Positions 1 through 64,000 of a stretch of DNA of 64,000 nt are shown here, in pieces (the stretch's first letter is position 1; the number at the start of each line of letters is the position of its first letter). The stretch covers positions 1 to 64,000 of IMG/VR virus record IMGVR_UViG_3300005336_000003; one strand, given 5' to 3'. Under the pieces are notes generated by a model. That model did not search any database and was not told the DNA's origin. It saw only the letters and a list, made by a program, of their open reading frames with translations. Source of the stretch: a virus. A program made the position numbers and the translations under genes.

Positions 1-640
1 GACAGCCAAGGCCATCCAGACTTCCCACCTTGAAACCGATCCCCAGATCACCGCTTACTGTTGGGCTGCACAGCAGATCTATAACCTTCCGGTAGCAGGC
101 TTCCTGTATCAGCAGCATCGGAAGGTTGTTGCCCACGAGCCAGCATTCCTCAAGTCCACCAAGATGTTCAGCGTTGCCAAGAACCAGCTTACCACCCATA
201 CATTATATCGCAATGCACTGTTGAAGCTCTACGGGGATGTTACCAAAGCTCCGGATGCCAACATTGCATTCCTCAACGAGCTAGCGGCTCAAGAGAGCCA
301 GAGAGCAGACTCCCTCATCGCCCGGAATGAGGTCGAGCGCAATCAGCACCAGATCGATGCCGAAGGCCCCAAGATCGTCTTGGAGGCCTACGACATGCTG
401 AATCCTGACTTGGCCCTATACCCCAATCCTACAAGGGATTGTTCGTGGGACTGTGATTTCAGGACAGCCTGCCTAAACATGGATGATGGCAGCGATTGGG
501 TGCATGAGATTGAACAGAGCACCATCAACCGGGAAGAGGATGACTTATCATGGCGGAGCAGAGTACAGTATCCGGAGCTGCCGGAACCCCTACCACGCCT
601 GCACCTAGCACGGCTGCGCCGTCGGCAGCCCCCGCGGTAA
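1..640 (+). CDS. PD-(D/E)XK (RecB/Cas4-like) nuclease, C-terminal part (cut by window edge)
   Basis: The reading frame is open from base 2 and begins TAKAIQTSHLETDPQITAY. In RecB-like nucleases this stretch directly follows the catalytic (D/E)xK, so the edge seems to fall just after the catalytic lysine. Near the C-terminus DCSWDCDFRTAC gives a cysteine cluster like that of Cas4/AddB-type Fe-S nucleases. The expected role is 5' or 3' exonuclease for phage recombination and DNA processing. It overlaps the next gene by 91 bp and is followed by a Sak4-like ATPase and an ssDNA-binding protein, a common phage recombination trio. The N-terminal half is very likely the gene at 63664-64000. Confidence 0.8.
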   Translation, partial: TAKAIQTSHLETDPQITAYCWAAQQIYNLPVAGFLYQQHRKVVAHEPAFLKSTKMFSVAKNQLTTHTLYRNALLKLYGDVTKAPDANIAFLNELAAQESQRADSLIARNEVERNQHQIDAEGPKIVLEAYDMLNPDLALYPNPTRDCSWDCDFRTACLNMDDGSDWVHEIEQSTINREEDDLSWRSRVQYPELPEPLPRLHLARLRRRQPPR

Positions 641-1641
641 AGGCAGGAGCGGTTGTCCAGGCAGCGGGAGGACAGAAGGTTCAGAGCGGTCCGCCCGCAG
701 GGCAAGTCGCGACTAAGCCAGGCGATCCAAAGCCTGCACCAGGCACTGCTCCAGCTGCCGGAACCAGCCCAGTCCGAGGTCCAACGTTCGTCATTCCTAC
801 CGACGCTCAAAAGACCAACCTACCCCACTTCAAGGGCTTGGTATATGGGGACTTCGGAGTTGGCAAAACATGGCTATGGGGAACTGCTGCCGCCGTCCCT
901 GAGATGCGAGACGTCCTGATGATCAGTGCAGAGGCTGGAGAGCTAACACTGAACGATCCGGACAACAAGGTCCCCTTTCACCTGATCGATCCTGTACGTG
1001 TGGGGGACTACAAGACGGTTGCAAGGATCTACGACTTCCTCAAGATCCACTGCCTACTTCGTGACAAGGAGGACGAGGAGTCAAAGGAGCGGCTGGTAAA
1101 GCTGCAGAAGCTCGTCATGCCGAACATGGCAGAGAACGAACGTATCCGGCGATACCGGACGGTGATTGTGGATTCCCTCACTGAGGTCGAGTCCTATTGC
1201 ATGGCGCAGCTACTCGGCATCAACGATACCACCAAGATGGACGAGGAGGTCCAAGGAGCAGAGTGGTCCGAGTACAAGAAGCAGCATCAGATGGTGCAGC
1301 GGATGATCCGCAACTTCCGGGATCTCCCAATGCACGTACTGTTCACTGCGTCTCGAGCCTACGTGCAGGACGAGATGAAGCGCCACATCTATTCGCCCAT
1401 GATGACAGGCAAGCTCTCCAGCCAGATCCAAGGTTTCATGGATGTGGTGGGATATCTTGTCATCGGACAGGGCGAAGAAGGACAGCCGGCACCGCGACGG
1501 CTGTACGTGCAGCCTGGAGCTCGCTATGCAGCGAAGTCCAGGTTCTCACGGTACCGCGGAACCTTCTTCGACAACCCAACCATGGCAGGAATCCTGCACG
1601 ATGTAGGGCTGTTGAAGGCAGCTACCCCGACGAAGCCATAG
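550..1641 (+). CDS. Sak4-like RecA-fold ATPase (AAA_24 type)
   Basis: 363 residues. After an Ala/Pro/Thr-rich, probably disordered first ~85 residues comes a P-loop ATPase core with Walker A GDFGVGKTW (~101-109) and Walker B TVIVDSLTEVE (~205). This is typical of phage RecA-like Sak4 proteins, which help single-strand annealing. The ATG is preceded by GGAAGAGGA. It lies between the nuclease and a DUF669-like protein, its usual partners. The low-complexity N-terminus overlaps the nuclease 3' end, so it may be a recent extension. Family assignment is firm; exact biochemical role is inferred. Confidence 0.8.
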   Translation: MAEQSTVSGAAGTPTTPAPSTAAPSAAPAVKAGAVVQAAGGQKVQSGPPAGQVATKPGDPKPAPGTAPAAGTSPVRGPTFVIPTDAQKTNLPHFKGLVYGDFGVGKTWLWGTAAAVPEMRDVLMISAEAGELTLNDPDNKVPFHLIDPVRVGDYKTVARIYDFLKIHCLLRDKEDEESKERLVKLQKLVMPNMAENERIRRYRTVIVDSLTEVESYCMAQLLGINDTTKMDEEVQGAEWSEYKKQHQMVQRMIRNFRDLPMHVLFTASRAYVQDEMKRHIYSPMMTGKLSSQIQGFMDVVGYLVIGQGEEGQPAPRRLYVQPGARYAAKSRFSRYRGTFFDNPTMAGILHDVGLLKAATPTKP

Positions 1642-1717
1642 GCAGTCGCAGCTGCATGAACTGACCGCAACAGCAACCACAATCCGGGCCGTACTGGCGC
1701 CGGCAAAGGAGACTAGC

Positions 1718-2221
1718 ATGCCAAGCGACACGTTCGAAGAAACTGCCGGAGTGACCGCCGAAGAGGGTGACGGCGCTCTCATGGTCAATCTGGGGGAGGT
1801 CAACGAGAACGGGAACTTCGAGGCGGTGCCTCGCGGTAACTACCCGGTCACGGTCTCCCAGCTGGACTTCTCGATGAGCCAGCGCTCGAACAACCCAATG
1901 TGGACCTGGGTGTTCGAGGTTGAGGAGGGTGAGTACGCAGGACGCAAGTTCTTCTACCACACCGTCTTCAACGAGGGAGGCATGCCTCGGGTGAAGCGCA
2001 CCCTCGCGCGGATCAAGACCGAGGACGGCTACGAGAAGGTCCTTCTCGGTGGAGCGTTCAGCCCCGAAGCAGTGGCCAACGAGGGTCGGCTGCTCGGAGC
2101 ACGGGCGAAGATCCGGGTCGACATCCGGACCTACGAAGGCCAGAAGCGGAACGATGTGAAGGACGTTCTGCCTCCGAGTGAGACCGGCGGTGCCGGTGGC
2201 ACGGGCTTTGCGGGGGTCTAA
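1718..2221 (+). CDS. DUF669-like single-stranded DNA-binding protein
   Basis: 167 residues, start with AAGGAGA seven bases upstream. The core (about 25-150) follows the DUF669 pattern: a VPRGNYPVTV strand, SNNPMWTW, then EEGEYAGRKFF and a late RVDIRTYEGQKRNDV strand. DUF669 proteins sit beside Sak4-type ATPases and are thought to act as phage SSBs (OB-like fold). The C-terminus is Gly-rich and lacks the acidic DDDIPF tail of bacterial SSB; a tail of that kind is instead found on the protein at 49144-49554. Confidence 0.65.
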   Translation: MPSDTFEETAGVTAEEGDGALMVNLGEVNENGNFEAVPRGNYPVTVSQLDFSMSQRSNNPMWTWVFEVEEGEYAGRKFFYHTVFNEGGMPRVKRTLARIKTEDGYEKVLLGGAFSPEAVANEGRLLGARAKIRVDIRTYEGQKRNDVKDVLPPSETGGAGGTGFAGV

Positions 2222-2486
2222 CCACTCTCCCGAAGCCAACGAGAAGCGGGCAGCCATTCTTCGGCTGCTCGCCGATCGTGGCTGGGTATCGCTCAGCCAG
2301 TTCGCGTTCCTGGTAGGATCCGCCTATCCGACAGTCTTGCGGATGCGAGATGCCGGTCAAATCCAAACCCACAGGGTAGGAGGTATCTACAGGGTCTACT
2401 TGGAAGAGTACAACAGATTTCAACGTAGTGGCAACAGGGAAAGAATAGATGACACATGTGACGAGGAGAGCCTACGTTCTTCATAG
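2178..2486 (+). CDS. small MerR/excisionase-like helix-turn-helix protein
   Basis: Up to 102 residues if the GTG at 2178 is used; GTG at 2190 or 2196 and TTG at 2208 are alternatives, and all overlap the preceding stop. The region GWVSLSQFAFLVGSAYPTV followed by RMRDAGQIQTHRVGG fits a winged HTH_17/excisionase DNA-binding domain (helix-turn-helix plus small wing). It lies between the ssDNA-binding gene and queC and overlaps queC by 38 bp. Without an integrase nearby, a regulator or architectural DNA binder is more likely than a true excisionase. Confidence 0.6.
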   Translation: MRPAVPVARALRGSNHSPEANEKRAAILRLLADRGWVSLSQFAFLVGSAYPTVLRMRDAGQIQTHRVGGIYRVYLEEYNRFQRSGNRERIDDTCDEESLRSS

Positions 2487-3252
2487 CGGGGGACTCGACA
2501 GCTCCACTGCTTTGGCAGTGGCCTGTCATCGGCTCGAGGCTGAGATCGACGTGATCTCGGTATCGGTGAATTACGGGCAACGTCATCTGGTTGAGACCGG
2601 CTATGCCAAGAAGCTCTGCGAGTGTCTCGGCATCGAGCACATGGCTGTGGACATGGCAAGGCCTCCCAAGTCGATGCTCACCAACAAGGCCGAGGCAGTG
2701 CCGAACGTCAGCTACGACGAGATCCAAGGCATGTCTCCAACCTACGTTCCCTTCCGCAATGGCCAACTGCTGAGCCGTATTGCCGGCATCGCGCAAGCCT
2801 GGGTGATGGAAGGTAAGGAGCAGATCCTCGAGAACCAGGGAGTTGGCGTTGTCGAGGAGCTGATCCGCCTGCATGGATCCTCGGCAGTTAGCCTCCTGCC
2901 TGATGGCAAGGTACAGCTGGACGAAGACCGCGAGGCAACCGTCTGGTTCGGAGCGCATGCAGAAGATGCCCACAACTGGGCGTATCCGGACTGCACTCCG
3001 GAGTTTGTCGGTGCGATGGCCAATGCCATCTACATTGGCACATACCACAAGGTGCGGCTCGTCACACCATTCATCCACTCTCTCAAGAGCGACATCGTCC
3101 GTTACGGTGACGAGCTCGCCCTGCCTTTCGAGCTGACGTGGAGCTGCTATGTTGGAGGCGACAAGCACTGTGGGATTTGTCCAACCTGCAGGGCGCGCAA
3201 GGAAGCGTTCATCCAGGCAGCCGTCAGGGATCCGACAGTCTACGCCGCCTGA
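2449..3252 (+). CDS. queC: QueC, 7-cyano-7-deazaguanine (preQ0) synthase
   Basis: 267 residues. The N-terminal PP-loop SGGLDSS (13-19) binds ATP, and the C-terminal zinc site uses C233, C241, C244 and C247 (CGICPTC). AEDAHNWAYPDCTPEFV matches the substrate-binding segment of QueC. The enzyme turns 7-carboxy-7-deazaguanine, ammonia and ATP into preQ0. Between the YVPFRN motif and VWFGAHAED lies an insertion of roughly 45 residues absent from typical bacterial QueC. There is no fused glutamine amidotransferase (Gat-QueC), which makes preQ0 rather than an archaeosine-like base the simplest product. It begins the queC-queD-queE-folE-dpdA block. The start has AGGGAAAG upstream. Confidence 0.9.
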   Translation: MTHVTRRAYVLHSGGLDSSTALAVACHRLEAEIDVISVSVNYGQRHLVETGYAKKLCECLGIEHMAVDMARPPKSMLTNKAEAVPNVSYDEIQGMSPTYVPFRNGQLLSRIAGIAQAWVMEGKEQILENQGVGVVEELIRLHGSSAVSLLPDGKVQLDEDREATVWFGAHAEDAHNWAYPDCTPEFVGAMANAIYIGTYHKVRLVTPFIHSLKSDIVRYGDELALPFELTWSCYVGGDKHCGICPTCRARKEAFIQAAVRDPTVYAA

Positions 3253-3293
3253 CTGTCCTCCACAACCACAACCACCATACAAGGGGACATATC

Positions 3294-3584
3294 ATGAGTG
3301 ACGGGCGAGTTGACTTGGGAGACCTGGTGAGGGATCCTATCACGGGGTTCGAAGGCGTGGTCTCAAGCCGTACTGAGTTCTTGTACGGCTGTGTACGATG
3401 CGGCGTCACCTCCCAGACGTTGGACAAGGATGGCAAGGAGCAGATCCTGTCCTTCGACGAGGCAGGGCTGCAGATAGTGGAGGTAGGGAAGTTCAAGCTG
3501 AAGCCCAGCAATGTCTCAACGAGGCCGCCAGGAGGGCCGGAGAGGCGTATCGACAACCTTCCCGAAGCCCCGGCGAGGAGATAG
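3294..3584 (+). CDS. small hypothetical protein with SH3/KOW-like fold pattern
   Basis: 96 residues from ATG 3294 (AAGGGG upstream). The frame is open from further up, but that part overlaps queC out of frame and has no ribosome site. The core GDLVRDPITGFEGVVSSRTEF followed by a Cys-x2-Cys (VRCGV) and a short beta-rich stretch resembles small barrel proteins common in phages. The C-terminal third is basic and Pro-rich. No function is recognised; its place inside the deazaguanine block makes a link to that pathway possible but unproven. Confidence 0.65.
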   Translation: MSDGRVDLGDLVRDPITGFEGVVSSRTEFLYGCVRCGVTSQTLDKDGKEQILSFDEAGLQIVEVGKFKLKPSNVSTRPPGGPERRIDNLPEAPARR

Positions 3585-3587
3585 CCG

Positions 3588-3788
3588 ATGGGGCCAGACC
3601 AGGAAGCTTTGCTGCAGTTCTTCGAGTACAGCCATCTGCCTGTCGCTCTCCAGGCCGCCTCTCAGCCGTTCCACACTCTGGCTCACCACCTAGTGGAAAG
3701 CCTGCCAAGGAATCCGGAGCGTACGACAGCACTGCGCAAACTGCTCGAGGCCAAGGATTGCGCCGTGCGCGCATCCATCTTCAAGTAG
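3588..3788 (+). CDS. small helical-hairpin protein, possibly Acb2/Tad1-like cyclic-nucleotide sponge
   Basis: 66 residues, ATG 3588 with GAGGAG upstream. It shows the pattern F-x-Y-x-H-L-P, then LQxxSxxFxxLA, a P-x-N-P-E-R turn and ALRKLLEAKDCAVRA. That gives an aromatic N-terminus plus two amphipathic helices, resembling the short Acb2/Tad1 hairpin proteins that bind CBASS cyclic dinucleotides or Thoeris signals. It is known that such proteins are widespread in phages; assignment here rests on pattern similarity only. The gene sits between queC and queD, giving a cluster with two potential anti-defence functions. Alternatively it belongs to an unrelated conserved phage family. Confidence 0.6.
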   Translation: MGPDQEALLQFFEYSHLPVALQAASQPFHTLAHHLVESLPRNPERTTALRKLLEAKDCAVRASIFK

Positions 3789-3812
3789 CCCCAACATCAA
3801 GTGAGGCCCAGA

Positions 3813-4391
3813 ATGCCGTTTGGAATGAGTCGGCGGATTGAGATCGACATGGCTCACCGTGTACCGACACACGGATCGAAATGCTGGAACGTGCATGGTC
3901 ACCGCTACGTGATCATCGCAGAAGCCCAGTCGCAGGCATTACAGGAGGGCGGAGAGCAGACGGATATGGTCGTCGACTTCGGTTTCCTGAAGAACGTCAT
4001 GGTGGGGCAGATCTACGACTTCTGCGACCACGGCATGTGTCTATGGATCGACGATCCTTGGCTGGATCGATTCCTCCTGCGACACACCAGTAAGGCTCGC
4101 AAGGTCTGCGAGGAGGAAGGCTGGTACTTCGAGCCTGAAGATAAGGCTCTCGCTCAGACCAAGCTCCTGGTGGTGAATTTCATCCCAACGGCTGAGCGGC
4201 TTGCCGAGTTCTGGTTTCGCCGGATGCTGGCAGGAGTGTCACAGATATCGGGAGGCAAGGCAGCCCTCTCCCAAGTGGTTGTCCAGGAGACTCCCAACGG
4301 GATCGCCTATTACCCTCCAACGATGAAAGCCGCTCCTGGATCGATGTTCACGTCGCTTATCCGGGATAATATGGGGACAACCAATGTCTGA
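3813..4391 (+). CDS. queD: QueD, 6-carboxy-tetrahydropterin synthase
   Basis: 192 residues from ATG 3813; a GTG twelve bases upstream is in frame, but GAGG is better placed for the ATG. Zinc ligands H15, H28 and H30 and the catalytic C24 are present (AHRVP...KCWNVHGHRY). The later motifs FCDHGMCL and VVVQETPNG supply the remaining conserved His and Glu. It converts 7,8-dihydroneopterin triphosphate, made by the FolE encoded downstream, into 6-carboxy-tetrahydropterin. It is longer than bacterial QueD (~120) through inserts around residues 90-125. It overlaps queE by 8 bp, so translation is coupled. Confidence 0.9.
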   Translation: MPFGMSRRIEIDMAHRVPTHGSKCWNVHGHRYVIIAEAQSQALQEGGEQTDMVVDFGFLKNVMVGQIYDFCDHGMCLWIDDPWLDRFLLRHTSKARKVCEEEGWYFEPEDKALAQTKLLVVNFIPTAERLAEFWFRRMLAGVSQISGGKAALSQVVVQETPNGIAYYPPTMKAAPGSMFTSLIRDNMGTTNV

Positions 4392-5151
4392 TGACAAGCC
4401 CAATATCGGGGGCTATCGTAAGCACCCGGTGATGGAGATGTTCGGCCCCACAATCCAAGGTGAGGGGATGCTGTGCGGCCAGGTATCGCACTTCATCAGG
4501 TTCGGAGGTTGTACCTATCGATGTACCTGGTGCGATAGCATGCATGCAGTAGATCCGGATCAGATCAAGGCGCATGCCAAGTACCTGACGGACAACCAGA
4601 TCATGCAGGCAGTCCACCAGCTCAACCCCTCTCCGTGGGTCACGCTGTCCGGAGGAGATCCTTGCATCCACGAGCTGCAGGATCTGGTGGTGAGGCTCAG
4701 GCATGATGGCTTCAAGATAGCGGTTGAGACCCAAGGAGTAATGCGCCGGAGGTGGATTCAGTACTGCCAGGCTGTAACAGTATCTCCGAAGCCTCCAAGC
4801 TCAGGCATGGCTGGCAATCTCAACAGCGCAACGCTTGACTGGTACGTGGATAATCTCGAACCTATCAGGCATCTCGGAATACCCGTCCTAAGCTTCAAGG
4901 TAGTGGTATTCGATCGCGTGGATCTTGATTGGGCTTTGCTCCTCCACCAGAGGTATCCCCGAGTCAGGTTCTTCCTCTCGATCGGGACTGACCGGCCTGA
5001 AGAGGCCGAAGGTCTGATTCTCACCACACAGGGGATCCTGGATCGCTTCAGGACTATCTCCAGTGAGGTGTTGGCCAATCAGGAGTGGCGTAATGTAACA
5101 ATCCTACCCCAGATGCATGCTTTGCTCTGGGGTCATACTCAAGGAGTCTGA
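4384..5151 (+). CDS. queE: QueE, 7-carboxy-7-deazaguanine synthase (radical SAM)
   Basis: 255 residues. TIQGEG (23-28) and the radical-SAM cluster motif GGCTYRCTWC (C43, C47, C50) are canonical for QueE. SGGDPCIH replaces the usual SGGEP. The enzyme uses a 4Fe-4S cluster and S-adenosylmethionine to contract 6-carboxy-tetrahydropterin to 7-carboxy-7-deazaguanine, the QueC substrate. It starts within the end of queD and ends three bases before folE, showing a tightly coupled operon. The pathway order in the operon is queC, queD, queE, folE, not the reaction order. Confidence 0.92.
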   Translation: MSDDKPNIGGYRKHPVMEMFGPTIQGEGMLCGQVSHFIRFGGCTYRCTWCDSMHAVDPDQIKAHAKYLTDNQIMQAVHQLNPSPWVTLSGGDPCIHELQDLVVRLRHDGFKIAVETQGVMRRRWIQYCQAVTVSPKPPSSGMAGNLNSATLDWYVDNLEPIRHLGIPVLSFKVVVFDRVDLDWALLLHQRYPRVRFFLSIGTDRPEEAEGLILTTQGILDRFRTISSEVLANQEWRNVTILPQMHALLWGHTQGV

Positions 5152-5153
5152 TC

Positions 5154-5909
5154 GTGGCAATTCGGAAGAACCGGAAGACCTCCACATCGCGCAAGGCTGG
5201 CAAGAAGGTAAGCTCTCCTCGGAAGCCCCACAAGACCGTCGAGAACTTCGAGACCTTCGATTATGCGCCTGCCGATATGATGGGAGCAGCAGAGGAGACG
5301 GCCGGCGAAGAGATCTGGAAGGGAACTCCCGTGCATCCCCAGCAGAGCTACCGCGAGGAGCTGATTCGGGACGCCCTGTGGGGAATATTCGGCTCAACCC
5401 TGAGCACCGAAGCCTACCAGAAGACTCCTGGGAGGTTCCTACGATACCTCGGGGAGTTCAACCGTCAATCTGACACCTCCGAAGTATTGGGAGAGCTATT
5501 CGAGGGACCGCGAGCCGAGGGGATCCACGGCTTGGTTGTCCAACGCAACATCCCTTTCCGGATGTGCTGCGAGCACCATCTGCTTCCGGCTGTAGGGAAG
5601 GCCTTCCTCGGCTACATCCCCAACACTAAGGTCGTAGGGCTGAGCAAGCTGGCTCGCCTGGTGGATGCTATCGGCACCAGCCGCCCGAGCATGCAGGAGC
5701 TGCTGTGTGAGGAGATCGTCGATACCCTCGACCGCTATACCAATGCCAAAGGAGTGATCTGCGTCATCGACTCCGAGCACTCCTGCATGGCTTGCAGGGG
5801 AGTCAACGTTCCGGGAGTGTCAACCTCAACCTCATGCGTGCGGGGAATCTTTCGGGATGTCCCAGCAGCGCGGAGTGAGTTCTTCTCGCTCATCGGCCGG
5901 AGGGAGTAG
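5154..5909 (+). CDS. folE: GTP cyclohydrolase I (FolE)
   Basis: 251 residues from GTG 5154, with AAGGAG seven bases upstream. The C-terminal ~190 residues are FolE: FRMCCEHHLLP (zinc Cys/His around 138-142), VVGLSKLARLVD, RPSMQELL and EHSCMACRGV. It opens GTP to 7,8-dihydroneopterin triphosphate, the first step of preQ0 synthesis. The first ~35 residues are Lys/Arg/Ser-rich and not part of the usual enzyme; they may be disordered or bind nucleic acid. A phage-borne FolE would raise flux into deazaguanine independent of host folate control. Confidence 0.92.
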   Translation: MAIRKNRKTSTSRKAGKKVSSPRKPHKTVENFETFDYAPADMMGAAEETAGEEIWKGTPVHPQQSYREELIRDALWGIFGSTLSTEAYQKTPGRFLRYLGEFNRQSDTSEVLGELFEGPRAEGIHGLVVQRNIPFRMCCEHHLLPAVGKAFLGYIPNTKVVGLSKLARLVDAIGTSRPSMQELLCEEIVDTLDRYTNAKGVICVIDSEHSCMACRGVNVPGVSTSTSCVRGIFRDVPAARSEFFSLIGRRE

Positions 5910-5913
5910 CCAC

Positions 5914-6693
5914 ATGACCCAATTCGCACCTGTTGCTCCTCCCCAATTGCTACGTGCCCTGAGGGAGCAGGGCGAGCATGTGGTGGGCAGGTACCACCTC
6001 TTGCTGGCTCACGATGTAGCAGCCAAGCCCCATGAGTACAAGGAGCTGCTGCCTCCCAACAGCATGGTGATCATGGACAACAGCATCATCGAGCTGGGCT
6101 ACCCTGTGACTCCGCAAGTCATGGGGACGGCTCTGAGTATCGTACCCTCCCAAGTAGTCGTACTTCCTGACGTGATCAGGAAGAAGGACGAGACTCTGGA
6201 GCTGTCCTTCAGGGGTGCCGACTTCTTCAGCAACCTGCTCAACTTCGGTACGCAGCAATTCATGGTCGTTCCTCAAGGCAACTCCCTGGAGGAACTGAAG
6301 GAATGTGCCTACGAGATGCGCTACATCGAGGGTGTAGGCTGTTGGGGAGTCGGGAGGTTCGTGACCGAGATGCTCGGCAGCCGCGCAGAGTTCGTCAAGT
6401 GGCTGTGGGAGACTCGGGAGCTGCACCTAGCAGCTCGCAAGCATGGGCCGTTCATTCACCTGCTTGGGTTCTCCGAGAATATGGAGGATGACATCGCGTG
6501 CGCCAAGCTGCCAGGCGTTCTGGGGATCGATTCGGCTGTCCCAGTACGTATGGGCCAGAACAGGCAGATGATCTCTCGGAAGCAGAAGGCACACGCACCT
6601 CGAGGCGATTGGTGGGATACCGCAGTGCCTTTCATCCATCCGGAGACGGTCGCGAATCTCAGCCTCGTGCGCAGCTGGATCCAATACGGCTAG
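5914..6693 (+). CDS. dpdA: DpdA-like DNA 7-deazaguanine transglycosylase
   Basis: 259 residues; the ATG at 5914 has GGAGGGAG upstream. It is a compact relative of tRNA-guanine transglycosylase (TIM-barrel). Visible segments are MDNSIIELG (54-62), VVVLPDVIRK, FMVVPQGNS, VGCWGVGRFV, FIHLLGFSE and VLGIDSAVPVR, as in phage DpdA proteins that exchange guanine in DNA for preQ0. Aspartates in MDNSI (D55), LPDVI (D86) and GIDS are candidates for catalysis. It directly follows the preQ0 genes and closes the block. The expected effect is modified phage DNA resistant to restriction. Which DpdA subtype it is cannot be told by eye. Confidence 0.85.
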   Translation: MTQFAPVAPPQLLRALREQGEHVVGRYHLLLAHDVAAKPHEYKELLPPNSMVIMDNSIIELGYPVTPQVMGTALSIVPSQVVVLPDVIRKKDETLELSFRGADFFSNLLNFGTQQFMVVPQGNSLEELKECAYEMRYIEGVGCWGVGRFVTEMLGSRAEFVKWLWETRELHLAARKHGPFIHLLGFSENMEDDIACAKLPGVLGIDSAVPVRMGQNRQMISRKQKAHAPRGDWWDTAVPFIHPETVANLSLVRSWIQYG

Positions 6694-6753
6694 GCACAAC
6701 ACACGCGACTGGATCCAATCCAAGTGCTTGCGCACTAGTTCGGAGGCCCGCTA

Positions 6754-7038
6754 ATGTCGACTCCTGATACCGAAGAAGCCATCCTAAGGGAGATAGAGTT
6801 CCTGGATGTAACATTCCCGGAATACATCGTCGCCGAGCATGGCAACTTCGTGTATCAGGACTACGACGGCTATTTTGAGATGCTGCCTGCCTGGCGAGCT
6901 GCCAGGCTAGCCGAGCTGAAGGAACAACTCGTATGGCTCAGAACCCGCCCAGTGTCTACCGAAGTACCTTCATCAGCCGATGGGCTCACAACGACCGGGT
7001 CATCATCGACGGAGACCCCTCCATCAAAGGAACCGTAA
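6754..7038 (+). CDS. hypothetical protein, C-terminus overprinted by next gene
   Basis: 94 residues, ATG with a good GGAGG site. The first ~65 residues are acidic and helical (EAILREIEFLDVTFPEYIV, then ARLAELKEQLVWLRTRP). The last ~28 are Ser/Thr/Pro-rich and overlap the next gene by 106 bp in another frame. Because the downstream frame looks like a conserved fold, the low-complexity tail here probably arose by overprinting. Function is unknown. Confidence 0.55.
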   Translation: MSTPDTEEAILREIEFLDVTFPEYIVAEHGNFVYQDYDGYFEMLPAWRAARLAELKEQLVWLRTRPVSTEVPSSADGLTTTGSSSTETPPSKEP

Positions 7039-7151
7039 CAGGCTTCCGTTGGCACTCTGACGGAGCCCACGAGGTGGAGGTATCCTGGATGCACAACGGA
7101 ACATCCTATGCTGTTTGGTTTGCCGATAGCCGGCTGGCGGAGGCTACCTGA
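6933..7151 (+). CDS. small SH3-like phage protein
   Basis: 72 residues, AAGGAA upstream. The segment RVIIDGDPSIKGTVTGFRW followed by EVEVSWMHNGTSYAVWF and a final RL is a small beta-barrel pattern met in many phage genomes, with no known function. It begins inside the previous gene and its stop overlaps an ATG (TGATG). Confidence 0.65.
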   Translation: MAQNPPSVYRSTFISRWAHNDRVIIDGDPSIKGTVTGFRWHSDGAHEVEVSWMHNGTSYAVWFADSRLAEAT

Positions 7152-7357
7152 TGATTGCAGCGATCAGGAGACTCGTCAGGACGTCTTACGGGAGCCACGA
7201 ACTAGCGCGCGGCGCTTCTGACAGGGTTTCCGCGAGATCTGAGCCTCCCGACGTTACCTGCAAGCCCGCAGGGCCGGTGATCTACACGGCTACAAGTGGG
7301 GCCGATGTGTTCCCAGCGTTCCTGAAGCGACGCGGCAGTACTAAGCAGGAGGATCCA

Positions 7358-7597
7358 ATGACCATGGTAGTGGAGTCAGCATCTTTCAAGCGTGACGGGG
7401 CTTGGCGCGAGCTGACGTTCATGTACACGAACTACAAGATGGAGACCGAGCGTCGGCATGTCCTGCCGATGCGTGTCTGGTACGGTAGCTCAGCCTACCA
7501 TCAAGGTGAGCAGTGGTTCCTGAATGCTCTGGACCTGGACAAGAACGAGTACCGCAATTTTGCCATGCGTGACATGAAGGACGTAGCCACCCGATGA
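7358..7597 (+). CDS. WYL-like domain small protein
   Basis: 79 residues from ATG 7358, which has a strong AGGAGG. The body is like the WYL-type small beta domains of phages: LTFMYTNYKMETERRHVLP, then RVWYGSSAYHQGEQWFLNA and ALDLDKNEYRNFAMRDM. WYL domains can bind nucleic acids or nucleotide ligands. The frame stays open back to ATG 7151, which touches the preceding stop; that 69-residue stretch is Arg-rich without recognisable domain, so the longer form is possible but less likely. It overlaps the polymerase start by 4 bp. Confidence 0.65.
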   Translation: MTMVVESASFKRDGAWRELTFMYTNYKMETERRHVLPMRVWYGSSAYHQGEQWFLNALDLDKNEYRNFAMRDMKDVATR

Positions 7598-10266
7598 AGC
7601 AATCCGGGCCGGCTCAGAAATATGAGAGCTGTCTCCTACCGTGTGAGAACTGCCCATATGGTGGTCCGAAGGTAGGATCAAGAGGAAACCCTAAGGCCAG
7701 GGTTGTTTTTGTAGGGGAAGCTCCTGGTACTCAGGAGATGGTGCACAAGACACCTCTGACGGGCCCATCAGGAGAGGTGTTCTGGAGAACCCTCCCGCTT
7801 GCAGTCCAGCTACTGGAGTGGGGTATCGACACCTCAGATGACATACTGATCCTGAACGCTTGCCAATGCTTACCGCCACGTTCAAAAGACGCCCAGAAGA
7901 ATATGGCGGCAGTGACAAAAGGAGCGGCTGCATGCCAATCACGATTGCTTGGGCAGGTTATGGAGCACCCCCGAGACCTGATAGTGGCAATGGGGAACCA
8001 CGCATTACGTTCACTGACTGGGAACTCTGGCTACAAGATCACCCAGATTCGGGGACAACTTTTGCCATCTTCGATGGCTCGTATCGGCTTGTTGCCTGTC
8101 TTACATCCTGCAGCGCTGTTACGTGGAACAGGGAATTATCGGCAGTTCCGGGAGGACATCGCATACTGCTTCGACCTCCTGAACGGAATACCGCCGAAGA
8201 AGCCTGTGGTTCCTCGGTGGTTGGTTCTACGTAACGGATTCCAAGTAAGGCAGCTCGCTAAAGCGTTGAAATCTAAACCGTTTATCGCGTGCGATACGGA
8301 GACTGGGGGTTTCAATCAGCTGACCGATGAGGTCCTGGCGGTTGGGATTTGCGCGGACGCGGACCTTGTTTACATCATCCCTGAGCGGTTGGTGCCTCTC
8401 CTGAAGGCTCTATTTGAGGAAGCCGAGGGTAGGTTCATCTGGCACAACGGCAAGTTTGATATGCGGTTCATGAAGCGGGAGCTTGGTGAGATAGCCCGCT
8501 GCGATGAAGATACCATGCTCCTGTCCTACGCTCTGGATGAACAGGGAGGGATTCACGATCTGGAGCAGGTAGGGAACGACCTCATCGGAGCGCCCGACTA
8601 CAAGCATATGCTCAAACCCTACCTGCCAAACAAGAAGACCTCTTACCGAGTTATTCCTAAGCCTATTCTATATCGTTACCTGGCTCTCGATACGAGCAAT
8701 ACCAGGCAGGTATTCGACATCCTCAGGGCGAGAGTTTCCGCTGATCCAAACCTGGAAAAGCTCTACACCAAAGTCCTGATGAAGGCATCTGAGTTCCTGT
8801 ACAGAGTCGAGACCCAAGGTATTGCCGTATGCCCCAACAGGGTGGAAAACCAATCCAAGAGGCTGCAGGGAGAGATCGATGATGCCTATGCAAGGCTGCA
8901 AGCTGTGGCTAAGCAGGCCGGATACGTAGGGGAGCTTAACCCGAATAGTCCCAGGCAGCTAGCTGTAGTCCTGTTTGACCTACTCAAGCTGAAGCCGAAG
9001 AGGCCAGGCAATCGCTCGACTGCTAAGGCAGTCCTACTTGAGCTCCCTGCGCATCCAGTTATCAAAGGGTTGCAGGACTACCGGAAGGCCAAGAAGGCCA
9101 AGAGTACCTATGTAGACTCCCTAGTGCGCAACGTCAACATTGATGGAAGAGTCCATGCCACATACCTCATTCACGGGACCCGCAGTGGGCGGCTTTCTTC
9201 TCGTGGACCAAACATGCAAAACGTACCGCGCGGGCCTGCTATCCGCAGTATGTACATGGCCTCAACTGCTCACGTATTCATTAAGGCAGACCTCAATCAG
9301 GCTGAATTGCGGTCACTTGCTGTACTCTCGGGAGACGAGTACCTGCTGGGAGTGTATGCGCCAGGCAGTAAGAGAAAGCTTCACCATGAGACTGCTGAAG
9401 AGTTCTTCCCCGGCTGGACTGCGCGCGGCAGGGATAAGAATCCTGAAGGCCTAGAGCAGCTGATGAGGGCCAAGGCTGTGAACTTTGGGATTGTGTACGG
9501 GAGAACCGCCCCGTCGATTGCCGAGGAGTTCAAGATCAGTGTAGGGGAAGCCCAGAAGTTCATCGACAAGTGGGCTAAGCGTAGTCCGAAGGCTTGGGAG
9601 TTTATCGGCAAATGCCGAGCTGCACCTTTGAAGGGCCAGAACTTGGTGACGGTATTCGGCCGCAAGAAGCGGCACTGGATAGTCACGCAAGAGAACCTGA
9701 TGGGTCTGCAGAACGAGGCTTCCAACTTCCCGCATCAGTCCATCGCACACGATATCTGCCTACTAGGAGGAGCAAAGGCAGCTCCTATCCTGAGGCCGTT
9801 TGGAATCAATCCGGTTAATGAGGTACACGATGAGGTAATGTTCGAATGCCCAGATATCCCAGAGGTGATAGCCTGGGCTAAGCATGTGATCGTCACCTGT
9901 CTAGAGTCGATAGCCCCTGAGTGGGGTCTGACTAAGATACCGTTCATAGCCGAAGCCGACGTTGGCCGTAGGTGGTCTATATACAGGAATCCAAGGGAGT
10001 TCAGGTATGAATACCAGCCCAGCAATCCAGAAGAGTGGTACATCCCCAATGAAGCCGTCCTTAGGGCTCTTGCCTCTAGGGATGCGCACGGAGATGTACT
10101 GGAAGGTCAGCTCGGGGTGGAGAAACCCGCGCCTACCTGGAGTGCCTCTGAGTTGGGCTCTGACGACGATGAGGACGATTCAGACTGGACTTCCGACGAC
10201 GGCTCGACTGTCTGGGGCTTTGCTCCAACTACAGACCGAGATGATCTCTGGCCCGAAGCAACCTAA
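7594..10266 (+). CDS. DNA polymerase: family-4-like UDG domain fused to 3'-5' exonuclease and family-A polymerase
   Basis: 890 residues. Residues 1-~195 resemble family-4 uracil-DNA glycosylase: Cys at 13, 17, 20, 90, 92 and 114 could hold the 4Fe-4S cluster, GEAPGTQE (41-48) is the motif-1 loop and VLHPAALLR (169-177) the motif-2 loop. A DnaQ-like exonuclease follows (DTET at 234, HNGKFDMRF at 284-292, YLALD to 366). The polymerase has motif A DLNQAELRS (~566), motif B with K...FGIVYG (~628-640) and motif C EVHDE (~744). The last ~80 residues are acidic and disordered. A glycosylase domain on a replicative polymerase could read or remove uracil ahead of synthesis; whether it is catalytic is unknown. 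Confidence 0.9.
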   Translation: MKQSGPAQKYESCLLPCENCPYGGPKVGSRGNPKARVVFVGEAPGTQEMVHKTPLTGPSGEVFWRTLPLAVQLLEWGIDTSDDILILNACQCLPPRSKDAQKNMAAVTKGAAACQSRLLGQVMEHPRDLIVAMGNHALRSLTGNSGYKITQIRGQLLPSSMARIGLLPVLHPAALLRGTGNYRQFREDIAYCFDLLNGIPPKKPVVPRWLVLRNGFQVRQLAKALKSKPFIACDTETGGFNQLTDEVLAVGICADADLVYIIPERLVPLLKALFEEAEGRFIWHNGKFDMRFMKRELGEIARCDEDTMLLSYALDEQGGIHDLEQVGNDLIGAPDYKHMLKPYLPNKKTSYRVIPKPILYRYLALDTSNTRQVFDILRARVSADPNLEKLYTKVLMKASEFLYRVETQGIAVCPNRVENQSKRLQGEIDDAYARLQAVAKQAGYVGELNPNSPRQLAVVLFDLLKLKPKRPGNRSTAKAVLLELPAHPVIKGLQDYRKAKKAKSTYVDSLVRNVNIDGRVHATYLIHGTRSGRLSSRGPNMQNVPRGPAIRSMYMASTAHVFIKADLNQAELRSLAVLSGDEYLLGVYAPGSKRKLHHETAEEFFPGWTARGRDKNPEGLEQLMRAKAVNFGIVYGRTAPSIAEEFKISVGEAQKFIDKWAKRSPKAWEFIGKCRAAPLKGQNLVTVFGRKKRHWIVTQENLMGLQNEASNFPHQSIAHDICLLGGAKAAPILRPFGINPVNEVHDEVMFECPDIPEVIAWAKHVIVTCLESIAPEWGLTKIPFIAEADVGRRWSIYRNPREFRYEYQPSNPEEWYIPNEAVLRALASRDAHGDVLEGQLGVEKPAPTWSASELGSDDDEDDSDWTSDDGSTVWGFAPTTDRDDLWPEAT

Positions 10267-10283
10267 TCTGAAAGGAATCTACG

Positions 10284-10574
10284 ATGTCAAGTGACTCTTC
10301 ACTGGCAAGCCTGAAGAACATCATGCCTGTCAAGGATCTGCCCGAGCGTAGCTGCGGCAGGTGCATATACGCCCAGGCAGTAGCCCAGATTGGCGGCCAG
10401 GTTGACTTCTCCGTCAGGGAGTGTCACGGTGACGTTCCGAAGGTCCAGTACTTCCTCATCCCGCCGAAGAAGCAAGGAGAGACGCCAGGAATCATGGAGC
10501 ATTCTGGCTGGCCGAAGGTGGAATCCAAAGCTCCTGCATGTCGACACTTCAGCACCCGAAAGGACTCCGAATAA
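10284..10574 (+). CDS. small cysteine-motif protein (possible metal or Fe-S binding)
   Basis: 96 residues, AAGGAA before ATG. Four cysteines are spaced as C-x2-C (CGRC), then a single Cys (RECHG) and a late Cys after a WPKV segment (APACRHF). This Cys-Cys...Cys...WP...Cys layout recurs in small phage proteins of unknown role and suggests a zinc or iron-sulfur site. It follows the polymerase and overlaps the MazG-like gene by one base. Confidence 0.65.
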   Translation: MSSDSSLASLKNIMPVKDLPERSCGRCIYAQAVAQIGGQVDFSVRECHGDVPKVQYFLIPPKKQGETPGIMEHSGWPKVESKAPACRHFSTRKDSE

Positions 10575-11041
10575 TGGCTCGGTATACCTCCTCCTCAATG
10601 ACCGCCCTCGAGGCTCGTGAGTATCTGGCGTCCTATACTTTCACCCACCACATATCCGCTGCTGCTATCCGGATTGACGAGTTCTGCCGCATGAGCCATG
10701 GGCTATCAGCGGCTCCCGGCTGGTGGTCCGATCTGGACCACTTCAAGGCCACAGGAGAGATCGTCCCTTCGAACCGCAACTGCGGTGAGCTGATCGCTCT
10801 GATCCACAGCGAGATCAGCGAGGCGCTGGAAGGCAATCGTACTGAGGCTCCCAGTACCAAAATCCCAGGCTTCACCAACGAGGAGGAGGAGCTGGCCGAC
10901 GCTCTGCATCGGATCTTCGATTATGCCGGCGCCAAGGGACTGCGTCTGGGCGAGGCCTATGAGGCAAAGGCCCGCTACAACATGACCCGGGAGGATCACA
11001 AGCTGGAGAACCGGGCAGCAAAGGGAGGGAAGCAGATATGA
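10574..11041 (+). CDS. MazG-like all-alpha NTP pyrophosphohydrolase
   Basis: 155 residues from ATG 10574 (taATG overlap). The helical core with ELIALIHSEISEALEGNR and later EEEELADALHRIFDYAG carries the paired acidic E-x2-E...E-x2-D motifs that bind Mg2+ in MazG-like enzymes. These cleave nucleoside triphosphates to monophosphates. In phages they are credited with lowering ppGpp or cleaning the dNTP pool; here the pool also contains deazaguanine precursors. It overlaps the next gene by 4 bp. Confidence 0.75.
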   Translation: MARYTSSSMTALEAREYLASYTFTHHISAAAIRIDEFCRMSHGLSAAPGWWSDLDHFKATGEIVPSNRNCGELIALIHSEISEALEGNRTEAPSTKIPGFTNEEEELADALHRIFDYAGAKGLRLGEAYEAKARYNMTREDHKLENRAAKGGKQI

Positions 11042-11418
11042 ACGAGCCGTTCTCGGCTGTCTCCATGTCCATGCATACCCCAGCGAACTACGGCTCGAAG
11101 GAGAACCCTGGGAAGTTCTGCTGCGAAGAGTCTGCCCTGCCTGGAGAGCCGAAGTTCTGCTTGTTGGGGCGAGACCCTAAGGCTCCGGAGAAGGTCAAGC
11201 TGTGGGCGTATGAACGTCTTGAAGAGGTCTCTCGGGGGACTCGGCCTCTGCTTGATCTCGAACAGGTTGTCGAGGCTCTGAAGATTGCAGATGCCATGGC
11301 TATCTGGCTCACCCTCAACCGCAATCCCGGGGCGGTTCCTACCTGGCGTCTCCAGAAGACTGCTCGCGCGCAAGCTGCGGTAGAGGCTGAGCCTCTGCAG
11401 GTGATCGAGGAGAGGTGA
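11038..11418 (+). CDS. hypothetical protein, end of the replication/modification operon
   Basis: 126 residues, ATGA overlap with the MazG-like gene. A middle segment FCLLGRDPKAPEKVKLWA followed by a helical EQVVEALKIADAMAIW recurs in phage proteins of unknown function. The C-terminus is Ala/Glu-rich. It is the last plus-strand gene before the shared terminator and the convergent late operon. Confidence 0.6.
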   Translation: MNEPFSAVSMSMHTPANYGSKENPGKFCCEESALPGEPKFCLLGRDPKAPEKVKLWAYERLEEVSRGTRPLLDLEQVVEALKIADAMAIWLTLNRNPGAVPTWRLQKTARAQAAVEAEPLQVIEER

Positions 11419-11425
11419 GCTCCGG

Positions 11426-11453
11426 GTAAAAAGGCGGGGCCCGAAGGCCCCGC
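11426..11453 (-). terminator. rho-independent terminator of the late operon (UUCG tetraloop)
   Basis: Arms GCGGGGCC (11434-11441) and GGCCCCGC (11446-11453) pair perfectly. Read on the minus strand the loop is TTCG closed by C-G, an extra-stable tetraloop, followed at once by CTTTTT. It therefore ends minus-strand transcription just after the lysis genes. On the plus strand the loop is CGAA without a downstream U-tract, so it may act only weakly on operon 1. Confidence 0.85.
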
Positions 11454-11508
11454 AAGTTCACGCCTAAGCGTGGTTGGCCGGAGGATTCTCAGGTCCCGGC
11501 CAACCTCC

Positions 11509-12204
11509 TTACTTCGATGGGGCTGGGGCTGGCGCTGACGCGGGAGCCACAGCTGAAGGGGTCGCCCCGATAGCATCGCAGGCAGCCACCACCGAAGGAT
11601 GGACGATCAGCTCATCCAGGGAGACTCCCGCAGCCGCTTGCGGCAGAAGTACCGGAACGACCTGCTTCAGCAAGGGCTGCTGGATCTTGTCCCAGGTGCA
11701 GGTTGCCATGATGACCTTCTGCTGCTGGGGTGTCAGATCGCTGCAGGCCGAGATCGACAGGACGAGGCTGCATACCAGCAGCATCCCCAGAGTCTTGACT
11801 GTGGCTGATACCGGCGCTGGTGAGGGGGCCAGCGTTACGGCCGTATCTGCAACCAGCTTGTCGCTGTAGGCGGCCAGCAGCTTCTGGTGGACGGCATCCT
11901 GGGTTAGGCCCAGCGAGGCAATCAACCCTGGAGCCTCGTCGATGATCTCGGTCAAGACCCGTGCGAGGAGCTCGTTCTTGACGTTCACCGACAGATACGT
12001 CAGGCCCCTCTCGGCAAGGTACGCGTACACCTTGGAGGCCTTATCATCCACCAGGGCTGTCATTTGAGCCATCTGCGCATCGGTGTACTTGATGTGCAGC
12101 AGCATTGCCAGCTTGCGGAGGATGAACGGGGAGAATACCGTGACGATCGCGAGGAGTATCGGCCCCAGGATCGGAACCAGTAACGTCAGGTCAACTGTGT
12201 GCAT
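11509..12204 (-). CDS. holin-like membrane protein joined in frame to a lipoprotein-like segment
   Basis: 231 residues from the ATG at 12204, which has AAGGAAGG eight bases upstream; an ATG two codons earlier is too close. A hydrophobic span (~8-26) is followed by a mostly helical domain as in LL-H-type holins. Then, after an Ala/Pro linker, comes a second hydrophobic stretch beginning at an internal Met (ATG 11784, residue 141) and ending in a lipobox LSISAC (Cys ~154). The tail is Ala/Pro-rich. The second part alone looks like an outer-membrane spanin-type lipoprotein. Either one fused protein or two nested products are made. It overlaps the endolysin by 14 bp. Confidence 0.65.
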   Translation of the reverse strand: MHTVDLTLLVPILGPILLAIVTVFSPFILRKLAMLLHIKYTDAQMAQMTALVDDKASKVYAYLAERGLTYLSVNVKNELLARVLTEIIDEAPGLIASLGLTQDAVHQKLLAAYSDKLVADTAVTLAPSPAPVSATVKTLGMLLVCSLVLSISACSDLTPQQQKVIMATCTWDKIQQPLLKQVVPVLLPQAAAGVSLDELIVHPSVVAACDAIGATPSAVAPASAPAPAPSK

Positions 12205-12742
12205 TGTCATATCCTTCCTTTGATGGCCATAGACGGCCAGCAGTGAGAGCGTTCTTGGCAACTCGGTATGACCAGCCCTCACCGTCATTGGGCCATAGCG
12301 AGGATCGTGAGTAGACAACCAGTCGCATGGCGAGCATCCTGGCTGTAAGCTCCCAAGGCTCCTGAGCTAGAAGAGCCTTCATGGAGACATCGCCTATCCG
12401 GCCATCCACCTTCAGATTGCTTCCGAACTTGTTCAGAGCCATCTGCAGGAGCTTCGGGCCGAGTCCGGGCCCTTGATTGACGTTGGTGTCGAATACCATC
12501 AGGCACAGAGGCCAGGGCATCTCACCACAACGGTCCGCATCCCAGTACTGGTGGCGGTAGATCAGGACGGCTCCATCCTGAGTCAGTGAGGCTACATCCA
12601 CCTCAGGGTGCTGAGTCTGTGAGATGCCGAACTTGGTCAGGCCTCCGCTGGGATCATTCACAGGATCGTCGGACATCCGGCCCTCATCCAGCAGGATGAT
12701 CTTGACTGCCATGTTGAATATGTCGTCTTTAGTCAGAGGCAT
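12191..12742 (-). CDS. endolysin, glycoside hydrolase 108-like
   Basis: 183 residues, AAGGAG before ATG. The N-terminal LLDEGRMSDDPVNDPSGGL followed by TKFGIS matches the GH108 lysozyme signature with a catalytic Glu near residue 20. The second half contains KVDGRIGDVSMKAL, like the peptidoglycan-binding segment usually fused to this family. It degrades the murein at the end of infection. There is no signal peptide, so a holin is needed; holin-like genes lie on both sides. Confidence 0.85.
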   Translation of the reverse strand: MPLTKDDIFNMAVKIILLDEGRMSDDPVNDPSGGLTKFGISQTQHPEVDVASLTQDGAVLIYRHQYWDADRCGEMPWPLCLMVFDTNVNQGPGLGPKLLQMALNKFGSNLKVDGRIGDVSMKALLAQEPWELTARMLAMRLVVYSRSSLWPNDGEGWSYRVAKNALTAGRLWPSKEGYDNAHS

Positions 12743-12760
12743 GTTACGGCTCCTTTGCGT

Positions 12761-13237
12761 TCAGGCTTCCGGCTCGCCACCCGTATCCTCTCCCGCAGTT
12801 CTGGTACGCCTTAGGCGGGGAGGGCTAGATCTCTGCCTCATCGGAGAGTATACCGAGGTGATGGAATCTACAACCCGATCAATCTCGTCGATCACCCTAT
12901 CAATCTCTCGGTGCACATCGTTCTTACTGGCCATCATGGTTAGGATGTTGGATCTATAGTGCTCCGCCTCAGTATGGTGGGACTCGATAACAGTGCGTAG
13001 CTCTCCGTAAGCCGTACGGCTCTCAGCTCGGATGGCCGAGATCTCAGCCCAGAGTTTGGCATCCCCTTTTGATGCAACCTCCCTAGCAGTAGCCTCGACT
13101 GCCTCGACTCGGGCGAACAGGTGCTTCAGGAGATGTCCCAGCCCTCCTAATACTGCAAGGATCAGAGCAACAGCAATACCTATGAGCCATCTGACCCAGT
13201 CGGAAGCACCCTCCAGAAACGGGGTTGGATCTGACAC
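12761..13237 (-). CDS. membrane-anchored coiled-coil protein, possible inner-membrane lysis (spanin/holin) protein
   Basis: 158 residues. One hydrophobic segment (WVRWLIGIAVALILAVLGGL) is followed by about 90 residues of heptad-like helix rich in Glu, Arg and Ile, then an Arg/Ser/Pro tail. A single N-terminal membrane span plus periplasmic coiled coil fits an i-spanin, but the basic tail is unusual; a holin is possible. It lies just upstream of the endolysin. Confidence 0.6.
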   Translation of the reverse strand: MSDPTPFLEGASDWVRWLIGIAVALILAVLGGLGHLLKHLFARVEAVEATAREVASKGDAKLWAEISAIRAESRTAYGELRTVIESHHTEAEHYRSNILTMMASKNDVHREIDRVIDEIDRVVDSITSVYSPMRQRSSPPRLRRTRTAGEDTGGEPEA

Positions 13238-13251
13238 TTGAAGTCCTCCGG

Positions 13252-13662
13252 CTATACGTACACTTGAAGGTAAGGTCTACTCTGCGAGAATGCATGGGCT
13301 AGATGCCTTGCATTCAGCCAAGGCGTAGTGTCCTCAGGAGGCTCGGCCAGCATCCGTCTTAAAGGAGGCGGAGGACCGCTATAGCCTGTTGATGGAGGTA
13401 CGTACCTTCGAGCCTTATAGGCTCTCCAGGGCGTATCATCCTCCGGCTCACCATCTGATAGCCTTATCTGGTGGGGCTCTACCCCCTTGTATCTGGGTAT
13501 CTGGGAGGAGGTGATCACCTCCATGATAGCCTGAGCCGCCCGTGCAGGAGGCGAAGGGTTGGCAGCAACAGTCTCCATCAACCCCTGTGCTGCACGAGCA
13601 TCAGGCGAAGGGTTGGAGGCTATGCTCTCCTGTATTGCTTGGGCTGCACGGACGTCGGTCAT
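13252..13662 (-). CDS. repeat-containing tail-associated protein
   Basis: 136 residues. The first ~50 are three copies of an 18-residue repeat of form R-A-A-Q-x-x-x-E-x-x-x-x-N-P-S-P-x-A. The rest is Pro-rich with aromatic residues. The repeat is reminiscent of the RVSQ repeats at the N-terminus of the DUF2460 protein at 19495-20457, so both may be assembly or docking segments. It sits between the fibre-like protein and the lysis genes. Function unknown. Confidence 0.55.
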   Translation of the reverse strand: MTDVRAAQAIQESIASNPSPDARAAQGLMETVAANPSPPARAAQAIMEVITSSQIPRYKGVEPHQIRLSDGEPEDDTPWRAYKARRYVPPSTGYSGPPPPLRRMLAEPPEDTTPWLNARHLAHAFSQSRPYLQVYV

Positions 13663-13663
13663 A

Positions 13664-14671
13664 CTATGCGCTCACAGCATACCCAGGTTTGGCCGCGTTG
13701 ACGTTAGCCACAGTCCATTGGGCTGAGGTGTTTGGGTCCGTCTGGTACATAGTCCGAAGCTGCTGGCCTGAGGTAGATAGGGCAGTCGAAGCCCCTGCTA
13801 CCTGGGTTGCTCCGGACTTGAGGATGGTCTCGCCGGAGCGAGCACCTGCATCGCTCTTGAGCAGGATGTCCTTGACACATACCCCAAAGACGGTGGTAGT
13901 GCTAGCTGAGATCGTCCCGCAATTGAAGGTGTCCTGGTCACCAACAGTGCTATCGGAGTTGAAGTCGGTTGCAGGAACAGGAGGGATCTTGGCTGCATTC
14001 TGCCAGTTGTTGGCCAGGCCGTTGGGGGTGAAGTTCACGGCGTCGTTGGACGTTGGGATGAGCGTCTGTACACGGACATCGCCAAGGAAGGTGTTCCACG
14101 GACCCGACCCAGTATCATCGCACAGGTAGAGGTGGGCAAAGGACACCTGAGTGCCTGTATTGGTGGTCATAGATACCTGCGTGATAGTCGAGGTCGCAGA
14201 GCCTTTATTGTTGAGGCCTGTCAAGCTCCAGATCGTGACACCATTGAGGCGCAGGAAGAAGGTTCCGACGGTAGCACTGATGAAGCTACCGGCCTCCAGG
14301 TAGCAGAAGCCAGTAGTCGGGATCCCCGATCCTGCCAACGATCCGATGTTGGTAGCCGTGCCTCGTGCCAATGACACGGCGCCAGTTGAGCACACGTACT
14401 GCAGCCGCATCTGGACGCCGGAACCATCCTTGAAGTCAATCGTGATGGTGTCGGCTACCAGCCCGTTGTTGTTGAAGCGCCACCCAAAGAAGAAGGTTGC
14501 GCTGGTCGTGGGGACTGACCACAGCATCGTGCCAGAACCTAGACCTGCGAAATTGTCCCCGAGAGGGCCGCCTGTGCTGATAGAGGCTGGCCCTGTGACG
14601 AAAGATCCGTACGCAGCGTAGTCGGCTGCAGTGGTAGACCAGCCAAACCCCTCGCTCGCAAGAAGTGACAT
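13664..14671 (-). CDS. lectin-like tail fibre/receptor-binding candidate (paralogue of 20457-21509)
   Basis: 335 residues, beta-rich with Ser, Thr and Gly. The first ~190 residues are compatible with a concanavalin-A/LamG-like jelly roll (FLRLNGVTIWSL, SFAHLYLCDD). The C-terminal half has GDVRVQTLIP, a G-x-x-DTFNCG segment and YQTDPNTSAQWT...VNAAKPGY, which line up with the 350-residue protein at 20457-21509. Such duplicated modules are typical of tail-tip decoration or receptor-binding proteins. Direct receptor binding is inferred from position after the tail-tip protein. Confidence 0.7.
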   Translation of the reverse strand: MSLLASEGFGWSTTAADYAAYGSFVTGPASISTGGPLGDNFAGLGSGTMLWSVPTTSATFFFGWRFNNNGLVADTITIDFKDGSGVQMRLQYVCSTGAVSLARGTATNIGSLAGSGIPTTGFCYLEAGSFISATVGTFFLRLNGVTIWSLTGLNNKGSATSTITQVSMTTNTGTQVSFAHLYLCDDTGSGPWNTFLGDVRVQTLIPTSNDAVNFTPNGLANNWQNAAKIPPVPATDFNSDSTVGDQDTFNCGTISASTTTVFGVCVKDILLKSDAGARSGETILKSGATQVAGASTALSTSGQQLRTMYQTDPNTSAQWTVANVNAAKPGYAVSA

Positions 14672-14682
14672 ACTGCCGACTC

Positions 14683-15150
14683 CTAGAACAGTTCGCCGAA
14701 GGCCATGTGGCCATTCGCCACCAGAGAACCTGGCGTGCTATCGAGGGATACTATGAAGGCCTGGCTGGGCTTGATGATGATGCGGTCACTCTCCGGAGGC
14801 ATCCAGAGATAGCCGAACGGCAGATCCCAGGTATCAGGCAGATCGATGGCGGTACCTGAGGTGGTAGCCTGAACCGTATCATTCACTCGCGCGGTGACTG
14901 TTGCTGCCGCATCGTTCGGGAAGATAGGAGCAGGCGTTGGGGCAGTACCACCTGAGCCAACCGTAACTGTGGCAGGCAGTCTCCGCAGCCTGAGACGCAG
15001 TCCTCCAATCGCCGATTGGGTGACTTGGCCGAACTTCACGTAGTGGACCTCAAAGGCCATATTGGCTGTAGCCAGCAGGGAGAACAGATCCTGAACAGCT
15101 GCCAGGGTGACGTTGTTGAAGCCGACGGTGTAGACTCGCGACCGGGACAT
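14683..15150 (-). CDS. tail-tip associated hypothetical protein
   Basis: 155 residues. It begins with VYTVGFNNVTLAAVQDLF, then two beta-rich halves separated by a Thr/Pro linker near residue 70. It follows the large tail-tip protein and precedes a lectin-like fibre, and its size and position match small tail-fibre or baseplate accessory proteins in related phages. No domain is identified. Confidence 0.6.
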   Translation of the reverse strand: MSRSRVYTVGFNNVTLAAVQDLFSLLATANMAFEVHYVKFGQVTQSAIGGLRLRLRRLPATVTVGSGGTAPTPAPIFPNDAAATVTARVNDTVQATTSGTAIDLPDTWDLPFGYLWMPPESDRIIIKPSQAFIVSLDSTPGSLVANGHMAFGELF

Positions 15151-15161
15151 GTTACTGATCC

Positions 15162-18089
15162 TTACCTTGACCCGTAGAAGGAGAACGAGATGCCCTTGCC
15201 GGTAGGGTCCTGCGCGGTCGGGGCATTGAAGCTGAACGTGTCATCCGCGGCAAAGCTTACGTTGGACAGGAACGAGAACGTGGCAATATTGCGACCAGTT
15301 GTACCCGAAGGTATTGTGGCAGTCCCGATTGAGATCCCGTTCTTGTACAAGGTAAACACCGCAGAGTTGGTGAAGGCTACCTCGCAGCTACCGGCACTAT
15401 TGGTCAGCCCTGAAGGCAATCCGGTAGCGTAGGATAGCGTGATGAGGAATAGCTCCTCGTTGGGATTCGGCCTTCGATCCGTTAGGGATACGACCGGATT
15501 CCACAGGTTCTGCTGGGTGAGAACAGTCCCATCTACTCCGGCTGTATGTCCTGAGCTGCCTGCTGCATTCGAGGCAATGAGGAAGTAGGTGTACACGGAT
15601 CCAGGGCTTAGCCCCGTATCCGTATAGTTCAGATCGCTGGTGATAGCAAGGGTTGTAGCCGATCCAAAGGCTCCTCCAGGACCTGGAGCCCTAAGCAGGG
15701 TGTAGGATAGAACGGCGTCTCCTACAGCATTAGCATTCCAGGTGAGAGCAATCTGCCCGATGCCTCCGGTAGTCGAGAGCCCCGTAGGCGTGGAAGGCAC
15801 TACGATGTTCAGTGTGCCTGAATTGACGACTGCTGAGGTTAGCCAGGAAGATATGGCCAAACCACTCTGGGATACCGCTCGCACACGAGCCTGATAGCTG
15901 GTTGAGGCAACGGCAGGTGATAGGGTGTAGGATACGGCAGTGGCTCCAACGGAGTTGTCAGTGAACCAGCTTACGCCTCCGTCCCTAGAGAACTGCACCT
16001 CATACGAACCCAGCATCGGTCCTGTGCTAGCTGCCCAACCAAGAGTCATAGCAAGGATGGTGGTAGAGTCAGCCTGGACAACTCGGGAGGCTACCAGAGT
16101 TGCGGAGGTAGGAGGAGCAATCGTGAATGCGACGCCTGTAGGAGTGTACGGGTAAGATGGGACCGTAGCAACATCTTGCTGAGCATGGCCAAACTGGTTG
16201 AAGCTGGCAAACTTGAAGTACAGGGGTATTCCAACGTACTGCTGAGGCAGTGCGTAGACAAAGGCTACCGTCGGATCAATACGGGTCCACTGAACCCCTG
16301 AAGTATGGGAAGCAGGAGAGGTATTGTACACTCCACGGCGTAGGCCTGTCAGTGAATACTGATCGGGCCCGGTTAAGGTAACTGTGCCATAGGACACGAT
16401 CTCGCCGTCGATCAGGGAGGCTGTCCTGAATGCATCGGCATCGGCTGCAGTAACAGCTGTTGAGACTACCGCCCCGCTCTCCGAGGTGTCGATTGCCAGG
16501 GTATTGACGTTATCCGGATCCGCATGGTTGGCAAGCGGGGCAGTCAATACGCCTTGCTGTGAGGGAGTATTGACTACTCCAATCCAACCGAAGTTGACAT
16601 TGTCCGCGGAGATGTAGACATTGGCTCCTCCCCAATTGGGGCCTCCGCTCAAACCGATCCATACCTCGGGCTGTCCATTTGTGACAACCGGGCTTGGTTC
16701 GATAATGGCAGGAGGGTTCACATTCCCAGGATCCGCAAGCACTTCGGGCGGAGGAGTAGACTCGGAAGGCTGGCTAGTGAAGGCCGCTGCTCGACCCGCC
16801 CCCAAAGGAAACTCCTCTGCCGTGAGGGACAGGATGTCATCACTGTCCTCCTCAACAGTCAGGATACGCACAGGGAACCTTGACAGGCCAATCCCATCCT
16901 GTGTGAGGGTTACCAGATCCCCAGGCTCTAGAAGCACGTACGCGTACGAGAGCTTGAACGAGTAGTTGTTGCGGATGTAGACCGCACGCTGCTTGATCAG
17001 CTCCGCCATGATGTTGGCGACGCCGGGATCGCAGATCTCGTTGGCCTGAATAATCTGCGACTGCAACTGCCCGTACAGGTCTAGCGAGACCTGATCCTCG
17101 GCACGGATAGGTGTGTTATTGTAGGAGTTGGGCCTACTGAGGATGTCCAGCTCAACGATATTGTACCCATCGGTTGGATCTGTCCTGTTGACCGTCAACG
17201 GCTCATCAGAAGAGGTCGCCTGGACGAAGTCGTCAGGCCCGAGATCGAACAGGGGGGTAACATTGGCAAGGAACGTGGTAGTGTTGGCGATGATATTGAC
17301 ATCACCCAGAGGGACGAACTTAATCTGGTCGCCTGACCAGAAGATGAAGGAGTTGGACAGCTGAGCCCAGCGGGTGATTATGGAAGTCGCCTGCTCCTGC
17401 GAGTTCAGATAGGGAGAAGCCCACAAGCTCTGGGCTTGGCAGTAGTTCTTGTAGTTAGCCCAGCTCGTCGCATCGATGTACGTTGCGTTGGGATCAATCC
17501 CATACTGAGGATTGGTGATGAAATCCTGGATGATGTCAGCAAAGTTCGCATCCGGCAGATGGGATGGCGCAAAGTTCTGGGAGCCTGAGAGGTAGCCATC
17601 TACCTCGAAGTTGTGCTGCGGTACAGTCGGAGATGAGCCCAGATCGTACAGGCTGGAGAACAGATAGGCAGTGCGAGCATAGGACTCTGCATGGGAAGGG
17701 AAGTTGCTCGACATCCAGGCAGGAGGAGTCTGGACAGCCGTACCCGTGAAGAGCGTCAGGTTGAGGGCTGCAAGGGTGGTGGTTGTCTGATCGGACCAGA
17801 CAGTTGTCACATCCTGGATCGGGCCCTCGCACAGGCTCAGAATCAGGGCTGTCGAGTACTTGTAGGAGGATGCTCCTCCCTTGCCGCCACCACCACCCTT
17901 GCCTCCCTTGCCTCCCGACTTCACAGGAGTGGCAATGAAGTTCACGGCATCAATGATGTTGGTGCCTGCTCTGAAGCGGCCCCAGCCAATGGGTATGCAG
18001 AGGCCTTGAGAGCTAGTCTGGATATTCAGCCCAGTGTACTTGGTAACCTGGGTATTGGAGCCCTTGCCGCCTCCGAATATGCCGGCCAT
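15162..18089 (-). CDS. tail tip/central baseplate protein (lambda J / GTA TIP-like) with fibronectin III domains
   Basis: 975 residues from the ATG at 18089 (ATGA overlap with the NlpC gene). A Gly/Lys-rich loop lies near residues 60-75, then a long baseplate-hub region, then Pro-rich linkers and two fibronectin-type III-like domains (for example SYEVQFSRDGGVSW...YQARVRAVS and SYTLLRAP...YTYFLIASN), then a beta-rich end. The order DUF2460, DUF2163, NlpC/P60, this gene is the conserved tail-tip set of many siphoviruses and gene-transfer agents. It forms the tip that contacts the host. Confidence 0.82.
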   Translation of the reverse strand: MAGIFGGGKGSNTQVTKYTGLNIQTSSQGLCIPIGWGRFRAGTNIIDAVNFIATPVKSGGKGGKGGGGGKGGASSYKYSTALILSLCEGPIQDVTTVWSDQTTTTLAALNLTLFTGTAVQTPPAWMSSNFPSHAESYARTAYLFSSLYDLGSSPTVPQHNFEVDGYLSGSQNFAPSHLPDANFADIIQDFITNPQYGIDPNATYIDATSWANYKNYCQAQSLWASPYLNSQEQATSIITRWAQLSNSFIFWSGDQIKFVPLGDVNIIANTTTFLANVTPLFDLGPDDFVQATSSDEPLTVNRTDPTDGYNIVELDILSRPNSYNNTPIRAEDQVSLDLYGQLQSQIIQANEICDPGVANIMAELIKQRAVYIRNNYSFKLSYAYVLLEPGDLVTLTQDGIGLSRFPVRILTVEEDSDDILSLTAEEFPLGAGRAAAFTSQPSESTPPPEVLADPGNVNPPAIIEPSPVVTNGQPEVWIGLSGGPNWGGANVYISADNVNFGWIGVVNTPSQQGVLTAPLANHADPDNVNTLAIDTSESGAVVSTAVTAADADAFRTASLIDGEIVSYGTVTLTGPDQYSLTGLRRGVYNTSPASHTSGVQWTRIDPTVAFVYALPQQYVGIPLYFKFASFNQFGHAQQDVATVPSYPYTPTGVAFTIAPPTSATLVASRVVQADSTTILAMTLGWAASTGPMLGSYEVQFSRDGGVSWFTDNSVGATAVSYTLSPAVASTSYQARVRAVSQSGLAISSWLTSAVVNSGTLNIVVPSTPTGLSTTGGIGQIALTWNANAVGDAVLSYTLLRAPGPGGAFGSATTLAITSDLNYTDTGLSPGSVYTYFLIASNAAGSSGHTAGVDGTVLTQQNLWNPVVSLTDRRPNPNEELFLITLSYATGLPSGLTNSAGSCEVAFTNSAVFTLYKNGISIGTATIPSGTTGRNIATFSFLSNVSFAADDTFSFNAPTAQDPTGKGISFSFYGSR

Positions 18090-18637
18090 CAGACGGACCC
18101 CCCAGCAATCTGCCGGATCTTGGCCCACACATCGAAGAACTTCCGGGGCCTCAAGGTCATGGTCTTCCCGAGGTATCTTACCCAAGCCTCATTCAGATCG
18201 GCCTGAGAACACTTGCCGTCTGCTGCCCAGGCATGAACCATCTGGGTCTCGTTGACCAAGACGCCTGAATGGGAGAAGCATCTGCCGAACTTGAACAGGA
18301 CTACATCTCCGGCTTTAGGCTGCTCAACCTCCAGAGCGCACTTGTCCATCCAATGAAGATACCGCTCCTCATCGTTATTCATGTGCCAGTTTGGTGGGTA
18401 TGGCCGAGGATCGAAAGGCTGTACCGTTCCGGAATCCACCCAAGCACGCACCAGCAGCATCGAGCAGTCAATCCCCGCTCCCAGAATGTCAGCCTGCTGC
18501 CGATATGGAGTACCGATCCATTTCTGGGCCTCCTGGATAACCTTCAGCCTCAGGTCGGCCTCTCGCTCAGGAGTAAGAGGCAGACAGGCGGCCAGAGGGA
18601 TTGGATCGGTAGGGATGCCGAATTCTTGACTGCTCAC
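18089..18637 (-). CDS. NlpC/P60 cysteine peptidase, tail-tip cell-wall hydrolase
   Basis: 182 residues. Catalytic Cys58 is in AGIDCSML and the His lies in CFSHSGVLV. WIGTPYRQQ before the Cys is typical of the phage NlpC/P60 group (lambda K-like). It would open peptidoglycan locally during DNA entry. The gene overlaps both neighbours by 4 bp or less, so it is translated with the tail-tip proteins. Confidence 0.85.
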   Translation of the reverse strand: MSSQEFGIPTDPIPLAACLPLTPEREADLRLKVIQEAQKWIGTPYRQQADILGAGIDCSMLLVRAWVDSGTVQPFDPRPYPPNWHMNNDEERYLHWMDKCALEVEQPKAGDVVLFKFGRCFSHSGVLVNETQMVHAWAADGKCSQADLNEAWVRYLGKTMTLRPRKFFDVWAKIRQIAGGSV

Positions 18638-19494
18638 AGCCCTGTCTCCGCAGGCGGGATATTCTTGAACCCTCGGAAGTTCTGCTGGTTGCTGAAGAAG
18701 GCGCAGCCCTGACCTCCGTCGCGAGTCTTGTCACAGCCAAAGGTAACATTCATGGTATCCCCAGCAACAGGAGTGCTGAAGAGAGGATATGCCATGGAGA
18801 ACGAAGTCCCATCGGACGACGAGATAGTCCGCCGCTGGCCGTTAGAGCTGCCGCTGGTGAAGGTTACATAGCCCTTGGTATAGTTCACCGCATTGGCAGG
18901 TGACGTGCCCCAGACAATGGTGTTGGTATCAGAGCCTACGCCAACAGTGTTGGCCGAGGTAAATGACACCCTGTTCAGTGTGCAGCCTGCGTCATACAGC
19001 GCATGAATACAGCCGAGCTCATATCTGTTCCGTGGCATGAATTGCTCCATCAGGACATTGGACCCTTTGAAGGTGATCTTGGCTCCCCGCGCCGTAAGCT
19101 CCACAGGGCCAGCGCGTCCGCCAAATAGCGTAACCAAGCCTAATGAGGTATCGCCTAGTGCAGGCATGAATGCTCTCTGCAGTAGGAGGTTACAGCCGTC
19201 GAACAGCCCTTGATGGATGAGCAGCTTGATGTTCTGCCCGTTGTAGTCCTCCCCATTGGAGAACAGGTTGACCTCCAAGGTAGGGACCTCGATCGTGTTC
19301 TTGACTGACCATTTGGAGCGTTGTACTAGTGGCCCAACAGCCACCCACTCCAGAAGGCCATAGATAACCGGGTAGTCAAAGCTCGTCACCAGAAGCTGAC
19401 TGCCTCCCTGGAACGTGAACGTGAATAGGTCAGCCTTCAGATAGGGCTGCTTACTCAGCAGGAAGGAGACCAGTGCAGGGCTGGCAGTTCGCAT
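18634..19494 (-). CDS. DUF2163/BR0599-type tail assembly protein
   Basis: 286 residues. The N-terminal two thirds match DUF2163 (KADLFTFTF, then a beta-rich hub with NLFSNGEDYNGQ). The end GCDKTRDGGQGCAFF with NQQNFRGFKNIP is the BR0599 C-terminal module. This protein forms a ring between distal tail and tip in related phages and gene-transfer agents. It is one base from the DUF2460 gene and overlaps the NlpC gene. Confidence 0.85.
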   Translation of the reverse strand: MRTASPALVSFLLSKQPYLKADLFTFTFQGGSQLLVTSFDYPVIYGLLEWVAVGPLVQRSKWSVKNTIEVPTLEVNLFSNGEDYNGQNIKLLIHQGLFDGCNLLLQRAFMPALGDTSLGLVTLFGGRAGPVELTARGAKITFKGSNVLMEQFMPRNRYELGCIHALYDAGCTLNRVSFTSANTVGVGSDTNTIVWGTSPANAVNYTKGYVTFTSGSSNGQRRTISSSDGTSFSMAYPLFSTPVAGDTMNVTFGCDKTRDGGQGCAFFSNQQNFRGFKNIPPAETGL

Positions 19495-20457
19495 CTACGC
19501 CCCCTTCAACGACCGGAGAGTCACCTTCTTCGTCAGCCATATCTGGTTGACGAACTTCTCGAAGTCATACTGGTCATCCTTGAACCTGACGTAGAAGTAG
19601 TACGACATGTCTACAGTGACGGTGACCCCTGCAGTGGGAGTCGAATGCATCCGCAGAAGCTGATTGTACGGATCGGTAGTCACTACGTCATAGGTCGAGG
19701 GGTCAATCGGGACGCCGTCGAAATATACCGTGAAGGGCTTCGTGAGGTTTACGAACCCTACAGGTTCAAAGGGAGTCTCGGACACGATCGAGGGGGAGAC
19801 TGTACCCCAGCCAAAGTTGCGGCAGAGCTGCCAGGTATTGGTCGTCCCATCGGTAACTGCAATACCCTGACCTACGATTGCGTGATCGTCAGGATCTGTG
19901 AACAGGAAGCCGAACAGTCCTCCATGCGATGCCAGGAAGAAGCCCATAAGGGTCTTCAGATCCGTAGCAGTGGTACCGTTCGCCTGCATATCAGGCAGGT
20001 AGTCGTACGAAAGATCCCACTCCCAGATATTGTTCTGAGCGTAGCCTATGCGAGCCTCACGTAGGCTAGTGGCTTCACTGACCCCGGTCTTGAAGATAGG
20101 CCGCTTGAAGACGCTGTAGCCCAGGCCGATCAGGTCAGGATAAACTAGTGCCACAGGACCATCTCCTGGTGGTGGAGGCCCTGGTGGAGGAGGAATAGGC
20201 ACCAGGAGGTTGAGGATAAGTATTTCAAGAACAAGCTGAGAGCACCGGAGGGTCTGAAGGAATCCAAGAACCTCGGTAACAATCTGTGACACCCGAGCAG
20301 TACTCGTGTCGACAGCCGCCACTTCCGTGACCAGCTGAGTAACCCGGATAAAAGACACATCGACAGCCGTAGCCTCAACCACGATCTGCGAGACACGGAT
20401 GAACGAAACATCGACACCTAGGATCTCCGCTACGATTTGGGAGGCGTTCTCAGCCAT
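19495..20457 (-). CDS. DUF2460 distal tail protein with five N-terminal 17-residue repeats
   Basis: 320 residues. Residues 1-~85 hold five imperfect 17-residue repeats with core (R/N)-x-S/T-Q-(I/L)-V-x-E-(V/I/A). A run of prolines (PIPPPPGPPPPG) links them to a DUF2460 domain (YPDLIGLGYSVFKRPIFKT ...). DUF2460 is the distal tail protein that caps the tube next to DUF2163. The helical repeats are an add-on not needed by the family and may self-associate or bind a partner. It overlaps the upstream lectin-like gene by one base. Confidence 0.82.
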   Translation of the reverse strand: MAENASQIVAEILGVDVSFIRVSQIVVEATAVDVSFIRVTQLVTEVAAVDTSTARVSQIVTEVLGFLQTLRCSQLVLEILILNLLVPIPPPPGPPPPGDGPVALVYPDLIGLGYSVFKRPIFKTGVSEATSLREARIGYAQNNIWEWDLSYDYLPDMQANGTTATDLKTLMGFFLASHGGLFGFLFTDPDDHAIVGQGIAVTDGTTNTWQLCRNFGWGTVSPSIVSETPFEPVGFVNLTKPFTVYFDGVPIDPSTYDVVTTDPYNQLLRMHSTPTAGVTVTVDMSYYFYVRFKDDQYDFEKFVNQIWLTKKVTLRSLKGA

Positions 20458-21509
20458 TAGACGGTGATGTCTTTGTAGCCAACCTTGATGCTGTTGACTG
20501 CTGTGGTTGTCCAGGCGGCTCCCGAATTAGGATCCGTCAGGTAGAGATCGGTGAAGTACGCATAGTTGTTGCCTGCTGACTGCAACGTACCGTAGACTTC
20601 GGTCACCCCGGAGATGACGGCTTGCTGGAACGTGACAGTCGATGCATTGGTCTTACGGTAAGCTCCTGTTGCCTGCACACCGATGACGTGGTTGATTGTG
20701 GCCGGAAGAGCTCCATAGTTGAAGGTATCCTCCTGGCCAGGAGTGGTGGTGGAGTTGTACGTCGTATCCCCGTCAAAGGCTACCTCGCTGATCTCCTGCC
20801 AGTTAGTGCCTGCCAGAGGCGTCCACTGTACCGAATTGTTGCCTACAGCAAACAGGGTAACGACTCGGAGATCGCCGGCAAAGTCGTTCATCGGATAGGG
20901 GCCCGGATCGACGGTGATATCGTTGATGTACAGGTCGTCAACGTTGGCCGTCCAGCCCGAGCCTGCTGGGAAGGTGGTTATCTCGAGTACGTTAACCCAC
21001 GAGTTGATCGTAGTCTGAGTGTCAAGACCTGAGACGCTGTCCTTCAGGATGCTGTTGACCTGGAAGGCGAACGTTCCGGTGGTATTGTCAACCTTCAGCT
21101 TGAACTCAAAGAAGCACCATACGCCGACAGGAAACTGATTCAGCAGGCTGCTGTAGATGAGGGTTGTACCCGGACCTCTGTACAGGTTAATCTGGCCAGT
21201 ACTCGGCTTCAGCTCGATCTCGACCTGGGTACCTATGCTTCCATCCAACAGGAATATGCGGAAGTTATCGTTGCCGCTACTCTGGTTGAATATGATCCCC
21301 ATGCCGAAGATGATCGTGCCAAAGTTCTGGGACAGGGATCCGAATAGGGAACCTCCCTGGCCGAATGCTAGACTCTTTCCTGTTCCTGCCCTATTAAGAG
21401 CAGAGATTGCACAGGAAGAGCTCGTCCACTGCAGCCGGCCGCTCCTGGTGAGCATGTCAGTGCTGGCGCTGCCGTAGTGGTCCCAGCCTTCGAAGACAAA
21501 TAGGCCCAT
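20457..21509 (-). CDS. lectin-like tail protein (paralogue of 13664-14671)
   Basis: 350 residues. Beta-rich, with a concanavalin-like first half (FEFKLKVDNTTGTFAFQVN, VDDLYINDI) and a second half sharing GDLRVVTLFAVG, a G-x-EDTFNYG segment and LTDPNSGAAWTTTAVNSIKVGY with the protein at 13664-14671. It lies directly after the tape-measure gene, an unusual place for a fibre gene, so it may decorate the tail tube or tip. It shares single-base overlaps with both neighbours. Confidence 0.65.
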   Translation of the reverse strand: MGLFVFEGWDHYGSASTDMLTRSGRLQWTSSSCAISALNRAGTGKSLAFGQGGSLFGSLSQNFGTIIFGMGIIFNQSSGNDNFRIFLLDGSIGTQVEIELKPSTGQINLYRGPGTTLIYSSLLNQFPVGVWCFFEFKLKVDNTTGTFAFQVNSILKDSVSGLDTQTTINSWVNVLEITTFPAGSGWTANVDDLYINDITVDPGPYPMNDFAGDLRVVTLFAVGNNSVQWTPLAGTNWQEISEVAFDGDTTYNSTTTPGQEDTFNYGALPATINHVIGVQATGAYRKTNASTVTFQQAVISGVTEVYGTLQSAGNNYAYFTDLYLTDPNSGAAWTTTAVNSIKVGYKDITV

Positions 21510-24508
21510 TACGCCAGACCCCTTCCAGGAAGTCGCAAACCCCCATTACGGGTGATGCTATTCAGATAGGAGAACATATCCTTCCTGGAGAGGGACAGCA
21601 TCGACTCGATCTGGTTAGCAGTCACACCTCCTCCGGAAGCGCTTATGCTGGGAGAGTGGTTCACTACAACGCCTGAGCTGCTCTCTCCCCCAAATCCGCC
21701 TCGCTGCCTTACGCCTTCAGCGAAGGTTGCAGGAACCACCATCTCGTCCTTGTGGATCTGAGCGACCATATCCTGAGGAACATTCCAAGCACCCACATCC
21801 AGGGCGGCTATGGCTGCATAAGGCTGGAGGGCTGCATAGGTAGAAGCAGCGGCAGCTACAGCCAATTCAGGTCCGATAAACGGAGTGGCTGCGACAGAAG
21901 CTGCCGCTCCAGCTGCTGCAATCGCCGCATAGGACTCGACCTGACCAACATTGACCGTTGCTGCGGTGACTTCCGTCTCAGCTGCCGCAGCTGCCTGTTC
22001 GGTGGCGCGTGCGGCTGTTCCTGCCGTAGTGGCTTCAGTCATCCCCAGCTCGGAGGCAATCCACCTCAAAGCCCTAAGGATGAAGCTGCTATTCTCCGCG
22101 GCGGTTTCTGCTTGGGTAAGGCCAGTACGTGTAGCCGTGCCGGCAGCTGTTGCAGCTGTCTTTGCGGCCTCTGTTGAGCTCGTCCCCGCTAGCTCTAGGG
22201 CTCGGTCAATCAACCAACGAGCAGCCATCTTCAGGCTGTAATCTAGCACCTTCGTCATCAGAGACTGCAGGATTGAGCCGATGCCCTGCGCTACCGTCCT
22301 GGTACCAGTGAGCATGCCCGATAGGGAGTTAGCTATGCTGCTGGCGATGCCGTTTCCAACACTCTCCCAAGCCTTACGGGTTGAATCGGCCGCCTGCAGC
22401 TGGACTCTCTGCATCTGCTCGGCAAAGCTCTGATTCTCCCTGATCTCGGTATCCAAGGCCTTCTGCATCTGCAGAGGGTCGACGGCCTCAGCCTGTTGCT
22501 CCTTGATGGCATCGATAGCCTGCTTATGCGCCTCGGTGATCTGAGCAAGCTGATCCTTGAACTGGGCAGTTCCGTCGGTACCTCCGAGCAACTCAAGGAG
22601 GCTAAAGGTACCTCCATGGCTTTGGGACTTGAAGAGCTGCTCAGCCATACGCTGCTGTGAGCGCGAGACCTCACGCTGAGTGTTGGCTACGTCCCTTGCG
22701 ATCGCAGATTCCTGCTTAGCTGCGGCAACCTGCAGCTCTTCCCTATGGATCAGCTCCTTCTGGTACTCGATCGAGGCCTGCCCATAGTGATCCTTCAGCA
22801 TGCCAAGGATCTGGTTCTCGATGTTCAGCTGGAACTGATAGTCTCCAGCATGAGCAGCCTGCTTGGCTCTGAGAGCCTCAATGTCCATGGTGGTTGAACG
22901 GTTACCGGCCGTAACCGTCAGAGCCGTACGCCTGTTCAGCTCCTCCTGATACTCAATGGTACCTTGCTTACCATAGGCCCTAAGGACTGCAAGCTTCTGA
23001 TCCTCGATGGCAATCTGGGCGCCTACGCTATTACGTACGGCTACTTCCTGCCCCTGGAGTTCGGCCAGTTTCAGCCGCAGAGCTGCATCGCTTGCAGCGC
23101 GCTGCCCCTCAGCAATCTGGTTCTGCGCTGTACGAGCCTGAGCGCTGCTCTCCCCGTAGAACTTCGACTCCTCCGTAGCGATTGACTTGAGGATAGGTAT
23201 ACGGCGATCTGCGAAGTCCCTCTGCGCTGCAAGGTCTTGCTGCAGCCTGCCCAGGGTAGCCTCATGTTGCTGCTGCTCAGAGACCGTATGGGTCTGGGTG
23301 AGCTTCTGCTCGACTGCGGTAATAGCCTCGTTGGCCGCAATGATAGCCGGAGCATCTCCTGACTCCTGAGCCCTCATCAAAGCTGTCTGGGCTGCAGCCA
23401 GCTCCTGCGTGTACTGAGTCCTACGTCTTAAGGCCTCGTTGATCTTATCAACAGTCGCACTGTCCTCGGCTGCGCGAGGATCGGCAACCTTCTGATCTGG
23501 AAGGGGCTGAGGAGACGCAATTTCAGGAGTGAATGCTAATCCAGTGCCTTCTCCAGAGACCAGTGCCTGGCGCCGCATCTCTTGGGAGGCAGACACTCTA
23601 TCCTTAGCAGCCTTGACAAACCTGGTGTTGGCCGCATCGACGATGATCTGCATTGCCTGGGTTTGCTGCCCAGCCTTGATCAGGTCATCTACGTAGGTAT
23701 GGAGCGTCGAGCCGTTGCTGGCTGTCTGGCCATCGAGCAGATGAATACTGTCAGCCCAGGTGAGAGCGCCCTCGGCACCCTCGTTGAACTTCTTGGCAAT
23801 CTCCTCGGTGTACTTGACAACGTCGCCACCCATGAGAGTGGCATGAGCTGCCGCGATGTCCTTTATCTGCTGGGAGTACTGGGCTGAGGGCCCTCCCAGA
23901 GACCGGATTGCAATCTCAACTTTACGTGCATCGCTCCCCCACATATCCCAGGTCTTGGAGGAGTCAGCCAGGCTGTTCTTGATTGCATTGACCGCCCCAG
24001 CACCATGCTGCCCGACGATGAGCATCTCACCTTCGGCATGGTTGATAGCAGTAGCTGTTGCTGCCCACTGATAGGCTAGGACAGCTACACCTGCTGCGAG
24101 AGCAGCGACAATGCCGATCTGAGCAGTAAGGATCGGGTTGGCTTGGGCCATCGTGCCAACCACGTTGGCTATCGTACCGCTGAATTGGGTCCAGCGGCCC
24201 GTGATGGTTTCATCGACGATTGCATGCAGCTCTCGGCCTACGAAATTAGCACGTAGGCCTAAAGTATTGAGCTGGGTAGTCGTCTTGCCTATGGCAGGCG
24301 AGACGTTGTTGAACGCGCCTGTGACTTGATTGGCTGACGCGTTGATGGAGGCTGCGGCCGTAGCCATCGACGCGGCTGCCTGGTTGGCGGCATTCTGGGA
24401 AGCTGTGGTGAACTGTTGGACTGAGGCAGCTGCTGCCGCCATCGCCGCAGTAAACTGGGCAATGTTAGCAGTAAGCTGAGCATTGACGTTACCCGCTGAG
24501 CCCGACAT
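21509..24508 (-). CDS. tape measure protein
   Basis: 999 residues, mostly helical and Ala/Gln-rich, with a hydrophobic stretch near residues 125-150 and another Ala-rich hydrophobic region near 850-920. Its length, composition and place after the G/GT chaperone genes identify it as the tail-length ruler. With the usual ~1.5 angstrom per residue a tail of about 150 nm would be expected (inference). No peptidase domain is evident. The start overlaps the GT reading frame by 20 bp. Confidence 0.88.
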   Translation of the reverse strand: MSGSAGNVNAQLTANIAQFTAAMAAAAASVQQFTTASQNAANQAAASMATAAASINASANQVTGAFNNVSPAIGKTTTQLNTLGLRANFVGRELHAIVDETITGRWTQFSGTIANVVGTMAQANPILTAQIGIVAALAAGVAVLAYQWAATATAINHAEGEMLIVGQHGAGAVNAIKNSLADSSKTWDMWGSDARKVEIAIRSLGGPSAQYSQQIKDIAAAHATLMGGDVVKYTEEIAKKFNEGAEGALTWADSIHLLDGQTASNGSTLHTYVDDLIKAGQQTQAMQIIVDAANTRFVKAAKDRVSASQEMRRQALVSGEGTGLAFTPEIASPQPLPDQKVADPRAAEDSATVDKINEALRRRTQYTQELAAAQTALMRAQESGDAPAIIAANEAITAVEQKLTQTHTVSEQQQHEATLGRLQQDLAAQRDFADRRIPILKSIATEESKFYGESSAQARTAQNQIAEGQRAASDAALRLKLAELQGQEVAVRNSVGAQIAIEDQKLAVLRAYGKQGTIEYQEELNRRTALTVTAGNRSTTMDIEALRAKQAAHAGDYQFQLNIENQILGMLKDHYGQASIEYQKELIHREELQVAAAKQESAIARDVANTQREVSRSQQRMAEQLFKSQSHGGTFSLLELLGGTDGTAQFKDQLAQITEAHKQAIDAIKEQQAEAVDPLQMQKALDTEIRENQSFAEQMQRVQLQAADSTRKAWESVGNGIASSIANSLSGMLTGTRTVAQGIGSILQSLMTKVLDYSLKMAARWLIDRALELAGTSSTEAAKTAATAAGTATRTGLTQAETAAENSSFILRALRWIASELGMTEATTAGTAARATEQAAAAAETEVTAATVNVGQVESYAAIAAAGAAASVAATPFIGPELAVAAAASTYAALQPYAAIAALDVGAWNVPQDMVAQIHKDEMVVPATFAEGVRQRGGFGGESSSGVVVNHSPSISASGGGVTANQIESMLSLSRKDMFSYLNSITRNGGLRLPGRGLA

Positions 24509-25186
24509 TCTTTATTTTCCCACCTGCCGCCATGATCATGTCGAATAGCTTCTTGCCTCGGATCACTTCCCCTTTAGGCTCAGCTCCCTTCAGACCATAC
24601 CGGGCAGCCATGAGGACGGAGATCGGAGGAACCTTAGCCCAATAGGCTCTAAGAGCTCCAAGCCTGGGAAGTGTGATGGTAGTCTCCACAGTATCCCAGT
24701 TTCCCCCTCCGATCCCCAGCGCGGTCAGCTCTGCAATGATCCCGTCCCAGTTGCCGTCGAATCCTGGCTCACTGCTGCCTCGGCCGACGGCTGAGCTTCC
24801 CCCGACTTATCGAGCCCGGATATCACCAGCAGATCGGTGAAGGTCTGAAGCATCAGTACGGTCTCATCGTACACCATCAGCTGCTCGAACTTGTCCAAGT
24901 TCATGCCGGGATCAGCCTGCTGGAGGCATGCAACCATCACCTGAGCGATGAGGTCCATCCGATTGGCGTGGGCCGCCATCAGCTTCTCTCCCGAATCAGG
25001 ATCGGAGGCCAGAGAGTCCGATAGCTTCTGCTGCTCTTCGGTGAGGCGATTCAACCGCGAAAGAATGGGCCAGGCAACCTTCAGGGTGCGAAGGTTCATT
25101 GGCAGGAGGGTATACTGTGCCCCTCCAAGGAGGAGGCTCGCTGTCCGTGTCTGGGTATCGGGAGAATCCATATCGTGTAACTCCAT
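24489..25186 (-). CDS. tail assembly chaperone GT (predicted -1 frameshift product)
   Basis: A -1 slip near the GGGGG run (plus-strand 24799-24803) would join about 129 residues of the G protein to about 104 residues in the second frame (FDGNWDGIIAELTALGIGGG ... LPRLGALRAYWAKVP). In the -1 frame a TAA lies just before the run and no stop occurs after it until 24489, as expected for a programmed site. The second-frame sequence resembles the T domain of phage chaperones. The slip site, tcGGGGGaa, is not the lambda GGGAAAG, so the exact codon is uncertain. Confidence 0.65.
24725..25186 (-). CDS. tail assembly chaperone G
   Basis: 153 residues, the unshifted product. Its body (LRTLKVAWPILSRLNRLTEEQ and MDLIAQVMVACLQQ) and a Ser/Ala/Thr-rich tail fit the small chaperone that coats the tape measure during tail assembly. 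Lies between tail tube and tape measure as in lambda and HK97. Its ribosome site GAGGGG may be masked by a hairpin (25189-25203). Confidence 0.8.
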   Translation of the reverse strand: MELHDMDSPDTQTRTASLLLGGAQYTLLPMNLRTLKVAWPILSRLNRLTEEQQKLSDSLASDPDSGEKLMAAHANRMDLIAQVMVACLQQADPGMNLDKFEQLMVYDETVLMLQTFTDLLVISGLDKSGEAQPSAEAAVSQDSTATGTGSLQS

Positions 25187-25188
25187 TA

Positions 25189-25273
25189 CCCCTCTAACGG
25201 GGGCTAGTTGCTAGGGAAGTTCTGATGGACGCGAACGAAGGTCCTTCGGCTCTAGGACCCTGTCCGCTTCGTT
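25189..25273 (-). promoter_or_regulatory. hairpins between tail tube and chaperone G genes
   Basis: Two structures lie in the 96-bp gap. A nested stem has outer arms AACGAAG/CTTCGTT (25234-25240 and 25267-25273) and inner GGTCC/GGACC (25240-25244 and 25255-25259). A short stem CCCC/GGGG (25189-25192 and 25199-25202) on the minus-strand mRNA pairs with the GAGGGG ribosome site of the G gene. Together they could lower chaperone expression relative to the abundant tail tube. No U-run follows, so full termination is unlikely. Confidence 0.5.
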
Positions 25274-25282
25274 GTGCCCTCC

Positions 25283-26014
25283 TTATGCTGCCGAGGAGAA
25301 TTCGTAGACGTTGCCGCCAGCATCCTGGTACGCGCTGAAGTCCAGCTCCGGGATGGTATAGTCGTCCAGCTTGGTGGCAAACGACAGCTTGTTCGACGCC
25401 GCGGAATAGAGGATCAAGGTCATCTGATTCCCCTCGTACGTGTCGTTGAACACCAGCTTGAAGCGGGGCGAGCTGCCCATCAGCTGGTTGTTGACGTGGA
25501 CCTTCTTGCCGGTGACCGCGGTGTAGGCGTAGTCGAACAGCACCGTCTTGGTGGTATCCGCTGCGGCGAAGGTGTACACGCCTCCGGTTGCAACCGAATA
25601 CTGCCCCGTTGCGGGCGCCGACGCCACGAGCGTCAGGGGCAGCCCTGTGGTGCCATCACGGACACCCAGATCCAGGAGGAAGGTGGCGCCGTTGGCCACC
25701 GTGATCTGGTATGGGGTTCCTGGGATGGTACCCGCTTCATCGGATGCCACAAGGTTCTGCCCGGTGCTCGCGGTGCCGCCGAAGAACAGGTTGTTGAACT
25801 GGACGGCGATGATCTGCGCCATCTTCGCCTTGCCTGTGATCTTCGTCTTGCCGCGTGCGACGTCAACCGGGAACGTGTACTGGCTGAACAGTTCCTTGAG
25901 TTCACCGTCGAAGTCGACCGAGACATCCTGCATGGCCCCGAAACGGACAGGCGTGGAATTTGCCACGTCGGTCCTCGAGCCCCACAGGAGTCCGGAGCCA
26001 AACGAAAACTGCAT
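25283..26014 (-). CDS. major tail tube protein
   Basis: 243 residues. Beta-rich, with the N-terminal segment FGAMQDVSVDFDGELKELF typical of siphovirus tail tube proteins. Residues ~115-170 (TGLPLTLVASAPATGQYS ... GGVYTFAAAD ... VLFDYAY) form a module that recurs in the head-tail connector at 27226-28062. Position before the chaperones and tape measure supports the call. Base composition here is more GC-rich at third positions than in neighbouring tail genes, as in the capsid gene, consistent with high expression. Confidence 0.82.
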   Translation of the reverse strand: MQFSFGSGLLWGSRTDVANSTPVRFGAMQDVSVDFDGELKELFSQYTFPVDVARGKTKITGKAKMAQIIAVQFNNLFFGGTASTGQNLVASDEAGTIPGTPYQITVANGATFLLDLGVRDGTTGLPLTLVASAPATGQYSVATGGVYTFAAADTTKTVLFDYAYTAVTGKKVHVNNQLMGSSPRFKLVFNDTYEGNQMTLILYSAASNKLSFATKLDDYTIPELDFSAYQDAGGNVYEFSSAA

Positions 26015-26015
26015 G

Positions 26016-26252
26016 TTATGCGAGCTCCTTCATGATGGATTCGCGGAGGGCTCCCAAGGAACCACTCACGTGGTTCAGTGATTCCCCCGACCGCGAGACA
26101 GGGGAATTGTGGATGTATTCGACGAACCAGGAGCGGATACCTGCGTCGATCTTGTCGCGCATGGTATCGCTCTTTGCAGGCTCGTCATGAGACTCATGGT
26201 CGCTATGCTCGATAGCACCGAGCTCTTCGACCATTTCTTCGTCACCAGTCAT
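26016..26252 (-). CDS. small acidic hypothetical protein between tail terminator and tube
   Basis: 78 residues from ATG 26252 (AAGGAG upstream); the open frame extends further but into the neighbouring gene. Acidic N-terminus rich in Glu, Asp and His, then an amphipathic helix (DKIDAGIRSWFVEYIHN). It starts two bases before the tube gene ends upstream features. No family recognised. Confidence 0.5.
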   Translation of the reverse strand: MTGDEEMVEELGAIEHSDHESHDEPAKSDTMRDKIDAGIRSWFVEYIHNSPVSRSGESLNHVSGSLGALRESIMKELA

Positions 26253-26263
26253 CTCTGTGCTCC

Positions 26264-26728
26264 TTACGGTGGTCGGATCTTGATCGGATAGAGAGCCAAG
26301 CATTGACCCTCCAGGTCACCCGGGTCTTTGATGATGTCACCTTCGGCCCAGATACGATAGACAGTGCCGTTGAGGGTGAGAACGTTGTTTGGTGTGGTCT
26401 TGGCTGTTCCAGGATCCAATCCTAGAGCCGCCTCAACCGCATCAAGCAAGTTGTTCAGGGTAGTCGCCCCGACAGTACCCTCACCATCAGCCCTGGCATA
26501 GATGAACAGCATGACGTCCCACTCAGCCTTACGTGGGAGGCCTCGAGGAACTGCAAGTGCCTTCTCCGTGTGCTCGACCATGAACAGTGCAGGTTGCTGT
26601 TCTGCTCCAACGTCATCCCACATCCTGAGCTTACGGCTGACGGTTGGGAATGTATTGGGAGACAGAGGTGTCAGCTTGGCTAGCAGCGCCGTCATGACCG
26701 ATTCACGAGTCGAAGGAGGAATGCTCAT
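26264..26728 (-). CDS. tail terminator-like protein
   Basis: 154 residues. N-terminal helix MTALLAKLTPL and a central beta layer (EWDVMLFIYARAD, GALVE-like helix NNLLDAVEAALGLD) fit the alpha/beta tail terminator fold (lambda U/HK97 gp10 neighbours). By position it is the ring that ends the tail and joins it to the connector. Assigned from order and general shape. Confidence 0.65.
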   Translation of the reverse strand: MSIPPSTRESVMTALLAKLTPLSPNTFPTVSRKLRMWDDVGAEQQPALFMVEHTEKALAVPRGLPRKAEWDVMLFIYARADGEGTVGATTLNNLLDAVEAALGLDPGTAKTTPNNVLTLNGTVYRIWAEGDIIKDPGDLEGQCLALYPIKIRPP

Positions 26729-26731
26729 GAG

Positions 26732-27229
26732 CTACACCTCCAACGATTTGGCTATTGCAGCACGGCAGACTCTTTCGAACTCTGCTCGCTTGTTCACCAT
26801 GGCATTGCGGATGTAATGCTTTGGGGTGATGGTTGCTCCCGGCCAGCTGACCGAGGTGAAGAAGGCGTAGCCGCCAGCATGAGCTCCCGAGCCTCCCCAA
26901 ACGAAGGCTAGTGCTCTCGCCTTGGCTGCAGATATGATCCGAGCAGCGATTGTTCCGCCACGCTCCTGGATGGCTGCGTAAGGGACCCCCTCCGAGAATA
27001 GGACAACGGATACGGCATTCGATGTCGCTACAACCCGGCCTTGGATTGAGGCACCCAACTTTCCGGATCTGCTGCCTGCAAGCCTTGCCGCTAGGTCACG
27101 GGTATCCGCAGCAACAAACACCAGGTCCGTTTTGAGGAACTGCAGAAGCCTTGGCGGAGCTCCCTTGAGCTTGGCAACAAGGGCTTCCTGACCTTTGAAG
27201 GTGAAGCTAACGTCGATGCTGCCGCTCAT
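26732..27229 (-). CDS. HK97 gp10-like neck/tail completion protein
   Basis: 165 residues. Starts with a strand-helix pattern typical of gp10 (FTFKGQEALVAKLKGAP), then LSGRL-type GKLGASIQGRVV and late PKHYIRNAMVNKRAEFE, which match the conserved motifs of this neck protein family. It overlaps the connector gene by 4 bp. It stabilises the head-tail joint. Confidence 0.72.
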   Translation of the reverse strand: MSGSIDVSFTFKGQEALVAKLKGAPPRLLQFLKTDLVFVAADTRDLAARLAGSRSGKLGASIQGRVVATSNAVSVVLFSEGVPYAAIQERGGTIAARIISAAKARALAFVWGGSGAHAGGYAFFTSVSWPGATITPKHYIRNAMVNKRAEFERVCRAAIAKSLEV

Positions 27230-28062
27230 AGCGGGATCACCGACTTGTAGGGCTGCAAGACCCGAACAGCATACCTCGGGATGTCCGAAGGAACGTAGGA
27301 TGCAGTTTCCTGGCCTGCAAGTGATCGGGATGCCTGGCTCGGGCGAGACCTACGAGCGAGTGCGTCACTCACCATATCCCAGACCACCCCTTCGACAGTG
27401 TAGGGACAGTAGCTGTAGGACAGGTTGACGGATGCGGCATCGTCAGCTGCGTTGAAGATGTACCCTCCAAGAACGGCCGGATTCAGAGCATACTGGCCAA
27501 CAGCCGGAGCTGTAGCAACCTTTACCAAGGCTGCTCCCGTACTGACGTAGGTGACTCCTGCATCAGCTAGCCATACGCCGTAGGGCATGCTGGCAGCTGC
27601 CAGCCCCGAGGCAACAACCTGGACATCAGCCAGCTCGAGGTAGCCAGCGGTGTACTGGAACAGACAATTCTGCCTGCCCCTGCAGTAGGTGTAGCCGATA
27701 AGCTCGATTGCCTGAGGCTCACCAGGAGGGATACCATCGTAGGTTTCGATCCGCCAGCCGATGGAGTTGGCGTTCGTAGAGCCGTCAGGCGAGACGATAT
27801 TGGCAGGCTGGATGGTACGATTGTCTACCACCACGGCAATAACACTGTTGACCGGCCAGCGCTCCGTGAACTGGAAGGAGCTGTTCTGCCCGTCGAAGTA
27901 CTCGCGGTATTCCTGGTTGAGGAAGGACCCTCTCTCGAGGTATCCCATGACGTCTGCACTGATCCGGGTGATAGCCCGAGCAATGACAGTGTCGCTGGTG
28001 CTACCTGAGATCGATAGCCAGTCCTTAACTCGGGCAACCGTGGTCAGGTCAAGCGATGCCAT
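27226..28062 (-). CDS. head-tail connector (gp6-like) with inserted beta domain
   Basis: 278 residues. The N-terminal helical part (ARVKDWLSISGSTSDTVIAR, ITRISADVMGYLERG) is like HK97 gp6 adaptors. Residues ~130-215 contain an inserted beta module GAALVKVATAPAVGQYAL...GGYIFNAADDAASVNLSYSY that matches a module of the tail tube protein. The C-terminal helix with RRSRPSQASRSL restores the adaptor pattern. It follows the capsid gene and precedes the neck protein. Confidence 0.72.
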   Translation of the reverse strand: MASLDLTTVARVKDWLSISGSTSDTVIARAITRISADVMGYLERGSFLNQEYREYFDGQNSSFQFTERWPVNSVIAVVVDNRTIQPANIVSPDGSTNANSIGWRIETYDGIPPGEPQAIELIGYTYCRGRQNCLFQYTAGYLELADVQVVASGLAAASMPYGVWLADAGVTYVSTGAALVKVATAPAVGQYALNPAVLGGYIFNAADDAASVNLSYSYCPYTVEGVVWDMVSDALARRSRPSQASRSLAGQETASYVPSDIPRYAVRVLQPYKSVIPL

Positions 28063-28102
28063 TGAGTCCTACTGTGTGGTTACAGTGGTTGGTCTCATGA
28101 AT

Positions 28103-28158
28103 GGGCCCTAGCTAGTAGGGCCCAAACATCAGACTAACCGAATGGAGCCGAGTACACC
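28103..28158 (-). promoter_or_regulatory. two stem-loops after the capsid gene
   Basis: On the minus strand the capsid stop is followed first by a 7-bp stem CTAACCG/CGGTTAG and then by GGGCCCTA/TAGGGCCC (28103-28110, 28116-28123; loop of five). No U-tract follows. They could protect the capsid mRNA 3' end or terminate partly, lowering expression of the connector genes. Confidence 0.5.
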
Positions 28159-28161
28159 CGG

Positions 28162-29733
28162 TTAGCTGACCTTGTTGGCGATGTTCGCGATCACGCCCAT
28201 GCCGAAGTTGGCGTAGACCGCAAGCACCTCCTCCATGTAGATGCCGTACTCGCGCTGGCGAGTCCGGAGCGGCCAGTCAATGCGGTAGTAGTCGCGGCGC
28301 AGCAGCATCTCCGCAACGTTCGGCACCTCGTTGGACTGGTACCACGGCGGCAGATTCTCGCACCACGCGAGGATCGTGCCGGCCGGGATGTCCGGATGCA
28401 GCTTGATCGGCAGCTTGTAGCCGCCGTCGGCTGCATGGGGGTTGTAGTAGAAGTCCACCACACCACCCGCGACGATGCCGTAGGCCTGGCCAGGAGTCGT
28501 CGGAACCTCATAGCGCAGCAGCGGCCCCGAGGAGTTCGAAAGGCATGCCGTGGTGATGTTCTTCTGCTCCTGCGAGTTCACGTACAGAACGGTCGGCCCG
28601 ATCTGGTACGTGTCCCACATGGTCTTCAGCATCTCGTCGATCTCGTTCACCGAGCCGCGACCGGATGCCGAGAGGCCCGTGCCAACGCCATCGGCGGTGT
28701 TCGCGAGATACTTGACGTACGCCTGCGCAGGCGTGGTGTTCGCGTAGAACGGCGCATTGACGTTCAGCGCGCACGACAGCAGTCCATCGAAGGCCAGTCC
28801 AGGGTTGCGACTGTTGTCCTGGGTGATGGCCGCGATCGACTGCCGGCCTCCCACGATCGCCGTGCTGAGCGTCATGGAAGCCTTGGTGGTGATGGCCTGC
28901 AGCGTGGTCGAGCCACTGACCGTACCGACGAACCACGCGTACGCCACGGCACCCTGCAGTGGCGTGACCACCGTGATCAGGCTATTGCCTGCGCCGACGA
29001 CGATGCCTGCCGAGTCCGCGGACTTGTTCGAACTGCCGCCGTACAGCGTGAAGTTCTTGCCGTCCGCACCGGTGATCACCTTCGAGGTCGCGACTCCGTT
29101 CGCCAGGCTGGAGTTCTTGAAGCCCTCGAGGGTGAGTGCCACCACGTTGACGAGATAGGTGGCCGCCGCCAGCGTTCCGCCGGACCCGGTGTTGCCGGTA
29201 CCAGTGGGAGTGGCTGGGGTGCCCAACGCCATCGTGGCATTGCCGCCCAGGATCGCGATCTCCTCCTTGCGCATCGTCTTCTGCAGGAGGCGGAACGTCA
29301 CCATGGCGTTCTCGTCTTCGAACCCTTCGGCGGCGCTCTCCGCCTCGAAGGTCAGGTAGTCTTCCTCGCCCAGCGTCACGTAGGAGGCTGCGAGGTTCGC
29401 CGTGGTGTACGACATCGTTCCCGAGCGCTGACCTTCCGGCACCCAACCCATGGCGTCGTATCCGGAGCCGATCAGCGCGCTGACCTGCTTCCAGTGTGCG
29501 GCGTCACCAGGGTTCTTCCGCTTGACGCGCGGAATGCTGTTCCGGAGAGGCGTGATCGTCGGGTAGATGTTCTTCGCCGGCGCCTCGAGGTCGTACCACG
29601 TGAGGCCGGTGGAGATCGAGACGCCCTTCGAAAGGGGCTTCCCGAATCGATCGGTTGGCGCTCCCAGAGACCCCTTCATCATATCCAGGGTCTGTTGGGT
29701 GAGCGACAAACCGTTTTGGTTGAACGGTTGCAT
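28162..29733 (-). CDS. major capsid protein (HK97 fold) with Ig-like insertion
   Basis: 523 residues from ATG 29733, which has AGGA eight bases upstream; GTG 29757 and ATG 29742 are poorer. N- and C-terminal parts carry typical HK97-type patterns (long N-arm, DENAMVTFRLLQKTMRKEE spine helix, C-terminal RREYGIYMEEVLAVYA-like end). Residues ~170-300 are Gly/Thr-rich and beta, looking like an inserted Ig-like domain exposed on the capsid. It follows the protease-scaffold gene. Third-position GC is very high, as expected for the most expressed gene. Confidence 0.85.
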   Translation of the reverse strand: MQPFNQNGLSLTQQTLDMMKGSLGAPTDRFGKPLSKGVSISTGLTWYDLEAPAKNIYPTITPLRNSIPRVKRKNPGDAAHWKQVSALIGSGYDAMGWVPEGQRSGTMSYTTANLAASYVTLGEEDYLTFEAESAAEGFEDENAMVTFRLLQKTMRKEEIAILGGNATMALGTPATPTGTGNTGSGGTLAAATYLVNVVALTLEGFKNSSLANGVATSKVITGADGKNFTLYGGSSNKSADSAGIVVGAGNSLITVVTPLQGAVAYAWFVGTVSGSTTLQAITTKASMTLSTAIVGGRQSIAAITQDNSRNPGLAFDGLLSCALNVNAPFYANTTPAQAYVKYLANTADGVGTGLSASGRGSVNEIDEMLKTMWDTYQIGPTVLYVNSQEQKNITTACLSNSSGPLLRYEVPTTPGQAYGIVAGGVVDFYYNPHAADGGYKLPIKLHPDIPAGTILAWCENLPPWYQSNEVPNVAEMLLRRDYYRIDWPLRTRQREYGIYMEEVLAVYANFGMGVIANIANKVS

Positions 29734-29807
29734 GTCTTTCATCCTGTTGAGTTGCACAAAGTCTACGCGTAGGCACTCAGGCTCGTGCTTACCTCACCGT
29801 CCCCGGA

Positions 29808-31610
29808 TCAGTCGAAATGAGCCACTGGGTTTGCCAAGGACATCTTGATCAGTTCGCGCGCCCGCTGCTCGGGAGTCATCACCTCGAGACGCTTCCGATA
29901 GGCATCAACCACGTCCTGATCGTCCTGTGACAGTTGACCTGTCCCAGCAAATCCTGCGTCCATCGCCTTGGTGATGACGCGCAGGACTCCCTTTGGAGGC
30001 TCTGGCTGCGCGGCGATCTTCTCGATCCTCGCAGTCATGGCCTCAACAATCTTGTGCAGCTTCTCGTACCGGAATTCCAGCCCGTTGGACTTCGCAAGCA
30101 GCGAAGCTACTGCCGGAGGCAGGTTCGGGTTGTCGAGAAACAGATCCGCTTCCTGCAGACCCTTGAAGTTCTTGCCGAACTTCTGGGTCATCTCGTCCGC
30201 GGCAGCGCTTGCAGTCTTCAACATGCCAGCCAGCTTGGTGAAGACTTCGACCTTGTCGCCTTCGGTGGGGAGGATATCCAGTAGGCCCTTCCTCAGGCCT
30301 TCCGGCATCGTGTTCACCGCGTTGGCGATGATGATGATGGTGTCCTCTTCCTCCAGCTGCACGTCCGTGTTGGACATGATCTCCTGGACTTCCTCGGTCA
30401 CCAAGGTGAGGAGGAACTCACAGAGGGCGTCGGTAGCCTTCTGCACTGCGCTGGGCAATGCTGAGGTGCCGTCGCCTTCGAGGGACTCTTCCACCAGGAT
30501 GTCCGTGCGGATCCACTTGAGCTCGCTGATGATGCAGGCAATCCGGCCCACATCGTAGAGCCCCTTCTTCAGGCCCTCCTTCGTGGAGAGGTCGAATGCC
30601 TTCTTCGGCTGCTCGGTGTTCTTCTCGAGCGGCTTCGTCACCTTGGGATCGCCCGCCTTGATGGGCTCGTCTTCGGGCTTCGTGCCGCCAAGGAGCTGGT
30701 CAAGCTTGGTGAGAGCCGCTTCCGTAGGGCCAGCAACAGCTTCCACGGCTGCAGCAGTCGCCGCAGTGCTCATATGCTTGACTGCCTCGGCCTTCTTGCT
30801 GAAGGTCTGGCCGTCCGGAGTCTTCCAAACCTGCTCCAACTCCGATGCCAGAGTCTTCAGGACCTGCTCGTCGGGGAGAGCCTCGAGGCCTCGCTCGATC
30901 CGGGCCTCATTGAGGGTCTTGACACCCTTCTTGACTCCCTCATCCTCAGCAGCTTCGGTTGCCAACTGCTCGGGAGTCTTCGTCGCCTCGGTGCTGGTAG
31001 CCTCCTTGGTCTCCTCCTCGGTCTTGGTCTCGGAAGCTGCAGACTTGATGACCGTATTGGGAGGAGCGCTCAGCGGCGGTGGGGGCTCCTCCGGCTCGCC
31101 AACGCTGGTGAATGCGCGGGCTTCCGGAGCGGCGCCTTCCGCCTTGAAGAACTCGAAGGTGGCTCCCTTCACGCAGGGGAGATCCACGAGGGAGACCTCG
31201 GTGGGGATCGCCTCATAGCGGATCAGGCTCGGATTCTCCGGATCGGCCCACCGCTTGCCGTAGCGGCCTCCGACGCTGAATCCGGTGTAGACGCCCTCTT
31301 CCACCTTCCGCCACTCGTCGTCATCGACAATACGGGCGCACCCGTACATCTTCTTGACGTCGTCCTGGAAGTCGATCGGCTGAGCGAACAGCCCGGCCGC
31401 GATGTTCTTGTGCATAGCGCGGATATTGCCGTAGTTCTTGCCGCCGCTCGCGCCGTACATGTCGTTGGACCATTTCTCGAAGTTGGGCTTCGAGGAGGCG
31501 TAGTCCATGATTTCACCGGAGCGATCTCCTGCCTCCTCGGTGAAAACGCCGTACACCAGACGCTGTGCCGCGTCTACCTTGGTGATTGGCAGGAAGATCC
31601 TCAGACTCAT
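29808..31610 (-). CDS. prohead protease fused to scaffold (XkdF-like)
   Basis: 600 residues. Residues 1-~165 form the maturation protease (GDRSGEIMDY, His67 in RAMHKNIAAG, Ser112 in TGFSVGGRYG, EVSLVDLPCVKGATF). The remainder is long, acidic, Glu/Ala/Thr-rich and helical, as expected for a scaffold delta domain cut during maturation. The capsid gene follows. The arrangement matches XkdF-type protease-scaffold proteins. Confidence 0.82.
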   Translation of the reverse strand: MSLRIFLPITKVDAAQRLVYGVFTEEAGDRSGEIMDYASSKPNFEKWSNDMYGASGGKNYGNIRAMHKNIAAGLFAQPIDFQDDVKKMYGCARIVDDDEWRKVEEGVYTGFSVGGRYGKRWADPENPSLIRYEAIPTEVSLVDLPCVKGATFEFFKAEGAAPEARAFTSVGEPEEPPPPLSAPPNTVIKSAASETKTEEETKEATSTEATKTPEQLATEAAEDEGVKKGVKTLNEARIERGLEALPDEQVLKTLASELEQVWKTPDGQTFSKKAEAVKHMSTAATAAAVEAVAGPTEAALTKLDQLLGGTKPEDEPIKAGDPKVTKPLEKNTEQPKKAFDLSTKEGLKKGLYDVGRIACIISELKWIRTDILVEESLEGDGTSALPSAVQKATDALCEFLLTLVTEEVQEIMSNTDVQLEEEDTIIIIANAVNTMPEGLRKGLLDILPTEGDKVEVFTKLAGMLKTASAAADEMTQKFGKNFKGLQEADLFLDNPNLPPAVASLLAKSNGLEFRYEKLHKIVEAMTARIEKIAAQPEPPKGVLRVITKAMDAGFAGTGQLSQDDQDVVDAYRKRLEVMTPEQRARELIKMSLANPVAHFD

Positions 31611-31656
31611 GTGCTTATTTCCTTCAGGTTATGACTCAGGATTTGTTCGTAGACAC

Positions 31657-32814
31657 TCAAGTCTGCATTATCCTGCTGAGTTGGGGCAGAAGTAGGTTCG
31701 GTAGACGTCCAGGAAACAGAGCGAAGCGGCGGATGTAGCCGCCTAACTGAGCATTGCCGTTCAGATTGCTGAGACCCAGCGACCCCAAGGTCAGGAACCC
31801 TGTGGTGGCTACAAGCGCCGCAGTAGCTGACACGCTCGTCGCCTGGCCGTTGACCGACATGGCGATACTCTTGGAATCGGTAGCAACGACAATCCGATTG
31901 AGGACATTCAGGCCATTGCTGTTCTGGGTCAGTGTCGCCAAAGCTGCGCCGACGGCGCTGTTGGATGTGGCAGTGACCTGAGTCGAGGAGGTGGAGGATA
32001 TCAGCAGACCGGAGTTGGCGGTTCCTACGGTGCTGGGGCCGGCGCAGGCAATGTAATTGCCGCCTTGCAGCGAGGTCACATCGGCCACCAGTAAGGCCGG
32101 GATTATGTAATCGATCAGCAGAGTGAAATCTGGGCGCTTAGCGCCAACCGAGCCGACCGTAGCCAAATTGCATTGCAGCGACTGGCCAGCGATGGTGTCG
32201 TTGAACGCGCCGACCGTCATGCCCATCGCTTGCGAGCGATTCTGATCGCATTGCACGAACGACGGCGAGCCTGCCACCGTGAACGTGCAGGAGGCCGGAG
32301 CTCCTGCGATTGTGAATACCAGGGGCGAACCATCCGTTGCCACTCCTGATGCGCCGCCGGACAGTGTAACCGAGCCTGAGCCGACCATCCACAGAGTATG
32401 GGTGCCAACCGGCAGCGTGTTCGTCTGCGTCACGTAGCCGGCGGAATTGTCGAAGCCCAGAGTCGTCGAAGGAAACAGGCCAATTCCCAGAGCTTTGGTA
32501 CCTGTGACATCATAGGCTGGCGATCGGGTCTTTGCGATGGCGCCAGATGACGGCGAAACGACCACAGCGCCCGGCGTGACGCCCGAGAAAGTTGCCGGCA
32601 ATCCTGCTGACGCTGATGCGGTGATGACGAAGCGACCAGGTGCCCCGACCATGCCATCGGTAAAGTCGGCAGAGATCAGGGGCCGCTGAAGACTGCCGAG
32701 GAGTGCATCCTTCAAGGTTGGATAGGCAGCAATCGCCTCATCCGCATGCATCTGGGCTGCTGCGGCAAGCGCAGCTGCACCAAATAGCAGGCCTCGGCGA
32801 GGCAGACAGATCAT
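31657..32814 (-). CDS. exported LamG-like protein with Tat-like signal peptide
   Basis: 386 residues from ATG 32814, overlapping the previous stop (ATGA). The N-terminus ICLPRRGLLFGAAALAAAA followed by QMHA looks like a twin-arginine signal peptide with an A-x-A cleavage site. The middle has Ig-like beta stretches with Cys pairs; the C-terminal ~150 residues (LLIDYIIPALLVAD, NRIVVATDSKSIAMSVNGQ, GGYIRRFALFPGRL) fit a LamG/concanavalin jelly roll. An exported lectin in a head gene cluster is odd; it might coat the host cell or decorate virions. Function unknown. Confidence 0.65.
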   Translation of the reverse strand: MICLPRRGLLFGAAALAAAAQMHADEAIAAYPTLKDALLGSLQRPLISADFTDGMVGAPGRFVITASASAGLPATFSGVTPGAVVVSPSSGAIAKTRSPAYDVTGTKALGIGLFPSTTLGFDNSAGYVTQTNTLPVGTHTLWMVGSGSVTLSGGASGVATDGSPLVFTIAGAPASCTFTVAGSPSFVQCDQNRSQAMGMTVGAFNDTIAGQSLQCNLATVGSVGAKRPDFTLLIDYIIPALLVADVTSLQGGNYIACAGPSTVGTANSGLLISSTSSTQVTATSNSAVGAALATLTQNSNGLNVLNRIVVATDSKSIAMSVNGQATSVSATAALVATTGFLTLGSLGLSNLNGNAQLGGYIRRFALFPGRLPNLLLPQLSRIMQT

Positions 32815-33608
32815 TGCAGGAAACCCATCGTGATGAACGGCTTGGTCGTGGTATCGGCCGACGTCAATGTGGCTGCTGCATCCAATACCAGGGCCGCATA
32901 CAGCGTGGTACCTGAGGCAAGAGGGATAGGAGTCTGCAGCTGGGAAGCCTGGCAGATTGCGGGCGTACCTACGGCAATGCATGCTCCGATAGGAATGTAG
33001 CCGATCAGCTTGCCCAGATCAGCCACAGCCTGCGTGATCGCCGTCTTATCGGTTACGGTTGAGCCGCTTGGGTTGGCGTTCCACATCACCAGGTGCATCG
33101 GCGGTAGGATACCGCTGGCAAAGGTGACCGAAAGGTTTTGCAGGATGGATTTCTGCGCCGGTGCGGTAAACTGCAGCAGCCCGCCGATGGTGTTGCCTGA
33201 CGAGTAGGCAGCTGCCTGTACCGATGCTGGCTGGATCTGAACTCCCGTGATGGCGCTGTTGACCGTCACTGAGACTGGGAGGTTGCTCTGATCACTGGCC
33301 AGAACCACCGGAATGGAAGCGGCCATCGCAGCCTGGCCCAAGGATACCGCAGCCGCCCCTACCTTTCCAAGGTTGATCGAGATGGGGTGGGTCGGAGACG
33401 CATCGTTGCCTGCCCCGTCCCCGACCGATACCCGTAGCTGCCTCAGGGAAGTGATCGAGGGCTGATCAGTTCCCGTTGGGGTGGGGAGAGTACCGGGAGC
33501 CGCCTCCATTGGGTAGGCAGGCAACTCCCACCCGTATGCAGGCAAGCTTAGCCCGGAGCAGACGATAGCCCCTCCGAGTAACAGACCTGCCCGCATACCT
33601 TTACTCAT
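32811..33608 (-). CDS. exported virion-module protein with Sec-like signal peptide
   Basis: 265 residues from ATG 33608 (GGGGGA upstream). Starts KGMRAGLLLGGAIVCSGLS, a classical signal peptide with an A-Y-G-W junction. The body contains VSLGQAAMAASIPVVLASDQ, a motif common in phage structural proteins of unknown role, and a beta-rich C-terminus. It pairs with the next signal-peptide gene, which it overlaps by 4 bp. A decoration or superinfection role is possible. Confidence 0.6.
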   Translation of the reverse strand: MSKGMRAGLLLGGAIVCSGLSLPAYGWELPAYPMEAAPGTLPTPTGTDQPSITSLRQLRVSVGDGAGNDASPTHPISINLGKVGAAAVSLGQAAMAASIPVVLASDQSNLPVSVTVNSAITGVQIQPASVQAAAYSSGNTIGGLLQFTAPAQKSILQNLSVTFASGILPPMHLVMWNANPSGSTVTDKTAITQAVADLGKLIGYIPIGACIAVGTPAICQASQLQTPIPLASGTTLYAALVLDAAATLTSADTTTKPFITMGFLQ

Positions 33609-33657
33609 TTGTTCCCCCACCGTCAAAGCTGCTCAGCCGTGAATCAGGCTGCTCTGA

Positions 33658-34194
33658 TCACCAGTAGACGTCGCCGTAGACGTAGATGTCGGCCGTTGCC
33701 GGCGCGCCTTGTCCCGTGGTCAGGGAGAAGAACAGCGAGGAGCCGCTGTACTGGGTCTTGCCGGGCGTCGTTGCGATGGTGAGATCCAGCACCAGACCTG
33801 AGGTTGTCAGGGCCGTATAGGCCTGAGCCGCCGCCACGATGGCGTCACCTCCCTTGGAGGCTGCCGAATACAGGCCGCCGGCTGCAGTGGTCAGCGAGAC
33901 CGAGGCATTCAGCACCGAGACTTTCGTCACCCGGAAGCTCTGCCCCACAGGAACGTCCATCGCGATCGCCTGATCGGTGGTGACGTTCATGTTCGCGCCG
34001 ATGAGGCGTCCGAGCCACTGCTGTGTTGACAGTACGCATCCCGAGTTCAGCAGGTCGACCACATCGCCGTTTGCGACGGCTGTGGTGATCTTGCCGGTGC
34101 TGTCGGACTGATAGACGTTGCCGCTCCGCGTCTCGAAGGACTGGTTGGCTACGGGAGCGATCATGTAGACGCGGTTCAGAAGGGCGAGGGACAT
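33658..34194 (-). CDS. head decoration/minor head protein candidate
   Basis: 178 residues, beta-rich, Ser/Thr/Ala-rich, no signal peptide. Segments AMDVPVGQSFRVTKVSVLNA and AAQAYTALTTSGLVLDLTI are like those in phage head-fibre or decoration proteins. It follows the portal gene and precedes the two exported proteins. Assignment from position and composition. Confidence 0.55.
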   Translation of the reverse strand: MSLALLNRVYMIAPVANQSFETRSGNVYQSDSTGKITTAVANGDVVDLLNSGCVLSTQQWLGRLIGANMNVTTDQAIAMDVPVGQSFRVTKVSVLNASVSLTTAAGGLYSAASKGGDAIVAAAQAYTALTTSGLVLDLTIATTPGKTQYSGSSLFFSLTTGQGAPATADIYVYGDVYW

Positions 34195-34216
34195 ACGGAA
34201 CTCCTTGGTTGTAGCG

Positions 34217-36079
34217 TTACGTCTTCGGCTGGGCCTTCAGAAACAGCTTGCACCAGTAGTCAGGATTGATCTCCCCTTCCACTAGTAGGCACTCTCCGCT
34301 CCTGTAGTTGTGGCAGATACCACAATGCTCTGCGAGCCCTCCAGGGCTGTAGTCTACGCTGCTCTTCGGGTGCTTGGGGGAAGCGACAGCCGCGCCACTG
34401 ACGTCTGAGACTCCACCAGTGCCGCTTTCAACGCCACCAGTCGCAGCCTTACCAAACGCATTCGGAGTAACGCCCCCATCATCTCCTGTCTCTGTTCCGG
34501 CGACAGCGTTCGCTCCTGGGCTTCCGGTAGAGGCCAGTGCGGCAGCAGCCCCAGGCCCCGTGAGTGCACCGAGCGGAACATATCCTGAAGTGGTTGCCAG
34601 CATGGGCTGCTCAGCGACTCCTCCTGCTGGGAGCCTTCCACGATCGCGCCGGACCTCGTCGATTGAGAACACTCCTGCCTTGACGTATCCAATGTCAATC
34701 TCCATCTGGGCTTTGGGGTCCTGCTCCCGGTCATCCAGGAAGACGAACTCCAGACCGGGCTCCTTGAGCTCGAACCTGATGATGAGGTCCATCAGGAACT
34801 TCCACCACCTTTGGAGAGGCAGAAGTCCTTCCTCTAGGGCCCTCGAGCGCGCCGTACCAGCAGTTGCCCGGTTCAGATGCTCGATGAAGGGCTCAGGGGA
34901 TACTGAGAAGGCAAAGCAGACGATACGGGCTAGCCACTCGTCGTACGAGTCCTTCAGGGGCGGAGCTTTTGTCTCCTGGTACTTGAATTCCCCAGGCATG
35001 AAGCGCGTCTTGCGGCGGTTTGCAAGGTTGCCTTCCATCAGGCCATCGAACCAGGACTGGAAATCCTTGACGTTCTGTAGCGTCCAGGTCGTAGGCAGGC
35101 CGACGAATGCATCCGGGTTGCTGCCCGAGAGGTAATACTCTAGCTGGAAGATCGAGCGGCGGATCGCCGTATTGACGGTCACGACGATCTGCTCAACGGG
35201 GCTAAGCCCGTAGACACGGTTCGTCGTGCGATTGCGGGGCAGGTAGATCAGCTCCGACGCCGTGTAATCCGCCGCCGGGATACCATGCAGGATCTGCTGG
35301 TAAGCAGGATCTGCAGGTCCAGAAGGCCTACGACCAGAAGCATCCAGAAGGGGAAAGATGGTAGCACCATCCATGAGCTCCAGAGCATACAGGTCTCCAC
35401 CGCGAGTCCTCCGCTTCCACAGGGTAGGCGCATCGAGGACAAACATGTCCTCGTTCAGCTGCCTCATCCACTGATCCCAGTTGTTCTCCTTGTCTGGGAA
35501 CGAGAAGAAGTCCGTCACGTTGCGAATCCGCTGCCGGACGTCGGCAGGCAGCTTCAGCGTGTTGAGCTGGGATCTCGGGATCGCGGCCGGCCGAATAGCC
35601 GAGCTAGCATTGCCCATTCCAGCGCCGCCAGGACCTCCTGAAGGCCCTCCGGCAAGCTTCCCTGCAAAGATCGGCTGATCGGGATTGTCGAGAGTCCCGT
35701 CGTCAAGGTTGACCCCTTCGGTAGGCCGGATAGCCCAGTCGAGCGCAGCCAGCTGATCTTTCCGGGCCTCGATCACCCCTCTCAGGATGTCGCAGTTCAG
35801 GCTCAGGGATCGCAGATCGGCAAAGGAGATGGGAGAGTCTGCGCGGGGCGTATAGTTGAGGTTGCGCCCTGTCGGGTAATCATAGCGCCGGCCTTTGACT
35901 CCTGCCTCTTCGCTCTGATCCGCAAAGGGTGCAAGGGGCTGCAGCGGCCCAAACCACGTTGCAGGCGTAATCCCTGCGATGGCATAGCGGATAGCCTGCT
36001 GGCTCCTCATGACGAATGAGGGGATCACCGGCGATACGGTACCGACAGCTCCGCGAGGGCCGACTGGCAAAGAAGGCAT
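34217..36079 (-). CDS. portal protein with C-terminal cysteine module
   Basis: 620 residues. The portal core includes LSLNCDILRGVIEARKDQL, the hinge LIYLPRNRTTNRVYGLSPVE, and FSVSPEPFIEHLNRATAGTAR, typical of siphovirus portals (about 480 residues). The last ~100 residues are a Gly/Thr-rich linker and then C586-x2-C589-x7-C597-x12-C610 ending INPDYWC, a pattern like high-potential iron-sulfur proteins. The portal forms the DNA channel; the role of the Cys module is unknown. Confidence 0.85.
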   Translation of the reverse strand: MPSLPVGPRGAVGTVSPVIPSFVMRSQQAIRYAIAGITPATWFGPLQPLAPFADQSEEAGVKGRRYDYPTGRNLNYTPRADSPISFADLRSLSLNCDILRGVIEARKDQLAALDWAIRPTEGVNLDDGTLDNPDQPIFAGKLAGGPSGGPGGAGMGNASSAIRPAAIPRSQLNTLKLPADVRQRIRNVTDFFSFPDKENNWDQWMRQLNEDMFVLDAPTLWKRRTRGGDLYALELMDGATIFPLLDASGRRPSGPADPAYQQILHGIPAADYTASELIYLPRNRTTNRVYGLSPVEQIVVTVNTAIRRSIFQLEYYLSGSNPDAFVGLPTTWTLQNVKDFQSWFDGLMEGNLANRRKTRFMPGEFKYQETKAPPLKDSYDEWLARIVCFAFSVSPEPFIEHLNRATAGTARSRALEEGLLPLQRWWKFLMDLIIRFELKEPGLEFVFLDDREQDPKAQMEIDIGYVKAGVFSIDEVRRDRGRLPAGGVAEQPMLATTSGYVPLGALTGPGAAAALASTGSPGANAVAGTETGDDGGVTPNAFGKAATGGVESGTGGVSDVSGAAVASPKHPKSSVDYSPGGLAEHCGICHNYRSGECLLVEGEINPDYWCKLFLKAQPKT

Positions 36080-36080
36080 T

Positions 36081-36293
36081 TTATCCCCTACCCATCTTCA
36101 CGACTAGCCCGCCTCGAGGATCTGCAATGATCTCCTCATAGGCTTCGCTGAAGGCCTCGACCTCTTTCAAGGTCATATTCCGTCCGGAGATCAGAGACTC
36201 CCGGATTGCATGCCAGGCAATGATACCTACAGTGTTGCCCGCAAGGGCGGCATCCACCGTCTTTGCAACCTGCTCGCCATTCACGGTTATCAT
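36081..36293 (-). CDS. small hypothetical protein between terminase and portal
   Basis: 70 residues. Two helices (GEQVAKTVDAALAGNTVGII and LKEVEAFSEAYEEIIADP). It overlaps the terminase gene by 4 bp and stops one base before the portal gene. Size and place suggest a packaging accessory or head-joining peptide; no family recognised. Confidence 0.6.
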   Translation of the reverse strand: MITVNGEQVAKTVDAALAGNTVGIIAWHAIRESLISGRNMTLKEVEAFSEAYEEIIADPRGGLVVKMGRG

Positions 36294-38152
36294 TGCTTGG
36301 GGCCCCCAGATGCTCTGTTCAGAATCTCCTGTGCTTTCCGAGCCTCCTCGCGATAGTACGCAAGGAATCCCGCACCGTCGATCATGGGCTGTGCGAAGGC
36401 GTTGATTATCGCGTCCCCTTTGTCTGGGCTACGCCGAATACGCTCTTTGACCTTCTTCTTGTCCTCGACCGCGATGCCCGTGCTCTTGAGTGTCCAGCGT
36501 GTTGCTGCCAGATCTGCTGCGGCTTCGGCGTCAGGAGGTAACGCAATCTCCAGGCCAAGCTGCGGATCAAGAGCTTCTCGGAAGGTCCAGAACCACTCAC
36601 TACGAGCATTGGCGAACCCCAATACGCCCGATCTGTCCGTTGCAACCGACGAATTCGCGCCGTTCATGGCTACGACTTCGATCCCGCGTAGCCTTCCCAC
36701 GTCGACAGGCGAGGATCCGACACCAACCACGTCGATCTTGCACCGCAGGTGCTGCAGTTTCAGCTCAACCAGCTTGTCGATCACAGCCGTTCCATCAGGA
36801 GTCTGCACTCCTGGAACGCACTGAAGAGCAGCAAACCAAGCGCCGATGCGCTCGGAATACACGGTCTTATCGCGCCCACCGCGCGAAACATCCACGCCAA
36901 CCTCATGGGAATGGGGGATTTCGTGAGACAATCCCTGGATGATGCTGAGGTTATCAGCGTTGAGCTTGCGCTGGTCAGGCGTCAACAGGGAGCTGGTATC
37001 CACTCCGGCAAAGGGGATTCCCTTGATCCCCAGCCATAGCGGGGAGCCAGACTCATGACGCGAAGCGTTGGAAAGGGTTCCGCTGGTTTCCCCGCCTGCT
37101 CTATCCGTCACTCCGGCAGCCTTCATGGCCGCTTCTTCCTTGCGACGGTCGGCAAGCTTCTGTAGATACTCTGCGTATGTCGGTGCCCAGCGAGCCTGAG
37201 CTAGCAGGATCCAGGCTGTCGGGATCACCTGCCACTCATTATCCTCCTCGCCCACGCCAAAATCGCCCTGAAGCATGCGCGAACGCAGCGGCTCCGGCAG
37301 AGATTGCAGGACACTGAGGTACCCGGACTGCATCAGGTACGCATTATCCTGCACCCTTGCGCGGATAAAGGTCCTGCTGCGGGGCTGGACTGCGGATTCC
37401 AGGCCGTTGATCTTCATGTAAACGGGCTCGGGCCCGCTTACTTCACGGTCATTTCCTTCCTCATCCGTGATGAACCAACGCAATTCGCCAGGTTTTGCTG
37501 GATTTGCGTGGTGAGGATCCAGCCAAGGAGCCCAATAGTCGATTACCCAGGTACCTTCTGGCGTGGTTGGCGGGTTTCCTGCACAGATGACCCGGGTCTT
37601 GTAGAACTGGCCCGTCTTAGGATCGATCTTGGTGGTGCGGTTCCAGCCCTTCAGGAACATGAACTGGCTGCGGGAAAAGTGCGTGATCTCGTCAAAGGCC
37701 TTCAGATCGTGCGGACGGCCCTGATACTTCTGCTCATCCCCCTCGTACTGGCACGCGCCGAACTCGATCCGGCGGCCATCTTCAATCCGCCAGAGCATGT
37801 CTGCGCCATTGTACTTGCCCAGATCCCCGTAGATCTCCTGGCTCCGATCGCGGATACCCTTGAGCTGCTGGAACTCCCGGCGGAAAATGATGCTCCGCCA
37901 GTGACTATCCAAAGCAGTACCCAGCAGGAGGTCGGTTTTCCCGCCTCCAGCAGCGCCACCATAAAACAGCTCGTCCGCTTCGCAGTAGTAGGCTTCAGTC
38001 TGCGGCCCAGGGAGTGGACTCCATACTGGAATGTCCACTCCCGATAGGATGCTATCCAGCTCGGCGAGCTCTTGCTCGGTCAAGTAGGGTAGCAATGCGT
38101 CGAGTTCTGTCGTCAGGGGCGAGAGCTCCGCTCCTTGTGGAGTCTGGAGCAT
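36290..38152 (-). CDS. terL: terminase large subunit (TerL)
   Basis: 620 residues from the ATG at 38152, which has AGGAGGTG upstream; an ATG ten codons earlier has no such site. ATPase: Walker A GGAAGGGKTD (~65-74), Walker B LKAFDEIT (~160). Nuclease: VGVDVSRGGRDKTV with catalytic Asp. Between ATPase and nuclease (~330-410) lies an insertion rich in Ser, Gly and Ala, not typical of the family. The enzyme packages DNA into proheads. Overlaps the upstream gene by 101 bp. Confidence 0.9.
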   Translation of the reverse strand: MLQTPQGAELSPLTTELDALLPYLTEQELAELDSILSGVDIPVWSPLPGPQTEAYYCEADELFYGGAAGGGKTDLLLGTALDSHWRSIIFRREFQQLKGIRDRSQEIYGDLGKYNGADMLWRIEDGRRIEFGACQYEGDEQKYQGRPHDLKAFDEITHFSRSQFMFLKGWNRTTKIDPKTGQFYKTRVICAGNPPTTPEGTWVIDYWAPWLDPHHANPAKPGELRWFITDEEGNDREVSGPEPVYMKINGLESAVQPRSRTFIRARVQDNAYLMQSGYLSVLQSLPEPLRSRMLQGDFGVGEEDNEWQVIPTAWILLAQARWAPTYAEYLQKLADRRKEEAAMKAAGVTDRAGGETSGTLSNASRHESGSPLWLGIKGIPFAGVDTSSLLTPDQRKLNADNLSIIQGLSHEIPHSHEVGVDVSRGGRDKTVYSERIGAWFAALQCVPGVQTPDGTAVIDKLVELKLQHLRCKIDVVGVGSSPVDVGRLRGIEVVAMNGANSSVATDRSGVLGFANARSEWFWTFREALDPQLGLEIALPPDAEAAADLAATRWTLKSTGIAVEDKKKVKERIRRSPDKGDAIINAFAQPMIDGAGFLAYYREEARKAQEILNRASGGPKQ

Positions 38153-39515
38153 TGGGTTGGGCACCTCCTGTGTTGGCGGCATTACCGCTGGTGTTGACTT
38201 GAGGGCTGCCGGCTGCTCCCGACCTGACGGCCTTGCCTGTCAGGAACGACGCGCTGGAACTACCGGATTCCGCCCCTGTGCTGGAGGACCTCCGAGAACG
38301 CGCCGCAGGACCGCTGCCAGATCCGCCGAGGATGGCTAAGTCACTGGGGGCAGCAGCCGGCATTCCGAGTGAGACCCTCTGCATGTGCGTGAGGGTCTTC
38401 ATAAGATCGATCGCCACCTTCGGGGTCATATTCTCCCAGAACAGAGAGTCCCCGTCAGCGTTGACGGACGTAGGCATCCGGAGCTTGTCGCCATTGATGT
38501 AGGCGGTCAGCTTGTCCCAGATCTTGTTGGCCTCGACCAGGTGGGTATTCTCGAGCAGGATCGCCTGCATATCCCGCGACCGCTTGATCGAGTCCACGTA
38601 GAACAGGTCGTGCGCAAGGGCGCGCCATGCCCAATGGTACAGGTAGAACCAATCCACCAACTCGGAGTGGGAGGCGCCATTGATGACGGATACACTACCT
38701 GACCGCATAGGATCGGCACTGGCAGACTGTATGAAGCCTGAGCCATCCAACGATCCCGTGGTCTCCGTCATCCCGTCGGGATTGGTGGTTGCGGAGCCGT
38801 GGAAGAACTCCTTGGTGGGGCCGCCAAGCCCCTGGCTAGAGCGCTCCTGCAGACGGACCGAATTTGTCCGCTCCGAGCGAGCTTTGGCAATGCGCTGCTG
38901 GACACCCGTACGCTCTGCCAGGACAAACAGTTGCCGGCTGCCTGAGGTACCCTGCTCGATATACGCCTGGAATGCCACATAGGCATCCAGAGGCTCATAG
39001 GATAGCCTCTGCCAGAAGGGATGACCCTCATCCAGCATCGGGTACCCCTCGTCATAGTTCAGAGGGACGTACGCCTGCCGAAGGACGCGCTCATCCAGCA
39101 CCAGTACGGGGACTCGATAGTCCTCCGACAGCTCTGGGGTACCCTTGAGATTCACCTTCTCGGACGGCGTTGGGGACCCTGCACTCGGAGCTGCAGGAGC
39201 GTCTGGTGCTGCAGGGGACCTCTGCTGGTTCTGAACAACCTGTCGAGCTGCGAAGTTGCCATGGGTTGCGGCATCCGCAGCGCTTCCCGCCAGGCGATGC
39301 ACCTCATCCAAGGTGATAGGGGCTAGACGCCCCTTTACAACCAGCTCGGGATCCAGCAGGTCTGCGCGGTGATAGCCCTCCGGAAGACCCAAGCCATTGA
39401 GAGGGACTCGCTGGGAGGCATCACGTATGATCTGCGCACGGGTAGGGAGATCGCTCCCTCCTCCAGCGTCAGGGCCGTTTGGACCGCTCGGGGTACTGGT
39501 GGATCCTATGTCCAT
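38052..39515 (-). CDS. putative small terminase subunit or packaging protein
   Basis: 487 residues, first gene of the late operon. N-terminal Pro/Ala/Ser linker (~95-125), a central helical region (PVLVLDERVLRQAYVPLNY ... EALDAYVAFQAYIEQGTS), and a C-terminal ~110 residues of low-complexity Ser/Gly. Small terminases are usually ~150-200 residues, so this is long; position directly before TerL is the main reason for the call. No helix-turn-helix is obvious. It may be a fusion with other packaging functions. Confidence 0.55.
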   Translation of the reverse strand: MDIGSTSTPSGPNGPDAGGGSDLPTRAQIIRDASQRVPLNGLGLPEGYHRADLLDPELVVKGRLAPITLDEVHRLAGSAADAATHGNFAARQVVQNQQRSPAAPDAPAAPSAGSPTPSEKVNLKGTPELSEDYRVPVLVLDERVLRQAYVPLNYDEGYPMLDEGHPFWQRLSYEPLDAYVAFQAYIEQGTSGSRQLFVLAERTGVQQRIAKARSERTNSVRLQERSSQGLGGPTKEFFHGSATTNPDGMTETTGSLDGSGFIQSASADPMRSGSVSVINGASHSELVDWFYLYHWAWRALAHDLFYVDSIKRSRDMQAILLENTHLVEANKIWDKLTAYINGDKLRMPTSVNADGDSLFWENMTPKVAIDLMKTLTHMQRVSLGMPAAAPSDLAILGGSGSGPAARSRRSSSTGAESGSSSASFLTGKAVRSGAAGSPQVNTSGNAANTGGAQPNAPDSTRSGALAPDDRTRRIATLLDRARARRAG

Positions 39516-39567
39516 ACATCCATGCGATTGTTTGGTAGGTAGGTCCCTGTAGCCCTAGTATGTTGAT

Positions 39568-39597
39568 ATTATACGCGTGTTGCCTCATGTAAATCAA
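39568..39597 (-). promoter_or_regulatory. late operon promoter
   Basis: On the minus strand: TTGATT (-35, 39592-39597), an 18-bp spacer, TATAAT (-10, 39568-39573). Transcription would begin about 46 bp before the first packaging gene. The core is identical in design to the early promoters, but the GGTCGnCC upstream element is not clear, which may allow separate timing. Confidence 0.85.
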
Positions 39598-39752
39598 GGA
39601 AGAAATGTAGTACGGAAGATTAAATCTTGTTAATGCATAAGGACATGTGCCTCAGGTTTGAACTGGGATTTTACCTTTTGGTAATGAACGCCAGGCGCTG
39701 CCGAACTAGAACGAATTAGTTGGTTTTTTAACACATTATTACATGAATAAAT

Positions 39753-39778
39753 GTTAATAATTTAACTGAATTATTAAC
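39753..39778. promoter_or_regulatory. perfect inverted repeat, possible operator
   Basis: GTTAATAATT (39753-39762), a six-base spacer, AATTATTAAC (39769-39778). It lies between the late promoter and the weak TATAAT before the first early gene. A dimeric repressor or activator, for instance the HTH protein encoded next, could bind here. As RNA it would be a weak AT hairpin, so a DNA site is more likely. Confidence 0.5.
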
Positions 39779-39877
39779 AAACTTTACTGATTTGTCCATC
39801 TTTATGTAATATAAAGGGGGGTATAATATAACTGTAATAAAGAAGAACCTTTATTACCCAACATAAGGAACACCAAC

Positions 39878-40087
39878 ATGAACACCATTTACGATCAGGT
39901 CGAACTCGAGGTCAACACCACCATCCACTCCCGTCCCGTGGGGTCCTACGATCACCTTCCTACCAAAAGTGCAAAAATCCGTGCCATGAGGTCCGATGGG
40001 TTCAAAACCACCCAGATCAGCAAGATCCTGGGGATCCGGTACCAGCACGTCCGGAATGTCCTCAATACCCCCCTGAAATCCCACTAA
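39878..40087 (+). CDS. small HTH protein (paralogue group member 1)
   Basis: 69 residues, ATAAGGA upstream. The second half DHLPTKSAKIRAMRSDGFK with TTQISKILGIRYQHVRNVL is a homeodomain-like helix-turn-helix. The same motif recurs in the proteins at 40758-41300 (KSARIRRMHADGYKTTQIAK) and, weaker, 54496-54942. It is the first gene transcribed to the right of the control region, suggesting a regulator of phage promoters. Confidence 0.75.
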   Translation: MNTIYDQVELEVNTTIHSRPVGSYDHLPTKSAKIRAMRSDGFKTTQISKILGIRYQHVRNVLNTPLKSH

Positions 40088-40092
40088 TCCGA

Positions 40093-40118
40093 TTGGGGAT
40101 CCCGAAAGGGATCCCCAA
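40093..40118 (+). terminator. strong hairpin after the first HTH gene
   Basis: TTGGGGATCCC (40093-40103), GAAA loop, GGGATCCCCAA (40108-40118): 11 perfect pairs with a GNRA tetraloop, beginning five bases after the stop. No U-tract follows, so it may attenuate or protect the 3' end rather than terminate fully. Confidence 0.6.
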
Positions 40119-40147
40119 CCAACCATCCCAATAAGGAGACCCCCGTC

Positions 40148-40294
40148 ATGTTAGCAGGTGCTTGGGTAATAGTCGGACTGATCGTTTGGGTCCTAATCTG
40201 CAGGTCCTTAATCTCGTGGCATACAGACCGGACACGTAGGTCGGTCGTTTCCGAGGCCAGACTGTCCGCAGTGTCCAACCAGTATAGGAACTGA
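40148..40294 (+). CDS. 48-residue membrane protein
   Basis: ATG 40148 with AAGGAG ten bases upstream. Residues 4-20 are hydrophobic (GAWVIVGLIVWVLICRS), then a basic soluble tail. Size and strong ribosome site suggest an early host-takeover or superinfection-exclusion peptide. No family recognised; stop at 40292-40294. Confidence 0.6.
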   Translation: MLAGAWVIVGLIVWVLICRSLISWHTDRTRRSVVSEARLSAVSNQYRN

Positions 40295-40299
40295 TCCCT

Positions 40300-40440
40300 A
40301 TGGCACAGACTATCCTAGACATGTTCCCCGATTCGGTCAACCAGTTCGGCCTACTGGGGTGCGGAGCGTTCATACTCCCCTGGGCCATGGCGGCAGCCTA
40401 TATAGGGTCATACATCAGCTGGTTCGTCAGATCCCGGTAG
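40300..40440 (+). CDS. 46-residue membrane protein
   Basis: ATG 40300 with AGGAA upstream, five bases after the previous stop. A hydrophobic segment (LLGCGAFILPWAMAAAYIG) covers most of the protein. It appears co-transcribed with the 48-residue membrane protein and ends just before the double terminator. Confidence 0.55.
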   Translation: MAQTILDMFPDSVNQFGLLGCGAFILPWAMAAAYIGSYISWFVRSR

Positions 40441-40454
40441 GGCTATAGGGACGG

Positions 40455-40513
40455 GGGGCGGAAAACGCCCCTTTTCCTTGGCCCTATAGGGCCCGGGCGG
40501 CCTGTTTTTTTTT
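40455..40513 (+). terminator. tandem terminators
   Basis: First: GGGGCG/CGCCCC (40455-40460, 40466-40471) with GAAAA loop and a TTTTCC run. Second: GGCCCTATAGGGCC (40480-40493) palindrome in a GC-rich segment ending in nine T (40505-40513). They close the first early unit ahead of the next promoter. Confidence 0.75.
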
Positions 40514-40625
40514 GCAGCGCAAAAGGGGAGGTCCCGGTCGCAACTATCCGCCCAGTAAGGCCCTACCTGACTTGTCGGTCAAGAGCAGCCTGAATCACGG
40601 TCATTTTGGCCCGGGGTAAAATGAG

Positions 40626-40676
40626 TGTCGCCCAGCATTTTGCCACTAGCTGGCCCATCAATGGGTGCTATATAAT
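40626..40676 (+). promoter_or_regulatory. early promoter H (degenerate -35)
   Basis: Upstream element TGTCGCCC (40626-40633), -35-like TAGCTG (40647-40652), 18-bp spacer, TATAAT (40671-40676). It fits the family by spacing and element although the -35 is poor. Drives the HTH gene at 40758; leader ~75 nt. Confidence 0.7.
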
Positions 40677-40757
40677 TATGTCAGTTGTTGCAGCGGAGCT
40701 GCTGCATCAACGACCCCGAGCCGGATCATCGGCACGGAAACAAGGAGACCGAGTACC

Positions 40758-41300
40758 ATGGCACGCAATCCCGAGTCCACCACCACCACCACCTCCGCAC
40801 CTGAGCACGATCCGGTGGTGAATGCCGACAAGCCCATCAACGAGAATCCGGTTGCCGAGGGCGGCGCCGAGAACAACGCCGAGCAGAAGCAGGACATCCT
40901 CGTCGAGGAGAAGGCGAAACCGGAAACCGTCGGCAAGGGTTTCACCTTCCCGCCCTCCAACGACTACAACAAGATGCTCGACGGCCTGCCCAACAAGAGC
41001 GCACGGATCCGGCGGATGCACGCCGATGGGTACAAGACCACCCAGATCGCAAAGCACCTGAACATCCTGTATCAGCACGCGCGGAACGTGCTCACACAGG
41101 TGGTCAAGCGCCCTACCGAAGCGGCGATGCCGCAGGGTGAGCCGAACAACGTGGTTCAGATCACCAACGGCAAGCTGGCCGAGATCGCCGAATCCCAGGG
41201 GCTTTCCCCTGAGGAGCTGGCGGATGCGGTCCGTCAGGTCACCGGCATGGAGCTGAACATCGTGGTCGACGAGCCGGCGGAGCAGAAGGCCGCAGCCTAA
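40758..41300 (+). CDS. HTH protein (paralogue group member 2) with acidic arms
   Basis: 180 residues from ATG 40758 (AAGGAGA upstream). First ~60 residues are acidic/polar and disordered. Residues ~80-120 hold the HTH (LPNKSARIRRMHADGYKTT ... YQHARNVL), close to that of the 39878 protein. The C-terminal part (LAEIAESQGLSPEELADAVR) is a second short helical motif. It stands alone between a promoter and terminators, like a dedicated regulator. Confidence 0.75.
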   Translation: MARNPESTTTTTSAPEHDPVVNADKPINENPVAEGGAENNAEQKQDILVEEKAKPETVGKGFTFPPSNDYNKMLDGLPNKSARIRRMHADGYKTTQIAKHLNILYQHARNVLTQVVKRPTEAAMPQGEPNNVVQITNGKLAEIAESQGLSPEELADAVRQVTGMELNIVVDEPAEQKAAA

Positions 41301-41315
41301 CGGCGGTACGAGCGG

Positions 41316-41368
41316 GGGAGGGCGAAAGCCCTCCCTCCTTCCCTAAGGGCTAGCTCGGTCTAGCCCTT
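41316..41368 (+). terminator. two terminator-like hairpins after the HTH gene
   Basis: GGGAGGGC (41316-41323), GAAA, GCCCTCCC (41328-41335), then TCCTTCCCT; followed by AAGGGCTAG (41345-41353)/CTAGCCCTT (41360-41368). The first resembles a rho-independent terminator with a pyrimidine run. They open the long non-coding stretch. Confidence 0.7.
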
Positions 41369-41395
41369 TGAGAAGGAGGTGGTACAGACAGATGA

Positions 41396-41485
41396 GGCTC
41401 CCTAGCGGGAGCCAGAACTAGCGCTAAGGCGCTTGGACGAGCGAAGGGGCGGTCCTTCGCGGCTCGGATCACAGACCTGAAGGTC
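41396..41485 (+). other. run of stable hairpins in non-coding DNA
   Basis: Four consecutive stems: GGCTCCC/GGGAGCC (41396-41413), AGCGC/GCGCT (41420-41433), a longer CGAGCGAAGG/CCTTCGCGGCTCG stem with a bulge (41438-41471) and GACCT/AGGTC (41474-41485). No open reading frame of note crosses them on the plus strand. This could be a structured RNA or part of an origin/termination region. It does not fold as a tRNA. Confidence 0.5.
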
Positions 41486-41544
41486 GGGGTTGTACTCGGC
41501 CGTATGGGACCGACGTGTTGGGAGGGCGATCGAAACCTTGGGCA

Positions 41545-41980
41545 AATTATGGTCATCTAGAGGACGTTATAGATAAGTCCTTTGGGTGATCTCTGTGTCA
41601 ACTTGAGGCTAACTACTGGAACTCCAAAAGGCAACATTAGTTAACTCGTTGAAATCATTAGGTTTTTTGTGGTGCAGTAGTTAGTTAGTTTTTTCTACTA
41701 GTATATAAATCTAGTAAATCAAGTATATCCTGTCACTATACCATAACCTGTACGTCCCTCCGGACCAATTTGACCTGCCAATGACCTAACCTGAACAGCA
41801 TTAGGCAATACCTGCAATTGCCTAAAAGTCTCCAGTGATCTACTTTTTACCTTAATATAACTAACTACATAACTACTACTTCCTTAATGATTTCAATGAG
41901 TTAGCTTAGTTATACCTAAGTAGTTATAGTAGTTGCCTTTTTTGAGGATCCTAGATAAGACCATAGGGTGATCTGGCATG
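41545..41980. repeat. AT-rich region with nested inverted and direct repeats (origin candidate)
   Basis: Non-coding. A direct repeat with core TAGATAAG and GGGTGATCT occurs at ~41561-41592 and ~41943-41973. Inside it an inverted repeat pairs CAAAAGGCAAC...TTAACTCGTTGAAATCATTA (41625-41660) with its near-complement at 41884-41942. A perfect 9-bp inverted repeat TTAGGCAAT/ATTGCCTAA lies at 41801-41809/41817-41825, and TAGTTAGTTAG and AACTAACTACA form another pair. Layered repeats in an AT-rich gene-free region suggest a replication origin. Confidence 0.5.
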
Positions 41981-42037
41981 ATTTGCCCCCATTGTGCTAC
42001 CGTGAGCCTCAGTTGAGCGGCCGAACAGCATTCTTAG

Positions 42038-42088
42038 GGGCGACCATCACTTAGACAGTTGATACCAGCTGGATCACCAGAGTATAAT
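42038..42088 (+). promoter_or_regulatory. early promoter G
   Basis: Element GGGCGACC (42038-42045) followed by ATCA, -35 TTGATA (42059-42064), 18-bp spacer, -10 TATAAT (42083-42088). Drives the gene at 42122. A very good family member. Confidence 0.85.
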
Positions 42089-42121
42089 AGGGATCCGCAG
42101 CCAATAAAGGGAGCACCCATA

Positions 42122-42589
42122 ATGGTGACACGGACGCCTGAGACACCAACAACAGCCATACCTAGGATGCCTGAGACACCAACGTCCGAGACACCAACGC
42201 TTCTGGATGGTAAGGGCTTCTACTTCTACGTGGCGACGAGGGCGAGCATGAGAGGTTGCCAGTATAACATGTCCACTATGTTGGCGGCCTTGTGTGAGGC
42301 ACTACATAGGATCCCGGAAGAGTACAGACCCAGACTGTACCGTAAGCGGAAGGGAGGTGACTACTATGACCTCCTGTGCATCCGTCAGGACTATGGCAGT
42401 ACCAAGGAGGAGCTAGGCGAGAACGAGCTCCGAGCAATGCGGAAGCTCCTCGAGAGTGCTGTACGACGTGTCCACCCTAAGGCGGCCTACCAGTTTGGGT
42501 TCGACAACCTAAGTAGCCAGGTAAGACCCTCCTTAGCGTACCTGCTAACAAGGACTGATCCCACTACGGAGGTGACGTGGATTACCTAG
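42122..42589 (+). CDS. hypothetical early protein with TPE/TPT repeats
   Basis: 155 residues, AAGGGAG upstream. First ~27 residues contain repeated (M/T)PETPT units. The rest is basic and mixed alpha/beta (EEYRPRLYRKRKGGDYYDLL). No family recognised. It is the only gene between promoters G and F and so is expressed as its own unit. Confidence 0.65.
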   Translation: MVTRTPETPTTAIPRMPETPTSETPTLLDGKGFYFYVATRASMRGCQYNMSTMLAALCEALHRIPEEYRPRLYRKRKGGDYYDLLCIRQDYGSTKEELGENELRAMRKLLESAVRRVHPKAAYQFGFDNLSSQVRPSLAYLLTRTDPTTEVTWIT

Positions 42590-42601
42590 GTTAAGCCTCG
42601 T

Positions 42602-42648
42602 CCGCGCAAGCGACAAAGTCGCTAGTTCTAGCCCCCGCTAGTGCGCGG
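42602..42648 (+). terminator. branched hairpin structure after the 42122 gene
   Basis: Outer arms CCGCGC (42602-42607) and GCGCGG (42643-42648) enclose AGCGAC-AAA-GTCGCT (42609-42623) and a short CTAG pair, giving a three-way-junction-like fold. It begins 12 bases after the stop and lies just before promoter F. Possibly a terminator of unusual shape; the following bases are only partly T-rich. Confidence 0.45.
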
Positions 42649-42662
42649 TTAGGTAAAATAGT

Positions 42663-42713
42663 GGTAGCCCATCATTTGGACGCTTGCGGGCCTCGAGTGT
42701 AATACTGTATAAT
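42663..42713 (+). promoter_or_regulatory. early promoter F
   Basis: GGTAGCCC (42663-42670) then ATCATTTGGAC, -35 TTGCGG (42684-42689), 18-bp spacer, TATAAT (42708-42713). Drives the operon starting at 42798, with an 80-nt leader. Confidence 0.82.
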
Positions 42714-42797
42714 AGAAAGAAAATACCGACTCACGCAGACGAAACAGTTCAACTAGCACGTGCCTACACCAAACAGCAGATAACAGGAGAGTCAACT

Positions 42798-43025
42798 ATG
42801 GCCACACCTTACAATCCTGACGTCCACAGCAGCGTCGTCAGCAACTTCCGGCAGATGTGGAGTCAGTACGTTCCGGACAGGCAGCTCGTGCTCTCGGACG
42901 AGAAGATCTGGGCCATCTTCGATACCTGGGGAACATGGCAAGCTGCCGACACCGAGTTTCCCGAGGTCGAGAACCGCTACGATGCAGCTGTCCTGGCAGA
43001 AATGGTGGACAGCAACATAGGGTGA
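42798..43025 (+). CDS. small acidic early protein
   Basis: 75 residues from ATG 42798 (CAGGAGAG upstream). Aromatic and acidic, helical (SNFRQMWSQYVPDRQLVL, ADTEFPEVENRYDAAVLAEM). No family recognised. First gene of a long run of small early genes. Confidence 0.6.
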   Translation: MATPYNPDVHSSVVSNFRQMWSQYVPDRQLVLSDEKIWAIFDTWGTWQAADTEFPEVENRYDAAVLAEMVDSNIG

Positions 43026-43057
43026 GATCGAGGGCATATCCAGTAAGGAGTAGTAAC

Positions 43058-43318
43058 ATGAGCACCGAAAACGGAGATAAGGTCGTAGTCTGGGAACCCG
43101 GAAAGCCAGTCACGGTAAAGGGCATTCGGGGCCCCACCGTAGACAAGGAGTATGCCAGGATTGATGGGCAGGGACCTTATCACCTAGCCTTCGTCATTAA
43201 GGACACCCTCCGCAATACCCAACTGATAGACCTATTCAACGAGCAGTACAAGAGCTTGGAGAGGGCAAGGTCGACCCTCCTGGGTATGGCCATGATCGCT
43301 TTCCGTGAGGAGGGCTGA
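43058..43318 (+). CDS. hypothetical early protein
   Basis: 86 residues, AAGGAG before ATG. A beta-rich N-terminus (DKVVVWEPGKPVTVKGIRG) and a C-terminal helix (LFNEQYKSLERARSTLLGMA). Followed three bases later by the next gene. Confidence 0.6.
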   Translation: MSTENGDKVVVWEPGKPVTVKGIRGPTVDKEYARIDGQGPYHLAFVIKDTLRNTQLIDLFNEQYKSLERARSTLLGMAMIAFREEG

Positions 43319-43320
43319 CA

Positions 43321-43782
43321 GTGGAGACGGTATTCATCCCGTACTTGCACCGGGAAGGTGGAGTCCATGCCTCTCTGAGGATTCCTGACCCGACGAAGCA
43401 GATTCACACCCACATTGATCTCCTTGGCGTCCAGAGGCACTATTACGTGCCCGACCTCATTGCAATGACCCTGGCTGAGCCGATGAGATACGAGCTCGTC
43501 AGGTATCAGGTGGATGCCAAACAGGCAGGCCATATCGTTGCCTACCACGGTATCGAGCTAAGCCATCTGACAGCCATCTCCTCATTGAGACTGGATGTTC
43601 CAGGCATCATAGTCTCATTCCCTGACGGTACTGAGATCATCGTCGACGGGAATCACCGATATGTCAAGAGGTTCAGCCTCGGCAAGACAGCTATGGCGTT
43701 CTGGAGGATCCCCGAGGAACAGGCCAAGCAGTCGATGCTGAATCTCCCACAGGTAACGCTTCTGGGAAGGAGGAGACCATGA
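43321..43782 (+). CDS. ParB/sulfiredoxin-like domain protein
   Basis: 153 residues from GTG 43321 with GAGGAGGG upstream. The segment IIVDGNHRYVKRFSLGKTA resembles the D-G-x-H-R motif of ParB/Srx-type domains, which in phages occur in nucleases or DNA-binding proteins. The first half is a beta-rich region with TLAEPMRYELVR. Role unclear. The stop overlaps the next ATG. Confidence 0.6.
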   Translation: METVFIPYLHREGGVHASLRIPDPTKQIHTHIDLLGVQRHYYVPDLIAMTLAEPMRYELVRYQVDAKQAGHIVAYHGIELSHLTAISSLRLDVPGIIVSFPDGTEIIVDGNHRYVKRFSLGKTAMAFWRIPEEQAKQSMLNLPQVTLLGRRRP

Positions 43783-44060
43783 TATACAACCTCATCAAGA
43801 AAGACGGATGCTATCACCTCGTGGGCACCTCAGCCAAAGGTGAGAAGGTCGACGAGCTTCTGATCGTCCGATACAATGAGGGCGATGTCGATACGATCAG
43901 CAAGGACGGAGAGAATATGTATCACGCCCTCTACGATCTGTACCAGACATCCGATGCTCTGAAGGATGGAGACGTGTTCACCCTTGATGGCGTGGCCATC
44001 TACAAGTGTGAGGGCGTCCATGTGATCGAACTAACCCAAACCAAGGAGGCTACCCAATGA
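43779..44060 (+). CDS. hypothetical early protein
   Basis: 93 residues, GGAGGAGA upstream, ATGA-type overlap at both ends. Alternating strands and helix (YHLVGTSAKGEKVDELLIV, GENMYHALYDLYQTSD). No family recognised. Confidence 0.6.
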   Translation: MIYNLIKKDGCYHLVGTSAKGEKVDELLIVRYNEGDVDTISKDGENMYHALYDLYQTSDALKDGDVFTLDGVAIYKCEGVHVIELTQTKEATQ

Positions 44061-44293
44061 GTACCATACTTGACATCCAACACGAGCCGAAGCAGGACGA
44101 GAAACCGACAGTCAGTGAGACCCGTACCCGCTACTTTATCGAGTTGTTCCCTGGTCCTCTAAATGACCAGAGCAGCGACCTGCTAGACCTGAGAACCTTA
44201 TTGGTCTCCTTGGTGAACCTGAGCACAGGCAGAAACTCAGCCAGGAGCATCGATGTTGAGGAGGTTCACTACCACCCCCAAAGGCGAGGTTAA
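44057..44293 (+). CDS. hypothetical early protein
   Basis: 78 residues, overlaps the previous gene by 4 bp. N-terminal Lys/Glu-rich, then RYFIELFPGPLNDQSSDLL and LRTLLVSLVNLSTG. No family recognised. Its 3' end enters the 10-bp repeat region. Confidence 0.55.
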   Translation: MSTILDIQHEPKQDEKPTVSETRTRYFIELFPGPLNDQSSDLLDLRTLLVSLVNLSTGRNSARSIDVEEVHYHPQRRG

Positions 44294-44319
44294 CAAGGGT
44301 TAACAAGCCATAACAAGGA
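44290..44319. repeat. three tandem 10-bp repeats before a ribosome site
   Basis: TTAACAAGG, TTAACAAGC and ATAACAAGG begin at 44290, 44300 and 44310, an exact 10-bp period. The third overlaps the AAGGAG ribosome site of the gene at 44329. The helical period suggests a protein-binding array; the position could also allow ribosome standby. Confidence 0.6.
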
Positions 44320-44328
44320 GTTGAATAG

Positions 44329-44538
44329 GTGAAACACGAAATAACCCTCGAGCTGGTAACGGTTACAAAAGGAGCAGTGCGGTATGCCGAGCTGGATAGC
44401 AATGGCAAGATTGCACAAATGACCGAGCCCAGTACTGTCATTGGTACTGTTTACCTCAGGAAGCCTGCCCTAGCGAGAGCTACGAATCCTGGAGGGGCCT
44501 ATCCCCAGAAGCTCAAGCTCACTGTCGAGACCTTCTGA
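44329..44538 (+). CDS. small beta-rich early protein
   Basis: 69 residues from GTG 44329 (AAGGAG). Strand pattern ITLELVTVTKGAVRYAELDS with a later VIGTVYLRKPAL is typical of short conserved phage beta proteins. Its stop shares bases with the next ATG (TGATG). Confidence 0.62.
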   Translation: MKHEITLELVTVTKGAVRYAELDSNGKIAQMTEPSTVIGTVYLRKPALARATNPGGAYPQKLKLTVETF

Positions 44539-44804
44539 TGGCAGGAAGGATCTCGGCAAGGGAGCTGCCTCATCTTGCTCCGCACCTGCAGAAGGCCATT
44601 GCTGATGCGCTGGCAAAGCAGGGAGCCCCAATCCCACCAGCTATCGATCCCAACAGGCCTCCTCCGGCGAAGCAGCCCCATATCAAGGGGAGCATCTTCG
44701 TGATGGTCTGCATCAGCCTTGGGATCCTGATCATCATGATGGCATTCGGACTAGGCCATAGTGGTGGGCATAGTCTCAGCCACAATGGATTAATCCGCTA
44801 CTGA
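44538..44804 (+). CDS. early membrane protein
   Basis: 88 residues. Soluble Pro-rich N-terminus (~45 residues), then one membrane segment (SIFVMVCISLGILIIMMAFG) and a Ser/His/Gly tail. C-terminally anchored. Function unknown. Confidence 0.62.
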   Translation: MAGRISARELPHLAPHLQKAIADALAKQGAPIPPAIDPNRPPPAKQPHIKGSIFVMVCISLGILIIMMAFGLGHSGGHSLSHNGLIRY

Positions 44805-44820
44805 TCAACAGGAGTACAGC

Positions 44821-45030
44821 ATGCCTCAGTACCGTGTCGATTTTCCCGAAGGCCCTACTACATATAAGGACGAAGAAGACCTGGTTGAGCATTTTGGTAC
44901 CATAGCCACATACAAACAGGTGCCTGGTGGAATCATGATATACCACCCGATCAATCCGGGCAAGCCTATGATGGCTACCGAAGTGCCTAGCGTAGGCCAG
45001 GAAATTCACGAAGGGCCAACAACCGAATAG
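44821..45030 (+). CDS. small acidic early protein
   Basis: 69 residues, CAGGAG before ATG. Beta-rich first half (YRVDFPEGPTTYKDEEDLVE) and a Gly/Pro-rich tail. It is the last gene before promoter D. Confidence 0.58.
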   Translation: MPQYRVDFPEGPTTYKDEEDLVEHFGTIATYKQVPGGIMIYHPINPGKPMMATEVPSVGQEIHEGPTTE

Positions 45031-45048
45031 GACCACCAGAAAAATGAT

Positions 45049-45099
45049 GGTCGACCGCAATTTGGACACTTGATGTCCCTTTGGGCGATATTGTATAAT
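45049..45099 (+). promoter_or_regulatory. early promoter D
   Basis: GGTCGACC (45049-45056, a perfect palindrome and the best copy of the element), -35 TTGATG (45070-45075), 18-bp spacer, TATAAT (45094-45099). A-rich DNA precedes the element. Drives the next operon from 45144. Confidence 0.87.
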
Positions 45100-45143
45100 T
45101 GAAAGAAATAACCCAAATACACCACGGAGCGGGACCAAAGTGA

Positions 45144-45422
45144 ATGAGCAGTACGACAGACAAGCACAGCAAGTCCCTGCAGTTCTTAGTTACAGTAGAG
45201 GGTGTACCTGACGACATGACGCGATCTGAGGTGAAGAGATTCCTTGAAGGAGCAGCGACAGGAGCTCTCCTGCCATTTGTTCGCAACATCCGTGTCGTGA
45301 GGTACAATCTCCCGATTCAGATCAGGCGTGCCCGCGATTTGGAGCGCGCAGCAAGGGATGTAATAGCTAAGGCGTTAGATCCTGCAAAAGCCCGTGAAGC
45401 CTACAAGCAAGGTGGGAAGTGA
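45144..45422 (+). CDS. hypothetical early protein
   Basis: 92 residues. Ala/Arg-rich, helical C-terminal half (RRARDLERAARDVIAKALDP). Ends overlapping the next ATG (GTGATG). Confidence 0.6.
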   Translation: MSSTTDKHSKSLQFLVTVEGVPDDMTRSEVKRFLEGAATGALLPFVRNIRVVRYNLPIQIRRARDLERAARDVIAKALDPAKAREAYKQGGK

Positions 45423-45805
45423 TGAATACCAGGGCTCTGAAGAAGATCGCGTCGGGGCAGGATCCCAACTTCCACTACGTGAACGACCTTGCAACTCACT
45501 TTGGGCTGGACACTCACAGGGACTTCGAAGGCCTAGTGAGTAGGGATGTAGTCATCAAGGCCTGTATGAATGCAGACGAGGATGACTATGTCTGGGATCT
45601 GGTATGTGCTGAAGGCACGCCGGAGCTTGTGGCGGCAGTTCGTGATATCACCCTGAACATCATGCACGAGCAGATGGAGCAAGTGGATACAGTCCCTCCT
45701 TGGGCCGAGGTATTCCAGATTGCTTTCACCGTGCATGCAATGCTTACGTGTAATGCCTGGTTAAAGGTCGAGACATTCGATCCACCATCAACGGAAGAGC
45801 CGTAG
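45422..45805 (+). CDS. hypothetical early protein
   Basis: 127 residues. Mixed helical with many Asp/Glu (VNDLATHFGLDTHRDFEGLV, NADEDDYVWDLVCAEGTPEL) and a C-terminal VFQIAFTVHAMLTCNA. No family recognised. Confidence 0.58.
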   Translation: MNTRALKKIASGQDPNFHYVNDLATHFGLDTHRDFEGLVSRDVVIKACMNADEDDYVWDLVCAEGTPELVAAVRDITLNIMHEQMEQVDTVPPWAEVFQIAFTVHAMLTCNAWLKVETFDPPSTEEP

Positions 45806-45807
45806 AC

Positions 45808-46152
45808 ATGAAGACCATAGCAGTAGAGATCAGGGATCGGCATACTTTCATCCCGGCGCTCGTCATAGTACTGGGGCCTACTATAGGGCCAACTTTCAGA
45901 ACAGACCCTGGCGAGGAATACCTCCTAAGGAGGGCTGGCTGGCATAACTTCACCAATCCAGGAATCATCCTCACCAGGCTAGATGCAGGCAAGGGTGTTA
46001 TAGATCCATTCTCAAGCGGCAGGACAATAGATGCGGCGTACAGCTACTGCAGCGAGCATTGGGCAGATCTCGAGAACGGCGACGTCATTGACATTGAGTT
46101 CATCCTGGGGGAGAGCAGTGTCAAGAAGGTCTCCGAGAGGGAAGAATCCTAA
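45808..46152 (+). CDS. conserved phage hypothetical protein
   Basis: 114 residues. The start KTIAVEIRDRHTFIPALVIV and a following EEYLLRRAGW segment match a family seen in phages with no known function. Ends at the next ATG. Confidence 0.65.
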   Translation: MKTIAVEIRDRHTFIPALVIVLGPTIGPTFRTDPGEEYLLRRAGWHNFTNPGIILTRLDAGKGVIDPFSSGRTIDAAYSYCSEHWADLENGDVIDIEFILGESSVKKVSEREES

Positions 46153-46397
46153 TGCCCTTCTTCGGATTCCGCTGGGCGAGACTGCATCCCAAATCTAGTC
46201 CTGATGGGCCAAGATGGCAGCTGAGTGAGGCTGATGCCTTCGACATGCTCTGTGCTCAGGCTCTGATGCAGGAGAAATTCCCCCAAGAGGTAATCACCAG
46301 GGGAATAGCTACCGGATGGTACAACCGCATCCGGATACTAGGAGAGACGCACGGTTGGGACGTTACAATCACCATCAAGGACAAGAAGGGGTCATAG
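46152..46397 (+). CDS. hypothetical early protein
   Basis: 81 residues, single-base overlap with both neighbouring frames. Aromatic and basic N-terminus (FFGFRWARLHPKSSPDGPRW), helical middle. No family recognised. Confidence 0.55.
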   Translation: MPFFGFRWARLHPKSSPDGPRWQLSEADAFDMLCAQALMQEKFPQEVITRGIATGWYNRIRILGETHGWDVTITIKDKKGS

Positions 46398-46399
46398 AC

Positions 46400-46762
46400 A
46401 TGAGCTATACCGCACGGAGAAACGTTGTTGCTCTGCCTATCAAGAGGGACAACACTGCCGATATGGGCAAAGCCCAGAAGAGGAGCGGCAGCGCGGCAGT
46501 CGATCGGGTGTTCTTCCTGAAGGAGGATATCAGCCTGGGCACTGAACTGCAGTTCTGGGGAAGGTCCGATGCGGGGGTGATCTACAAGGTCACCCGAATC
46601 CGTTCTTGGTATTCCGGGAAGAAGTTCGGCAACTGGGTGCTGAAGAACGTCAACACCGTCAGGCATACCACGGACGAGATCGAGATGGTGAGCTCTGATG
46701 GTGGAACGAAGCAGGGCACCTTCTCCTACATCTCGTACTCTGGGATCTGGTGGTTGGCATGA
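46400..46762 (+). CDS. hypothetical early protein
   Basis: 120 residues from ATG 46400 (AAGGGG upstream). Basic N-terminal 30 residues, then a beta-rich domain with SDAGVIYKVTRIRSWYSGKK. Overlaps the next start (ATGA). Confidence 0.6.
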   Translation: MSYTARRNVVALPIKRDNTADMGKAQKRSGSAAVDRVFFLKEDISLGTELQFWGRSDAGVIYKVTRIRSWYSGKKFGNWVLKNVNTVRHTTDEIEMVSSDGGTKQGTFSYISYSGIWWLA

Positions 46763-47181
46763 GTGCCCGAATCAGTATCGGTGGCATAACCCTCACGATT
46801 CCTGAGGGAGCCACCATCGGACTTGAGCTGTCCAACGGCAGCGAGGGCCCCACGGTAAATCTCTCTGGCAGACCTCCGAAGCAGAAGGCACTGACGGGGC
46901 CTGTACGAGTTCCCCTCCTTGCTCTGGAGGCTCCTGCAATGACTATCAAGGAGAACACTCCATCCAGTGAGGTGCGTACGAGGATCCTCAAGGAACTCGG
47001 CGAGATCTCCGAGCCCATAACAACCGTGGCGCTCGTACGGAAGATCCTGGGTGGAGGATCACCTGCCAAGCATCGTGCCGGACTTGCACGGCTCTTGCAT
47101 CAGATGCAGGAGGAGGGTGAGATCCGCAGAGCCCGGAGGTCATCGACACAGAAACACCACAGGTGGAGCCTCAAGACCTAG
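46759..47181 (+). CDS. winged-helix-like early protein
   Basis: 140 residues from ATG 46759. N-terminal beta segment, then a C-terminal helical region (TRILKELGEISEPITTVALV ... LLHQMQEEGEIRRARR) that fits a winged helix and ends strongly basic, suggesting nucleic-acid binding. A second winged-helix-like early gene lies at 51187. Confidence 0.62.
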   Translation: MSARISIGGITLTIPEGATIGLELSNGSEGPTVNLSGRPPKQKALTGPVRVPLLALEAPAMTIKENTPSSEVRTRILKELGEISEPITTVALVRKILGGGSPAKHRAGLARLLHQMQEEGEIRRARRSSTQKHHRWSLKT

Positions 47182-47216
47182 AGCCTACAAACCAGAAACG
47201 GGGAGGGTACAATAAC

Positions 47217-47711
47217 ATGCCAAGTATCTGGCAACCTTGGGCTCAGGAGATAGGGCTCAGACACCAGGGGGTTCTCATCGCTGGAGTAGGCCGAGGCTGC
47301 GATATAGCCATCAGGCACGATCCTAGCAAGGTATCCCAGAGACTGCTGAGAGGTGCGGTACTCGTACCCCACTGTGGGAGGTTTGCCAACCCCAAAACCT
47401 ATATCTGGCAAGAGCGTGATGCCGGGAAATGGTGGGCGGGGCTCGTACCCTTCATGAATTCCTGGGATCACTACCCGAATCACTATGTGGTCCACTTCGT
47501 CCATGCAGCAGAGGTGATCGGGTACTGTGGGCCTGATGAGTTCCCAGTTTTCTCCTCAAGGTGGAAGGAGTTCTACGAGAGGGCATGCAAGACTCTCCAC
47601 GTGAACCCTGAGATGGCTGATCAGCTAAATGCCCGACTCGACGCCGACGAGGAGGAGTTCTACAAGAACCAGGACGTAGTACGAGGCTTAGACAAACTTA
47701 CACAGGAGTAG
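47217..47711 (+). CDS. conserved phage hypothetical protein
   Basis: 164 residues from ATG 47217 (GGGGAGGG upstream). IWQPWAQEIGLRHQGVLIAG and a downstream RGCDIAIRHDPSK match a family common in phages; role unknown. An ATG 18 codons earlier lacks a ribosome site. Confidence 0.68.
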   Translation: MPSIWQPWAQEIGLRHQGVLIAGVGRGCDIAIRHDPSKVSQRLLRGAVLVPHCGRFANPKTYIWQERDAGKWWAGLVPFMNSWDHYPNHYVVHFVHAAEVIGYCGPDEFPVFSSRWKEFYERACKTLHVNPEMADQLNARLDADEEEFYKNQDVVRGLDKLTQE

Positions 47712-47717
47712 CACAAA

Positions 47718-47981
47718 GTGGCTGAGTTCAACGAGAAGGCTGTGTGGTCCAGAGCTGGTTCCCGAGGGGTCTCTATGAGACACGGGCCCGTTCGCGAGCG
47801 GGGAGGGTACCGTGCGAGTACCTACGACGCGACGATGAGCCTCCGACTGGAAGCGCAGAGACGGAGAGCTAAGAAGAGGGCCGTGATCGCCTTGGCTATC
47901 AAGGCAAGCTTCGTGGTCCTGATGCTCCTACTGACAGGGGTTACCTATTACCTCGCAACCCACAATCTGCAGGTGCATTGA
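47718..47981 (+). CDS. early membrane protein
   Basis: 87 residues from GTG 47718 (CAGGAG). Basic N-terminus then a hydrophobic segment (AIKASFVVLMLLLTGVTYYL) near the C-terminus. The stop overlaps the next ATG. Confidence 0.6.
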   Translation: MAEFNEKAVWSRAGSRGVSMRHGPVRERGGYRASTYDATMSLRLEAQRRRAKKRAVIALAIKASFVVLMLLLTGVTYYLATHNLQVH

Positions 47982-48787
47982 TGGTCGAGAACCCTGATGC
48001 CGCCAGAGTCGTCCACTCCCATACTTATCGGCTGGCTGAGTCCCTTGTCGAGGTCACGGAGACTCTGGATAAATGGACTACCGCAGACTTGATAGCGGCA
48101 ATGGAGAAGAGGGGGATGAAGATTGTCGACGCCCCACCGGACAAGGATGCTCGAATCAGACGGATCTCCGTTGAATTTCCCTTCCTCGTAGAGCTGCCTC
48201 CTGATATGGAGCAGACTCTACTTGCGGTGGTAGAGGGCATCTGTGCTTCCTACGAGATTGACCACCCTACAGAGATGCTGGGGGTACTATATTCCGGCAG
48301 ATCGGAGGGAGCGCTGGGGGACCGACGTACCTATGAAGTGCGTCTGGAGCGGTGGCCCAACCACAAGATGGTATCAGCTCCTACACTCGAGAAGGTGGTG
48401 GCCTCCTTCCGAGCCCTGCTTAGCCCGATGGAAGTAATAAGCCCCGAGCTACTCGAGAGTCTCTTGCAGGAGCTCCATAAGGCCTACGCTATCGGGCACA
48501 GAGATGGCACAGGATCCAAAGCAGCCAGCGATCTCTGCAACCTACTGCGTTACGAGTTACAGGTAGGCAAGGAGAACCCCAATCGGAGGCAGTACGGCCT
48601 ACTGATTACCCTGATGCACCTCGTCAGAAAGACCGAGGACAACCGGATCGTCATTGCGGCAGGAGATCTGAAAGGCCTCATGACGGCCCAGGGCAGTATT
48701 GAGGTTGTGAAGGGGATGAACGACGAGACAATCATCTCCTACACCAACTATGGGAGCAACGTGCCCTCGGAGAAGTCAGGTGGCTGA
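47981..48787 (+). CDS. hypothetical two-domain protein
   Basis: 268 residues. The first ~115 residues (ADLIAAMEKRGMKIVDAPPD, RISVEFPFLVELPPDMEQTL) and second half (LHKAYAIGHRDGTGSKAASD, QYGLLITLMHLVRKTEDN) look like separate alpha/beta units. No family recognised. It overlaps the next gene by 8 bp. Confidence 0.6.
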   Translation: MVENPDAARVVHSHTYRLAESLVEVTETLDKWTTADLIAAMEKRGMKIVDAPPDKDARIRRISVEFPFLVELPPDMEQTLLAVVEGICASYEIDHPTEMLGVLYSGRSEGALGDRRTYEVRLERWPNHKMVSAPTLEKVVASFRALLSPMEVISPELLESLLQELHKAYAIGHRDGTGSKAASDLCNLLRYELQVGKENPNRRQYGLLITLMHLVRKTEDNRIVIAAGDLKGLMTAQGSIEVVKGMNDETIISYTNYGSNVPSEKSGG

Positions 48788-49157
48788 GGATCCGACCGGC
48801 CCGCTTGAGTTCGAGAGGCTCTCCGAGGAGGCTCTGGAGGCTCTGGGAGTGCGAGCTACTGGAGAGCCTAAGAGCTTCGAGCAGCTCCTAAACGCGTATG
48901 ACCCTCAGGCTGTGGCAAAGGAGTTCTCGGAGGCTCTGAAGGGGTGGACTCTCGATCAGCTTGTTGACGAGTCTGCAAGAGTGAAGGCAACACTGGATAA
49001 GGCTCAGGAGGTACTTGACGCTGCAACCCACACTATAGCTGAGTTTGGGAGAGCGGCAGAACTCCTCCAGGAGGCGATAGACCTCAGGATCGAGCAAGCC
49101 ATCCGAGATAAGGCTAAGACGCTCAGAGAGGGAGAAGCGGTAGATGAACGACAATAA
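48780..49157 (+). CDS. coiled-coil early protein
   Basis: 125 residues from GTG 48780 (GGAGAAG upstream). Long amphipathic helix (VDESARVKATLDKAQEVLDA, AAELLQEAIDLRIEQAIRDK). May form an oligomer or partner. Overlaps the RHH gene by 14 bp. Confidence 0.58.
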   Translation: MAEDPTGPLEFERLSEEALEALGVRATGEPKSFEQLLNAYDPQAVAKEFSEALKGWTLDQLVDESARVKATLDKAQEVLDAATHTIAEFGRAAELLQEAIDLRIEQAIRDKAKTLREGEAVDERQ

Positions 49158-49554
49158 GCGCGACGAGGATACCAGGCTGTTGAGCGTAAGGCTGCCAGAA
49201 CAGCTGATGAACAACCTGGATGCCGTGCTTACTTCCCGAGGGATCACAGCAACTGACCTTGTCAGGATTGCTGTCAAAGCCGTCCTCAGGCAGACGAAGT
49301 ACTACGACCTGCAGGATCCATTGCAGTTTGGCAGGTACTACGGAGAGACTCTCGAGACCGTAGCGAGAGCCAATCCCTCGTACGTTGACTGGTGCTTACG
49401 GAATATAGAGGGGTTCTGTGTGAGCGAGGCAGCTTTAGATCTGCTGCGGTCCTTGAATTCCAGGCAGAGAGTTGCGACATCCTCCCTGGGGGATGATCTC
49501 GATCCGGGCCCCCCAGTAAGCCTGTGGGACGACAACGACGACATACCATTCTAG
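49144..49554 (+). CDS. RHH-DUF3820-like protein ending in an SSB-like tail
   Basis: 136 residues. N-terminal ribbon-helix-helix (RLLSVRLPEQLMNNLDAVL, ATDLVRIAVKAVLRQ), a middle FGRYYGETLETVARANPSY-type DUF3820/exonuclease X C-terminal-like motif, and a C-terminal acidic tail ending DDNDDIPF. Bacterial SSB ends DDDIPF, which recruits many repair and replication proteins, so this protein may bind the same partners or act as a mimic. RHH suggests DNA binding. This combination is unusual. Confidence 0.68.
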   Translation: MNDNKRDEDTRLLSVRLPEQLMNNLDAVLTSRGITATDLVRIAVKAVLRQTKYYDLQDPLQFGRYYGETLETVARANPSYVDWCLRNIEGFCVSEAALDLLRSLNSRQRVATSSLGDDLDPGPPVSLWDDNDDIPF

Positions 49555-49564
49555 GAGGGCTACA

Positions 49565-49765
49565 ATGAACTACATTAACATCCTGTCGGCGCAAGCTGGC
49601 TACTACGAGGCTCTGGGGCTCCTACACAAATCTCAGGGGAGGCAGGCATCCATCGACGGCCATGTCGAGGTTTCAAGACGACAGGCTATGGCAGCTGATA
49701 TGGCCCTGGGAGTAGCCGAGGCAATACGCAAGGAGATCCCTAATGGGGAAACCGTACAGGGCTAA
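49565..49765 (+). CDS. small helical early protein
   Basis: 66 residues, GGAGGG before ATG. Almost wholly helical with Ala/Gln. Overlaps the next gene by 23 bp. Confidence 0.6.
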   Translation: MNYINILSAQAGYYEALGLLHKSQGRQASIDGHVEVSRRQAMAADMALGVAEAIRKEIPNGETVQG

Positions 49766-50108
49766 GCCCGCAAGCTACTACATCCGTGAGACCTCTCCAG
49801 GAGTTTGGCAACTTGCCAAATTCGAAGGGGCTGGAGGAGGAGATGATGGATCTCCTAGCCAGACCTACGAGGTCAAGGGAGACCCGTTGACACCCAAGAA
49901 GTGGAGCTGTAACTGCCCAGCAACCTGGGGAGGCAAAAACAGGCCAGTTCAGGAGTGCAAGCATGGCCCCTGGATTGCTCGCTGGATCCGAATTCAGGTA
50001 CAGAACTTGGCAGGAGGACAGCCTGTCTACTACAACTCCCTAGACGATCGGTTCTACCCGATGCCGGGGCTAGCAGAGAGCGCCCTGTCGATCAGTGAGG
50101 AGGGCTAG
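49743..50108 (+). CDS. SWIM zinc-finger-like protein
   Basis: 121 residues. WSCNCPATWGGKNRPVQECK followed by H fits C-x-C-x(n)-C-x-H of SWIM zinc fingers, which bind DNA or proteins. The preceding SYYIRETSPGVWQLAKF is the strand typical in phage SWIM proteins. Likely DNA-related; exact role unknown. Confidence 0.65.
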   Translation: MGKPYRAKPASYYIRETSPGVWQLAKFEGAGGGDDGSPSQTYEVKGDPLTPKKWSCNCPATWGGKNRPVQECKHGPWIARWIRIQVQNLAGGQPVYYNSLDDRFYPMPGLAESALSISEEG

Positions 50109-50426
50109 ATGCCCGTCAAGCAAATGTTTGAATGCGACCGTTGTGGCTACGAACGGGAGGCATCCAAGAGCACCCGGAAGTTCTACACGATAACCATGCT
50201 TGTCTATGAAGGCAACTATGGGCACAGCAAAGAGGGGCACTGGACCAGAGGAGTACCCCAGAGAAAGACCTTCTGGTGCGACCAGTGCTTCGATACCTTG
50301 GGAGGTCAGAAGCTGGTTAGCAAGCCAGAGGATCCCGATCCAAGAGCGAGCAGCCAGACGATCGAGGATACCATCCGGGAGATAGTCCTCGAGACAGTCC
50401 GGGAAGAGCAGAACAGAAGGGGGTAG
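50109..50426 (+). CDS. zinc-ribbon early protein
   Basis: 105 residues, next base after the previous stop. Two C-x2-C pairs (CDRCG near residue 9 and CDQCF near 57) make a zinc ribbon. C-terminal ~35 residues form a charged helix. Confidence 0.65.
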   Translation: MPVKQMFECDRCGYEREASKSTRKFYTITMLVYEGNYGHSKEGHWTRGVPQRKTFWCDQCFDTLGGQKLVSKPEDPDPRASSQTIEDTIREIVLETVREEQNRRG

Positions 50427-50430
50427 CATA

Positions 50431-50721
50431 ATGGTGAGTAAGGCAGTCTGGAAGTACCCGCTGGAGGCAGTAGATGAGATGCAGATTAGCATGCCTGCTA
50501 ATGCTGTGGTCCTACACGTAGGTACCCAGATGAAAAGGCAGCCCTGCATGTGGGTTCTGGTGAGCCCGACATCCGAGAGAGTCACTCGGATATTCAGGAT
50601 CTACGGTACGGGCCATACTATACCGGAAAATCCAGGATCCTATATGGGCTCATTCCTGCTCGAGGAGGGCGTTCTGGTATTCCACGTCTTCGAGGCAGCA
50701 GCAGAACCTCCTGGCTCCTAG
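50431..50721 (+). CDS. DUF7352-like phage protein
   Basis: 96 residues. WKYPLEAVDEMQISMPANAV and a later YGTGHTIPENPGSYMGSFLL-like stretch match a small beta-sandwich family common in phages; function unknown. Last gene of the promoter-D operon. Confidence 0.68.
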   Translation: MVSKAVWKYPLEAVDEMQISMPANAVVLHVGTQMKRQPCMWVLVSPTSERVTRIFRIYGTGHTIPENPGSYMGSFLLEEGVLVFHVFEAAAEPPGS

Positions 50722-50752
50722 TGCGTATTCATTACATGCCGAAAATAATTAT

Positions 50753-50803
50753 GGTCGCATAACATTTGGACTCTTGATATGCCTAATAGACATATGATAT
50801 AAT
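50753..50803 (+). promoter_or_regulatory. early promoter E
   Basis: GGTCGCAT (50753-50760) then AACATTTGGAC, -35 TTGATA (50774-50779), 18-bp spacer, TATAAT (50798-50803). Drives the primase-helicase operon. Confidence 0.85.
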
Positions 50804-50835
50804 TATGGTAACATTGAGCATTGGGAGGATGAGTA

Positions 50836-51162
50836 ATGGCTAAGCAGGCGATGCCGGATCTACGCAATGCGACAGTCCAGTACCTTGTGGACGAGACCAA
50901 GAGTATTCGGGACGAGTTCAATCGCCTGAAGGAGCTGGAAGCCTACTATTCTACCGCGTTAAAAGCCCGAATGGAGGGCACGAAGGCTGAGGGGGAAAAA
51001 TACGTCGCAACTCTGACGACGGAGACACAGGAGAGGATCTCTGCCGAGAAGTGCCGTGAGGTACTCGACGCCGACACCCTTGCGAAGGTTATGGCGACAC
51101 TGACAATGAAGAAGTTGCTGTTCTCGCCGAAACCAGTACCTGTCGATCCAAAAGCGCCGTAA
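50836..51162 (+). CDS. coiled-coil early protein
   Basis: 108 residues, GGGAGGATGA upstream. Charged helical body (LVDETKSIRDEFNRLKELEA) and a Pro-rich C-terminus. Possibly a structural or inhibitor peptide; no family recognised. Confidence 0.6.
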   Translation: MAKQAMPDLRNATVQYLVDETKSIRDEFNRLKELEAYYSTALKARMEGTKAEGEKYVATLTTETQERISAEKCREVLDADTLAKVMATLTMKKLLFSPKPVPVDPKAP

Positions 51163-51186
51163 GCCTTGGACTAAGGAGAACGACTA

Positions 51187-51537
51187 ATGGGTACGACTTC
51201 AGTTACTGGCGCTCAGGGCAACGAGGAAGCCGAGAGCGACAGCGCTTTGGGCGAGAAGATCGTGTTCACGCTCACACTCTTCCCGCGCCTGACTCCCACG
51301 ATGCTTCAAGTAGGCATCGGCCCGCACGTCCCTCCACGCAGGTGGAGGCCTATTCTCGAGCGGCTGGTAACGGAGGGCAAGATCTCCCGAGAGGAACGAG
51401 GAGTAACCACCCCTATCGGACAGTATCGTACGGTAACGATCCTGAGCTTGTCCGAGCCAGTTCCGCTGGAGGAGCTGATGGAGAGCTACAGGCAAGTGGA
51501 TTCTGGAGCGGCTGCGCCAAACGTAGCAGCGGCTTAG
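51187..51537 (+). CDS. winged-helix-like early protein
   Basis: 116 residues. TLFPRLTPTMLQVGIGPHVP ... RWRPILERLVTEGKISREE is a winged helix pattern. Comes just before the primase-helicase and may regulate it. Confidence 0.62.
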   Translation: MGTTSVTGAQGNEEAESDSALGEKIVFTLTLFPRLTPTMLQVGIGPHVPPRRWRPILERLVTEGKISREERGVTTPIGQYRTVTILSLSEPVPLEELMESYRQVDSGAAAPNVAAA

Positions 51538-51571
51538 GCTAGCTCGGTCGACGTTCGAGAGAAGCGGAACC

Positions 51572-54151
51572 ATGAGTCATGCTGTGAGTGGACCTGGTAC
51601 TCCCCAAAACAGGGTACTAGTGCCGGACGAGATCCTGAACGACCTGAAGAAGTCCGGACTAGTACCTTCCGACATGAAGATCCGCCAGTTAGGGCCTCAG
51701 GAGAGGGCTACCACTGGATGCGGCGTAGCTACTCGAGGGTATGTAATCCCGTACTTCGAGATGGACGGGCTGATGCTTCCCTTCTATCGGGTCAAGGTAT
51801 TGAACCCGGACGAGGAAGTAGGAGCGAAGTACAAGCAGCCCAGATCAACTCCCAACCATATCTACTTCCCACCAGACCTCGAAGATGTGCTGCATACGTG
51901 GTGCAAGAAGCACCCATCAACCAAGCTCATCGTTATTACCGAGGGTGAGAAGAAGGCTGCCTGTGCAGTCAAGATGGGTATACCCTGCATAGCTTTGGGA
52001 GGTGTCGACAGCTGGAGATCCAAGACTATCATCCTACCCAAGGAATCGGAGCTCACAGCTACCAAGAAGTCCATCAGAGCAAAGCTGCCTTCGACCGATG
52101 TGACCATTCCTGAGATGCAGATGCTTGCACAGGGATTTGGATCCTTGATCGACAAGGTCCTACAGCACGGGCTCACGCCGATCATCATCTACGACTCTGA
52201 CCGGAATGGAACTCTGAAGTCGGAGGTACAGCGAGCGGCAACCATGCTTGCGTATGAGTTCAGGTACCTAGGCATCAAGACTAGCCAGGTCAAGCAAGTA
52301 ATCCTCCCTGACATATACACCCTCCGAGATCAGCCTGACGGAGACCCGAGCAACTATCCCAAGACAGGTCTCGACGACTTCCTGATGGCCCGAGGAGCTG
52401 CTCCGCTCATCGACATGCTGATAAAGGCGCACGGGGATCCCGAAGCATTCCCTATGCATCCGAATCCTCGAGGCTTCCTGAACGTACACTTGAATGGGCT
52501 TCAGGACCGAAGAAGCCTATTGCAGATCTCCAGTGTGGTACTGAGCGAGCTGGATGCCGCAGGTATCAGGTTCCGAGAGAAGCACAGCGGCAAGCCCTAC
52601 TACTTTGACCGATCAAGTCACAAGCTCATGCCTGCTCAGATCGTCAATCGTGGCGGCGAGGTAATGCATGAGACTCCCTTTGGTACGTTACTGTACCAGA
52701 AGTTCGGCTTGACTGCGGTGGACAATAAGGTCCTGCTATTCCTTGCTAGCCAGTTCACGGGTGAGGAGCCTATCAAGGAGGTAACTCCCAGACGTATCCG
52801 AACGTTGATCACGGAGAAGGAGGATCCGACAAACCCGTTTGGCTTAGCTCTGCAGATAAGTGACTCGCAGTTCCTTGCAATCTCTCCCGATCCAAAGAAA
52901 CCAGTGGAGCTGTGTACCAACGGGACGAAGAGCATCCTATTTGAGCAGGATCATGTCGAACCCCTCGACGTTGACTATATGTTCGACCTGTTTGACCAGT
53001 ATCGTACAGAGGCTCCTACCTTAACTCCCTGGTGGAGAGAGGTCCTTGAGGACACGAATCTGGGGAAGACCTTCCCTGACGTAGAGGGCGGTATAACTAC
53101 CGTTACGGAAGAGGGAAGGAGGATGCGAGACTATGCAACCCTCCTATTCTACATCTCTCCGTTCCTGAACCGATGGAAGGGAGCTCAGATGCCAGTCGAG
53201 CTCATGATCGGCGAAGCGGGTAGTGGCAAGTCGTCCATCTTCAACATGCGTCTACAGGTTATGACAGGGCGGCCTCATCTGAGGAACATCCCGAGTGACC
53301 TGAAGGACTGGAACGCCTCCGTCACAAACAGTGGCGGGCTCCTCGTCTTCGACAACGTCCACTTCACCAAGAGGGACCTTAAGCAGCAGATCAGTGACGA
53401 GGTCTGCCGGCTCATCACAGAGCCTGTTCCTCACGTCGAGCTGCGTAAGTACTTCACCACCAACGAGCTCGTACGGATCCCTGTTGACGTCTCGTTTGCC
53501 TTTACTGCTATCAACCAACCGTTCCAGAATGCCGACCTCTTCCAGAGAGCCGCCATCTTCCACTTCATCAAGCTTGGGCAAGCTCCGGACGGAGACTGGG
53601 TGCTCAAGAAGATCGAGGAGAAGGGTGGCCGTGAGGCGTGGGTAGCTCATCACCTGGTCTTCCTCCACAGGTTCCTCAGGATCGCAGCACACGAGGGGCC
53701 GGGAGGATGGAATCCCGAATACAAGTCCTCCCATCGCCTGTCGCACTTTGAGCAATGCCTAGAGATCGCAGGCCGCATCCTAGGCATTAAGGCTGAATGG
53801 GCTGGAGAGGTAATCCAGAAGACTCAGGATCGGACCCTCACAGAGGCTGACTGGACGTTTGAGGCTATTACCTGCTTTGTCACGGAGATGCTCGAGAGCA
53901 ATCCAGGCATCAGGTTCATGGCAAGAGACGTCTACGAGTGGGGATTAGGCCAGACGGACTTCTGCGAGAACCCTATCATGAGCAATGTGCGCAAGCTCGG
54001 GAGGTATATGGCAAACCATAACCACCAACTCATGCAGAGTCTGGGAATCATTCCAGCAGGCATAGCAGGTAATGCCATGAAGTACCGGCTGGTAATCAGT
54101 GACAAGACTAAGGAGCGTTACGGAGTTAAGATCGATGACAAACCGGCCTGA
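51572..54151 (+). CDS. primase-helicase (DUF3854 primase plus P-loop helicase)
   Basis: 859 residues. N-terminal primase-type TOPRIM (VITEGEKKAACAVKMGIPCI ~120-140; IIIYDSDRN ~204-212). C-terminal helicase has Walker A GEAGSGKSS (~547) and Walker B LLVFDNV (~590). This layout is common to phage DUF3854 proteins that prime and unwind at the fork. Start: AGAGAAGCGGA upstream of ATG; overlaps the next gene by 17 bp. Confidence 0.82.
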   Translation: MSHAVSGPGTPQNRVLVPDEILNDLKKSGLVPSDMKIRQLGPQERATTGCGVATRGYVIPYFEMDGLMLPFYRVKVLNPDEEVGAKYKQPRSTPNHIYFPPDLEDVLHTWCKKHPSTKLIVITEGEKKAACAVKMGIPCIALGGVDSWRSKTIILPKESELTATKKSIRAKLPSTDVTIPEMQMLAQGFGSLIDKVLQHGLTPIIIYDSDRNGTLKSEVQRAATMLAYEFRYLGIKTSQVKQVILPDIYTLRDQPDGDPSNYPKTGLDDFLMARGAAPLIDMLIKAHGDPEAFPMHPNPRGFLNVHLNGLQDRRSLLQISSVVLSELDAAGIRFREKHSGKPYYFDRSSHKLMPAQIVNRGGEVMHETPFGTLLYQKFGLTAVDNKVLLFLASQFTGEEPIKEVTPRRIRTLITEKEDPTNPFGLALQISDSQFLAISPDPKKPVELCTNGTKSILFEQDHVEPLDVDYMFDLFDQYRTEAPTLTPWWREVLEDTNLGKTFPDVEGGITTVTEEGRRMRDYATLLFYISPFLNRWKGAQMPVELMIGEAGSGKSSIFNMRLQVMTGRPHLRNIPSDLKDWNASVTNSGGLLVFDNVHFTKRDLKQQISDEVCRLITEPVPHVELRKYFTTNELVRIPVDVSFAFTAINQPFQNADLFQRAAIFHFIKLGQAPDGDWVLKKIEEKGGREAWVAHHLVFLHRFLRIAAHEGPGGWNPEYKSSHRLSHFEQCLEIAGRILGIKAEWAGEVIQKTQDRTLTEADWTFEAITCFVTEMLESNPGIRFMARDVYEWGLGQTDFCENPIMSNVRKLGRYMANHNHQLMQSLGIIPAGIAGNAMKYRLVISDKTKERYGVKIDDKPA

Positions 54152-54383
54152 CCAGGCAGAGGAAGAGGAAGAGGACATCGAAGTCCTTGCGCAGAGGCAC
54201 TCCGATGCCACTAGGCTCTCCATGTGGCTGATTACCGGCCCGAGCGGGGTACAAAAGTACACGATCTTCAACCCAGTTACTCGGGAGGCGCAGACTTTGA
54301 AGGCTGCAGGCTTCACCTACGGCAAGAGGATCGACCCTAATCTCAAAAAAGAGAATGATGGTCGCCCTCAAGAAACCACTTGA
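54135..54383 (+). CDS. hypothetical early protein
   Basis: 82 residues from ATG 54135. First ~20 residues acidic (EEEEEDIEVLAQ), then RHSDATRLSMWLITGPSGVQ. Its 3' end covers the upstream element of promoter A (54360-54370). Confidence 0.58.
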   Translation: MTNRPDQAEEEEEDIEVLAQRHSDATRLSMWLITGPSGVQKYTIFNPVTREAQTLKAAGFTYGKRIDPNLKKENDGRPQETT

Positions 54384-54409
54384 TTACCCCTATGGGATTA
54401 CGCTATAAT
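54360..54409 (+). promoter_or_regulatory. early promoter A
   Basis: GGTCGCCC (54360-54367), -35 TTGATT (54380-54385), 18-bp spacer, TATAAT (54404-54409). Drives the HTH paralogue at 54496; the leader holds a CTGCGGCCGCAG palindrome flanked by GAGGGT/ACCCTC. Confidence 0.85.
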
Positions 54410-54495
54410 AGGGGTGTTGAATAAGAGAGGGTAGCTACGCCTGCGGCCGCAGACCCTCCGCGGCCTTACGAAACACACAGGAGTCGAAACACGCC

Positions 54496-54942
54496 ATGAG
54501 TAAGCACAAGAACCAGGAGAGTGGCGCCGTGACCGAACATCAGACCGGATCCGAAATGCAGCAGGAAGACACGGGTGCCCAGGCGCAGACGGGCGCGGTC
54601 ACGGAGGAAGGCGCGGTCACCGAGCAGGCAGCCACGGCAGCCACGGAAGCCTCGGCCAGCGGCAAGGACGGCAGCAAGGTCCTGCTGAAGGATGGCACGC
54701 CGCGGATCGACTTCATCCGCAAGCGTTGGGCGGAGAAGGCCAGCCGGGCGCAGATCACCAAGGAGATCAACGAGCGGCGCATCGATGGCTCGCCGGTGGT
54801 TCCCTACCAGATCGTGTTCTCTGCGACCAAGGGCAAGCCAGGTGGCCCGGATGCTCCGGCGGCAGCCGAGCAGGCAGAAGCCGCTGCGGCAGGGGCACCG
54901 ACAGGCGCTGGTGCAGGCGAAGGCGAGGCTGCTGCGGCGTAA
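54496..54942 (+). CDS. HTH-like protein (paralogue group member 3) with disordered arms
   Basis: 148 residues. N-terminal ~60 residues are Thr/Ala/Glu-rich; the centre (TPRIDFIRKRWAEKASRAQI, ... YQIVFSATK) resembles the HTH of the other two paralogues but is more diverged; the C-terminus is Ala/Gly-rich. Sits alone between promoter A and a terminator, as the 40758 gene does. Confidence 0.65.
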   Translation: MSKHKNQESGAVTEHQTGSEMQQEDTGAQAQTGAVTEEGAVTEQAATAATEASASGKDGSKVLLKDGTPRIDFIRKRWAEKASRAQITKEINERRIDGSPVVPYQIVFSATKGKPGGPDAPAAAEQAEAAAAGAPTGAGAGEGEAAAA

Positions 54943-54973
54943 TTGCCGCTTCGGCTAATCCTCGACTTGAGTT

Positions 54974-54999
54974 CCCGAGCTGCTTAACGGCGGCTCGGG
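54974..54999 (+). terminator. terminator after HTH paralogue 3
   Basis: CCCGAGC (54974-54980) pairs with GCTCGGG (54993-54999), extended by one or two G-C/G-U pairs; followed by ATTCT. The GC-rich stem right after the gene supports termination although the T-run is short. Confidence 0.6.
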
Positions 55000-55035
55000 A
55001 TTCTCCCAACCAGACCTTCGAACGGCAGATCACCT

Positions 55036-55581
55036 GTGATACCTGCCTTTGATGCCCTCTACAAGACGAGAGTGGACCGCCTTAGCATCAGGGCTGCTCC
55101 TAACTGCTTGCTTTGCTTTGACCCTGGAGAGACCACAGGGGTAGCGATCTTTCACGGACCGAAGCTGTTTGCAAGCGGCCAACCAAACACCTCCAGCGTT
55201 GATACAGCCCTGAAGGAGCTGTCTGAGCTCTTCGCCAAGTTCCAGCCTAACGAGGTAGTCCTAGAGGACTATCGAGTATACGGCAATAGAGCCGAACAGC
55301 ATATCGGATCGAGTCTCTCAACCCCACGACTAATCGGGATGATCGAGACTCTCTGCCTCCAAGGCAAGATTCCCTTTCACAAGCAGCCCGCTCAGACTCC
55401 CAAGCAGTTTGTCACCGATGACAAGCTCCGAGCCTGGGGGTTCTACAAGACAGGGCATAGACATGCCCGTGATGCTATCAGGCATGGTTGCTATTACATC
55501 CTTTTCCCGCCGAAGGCCCTAACCAGCCAGCAGATCCTGAGAGGTGTGCGCTCGAAGACTGCTGGCCAACATGTAGGATAA
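55036..55581 (+). CDS. RuvC-like nuclease (RNase H fold)
   Basis: 181 residues, GTG start. LLCFDPGETTGVAIF (first Asp), VVLEDYRVYG (Glu), and RHARDAIRHGCYYI (late Asp) give the RNase H-type metal site of crossover-junction nucleases. Likely resolves branched DNA in replication or packaging. Few bases from the next gene. Confidence 0.75.
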   Translation: MIPAFDALYKTRVDRLSIRAAPNCLLCFDPGETTGVAIFHGPKLFASGQPNTSSVDTALKELSELFAKFQPNEVVLEDYRVYGNRAEQHIGSSLSTPRLIGMIETLCLQGKIPFHKQPAQTPKQFVTDDKLRAWGFYKTGHRHARDAIRHGCYYILFPPKALTSQQILRGVRSKTAGQHVG

Positions 55582-55585
55582 CGTC

Positions 55586-56185
55586 ATGCGCAAACTGCAC
55601 GGAACGTTCATCGGATTCTGCGGAGCCGGAGGGGTCGGCAAGACATCTACAGCTCTCAGCCTTTGCGAGAAGCTGGCGGACTACGAATTCCTCCCGAGCG
55701 TCTCGCGAGCAGTCTTTGCCCGGAGGGGAGTCGAGTCTGAGGAGGCCCAGCTCAATATGACCCCTCAGGAACGTTGGGAGCTACAGCGAGACATCCAGAT
55801 GTCTCACCTGAACGAGTCACTCAAGCTCTCCGGGCAAAAGAGGATCGCCGACCGCACACAGATGGATCAGTTTGCCTACGCTCTCCAGTACTGCCACGAA
55901 GTCCTAACAGCTCGAGACTTGGCAGACCTGATGGACTTTGTGGATGCCGCCATATCGCAGTACCGACTCGTCTTCTACTTCCCCCTGACGACTTTCCCCG
56001 GTCAGACGGACGGGATGCGCACCAGCTCCTTTGGATCCCGAATGCTATTCGATCGCACCCTGAGGGGGATTATCGAGATGTTCCAGGTACCCACTATTGA
56101 GGTGCCGATCATGAACATTGGCTCTCGGTGTACGTTCATCATCGAGAACATGAGCGCTCGAGGGCTGCCATATAACAGGGCGTAA
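55586..56185 (+). CDS. P-loop NTPase/kinase (AAA_28-like)
   Basis: 199 residues. Walker A GAGGVGKTS (~13-21), then RADRTQMDQFAYALQ, where Asp-Arg is typical of nucleotide-kinase-like AAA_28 enzymes. Could phosphorylate nucleotides or be a moonlighting ATPase. Its place in a modified-base phage makes dNMP kinase a fair guess. Confidence 0.68.
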   Translation: MRKLHGTFIGFCGAGGVGKTSTALSLCEKLADYEFLPSVSRAVFARRGVESEEAQLNMTPQERWELQRDIQMSHLNESLKLSGQKRIADRTQMDQFAYALQYCHEVLTARDLADLMDFVDAAISQYRLVFYFPLTTFPGQTDGMRTSSFGSRMLFDRTLRGIIEMFQVPTIEVPIMNIGSRCTFIIENMSARGLPYNRA

Positions 56186-56196
56186 ATTTTTCTTGC

Positions 56197-56246
56197 GGTC
56201 GCCCTCAATTTTGACCCTTGAGGTCAATTAAGGATTGTTGTATAAT
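56197..56246 (+). promoter_or_regulatory. early promoter B
   Basis: GGTCGCCC (56197-56204), -35 TTGAGG (56218-56223), 17-bp spacer, TATAAT (56241-56246). It shares TAAATTTTTCTTGCGG upstream with promoter C. Drives the operon from 56297. Confidence 0.84.
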
Positions 56247-56296
56247 AGCATAGATTAATACCAGCGCCGTAGCAAGAGCAGGAGGCGTGTACTCAC

Positions 56297-56542
56297 ATGA
56301 GCAAGAGCAAGAGCGCTGAGTCAAGCAGCTCTACGTCCAATGATTATCTCCGATGCAGGTACTGTGACTTCAAGGTCGGCAAGTACCGAAGGCTTGCTAG
56401 CGGCCGAACCGTAAGCGGGTTCGGCCAGCTAGAGAACCACATCGAGGACTTTCACCTCGACGAAGCAATGCGCCTTCAGGAACAGCTGGAGGAGCATGAT
56501 GCATCTATCGATGAGGAGCTCAAGCGGGCGAAGGAGAGATAG
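56297..56542 (+). CDS. C2H2 zinc-finger-like early protein
   Basis: 81 residues. CRYCDFKV with a later ENHIEDFH gives C-x2-C...H-x4-H, a rare C2H2 finger in a phage protein. Flanked by Ser-rich and Glu/Arg-rich helical parts. Likely binds DNA or a host protein. Confidence 0.68.
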   Translation: MSKSKSAESSSSTSNDYLRCRYCDFKVGKYRRLASGRTVSGFGQLENHIEDFHLDEAMRLQEQLEEHDASIDEELKRAKER

Positions 56543-56544
56543 GC

Positions 56545-56907
56545 ATGAGTGTGAGTGAGCATCCTGGTAAGATAGAAGAGAGACCCCTTCTCGACGGTGA
56601 TTACCTCCTATTCCTATGGGAGAACTTGCCGAGATACGAGTGGGATAAGGCACTGCAATACTGGCCTAAGCTGGGCCACAAGATCATCGTCAAGATCCAG
56701 ATGCCCATTGTGGGAAATACGGCACTGCTGTACAACGAGGACAGCAGCTTCATGCTGGAGCTCTCCATGCGCCAGGGGAGATATCTGATGAGGGATCGAC
56801 TCAAGGCCTACTTCTGGGCTACCTATACTGTGGATGCTGCCTCCAAGGAGCCTCAAGGAAAGTACGGCCTGATCATCGGGGAGATGGCGGAGGACCAGCC
56901 CTGGTAG
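56545..56907 (+). CDS. hypothetical early protein
   Basis: 120 residues. Central beta-rich area (GHKIIVKIQMPIVGNTALLY) and an amphipathic helix. No family recognised. Two bases after the zinc-finger gene. Confidence 0.6.
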   Translation: MSVSEHPGKIEERPLLDGDYLLFLWENLPRYEWDKALQYWPKLGHKIIVKIQMPIVGNTALLYNEDSSFMLELSMRQGRYLMRDRLKAYFWATYTVDAASKEPQGKYGLIIGEMAEDQPW

Positions 56908-57122
56908 AAGATCCTGATTGGCCCGAGTGCACCAGAAGAACGAGTGATAGATGCGAAGGGGATGTAAATCCTGTACGATGGTACCTAGGCTATCACTGGT
57001 GCTTAGCTTGTGCTGACGGGCCAAAGACGTACGTATCCGTACAGATGCACAAGTCAAACGCAGTGCTTGTAACTAGCCGTGAGGAATTGAAGTATGTCGG
57101 AGTCAAGACCCCCCGAGAGTAG
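56901..57122 (+). CDS. small cysteine-rich protein with no standard start codon
   Basis: 73 residues if begun at CTG 56901, which has GGAGGA seven bases upstream inside the previous gene. No ATG, GTG or TTG start is in frame. PECTRR, RCEG and HWCLACADG supply four cysteines spaced like a zinc ribbon, so the frame looks real. A frameshift from the upstream gene is another way to make it. It overlaps the phosphoribosyltransferase by 29 bp. Confidence 0.5.
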   Translation: MVEDPDWPECTRRTSDRCEGDVNPVRWYLGYHWCLACADGPKTYVSVQMHKSNAVLVTSREELKYVGVKTPRE

Positions 57123-57588
57123 CCCGCGCGAATATCTCACCTGGGGTTACATCTCATCCCTGTGCGAGATCATCTGCGTCAAGATGTCGAGGATCCCGTT
57201 CAAGCCTATAGGTATTATTGCAGTGTCTCGTGGAGGGCTTGTACCTGCTGCGATCATTGCCAACAAACTCGGGATCAGAGACGTCCATGTATTGGCAATC
57301 CAATCGTACGAGGATATCGTCAGCAAGATCATCCTCGACAAGGTACCTAAAGCCCAGCCACTGTATCCCCTGTTTGTCCCTGATATCCCCTACAAGGGTC
57401 ACCTATTCTTGGTGGTGGACGACATCTGCGATTCCGGTGCTACGCAGGCATTCATCCGCGAGACTTGGCCCATAGCCATGAGGGCATGTTTGGTCGTAAA
57501 GACTCCCCCAAGACTTGCAGGTACTCCCCACATAGCGGGAGCTTACCGGCCGCAGGGACAGTGGATAGTCTTCCCGTGGGAGGAGTAA
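57094..57588 (+). CDS. type I phosphoribosyltransferase
   Basis: 164 residues, GAGGAA upstream. VSRGGLVPA (early loop), LFLVVDDICDSGAT (PRPP-binding motif) and WIVFPWE (late) resemble xanthine/guanine phosphoribosyltransferases. These attach bases to PRPP; in this phage it could salvage guanine or a deazaguanine, but the substrate is unknown. Confidence 0.8.
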   Translation: MSESRPPESSPREYLTWGYISSLCEIICVKMSRIPFKPIGIIAVSRGGLVPAAIIANKLGIRDVHVLAIQSYEDIVSKIILDKVPKAQPLYPLFVPDIPYKGHLFLVVDDICDSGATQAFIRETWPIAMRACLVVKTPPRLAGTPHIAGAYRPQGQWIVFPWEE

Positions 57589-57896
57589 AACCCTTCAAGC
57601 CTAGAAAGCCTGGAGGAGGCAGGAAACCTGCTACGGAGTGCTCGGAATGCAGAGTAGCTCTGAGCCGCCGAGGATCTAGGAACGGAGCGAGATGTCCCGC
57701 ATGCCTAGCAAAGGCAGCCAAAGCCTACCGGAAGAAGAACAAGGAGAAGATCCGAGCCTACGGGAAAGCCCGAAGAACGGATCCGGATTACATAGCCTAT
57801 CAACGTGCTTACCAGAAGGAATACGTGAAGCTCTATGGTAGCAACCCCAAAGACAAGAACAAAGAGGCACGGAAGGAAGCCCGGGAAAGCCCGTAA
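57576..57896 (+). CDS. zinc-ribbon basic protein
   Basis: 107 residues if begun at GTG 57576; ATG 57486 and TTG 57465 upstream are in frame but overlap the previous gene heavily. C-x2-C pairs (CSECR, CPACL) and a Lys/Arg/Tyr-rich helical tail (YRKKNKEKIRAYGKARR) suggest nucleic-acid binding, perhaps a homing-type partner of the next gene. Confidence 0.6.
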   Translation: MGGVKPFKPRKPGGGRKPATECSECRVALSRRGSRNGARCPACLAKAAKAYRKKNKEKIRAYGKARRTDPDYIAYQRAYQKEYVKLYGSNPKDKNKEARKEARESP

Positions 57897-58437
57897 AGGG
57901 TCCAAGGCCGACCTGAGAGCCCGAACCTACCAGTCTTGGAATAACATGCTGCAGAGGTGTTACAACCCCAAGCATGTTAGCTACCAGGAATATGGCGGCA
58001 GAGGGATCGAAGTCTGTGTCCGCTGGAGACCCAAGCTCGCTTCGAACGGCGTTGGGGATACGGAGATAGGCGAGACAGAGGTTCCCGAGGTCATACGTTT
58101 TGAGAGGGCGATAGCCTTTGCCTGCTTTGTGGCTGACGTTGGAGTCAAACCCAGCTGGCGACACACCCTCGATCGCAGTGATGCAAACGGGCACTACGAG
58201 CCTACGAACTGTAAGTGGGCTACGCCTAAGGAGCAGGGAGTCAACAAGCGGAGTACCCATTTCGTCCTGCATCCGAAGACCGGCCAAAGAATTGCTGCCG
58301 CTACCTTAGCGGACGAGTTGAAGATCTCATACCAGCAGTTGCGTGCCCGAATGATGAAGGCTGGTACGTGGTATGCTCTGAGAGACAAAGCAATAGACGT
58401 AACCGTCATACTCAAGCCTGGTGGGGAACCTCTATGA
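57835..58437 (+). CDS. HNH endonuclease-like protein
   Basis: 200 residues, starting inside the previous frame. YQSWNNMLQRCYNPKHVSYQ with EYGGRGI, then DRSDANGHYEPTNCKWATP, fits the HNH-type pattern of phage/homing nucleases. Its overlap with neighbours and basic N-terminus support a mobile nuclease. Stop overlaps the ligase ATG. Confidence 0.72.
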   Translation: MVATPKTRTKRHGRKPGKARKGSKADLRARTYQSWNNMLQRCYNPKHVSYQEYGGRGIEVCVRWRPKLASNGVGDTEIGETEVPEVIRFERAIAFACFVADVGVKPSWRHTLDRSDANGHYEPTNCKWATPKEQGVNKRSTHFVLHPKTGQRIAAATLADELKISYQQLRARMMKAGTWYALRDKAIDVTVILKPGGEPL

Positions 58438-59378
58438 CTGTACCATTCCGCCCAATGCTGGCATTCGACGCTCAGCTGCCCTACTACGAGAAGCTCCTGA
58501 ACGAAGGCCCTCTCTGGGTAAGCTACAAGTTGGATGGCATTCGCTGCATCGTCCGTGAGGGCAAGTTGGTGTCCCGGACTCTAAAGCCCATACCCAATCA
58601 ATTTGTGCAGCAGAAGTTCAGTCGGGAGTGGGCTGAAGGCTTCGACGGAGAGCTGATCGTGGGAGATCCTTCTGGAGAGGGAGTGTTTGCTCGAACCTCC
58701 TCTGGAGTGATGTCCCACGCAGGGACGCCCAATGTGGTCTTCCACGTGTTTGACGTTGCTGCCCAGCATAATGATCCCTACTTTAAGCGATTCCTATTCC
58801 TGCAGAACGTGATGGGATCCGTTGCTACTCTGGAGAAGGATCTGGGAGTGTGCTTCCAGGTCAATCTTGTTGAACAGGTTGTAGTGGGCAGCATTGCGGA
58901 GCTGGAGGCCTTCGAGGAGAAGGCTGTGGAACTGGGCTACGAGGGGGTGATAGTCCGTAAGCCAGGAGCTCCCTACAAGCAAGGACGTGCTACTCCTCGT
59001 GAAGGCTACATGGGGAAGCTCAAGCGGTTCGTAGACCGTGAGGCTGAGATCATTGGGTTTGAGGAGATGATGCATAATGGCAACCCTGCAACAACCGACT
59101 CTCGAGGCTTCACTACTCGAAGCAGTCACAAGAGTGGTCAGAGAGCATCAGGGATGCTTGGAACAATTCTGGTTCGAGATACAGCTGGGCCCAGATGGGA
59201 GTTTGGAATTGGAAGCGGGTTTGACCATACGACAAGAAGGACAATCTGGGCCCGAAAAGAAGCCTACCTAGGGAAGATTGTCAAGTACAAGTACCTCCCT
59301 GTGGGAATGAAGGATGTCCCGAGGCACCCTGTATTCCTCGGCTTCCGAGATCCCATCGATATGGGATCCCCTGCATGA
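58434..59378 (+). CDS. ATP-dependent DNA ligase
   Basis: 314 residues from ATG 58434. Active-site Lys32 in YKLDGIRC, then GFDGELIVG, FHVFDV, YEGVIVRKP, YMGKLKRF (K-x-K motif) mark all nucleotidyl-transferase motifs. The C-terminal OB region follows. It seals nicks during replication or repair. Overlaps neighbours at both ends. Confidence 0.88.
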   Translation: MTVPFRPMLAFDAQLPYYEKLLNEGPLWVSYKLDGIRCIVREGKLVSRTLKPIPNQFVQQKFSREWAEGFDGELIVGDPSGEGVFARTSSGVMSHAGTPNVVFHVFDVAAQHNDPYFKRFLFLQNVMGSVATLEKDLGVCFQVNLVEQVVVGSIAELEAFEEKAVELGYEGVIVRKPGAPYKQGRATPREGYMGKLKRFVDREAEIIGFEEMMHNGNPATTDSRGFTTRSSHKSGQRASGMLGTILVRDTAGPRWEFGIGSGFDHTTRRTIWARKEAYLGKIVKYKYLPVGMKDVPRHPVFLGFRDPIDMGSPA

Positions 59379-59539
59379 AGGACTCTACCCGACTATTCAT
59401 CCTCTGGATGATCTGGATATTCCTATTGCTCGTCCAGTTTGACGTGGCGAGCATCAAGAACAGTGCCAGAGCCACTGAGAAGTATACCTGCCTACGGCTC
59501 AAGGAACTACCAAGCTATGGGGAGTTAGTCTGCAAATGA
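59375..59539 (+). CDS. 54-residue membrane protein
   Basis: ATG 59375 overlaps the ligase stop; stop overlaps the next ATG. N-terminal hydrophobic segment (LFILWMIWIFLLLVQF), then a Lys/Glu-rich tail with two Cys. Early inner-membrane peptide of unknown role. Confidence 0.6.
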   Translation: MKDSTRLFILWMIWIFLLLVQFDVASIKNSARATEKYTCLRLKELPSYGELVCK

Positions 59540-59853
59540 ACGACAACGAACCGCGTCGGCGGGGCAGATCCTACACAACCCCATTCAAGGCGAGGTTCCC
59601 TGCTGCTTGGGCCATGTTAGGCAACGGTGTCAATATGGCAAACATCCCTGTCAAAGATAGGTACAACTACAAGGATGGGGTCTATCAGCCTAGCTATGCC
59701 AACTTCCCTCCTCAGGTAGTCGAGCGACTCGCAGACGTTTGCCTCCACCTGATGGACTGCTACGAAGAGGGAGGCTCGCATCACGATCGCAAGGATGCAC
59801 TCGAGCACTACATCCGTGCGCAGGCGGCAGCTATCTCCTGGCTCAGTAGGTAG
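59536..59853 (+). CDS. dATP/dGTP-like small helical early protein (function unknown)
   Basis: 105 residues. Basic N-terminus, TTPFKARFPAAWAML, and a C-terminal helical DVCLHLMDCYEEGGSHHDRK with H/D residues. The arrangement is reminiscent of small phage proteins of unknown role; no enzyme call is justified. Confidence 0.55.
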   Translation: MNDNEPRRRGRSYTTPFKARFPAAWAMLGNGVNMANIPVKDRYNYKDGVYQPSYANFPPQVVERLADVCLHLMDCYEEGGSHHDRKDALEHYIRAQAAAISWLSR

Positions 59854-59860
59854 GATAGGA

Positions 59861-60064
59861 ATGAGACTAAAGGATAAGATCTTGGCAGTACTTTACGGTA
59901 GCACTAGCTGGAGCTCGGAGTCATACCCAGAGCTCGCTAGGCGTATTGCCGAGGAGGTATCGACGCACCCTGCTGTAGGGTTTAAAGGCACCTTTCGTAA
60001 GGAGAGGTTGAACAGGACTCAAGCAGATCCCAATCACAGGCAATCGGAAGGACACAAAACATGA
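59861..60064 (+). CDS. small hypothetical early protein
   Basis: 67 residues from ATG 59861 with TAGGATAGGA upstream. Begins RLKDKILAVLYGSTSWSS, then helical and basic. Overlaps the next ATG by 4 bp. Confidence 0.57.
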   Translation: MRLKDKILAVLYGSTSWSSESYPELARRIAEEVSTHPAVGFKGTFRKERLNRTQADPNHRQSEGHKT

Positions 60065-60768
60065 AGGCGTTCCTCATTGACTCTGCTGCACGGAAGATTA
60101 CCGAGGTGGAGTACGAGTTGGGTGATGTCTCCAGGCTCATTGGCGGCGATGGGATCTGCTTGGGCTTCAGGTTCCGTAACGGAGACCTTCTCTACGTCGA
60201 CGACAAGGGACTGCTGAAGCCTCAGGAGCACTTCTTCTGGATCTCAGATCGTACCGATCAGCCCTTAGCGGGTAATGGCCTTGTGGCAGGGCCTGACAGG
60301 CTCGATGAAACCCTCGACGTTCAGATGAGCTACGATACCTTGAAAGCCAAGGTGACGTTCATCGATCGAGAGGGAGTAGATATGTGGACCGAAGGCTTGC
60401 CTCTGAATATCCCCGGTACGACCCTCAACGGCCGACTGATTACCACCCTCAAGGAGACTTTCCAGAGCATCCCTCGTCCTGATGGTTATGTCTCCCCTGT
60501 GATTCAGATGGTGCCTGTAGCAGATAAGCCCTGGCTTGACTACCTGGAGAAGCATAAGGTCGACATCACAGCCGCAATCCGGAAGTTCGCTCCCAGCATT
60601 GCCTCTAGCGGCCTGTGGGAGAAGGCTCTGGAGGAGAAGAATATTTCTGCTCTCATCCGCCTCATGCAGATCGCCCGGCAATCCATCTATGCAAAGCATG
60701 ACTTCCCCGAACTCTGCGCCCTCCTCGATGGTACTGTCGGCAACATAACAATAAAGCCCCGGAAGTAA
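60061..60768 (+). CDS. DUF3846-like phage protein
   Basis: 235 residues. The N-terminal ~80 (EVEYELGDVSRLIGGDGICL, GDLLYVDDKGLL, PLAGNGLVAGP) match DUF3846, a common phage domain of unknown function. The rest is helical. Precedes the CCTGAA repeats. Confidence 0.65.
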   Translation: MKAFLIDSAARKITEVEYELGDVSRLIGGDGICLGFRFRNGDLLYVDDKGLLKPQEHFFWISDRTDQPLAGNGLVAGPDRLDETLDVQMSYDTLKAKVTFIDREGVDMWTEGLPLNIPGTTLNGRLITTLKETFQSIPRPDGYVSPVIQMVPVADKPWLDYLEKHKVDITAAIRKFAPSIASSGLWEKALEEKNISALIRLMQIARQSIYAKHDFPELCALLDGTVGNITIKPRK

Positions 60769-60772
60769 CTAG

Positions 60773-60796
60773 CCTGAACCTGAACCTGAACCTGAA
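60773..60796 (+). repeat. (CCTGAA)4 microsatellite next to a ribosome site
   Basis: Four exact tandem hexamers, 60773-60796, followed by GGAAC and ATG at 60806; the last GAA joins the AAGGAA ribosome site. Slippage would change spacing between the previous stop and this start but not a codon frame. Confidence 0.7.
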
Positions 60797-60805
60797 GGAA
60801 CTCTT

Positions 60806-61429
60806 ATGACCGACCAGCCCTTCTCGATTGATATCCCCGCCATACCCGAAAAGTGGCAGCGGATCCTCTCTGAGGTGAGAATAGTGTTTCCTGAGGCCGT
60901 CATAGGGGGAGGCTGTCTACGAGACCTCATCCTGGAGAAGGAGCACAAGGACATTGACGTGTTCGTACCTTGGAGGACCTCTGAGGACCTGTCTCAGACC
61001 GCGGCCCTACTCTACTCCAGGATGGGCGATCTGCCCTACGACAGTCGGGCCCTCTCCGAGCTGAAGGTCTACGCGATGAACTTCAGTGATGTGGTGCAGG
61101 TCTTCGGGCTGAGGATAGAACGCGAGGACGTCCAGATCATTGCTCTTGACGCTCCCGTGAGCTCAGAGTACATTGCCTCCAGATGCGACTTCGGCATCTG
61201 CCGGCTTGCTTGGGATGGGGAGTGCTTGAACATCCGGGAGGACTTCCTGACGGACGTCAAGAACAAGACATTCACCCTCCTACGGTGCTCTGACGTGGAG
61301 AGCCACTGGCGTCGATGGCTACGTCTGAAGGAAAGATTCCCCGGCTGGACCCTGGTTGCTCCTGAGATTAGGGAGTGGCTAGAGGCTTCAGGTATGGATC
61401 CCAACGAGGCTGACTTCGACTTTACCTGA
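60806..61429 (+). CDS. nucleotidyltransferase (pol-beta/CCA-like)
   Basis: 207 residues. GGGCLRDLILEKEHKDIDVF contains the G-G-x-x-R-D loop and D-x-D metal motif of this superfamily, and a later CDFGICRLAWDG helix. Could edit tRNA ends, a nucleotide or a protein. Phage examples are usually of unknown target. Follows the hexamer repeat. Confidence 0.75.
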   Translation: MTDQPFSIDIPAIPEKWQRILSEVRIVFPEAVIGGGCLRDLILEKEHKDIDVFVPWRTSEDLSQTAALLYSRMGDLPYDSRALSELKVYAMNFSDVVQVFGLRIEREDVQIIALDAPVSSEYIASRCDFGICRLAWDGECLNIREDFLTDVKNKTFTLLRCSDVESHWRRWLRLKERFPGWTLVAPEIREWLEASGMDPNEADFDFT

Positions 61430-61447
61430 CAATACGGAACCAGTCAC

Positions 61448-62851
61448 ATGCAAGAGCTACCCCTGACAAAGACGCCTCGTCCCTATCAGCAGGAGTTTGT
61501 AGACTGGTTCATCAAGGAAGCCCAGAGCAGGGCAATCAATGCAGATGAGATGGGTCTGGGTAAGACGTGCGAGGCTTACCTAGCCTGGAGGGCTCTAGGC
61601 TACCCGATGCCTTGCCTGATCCTAGCAGGCGTCAATGCCCAGGTGACTTGGGCAGCCCAGGCTAAGGACTGGGGATGCCCTGCCCCTAATCGTATCAGAG
61701 GTACCCCTGCTGAGAGAGCTCACCAGTGGAGTAAGTACGGTAAAGGGCTCACTACTACAACCCGAGAGGCCCTGAAGCGGGACATCAAGAGCGGAGTAGT
61801 TAAGCCTGAACAATTCAAGTTTGTCATAGTCGACGAGGCTCACAAGGACTCGAACCGTAAGGTCGGCAACTGGAGGCTGATCAAGAGCCTCTTCGGTAAC
61901 AGTACTAAGGGCATGCTATTATCGGGCAGTGCCTCACGCAGAGGTAACCAGAATCTGTGGGGCCTCCTGCACGTAGTGCGGCCTTGGCAGTATAAGTCCT
62001 TCTACCAGTTCATTGATAAGTACTGCGAGATTGACAAGGAAGGCCCGTTTGGGTGGGAGATCTTAGGACCGAAGAATGAGGAAGGCCTACAGCGAGAGCT
62101 GGCTAAGATTATGATCCGCAGAACCAAGAAGCTGGTTAGGCCCGACATGCCTCCTAAGACTCGGGATCTGGACTCTAACGTGCTCGTCATGACTCCCGGA
62201 CAGCAGGAGCTCTACCGGAATATATCTGAAGATGCCGTAGCAGAACTGGCTGCCGGTGGATACATTACAGCACCCAATCTCCTGGCTAAGATCCTACGTC
62301 TACGCCAGGTTCTCGTCACCCCCAAGCTGCTTGATCCCAATGCGGAGGATGGCGCAGGAATAGACCGAGTAGTGGAGATGCTTGATGAGGCGGACGATAA
62401 GCACATGTGTATTTTCAGCCCCTTCGCTGCCGCCCTGCCTCACGTACAGAAGCGCCTTGTTGCTGAAGGGCATGATCCAGGAAGTATCATTCAGCTCTCT
62501 GGCGGACTGTCCGTCGAGGAACTTGTGCGACGTATTGATGTCTTCAGAGCGCGCCGAGGGATATGCATATGTAGTATCCGTTACGCTGAGTCATTTGATC
62601 TCATCCCAGCCACCTGGGGAGTATTCCTTGGTTATGAATGGGACGCCTGGGACAACTTGCAGGCTGAGGATCGACTTCACCGTGGCGAGATAGTTGATCC
62701 TGTCACGCTGTACTACATCTCCCACTCCGGAGGAATCGATAGGGAGCTAATGCTGGGGGCTTTGGATACCAAGGTCAACAACGTTATGCAGGTGCTCGGG
62801 AACATGGAAAGGGTACGTCAAATGCTCAAGGCCAACATAGGCAGACCGTGA
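61448..62851 (+). CDS. SNF2-type DNA helicase/translocase
   Basis: 467 residues. Walker A ADEMGLGKT (~32-40), DEAH at ~128-131, MLLSGSASRRGNQNLWGLL (motif III), and C-terminal AEDRLHRGEIVDPVTLYY with the motif VI (Q)-x-x-x-R. SNF2 enzymes move on duplex DNA; in phages they help replication or repair. The start follows GGAA. Confidence 0.85.
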   Translation: MQELPLTKTPRPYQQEFVDWFIKEAQSRAINADEMGLGKTCEAYLAWRALGYPMPCLILAGVNAQVTWAAQAKDWGCPAPNRIRGTPAERAHQWSKYGKGLTTTTREALKRDIKSGVVKPEQFKFVIVDEAHKDSNRKVGNWRLIKSLFGNSTKGMLLSGSASRRGNQNLWGLLHVVRPWQYKSFYQFIDKYCEIDKEGPFGWEILGPKNEEGLQRELAKIMIRRTKKLVRPDMPPKTRDLDSNVLVMTPGQQELYRNISEDAVAELAAGGYITAPNLLAKILRLRQVLVTPKLLDPNAEDGAGIDRVVEMLDEADDKHMCIFSPFAAALPHVQKRLVAEGHDPGSIIQLSGGLSVEELVRRIDVFRARRGICICSIRYAESFDLIPATWGVFLGYEWDAWDNLQAEDRLHRGEIVDPVTLYYISHSGGIDRELMLGALDTKVNNVMQVLGNMERVRQMLKANIGRP

Positions 62852-63051
62852 TGGGCTACGTTATAACAGTGCTAATAATAATCCTGACAGTCATGCTGGG
62901 CATTGAGCTTTTTGCCGAGTCAGGGGATTTCAAGTGCACAAAGGGGCACAATGAGACCATGTTGATGCCGATAGTCATCAACAACATTACCATCTACATG
63001 CCTGCCGACAACTTCGTATGCGACCAGTGGACAAGGAAGAGCAGCCAGTGA
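62851..63051 (+). CDS. small membrane/secreted protein
   Basis: 66 residues from ATG 62851, overlapping the SNF2 stop. Hydrophobic N-terminus (YVITVLIIILTVMLGIELFA) then a short domain with two Cys. Could be membrane-anchored or exported. Overlaps the next gene by 4 bp. Confidence 0.6.
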   Translation: MGYVITVLIIILTVMLGIELFAESGDFKCTKGHNETMLMPIVINNITIYMPADNFVCDQWTRKSSQ

Positions 63052-63494
63052 AGTTCGCCGAACTAGCTACTGTTAGTCACAACATCCAGGAGCGTACAGG
63101 TGAGTACCCCGAGAACATGTACATCACCGAGGAGTCTGCCGCTGAGCTGATCGGGGATCTCACCACCTCGGGACTATGGTCAGTACCTGCTGGAGAGCTG
63201 ATGCAGGCAATTAGGGACCGGAAGTTCAAGCTGAGCGGTATCCGAATCCTCCTGCTTCTTCCCTGGCCAAGAGAGACCCTCCATACAAAGCCGGGCCCAA
63301 AGCCAAAGACAAAGGCAAAGGCAAAAGCTCAGACAGAAACACCGGCTGGGGACTCGGAGCAGGCTCGGGCTGCCATGGATGCTGCTAGAGAATTCCGACA
63401 TAAGATTATGGGCGGCAATGCAGGACGTCTGAGCCCAGAAGATCTAGAACGTGTTATGTTTGGCCTTTGGGATCTGCCTCCTCGAAGGGGTTGA
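63048..63494 (+). CDS. hypothetical early protein with Lys-rich linker
   Basis: 148 residues from GTG 63048 (AAGGAAG upstream). First ~75 residues an alpha/beta domain (IQERTGEYPENMYITEESAA), then a KPKTKAKAKAKAQ-type linker and a helical tail. No family recognised. Last gene before promoter C. Confidence 0.6.
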   Translation: MKFAELATVSHNIQERTGEYPENMYITEESAAELIGDLTTSGLWSVPAGELMQAIRDRKFKLSGIRILLLLPWPRETLHTKPGPKPKTKAKAKAQTETPAGDSEQARAAMDAAREFRHKIMGGNAGRLSPEDLERVMFGLWDLPPRRG

Positions 63495-63537
63495 GCTCAC
63501 GCAGATTTTATCTGGACCCTGCATAAATTTTTCTTGC

Positions 63538-63587
63538 GGGCGACCATCAGATTCCTCTTGATTAGCCTCCTTAAAATGTTGTATAAT
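63538..63587 (+). promoter_or_regulatory. early promoter C
   Basis: GGGCGACC (63538-63545), ATCA, -35 TTGATT (63558-63563), 18-bp spacer, TATAAT (63582-63587). Drives the nuclease gene and, if the genome is circular, the whole operon 63664 -> 11418. Shares its extended upstream DNA with promoter B. Confidence 0.86.
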
Positions 63588-63663
63588 AGCGGTATAGAAA
63601 CAAGATGGTCCCCGCATACCGCTTAAAGTGACCTAATTCCAGTTTGGTGAGGAGGAGTCCCCG

Positions 63664-64000
63664 TTGGACATCGACGAAGTATTTCCCGTGCAAAGAGTGG
63701 CCCGGGTCGCGTTCATCAGAACGTCCGACCGGATCACCTTCAGGAGATGCCGACGCAAGTTCAACTGGTCCTACATTCACCGAGAGAATCTGACAGGCCG
63801 TAAGGCTAAGGCTCCTCTGTGGTTTGGAACAGGCTTCCACTTTGCAATGGAGGACTACCATGGTCTTCGGATGTTCGAAACTCCTACCGATGCCTTCAGG
63901 GCATACGTTAGCGCATGTCGTCGAACGCCAGGATTCGAAATGCCCTCTGACTGGGAGGAGCATCTCGAGCTTGGAATTGGAATGTTCGACTATTATGCCG
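63664..64000 (+). CDS. PD-(D/E)XK nuclease, N-terminal part (cut by window edge)
   Basis: TTG start at 63664 with GAGGAG seven bases upstream. The 112 visible residues (ITFRRCRRKFNWSYIHRENL, LWFGTGFHFAMEDYH) match the N-terminal part of phage RecB/Cas4-like nucleases. The expected missing ~100 residues, ending with the catalytic (D/E)xK, would join exactly to the frame that opens at base 2 of the window. See the finding on circular closure. Confidence 0.8.
   Translation, partial: MDIDEVFPVQRVARVAFIRTSDRITFRRCRRKFNWSYIHRENLTGRKAKAPLWFGTGFHFAMEDYHGLRMFETPTDAFRAYVSACRRTPGFEMPSDWEEHLELGIGMFDYYA

Follow-up and report, generated by a model that had tools for sequence, protein, structure and literature searches.

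A phage gene module predicted to make preQ0 and to place it in DNA through a Firehammervirus-type guanine transglycosylase

In Escherichia phage CAjan and Mycobacterium phage Rosebush, a DpdA enzyme encoded together with FolE, QueD, QueE and QueC gives rise to dPreQ0 in the phage DNA, and deletion of dpdA in CAjan resulted in loss of the modified base (PMC6884629). The enzyme of both phages is of the DpdA1 type, and dPreQ0 was found at 28-32% of G. In the Campylobacter phages of the genus Firehammervirus, 7-deazaguanine derivatives reportedly take the place of all dG (PMC10273834), and the modified base was reported as dADG (PMC6884629 citing Crippen et al.), with no DpdA known in this group as of 2019 (PMC6884629). 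Phages that replace guanine resist many restriction enzymes, and they raise the question of how DNA without normal G is read, packaged and repaired.

The window analyzed here, a stretch of 64,000 nucleotides, covers nearly all of a virus record of 64,236 bases (IMG/VR record IMGVR_UViG_3300005336_000003) with a genome G+C content of 56%. No close DNA match for positions 1-25000 was found in the phage collection. A first-pass annotation had placed a coupled run of preQ0 genes and a DpdA-like gene at positions 2449-6693, and both the location and the gene content were found to be correct. The run is tightly packed, with gaps of 41, 3, 12, -8, 2 and 4 bases, in order, from queC to the dpdA-like gene. 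The genes are as follows.

2449..3252, + strand: queC, 7-cyano-7-deazaguanine (preQ0) synthase (Pfam QueC 159.7 bits; SGGLDS; four-Cys zinc motif; alignments)
3294..3584, + strand: small gene between queC and queD, 96 aa, phrog_16275 (PHROG match)
3588..3788, + strand: small helical protein between queC and queD, 66 aa, phrog_1761/5120 (PHROG match)
3801..4391, + strand (GTG 3801 or ATG 3813 start): queD, 6-carboxytetrahydropterin synthase (Pfam PTPS 78.6 bits; catalytic motifs)
4384..5151, + strand: queE (NCBIfam TIGR03365 235 bits, cut-off 206; phrog_2076)
5154..5909, + strand: folE, GTP cyclohydrolase I (Pfam GTP_cyclohydroI 149 bits; zinc ligand motifs)
5914..6693, + strand: dpdA-like predicted DNA guanine transglycosylase, 259 aa, TGT fold, kin of Firehammervirus and immuto proteins (AF2, Foldseek, family profile, invariant residues)

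The identity of the four pathway enzymes was computed directly. All four scored above the curated Pfam cut-offs (QueC, 22; PTPS, 22.4; Radical_SAM, 29.5; GTP_cyclohydroI, 27), the queE product reaching 33.3 bits for Radical_SAM and also exceeding the NCBIfam equivalog cut-off (TIGR03365). QueC, QueD and FolE fell under the stricter NCBIfam equivalog cut-offs, QueD for instance with 60 bits against the 89 required for TIGR03367, and retained their catalytic and zinc motifs; such scores may be compatible with divergent phage proteins. Key catalytic or metal motifs, as had been claimed for each pathway gene, were present in QueC (SGGLDS and C-x7-C-x2-C-x2-C), QueD (C-x3-HGH and DH), QueE (C-x3-C-x2-C) and FolE (CCEHH and HSCMAC). 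FolE also has an N-terminal extension of about 70 aa. The phage thus encodes FolE, QueD, QueE and QueC, the set that characterizes the preQ0 type (Hutinet 2019 group 2). It was also observed that QueC carries an insertion at residues about 118-160 (window 2799-2929), after the conserved FRNGQLLS motif, which is longer than in the closest relatives.

The 259-aa dpdA-like protein had no match in Pfam, NCBIfam or PADLOC, and its PHROG match was to a family of unknown function only, so that the DpdA call needed proof. This call lay beyond the reach of the curated profile libraries, and kinship with TGT was settled by the predicted structure. The AlphaFold2 model, obtained from an alignment of 17 sequences (relatives from viral contigs and Brevundimonas phages), had a mean pLDDT of 92.9 and a pTM of 0.91. 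When the model was compared with the PDB by Foldseek, all 50 listed matches were tRNA-guanine transglycosylases (E about 1e-7, probability 1.00), and the viral fold matches included proteins annotated as tRNA guanine transglycosylase or queuine tRNA-ribosyltransferase. The dpdA-like protein is therefore a predicted member of the TGT fold. In searches of PDB sequences, the first family profile gave chance matches only; a 21-member family profile gave as its best match the DNA-guanine transglycosylase 7ui4, at a weak E of 0.014, followed by queuine tRNA-ribosyltransferases at E about 0.34. D55, D86, D206, H182, L184 and G185 (H182-x-L-G) were invariant over 21 divergent family members, a result computed directly, as was the fold. 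Their order and local sequence, mapped by eye, suggest that D55, D86 and D206 are the counterparts of the D102, D156 and D280 motifs of TGT. Codon positions 1, 2 and 3 of the gene differed by 25, 16 and 56%, respectively, between the window and a relative (L003), indicating purifying selection. The earlier DpdA-like designation consequently agrees with the predicted TGT fold, the conserved aspartates and the linkage to preQ0 genes, and has no curated-profile support.

To place the enzyme among its relatives, the family profile was searched against 637 sequences. Hits were obtained to immuto DpdA (74 bits), to a CJLB-12 (Firehammervirus) protein annotated as hypothetical (52 bits, E 1.4e-15; hhalign 97.6%) and to a protein of phiST (43 bits). 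The search of these 637 sequences missed E. coli TGT, nt-1 DpdA2 and both DpdA1 proteins (9g, CAjan); with filters off, CAjan DpdA appeared at E 8.7 and nt-1 DpdA2 at E 0.07. Likewise, hhalign to the single E. coli TGT, 9g and nt-1 sequences showed no homology (nt-1, 1.4%). Judged by these sequence comparisons, the window enzyme is neither of the DpdA1 type (9g, CAjan) nor of the DpdA2 type (nt-1), and it groups with the Firehammervirus and immuto proteins. In the tree, the window protein fell within a 14-sequence clade (support 100/99) that a long branch separates from the Firehammervirus/immuto pair; with branches of such length, the deeper order is uncertain. The Firehammervirus protein sits on a separate deep branch. 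It shares 44% identity with immuto DpdA and about 22% with the window protein.

Like the window, the Firehammervirus phages CP220, CPt10, CP21, F379 and CJLB-12 encode a homologous transglycosylase of ~259 aa and a QueC of their own; in contrast to the window, their queC gene does not adjoin the transglycosylase gene. The homologue was present in 15 Campylobacter phage records, including the first four of these phages, and in CJLB-12 it corresponds to a protein annotated as hypothetical (L037:6001-6777). It is likely the enzyme that carries out base exchange in the Campylobacter phages with dADG. Cui et al. are said to have named, in 2023, a DpdA3 subfamily tied to complete replacement. The family that joins the window and Firehammervirus-type proteins may correspond to DpdA3, and the CJLB-12 and other Firehammervirus homologues presumably already bear that name. 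No experiments on any member of the window transglycosylase family were found in the accessible literature, and no relatives of the protein were confirmed in bacterial or archaeal genomes. The records of Bacillus phages BSTP5, BSTP10 and BSTP12 give the dpdA-like gene the names integrase, polynucleotide kinase or NadR, which are likely misannotations.

The linkage of the transglycosylase gene to the pathway genes, also computed directly, was conserved. The preQ0 genes adjoined the dpdA-like gene, in similar order, in all 18 family loci for which the upstream sequence was inspected, and a family A polymerase gene also adjoined it in those loci, where the contig reaches (L011 and L013 end early at contig ends); most module-bearing loci were found via the transglycosylase gene. 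Because the gene set recurs in 18 loci and the codon positions show purifying selection, the module is not a chance assembly. The same arrangement of preQ0 genes and family A polymerase beside a dpdA-like gene was found in Bacillus phage BSP7 and Weizmannia phage Youna2, and preQ0 genes flank the dpdA-like gene in Cellulophaga phiST and Flavobacterium immuto. The Brevundimonas phages vB_BpoS-StAshley and MaInes share with the window the order queC, queD, queE, dpdA-like gene and polA, as well as Sak4-like and SSB genes upstream; their DpdA-like protein is 33% identical to that of the window and is annotated as hypothetical. Unlike in the window, folE of StAshley lies 7 kb downstream, with a phosphoribosyltransferase gene. 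Immuto resembles the window in having a DpdA, annotated as DNA guanine transglycosylase, with queD, queE and folE near; it differs in that a gene annotated QueF is also present and its DpdA is far from the window clade. Profiles, structure prediction and this conserved neighbourhood together back the complete GTP-to-preQ0 set with DpdA proposed in the first-pass annotation.

These findings make it highly likely that the genes form an operon-like module through which the phage makes preQ0 from GTP and a TGT-fold enzyme exchanges guanine in the phage's own DNA, blocking restriction. The steps assigned to FolE, QueD, QueE and QueC, and the base exchange, are established chemistry of these enzyme families. 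FolE would convert GTP to dihydroneopterin triphosphate, which QueD would convert to carboxytetrahydropterin, QueE to CDG and QueC to preQ0. After replication, the TGT-fold enzyme would exchange preQ0 for guanine in duplex phage DNA with release of guanine, and the modified DNA would block enzymes whose recognition involves guanine N7, restriction endonucleases above all. We infer both the action on DNA rather than tRNA and the protection from restriction; it is very probable that the phage thereby hides its genome from the restriction enzymes of bacteria, a strategy already known. The present analysis adds predicted-fold support, sets the enzyme apart from DpdA1 and DpdA2, links it to the Firehammervirus type and makes the extent of dG replacement a testable question.

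Several lines of evidence bear on the choice of base. The report that Gat-QueC, QueF and ArcS-like genes were lacking, as in the preQ0 type (no ArcS, QueF/QueF-L or Gat-QueC; Hutinet 2019 group 2), was confirmed by Pfam searches across the window's whole record, which were empty for QueF (PF14489), GATase_6 (PF13522) and the TGT domain (PF01702, which should catch ArcS too), and by an alignment showing that QueC is not fused to a glutamine amidotransferase domain. YhhQ (PF02592) was also absent across the record, and no other obvious base-modifying enzyme was found among the non-structural genes with Pfam, PHROGs, PADLOC and NCBIfam. The window therefore shares with CAjan and Rosebush a FolE, QueD, QueE and QueC set without amidotransferase or QueF. 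It differs from both in its transglycosylase, since their DpdA1 is unmatched by the window family profile, and from CAjan in that the latter encodes a putative preQ0 transporter and the window does not.

Weak QueF matches seen in some relatives were read as FolE; the one checked sits inside StAshley folE, both being T-fold enzymes. Matches to DpdE among the window proteins reflected similarity of a kind general to SNF2 helicases; helicases of the DISARM, Zorya and BREX systems were matched too.

Since QueF, Gat-QueC, TGT/ArcS-like and YhhQ genes are missing and the QueC resembles preQ0-forming enzymes, preQ0 is the base that we infer, with reasonable though not strong confidence over ADG. The same module could instead deliver another base, such as ADG, if QueC halted at the amide intermediate or the nitrile were hydrated later. 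The nearest chemically typed kin of the transglycosylase is that of Firehammervirus, with dADG (PMC6884629 citing Crippen et al.), and CJLB-12 encodes a QueC as well. However, the Firehammervirus QueC has GSNH in place of GQRH, FPDC in place of YPDC and A in place of the G that precedes the D-motif in the E. coli and CAjan enzymes. At these positions the window QueC agrees with those two preQ0-forming enzymes. Residues of preQ0-forming QueC are thus lost in the one ADG phage compared and kept in the window, which makes an ADG-type product unlikely here. A separate observation concerns phiST (L038), which has queD, queE, folE and a dpdA-like gene, and no QueC match in its record; its base may therefore be CDG or a decarboxylated derivative.

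The possibility that the pathway boosts host tRNA queuosine and that the TGT-like protein works on tRNA was considered, as preQ0 is a precursor common to tRNA queuosine and such a role was suggested for phages with preQ0 genes but without DpdA (PMC6884629). In contrast, the only cysteines of the dpdA-like protein are C131, C143 and C196, so that the zinc-binding cluster of tRNA TGT is absent; the protein had no match to the tRNA TGT domain (Pfam PF01702), and E. coli TGT exceeds it in length by about 115 aa. A QueF homologue that could make preQ1 was not found, the gene adjoins phage replication genes in the examined loci, and its relatives occur in phages with fully replaced dG. A role in tRNA is hence very improbable. 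Entry of the modified base as a dNTP via the phage polymerase, with another role for the TGT-like protein, was formerly considered for Campylobacter phages (PMC6884629) and could draw on the window's xanthine phosphoribosyltransferase and family A polymerase with uracil-DNA-glycosylase domain, but it is hardly credible given that the transglycosylase gene is conserved in module-bearing loci, though most were found through it, and that the phosphoribosyltransferase is patchy among relatives.

With preQ0 exchange in phage DNA as the preferred reading, the extent of replacement can be considered. The kinship of the enzyme to Firehammervirus proteins makes extensive replacement plausible, and by this analogy near-complete replacement of dG would be a live alternative to replacement of part of it. 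More tentatively, and with the odds rather against it, the 14-sequence window clade may be an unnamed Firehammervirus-type branch that replaces all or nearly all G with preQ0, as opposed to roughly 30% with DpdA1. No DNA chemistry of StAshley or MaInes is reported in PMC10070969; this isolated Brevundimonas phage pair carries the module, so that both the share of dG replaced and the identity of the base are amenable to testing in a laboratory phage. The Firehammervirus-type transglycosylase, missed by Pfam, NCBIfam and PHROG annotation, co-occurs with complete preQ0 operons in various phages, and the family profile offers a way to find these enzymes where records call them hypothetical, NadR, integrase or kinase.

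Further observations were made on genes within and outside the module. A xanthine/guanine phosphoribosyltransferase gene lies at window positions 57094-57588; similar genes are found close to folE in two phages, StAshley and immuto, as well as in phiST, and are absent from most relatives. The enzyme might salvage guanine freed by base exchange, which we offer as an idea only. Beside the module, and conserved there, the family A DNA polymerase (window 7594-10266) has an N-terminal uracil-DNA-glycosylase domain fused to the exonuclease and polymerase domains. The 96-aa protein (3294-3584) had no match in Pfam, NCBIfam or PADLOC searches. For the 66-aa protein (3588-3788), the sequence pattern had suggested an Acb2-type anti-CBASS sponge; neither Pfam, nor a sequence search of the PDB, nor a fold search with a model of pLDDT 87 supported this. 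The 66-aa protein is frequent, not constant, in relatives, where its position varies (L006, L008, L009 and L013), and its family was found in 315 phage records; those listed with an annotation call it a hypothetical protein.
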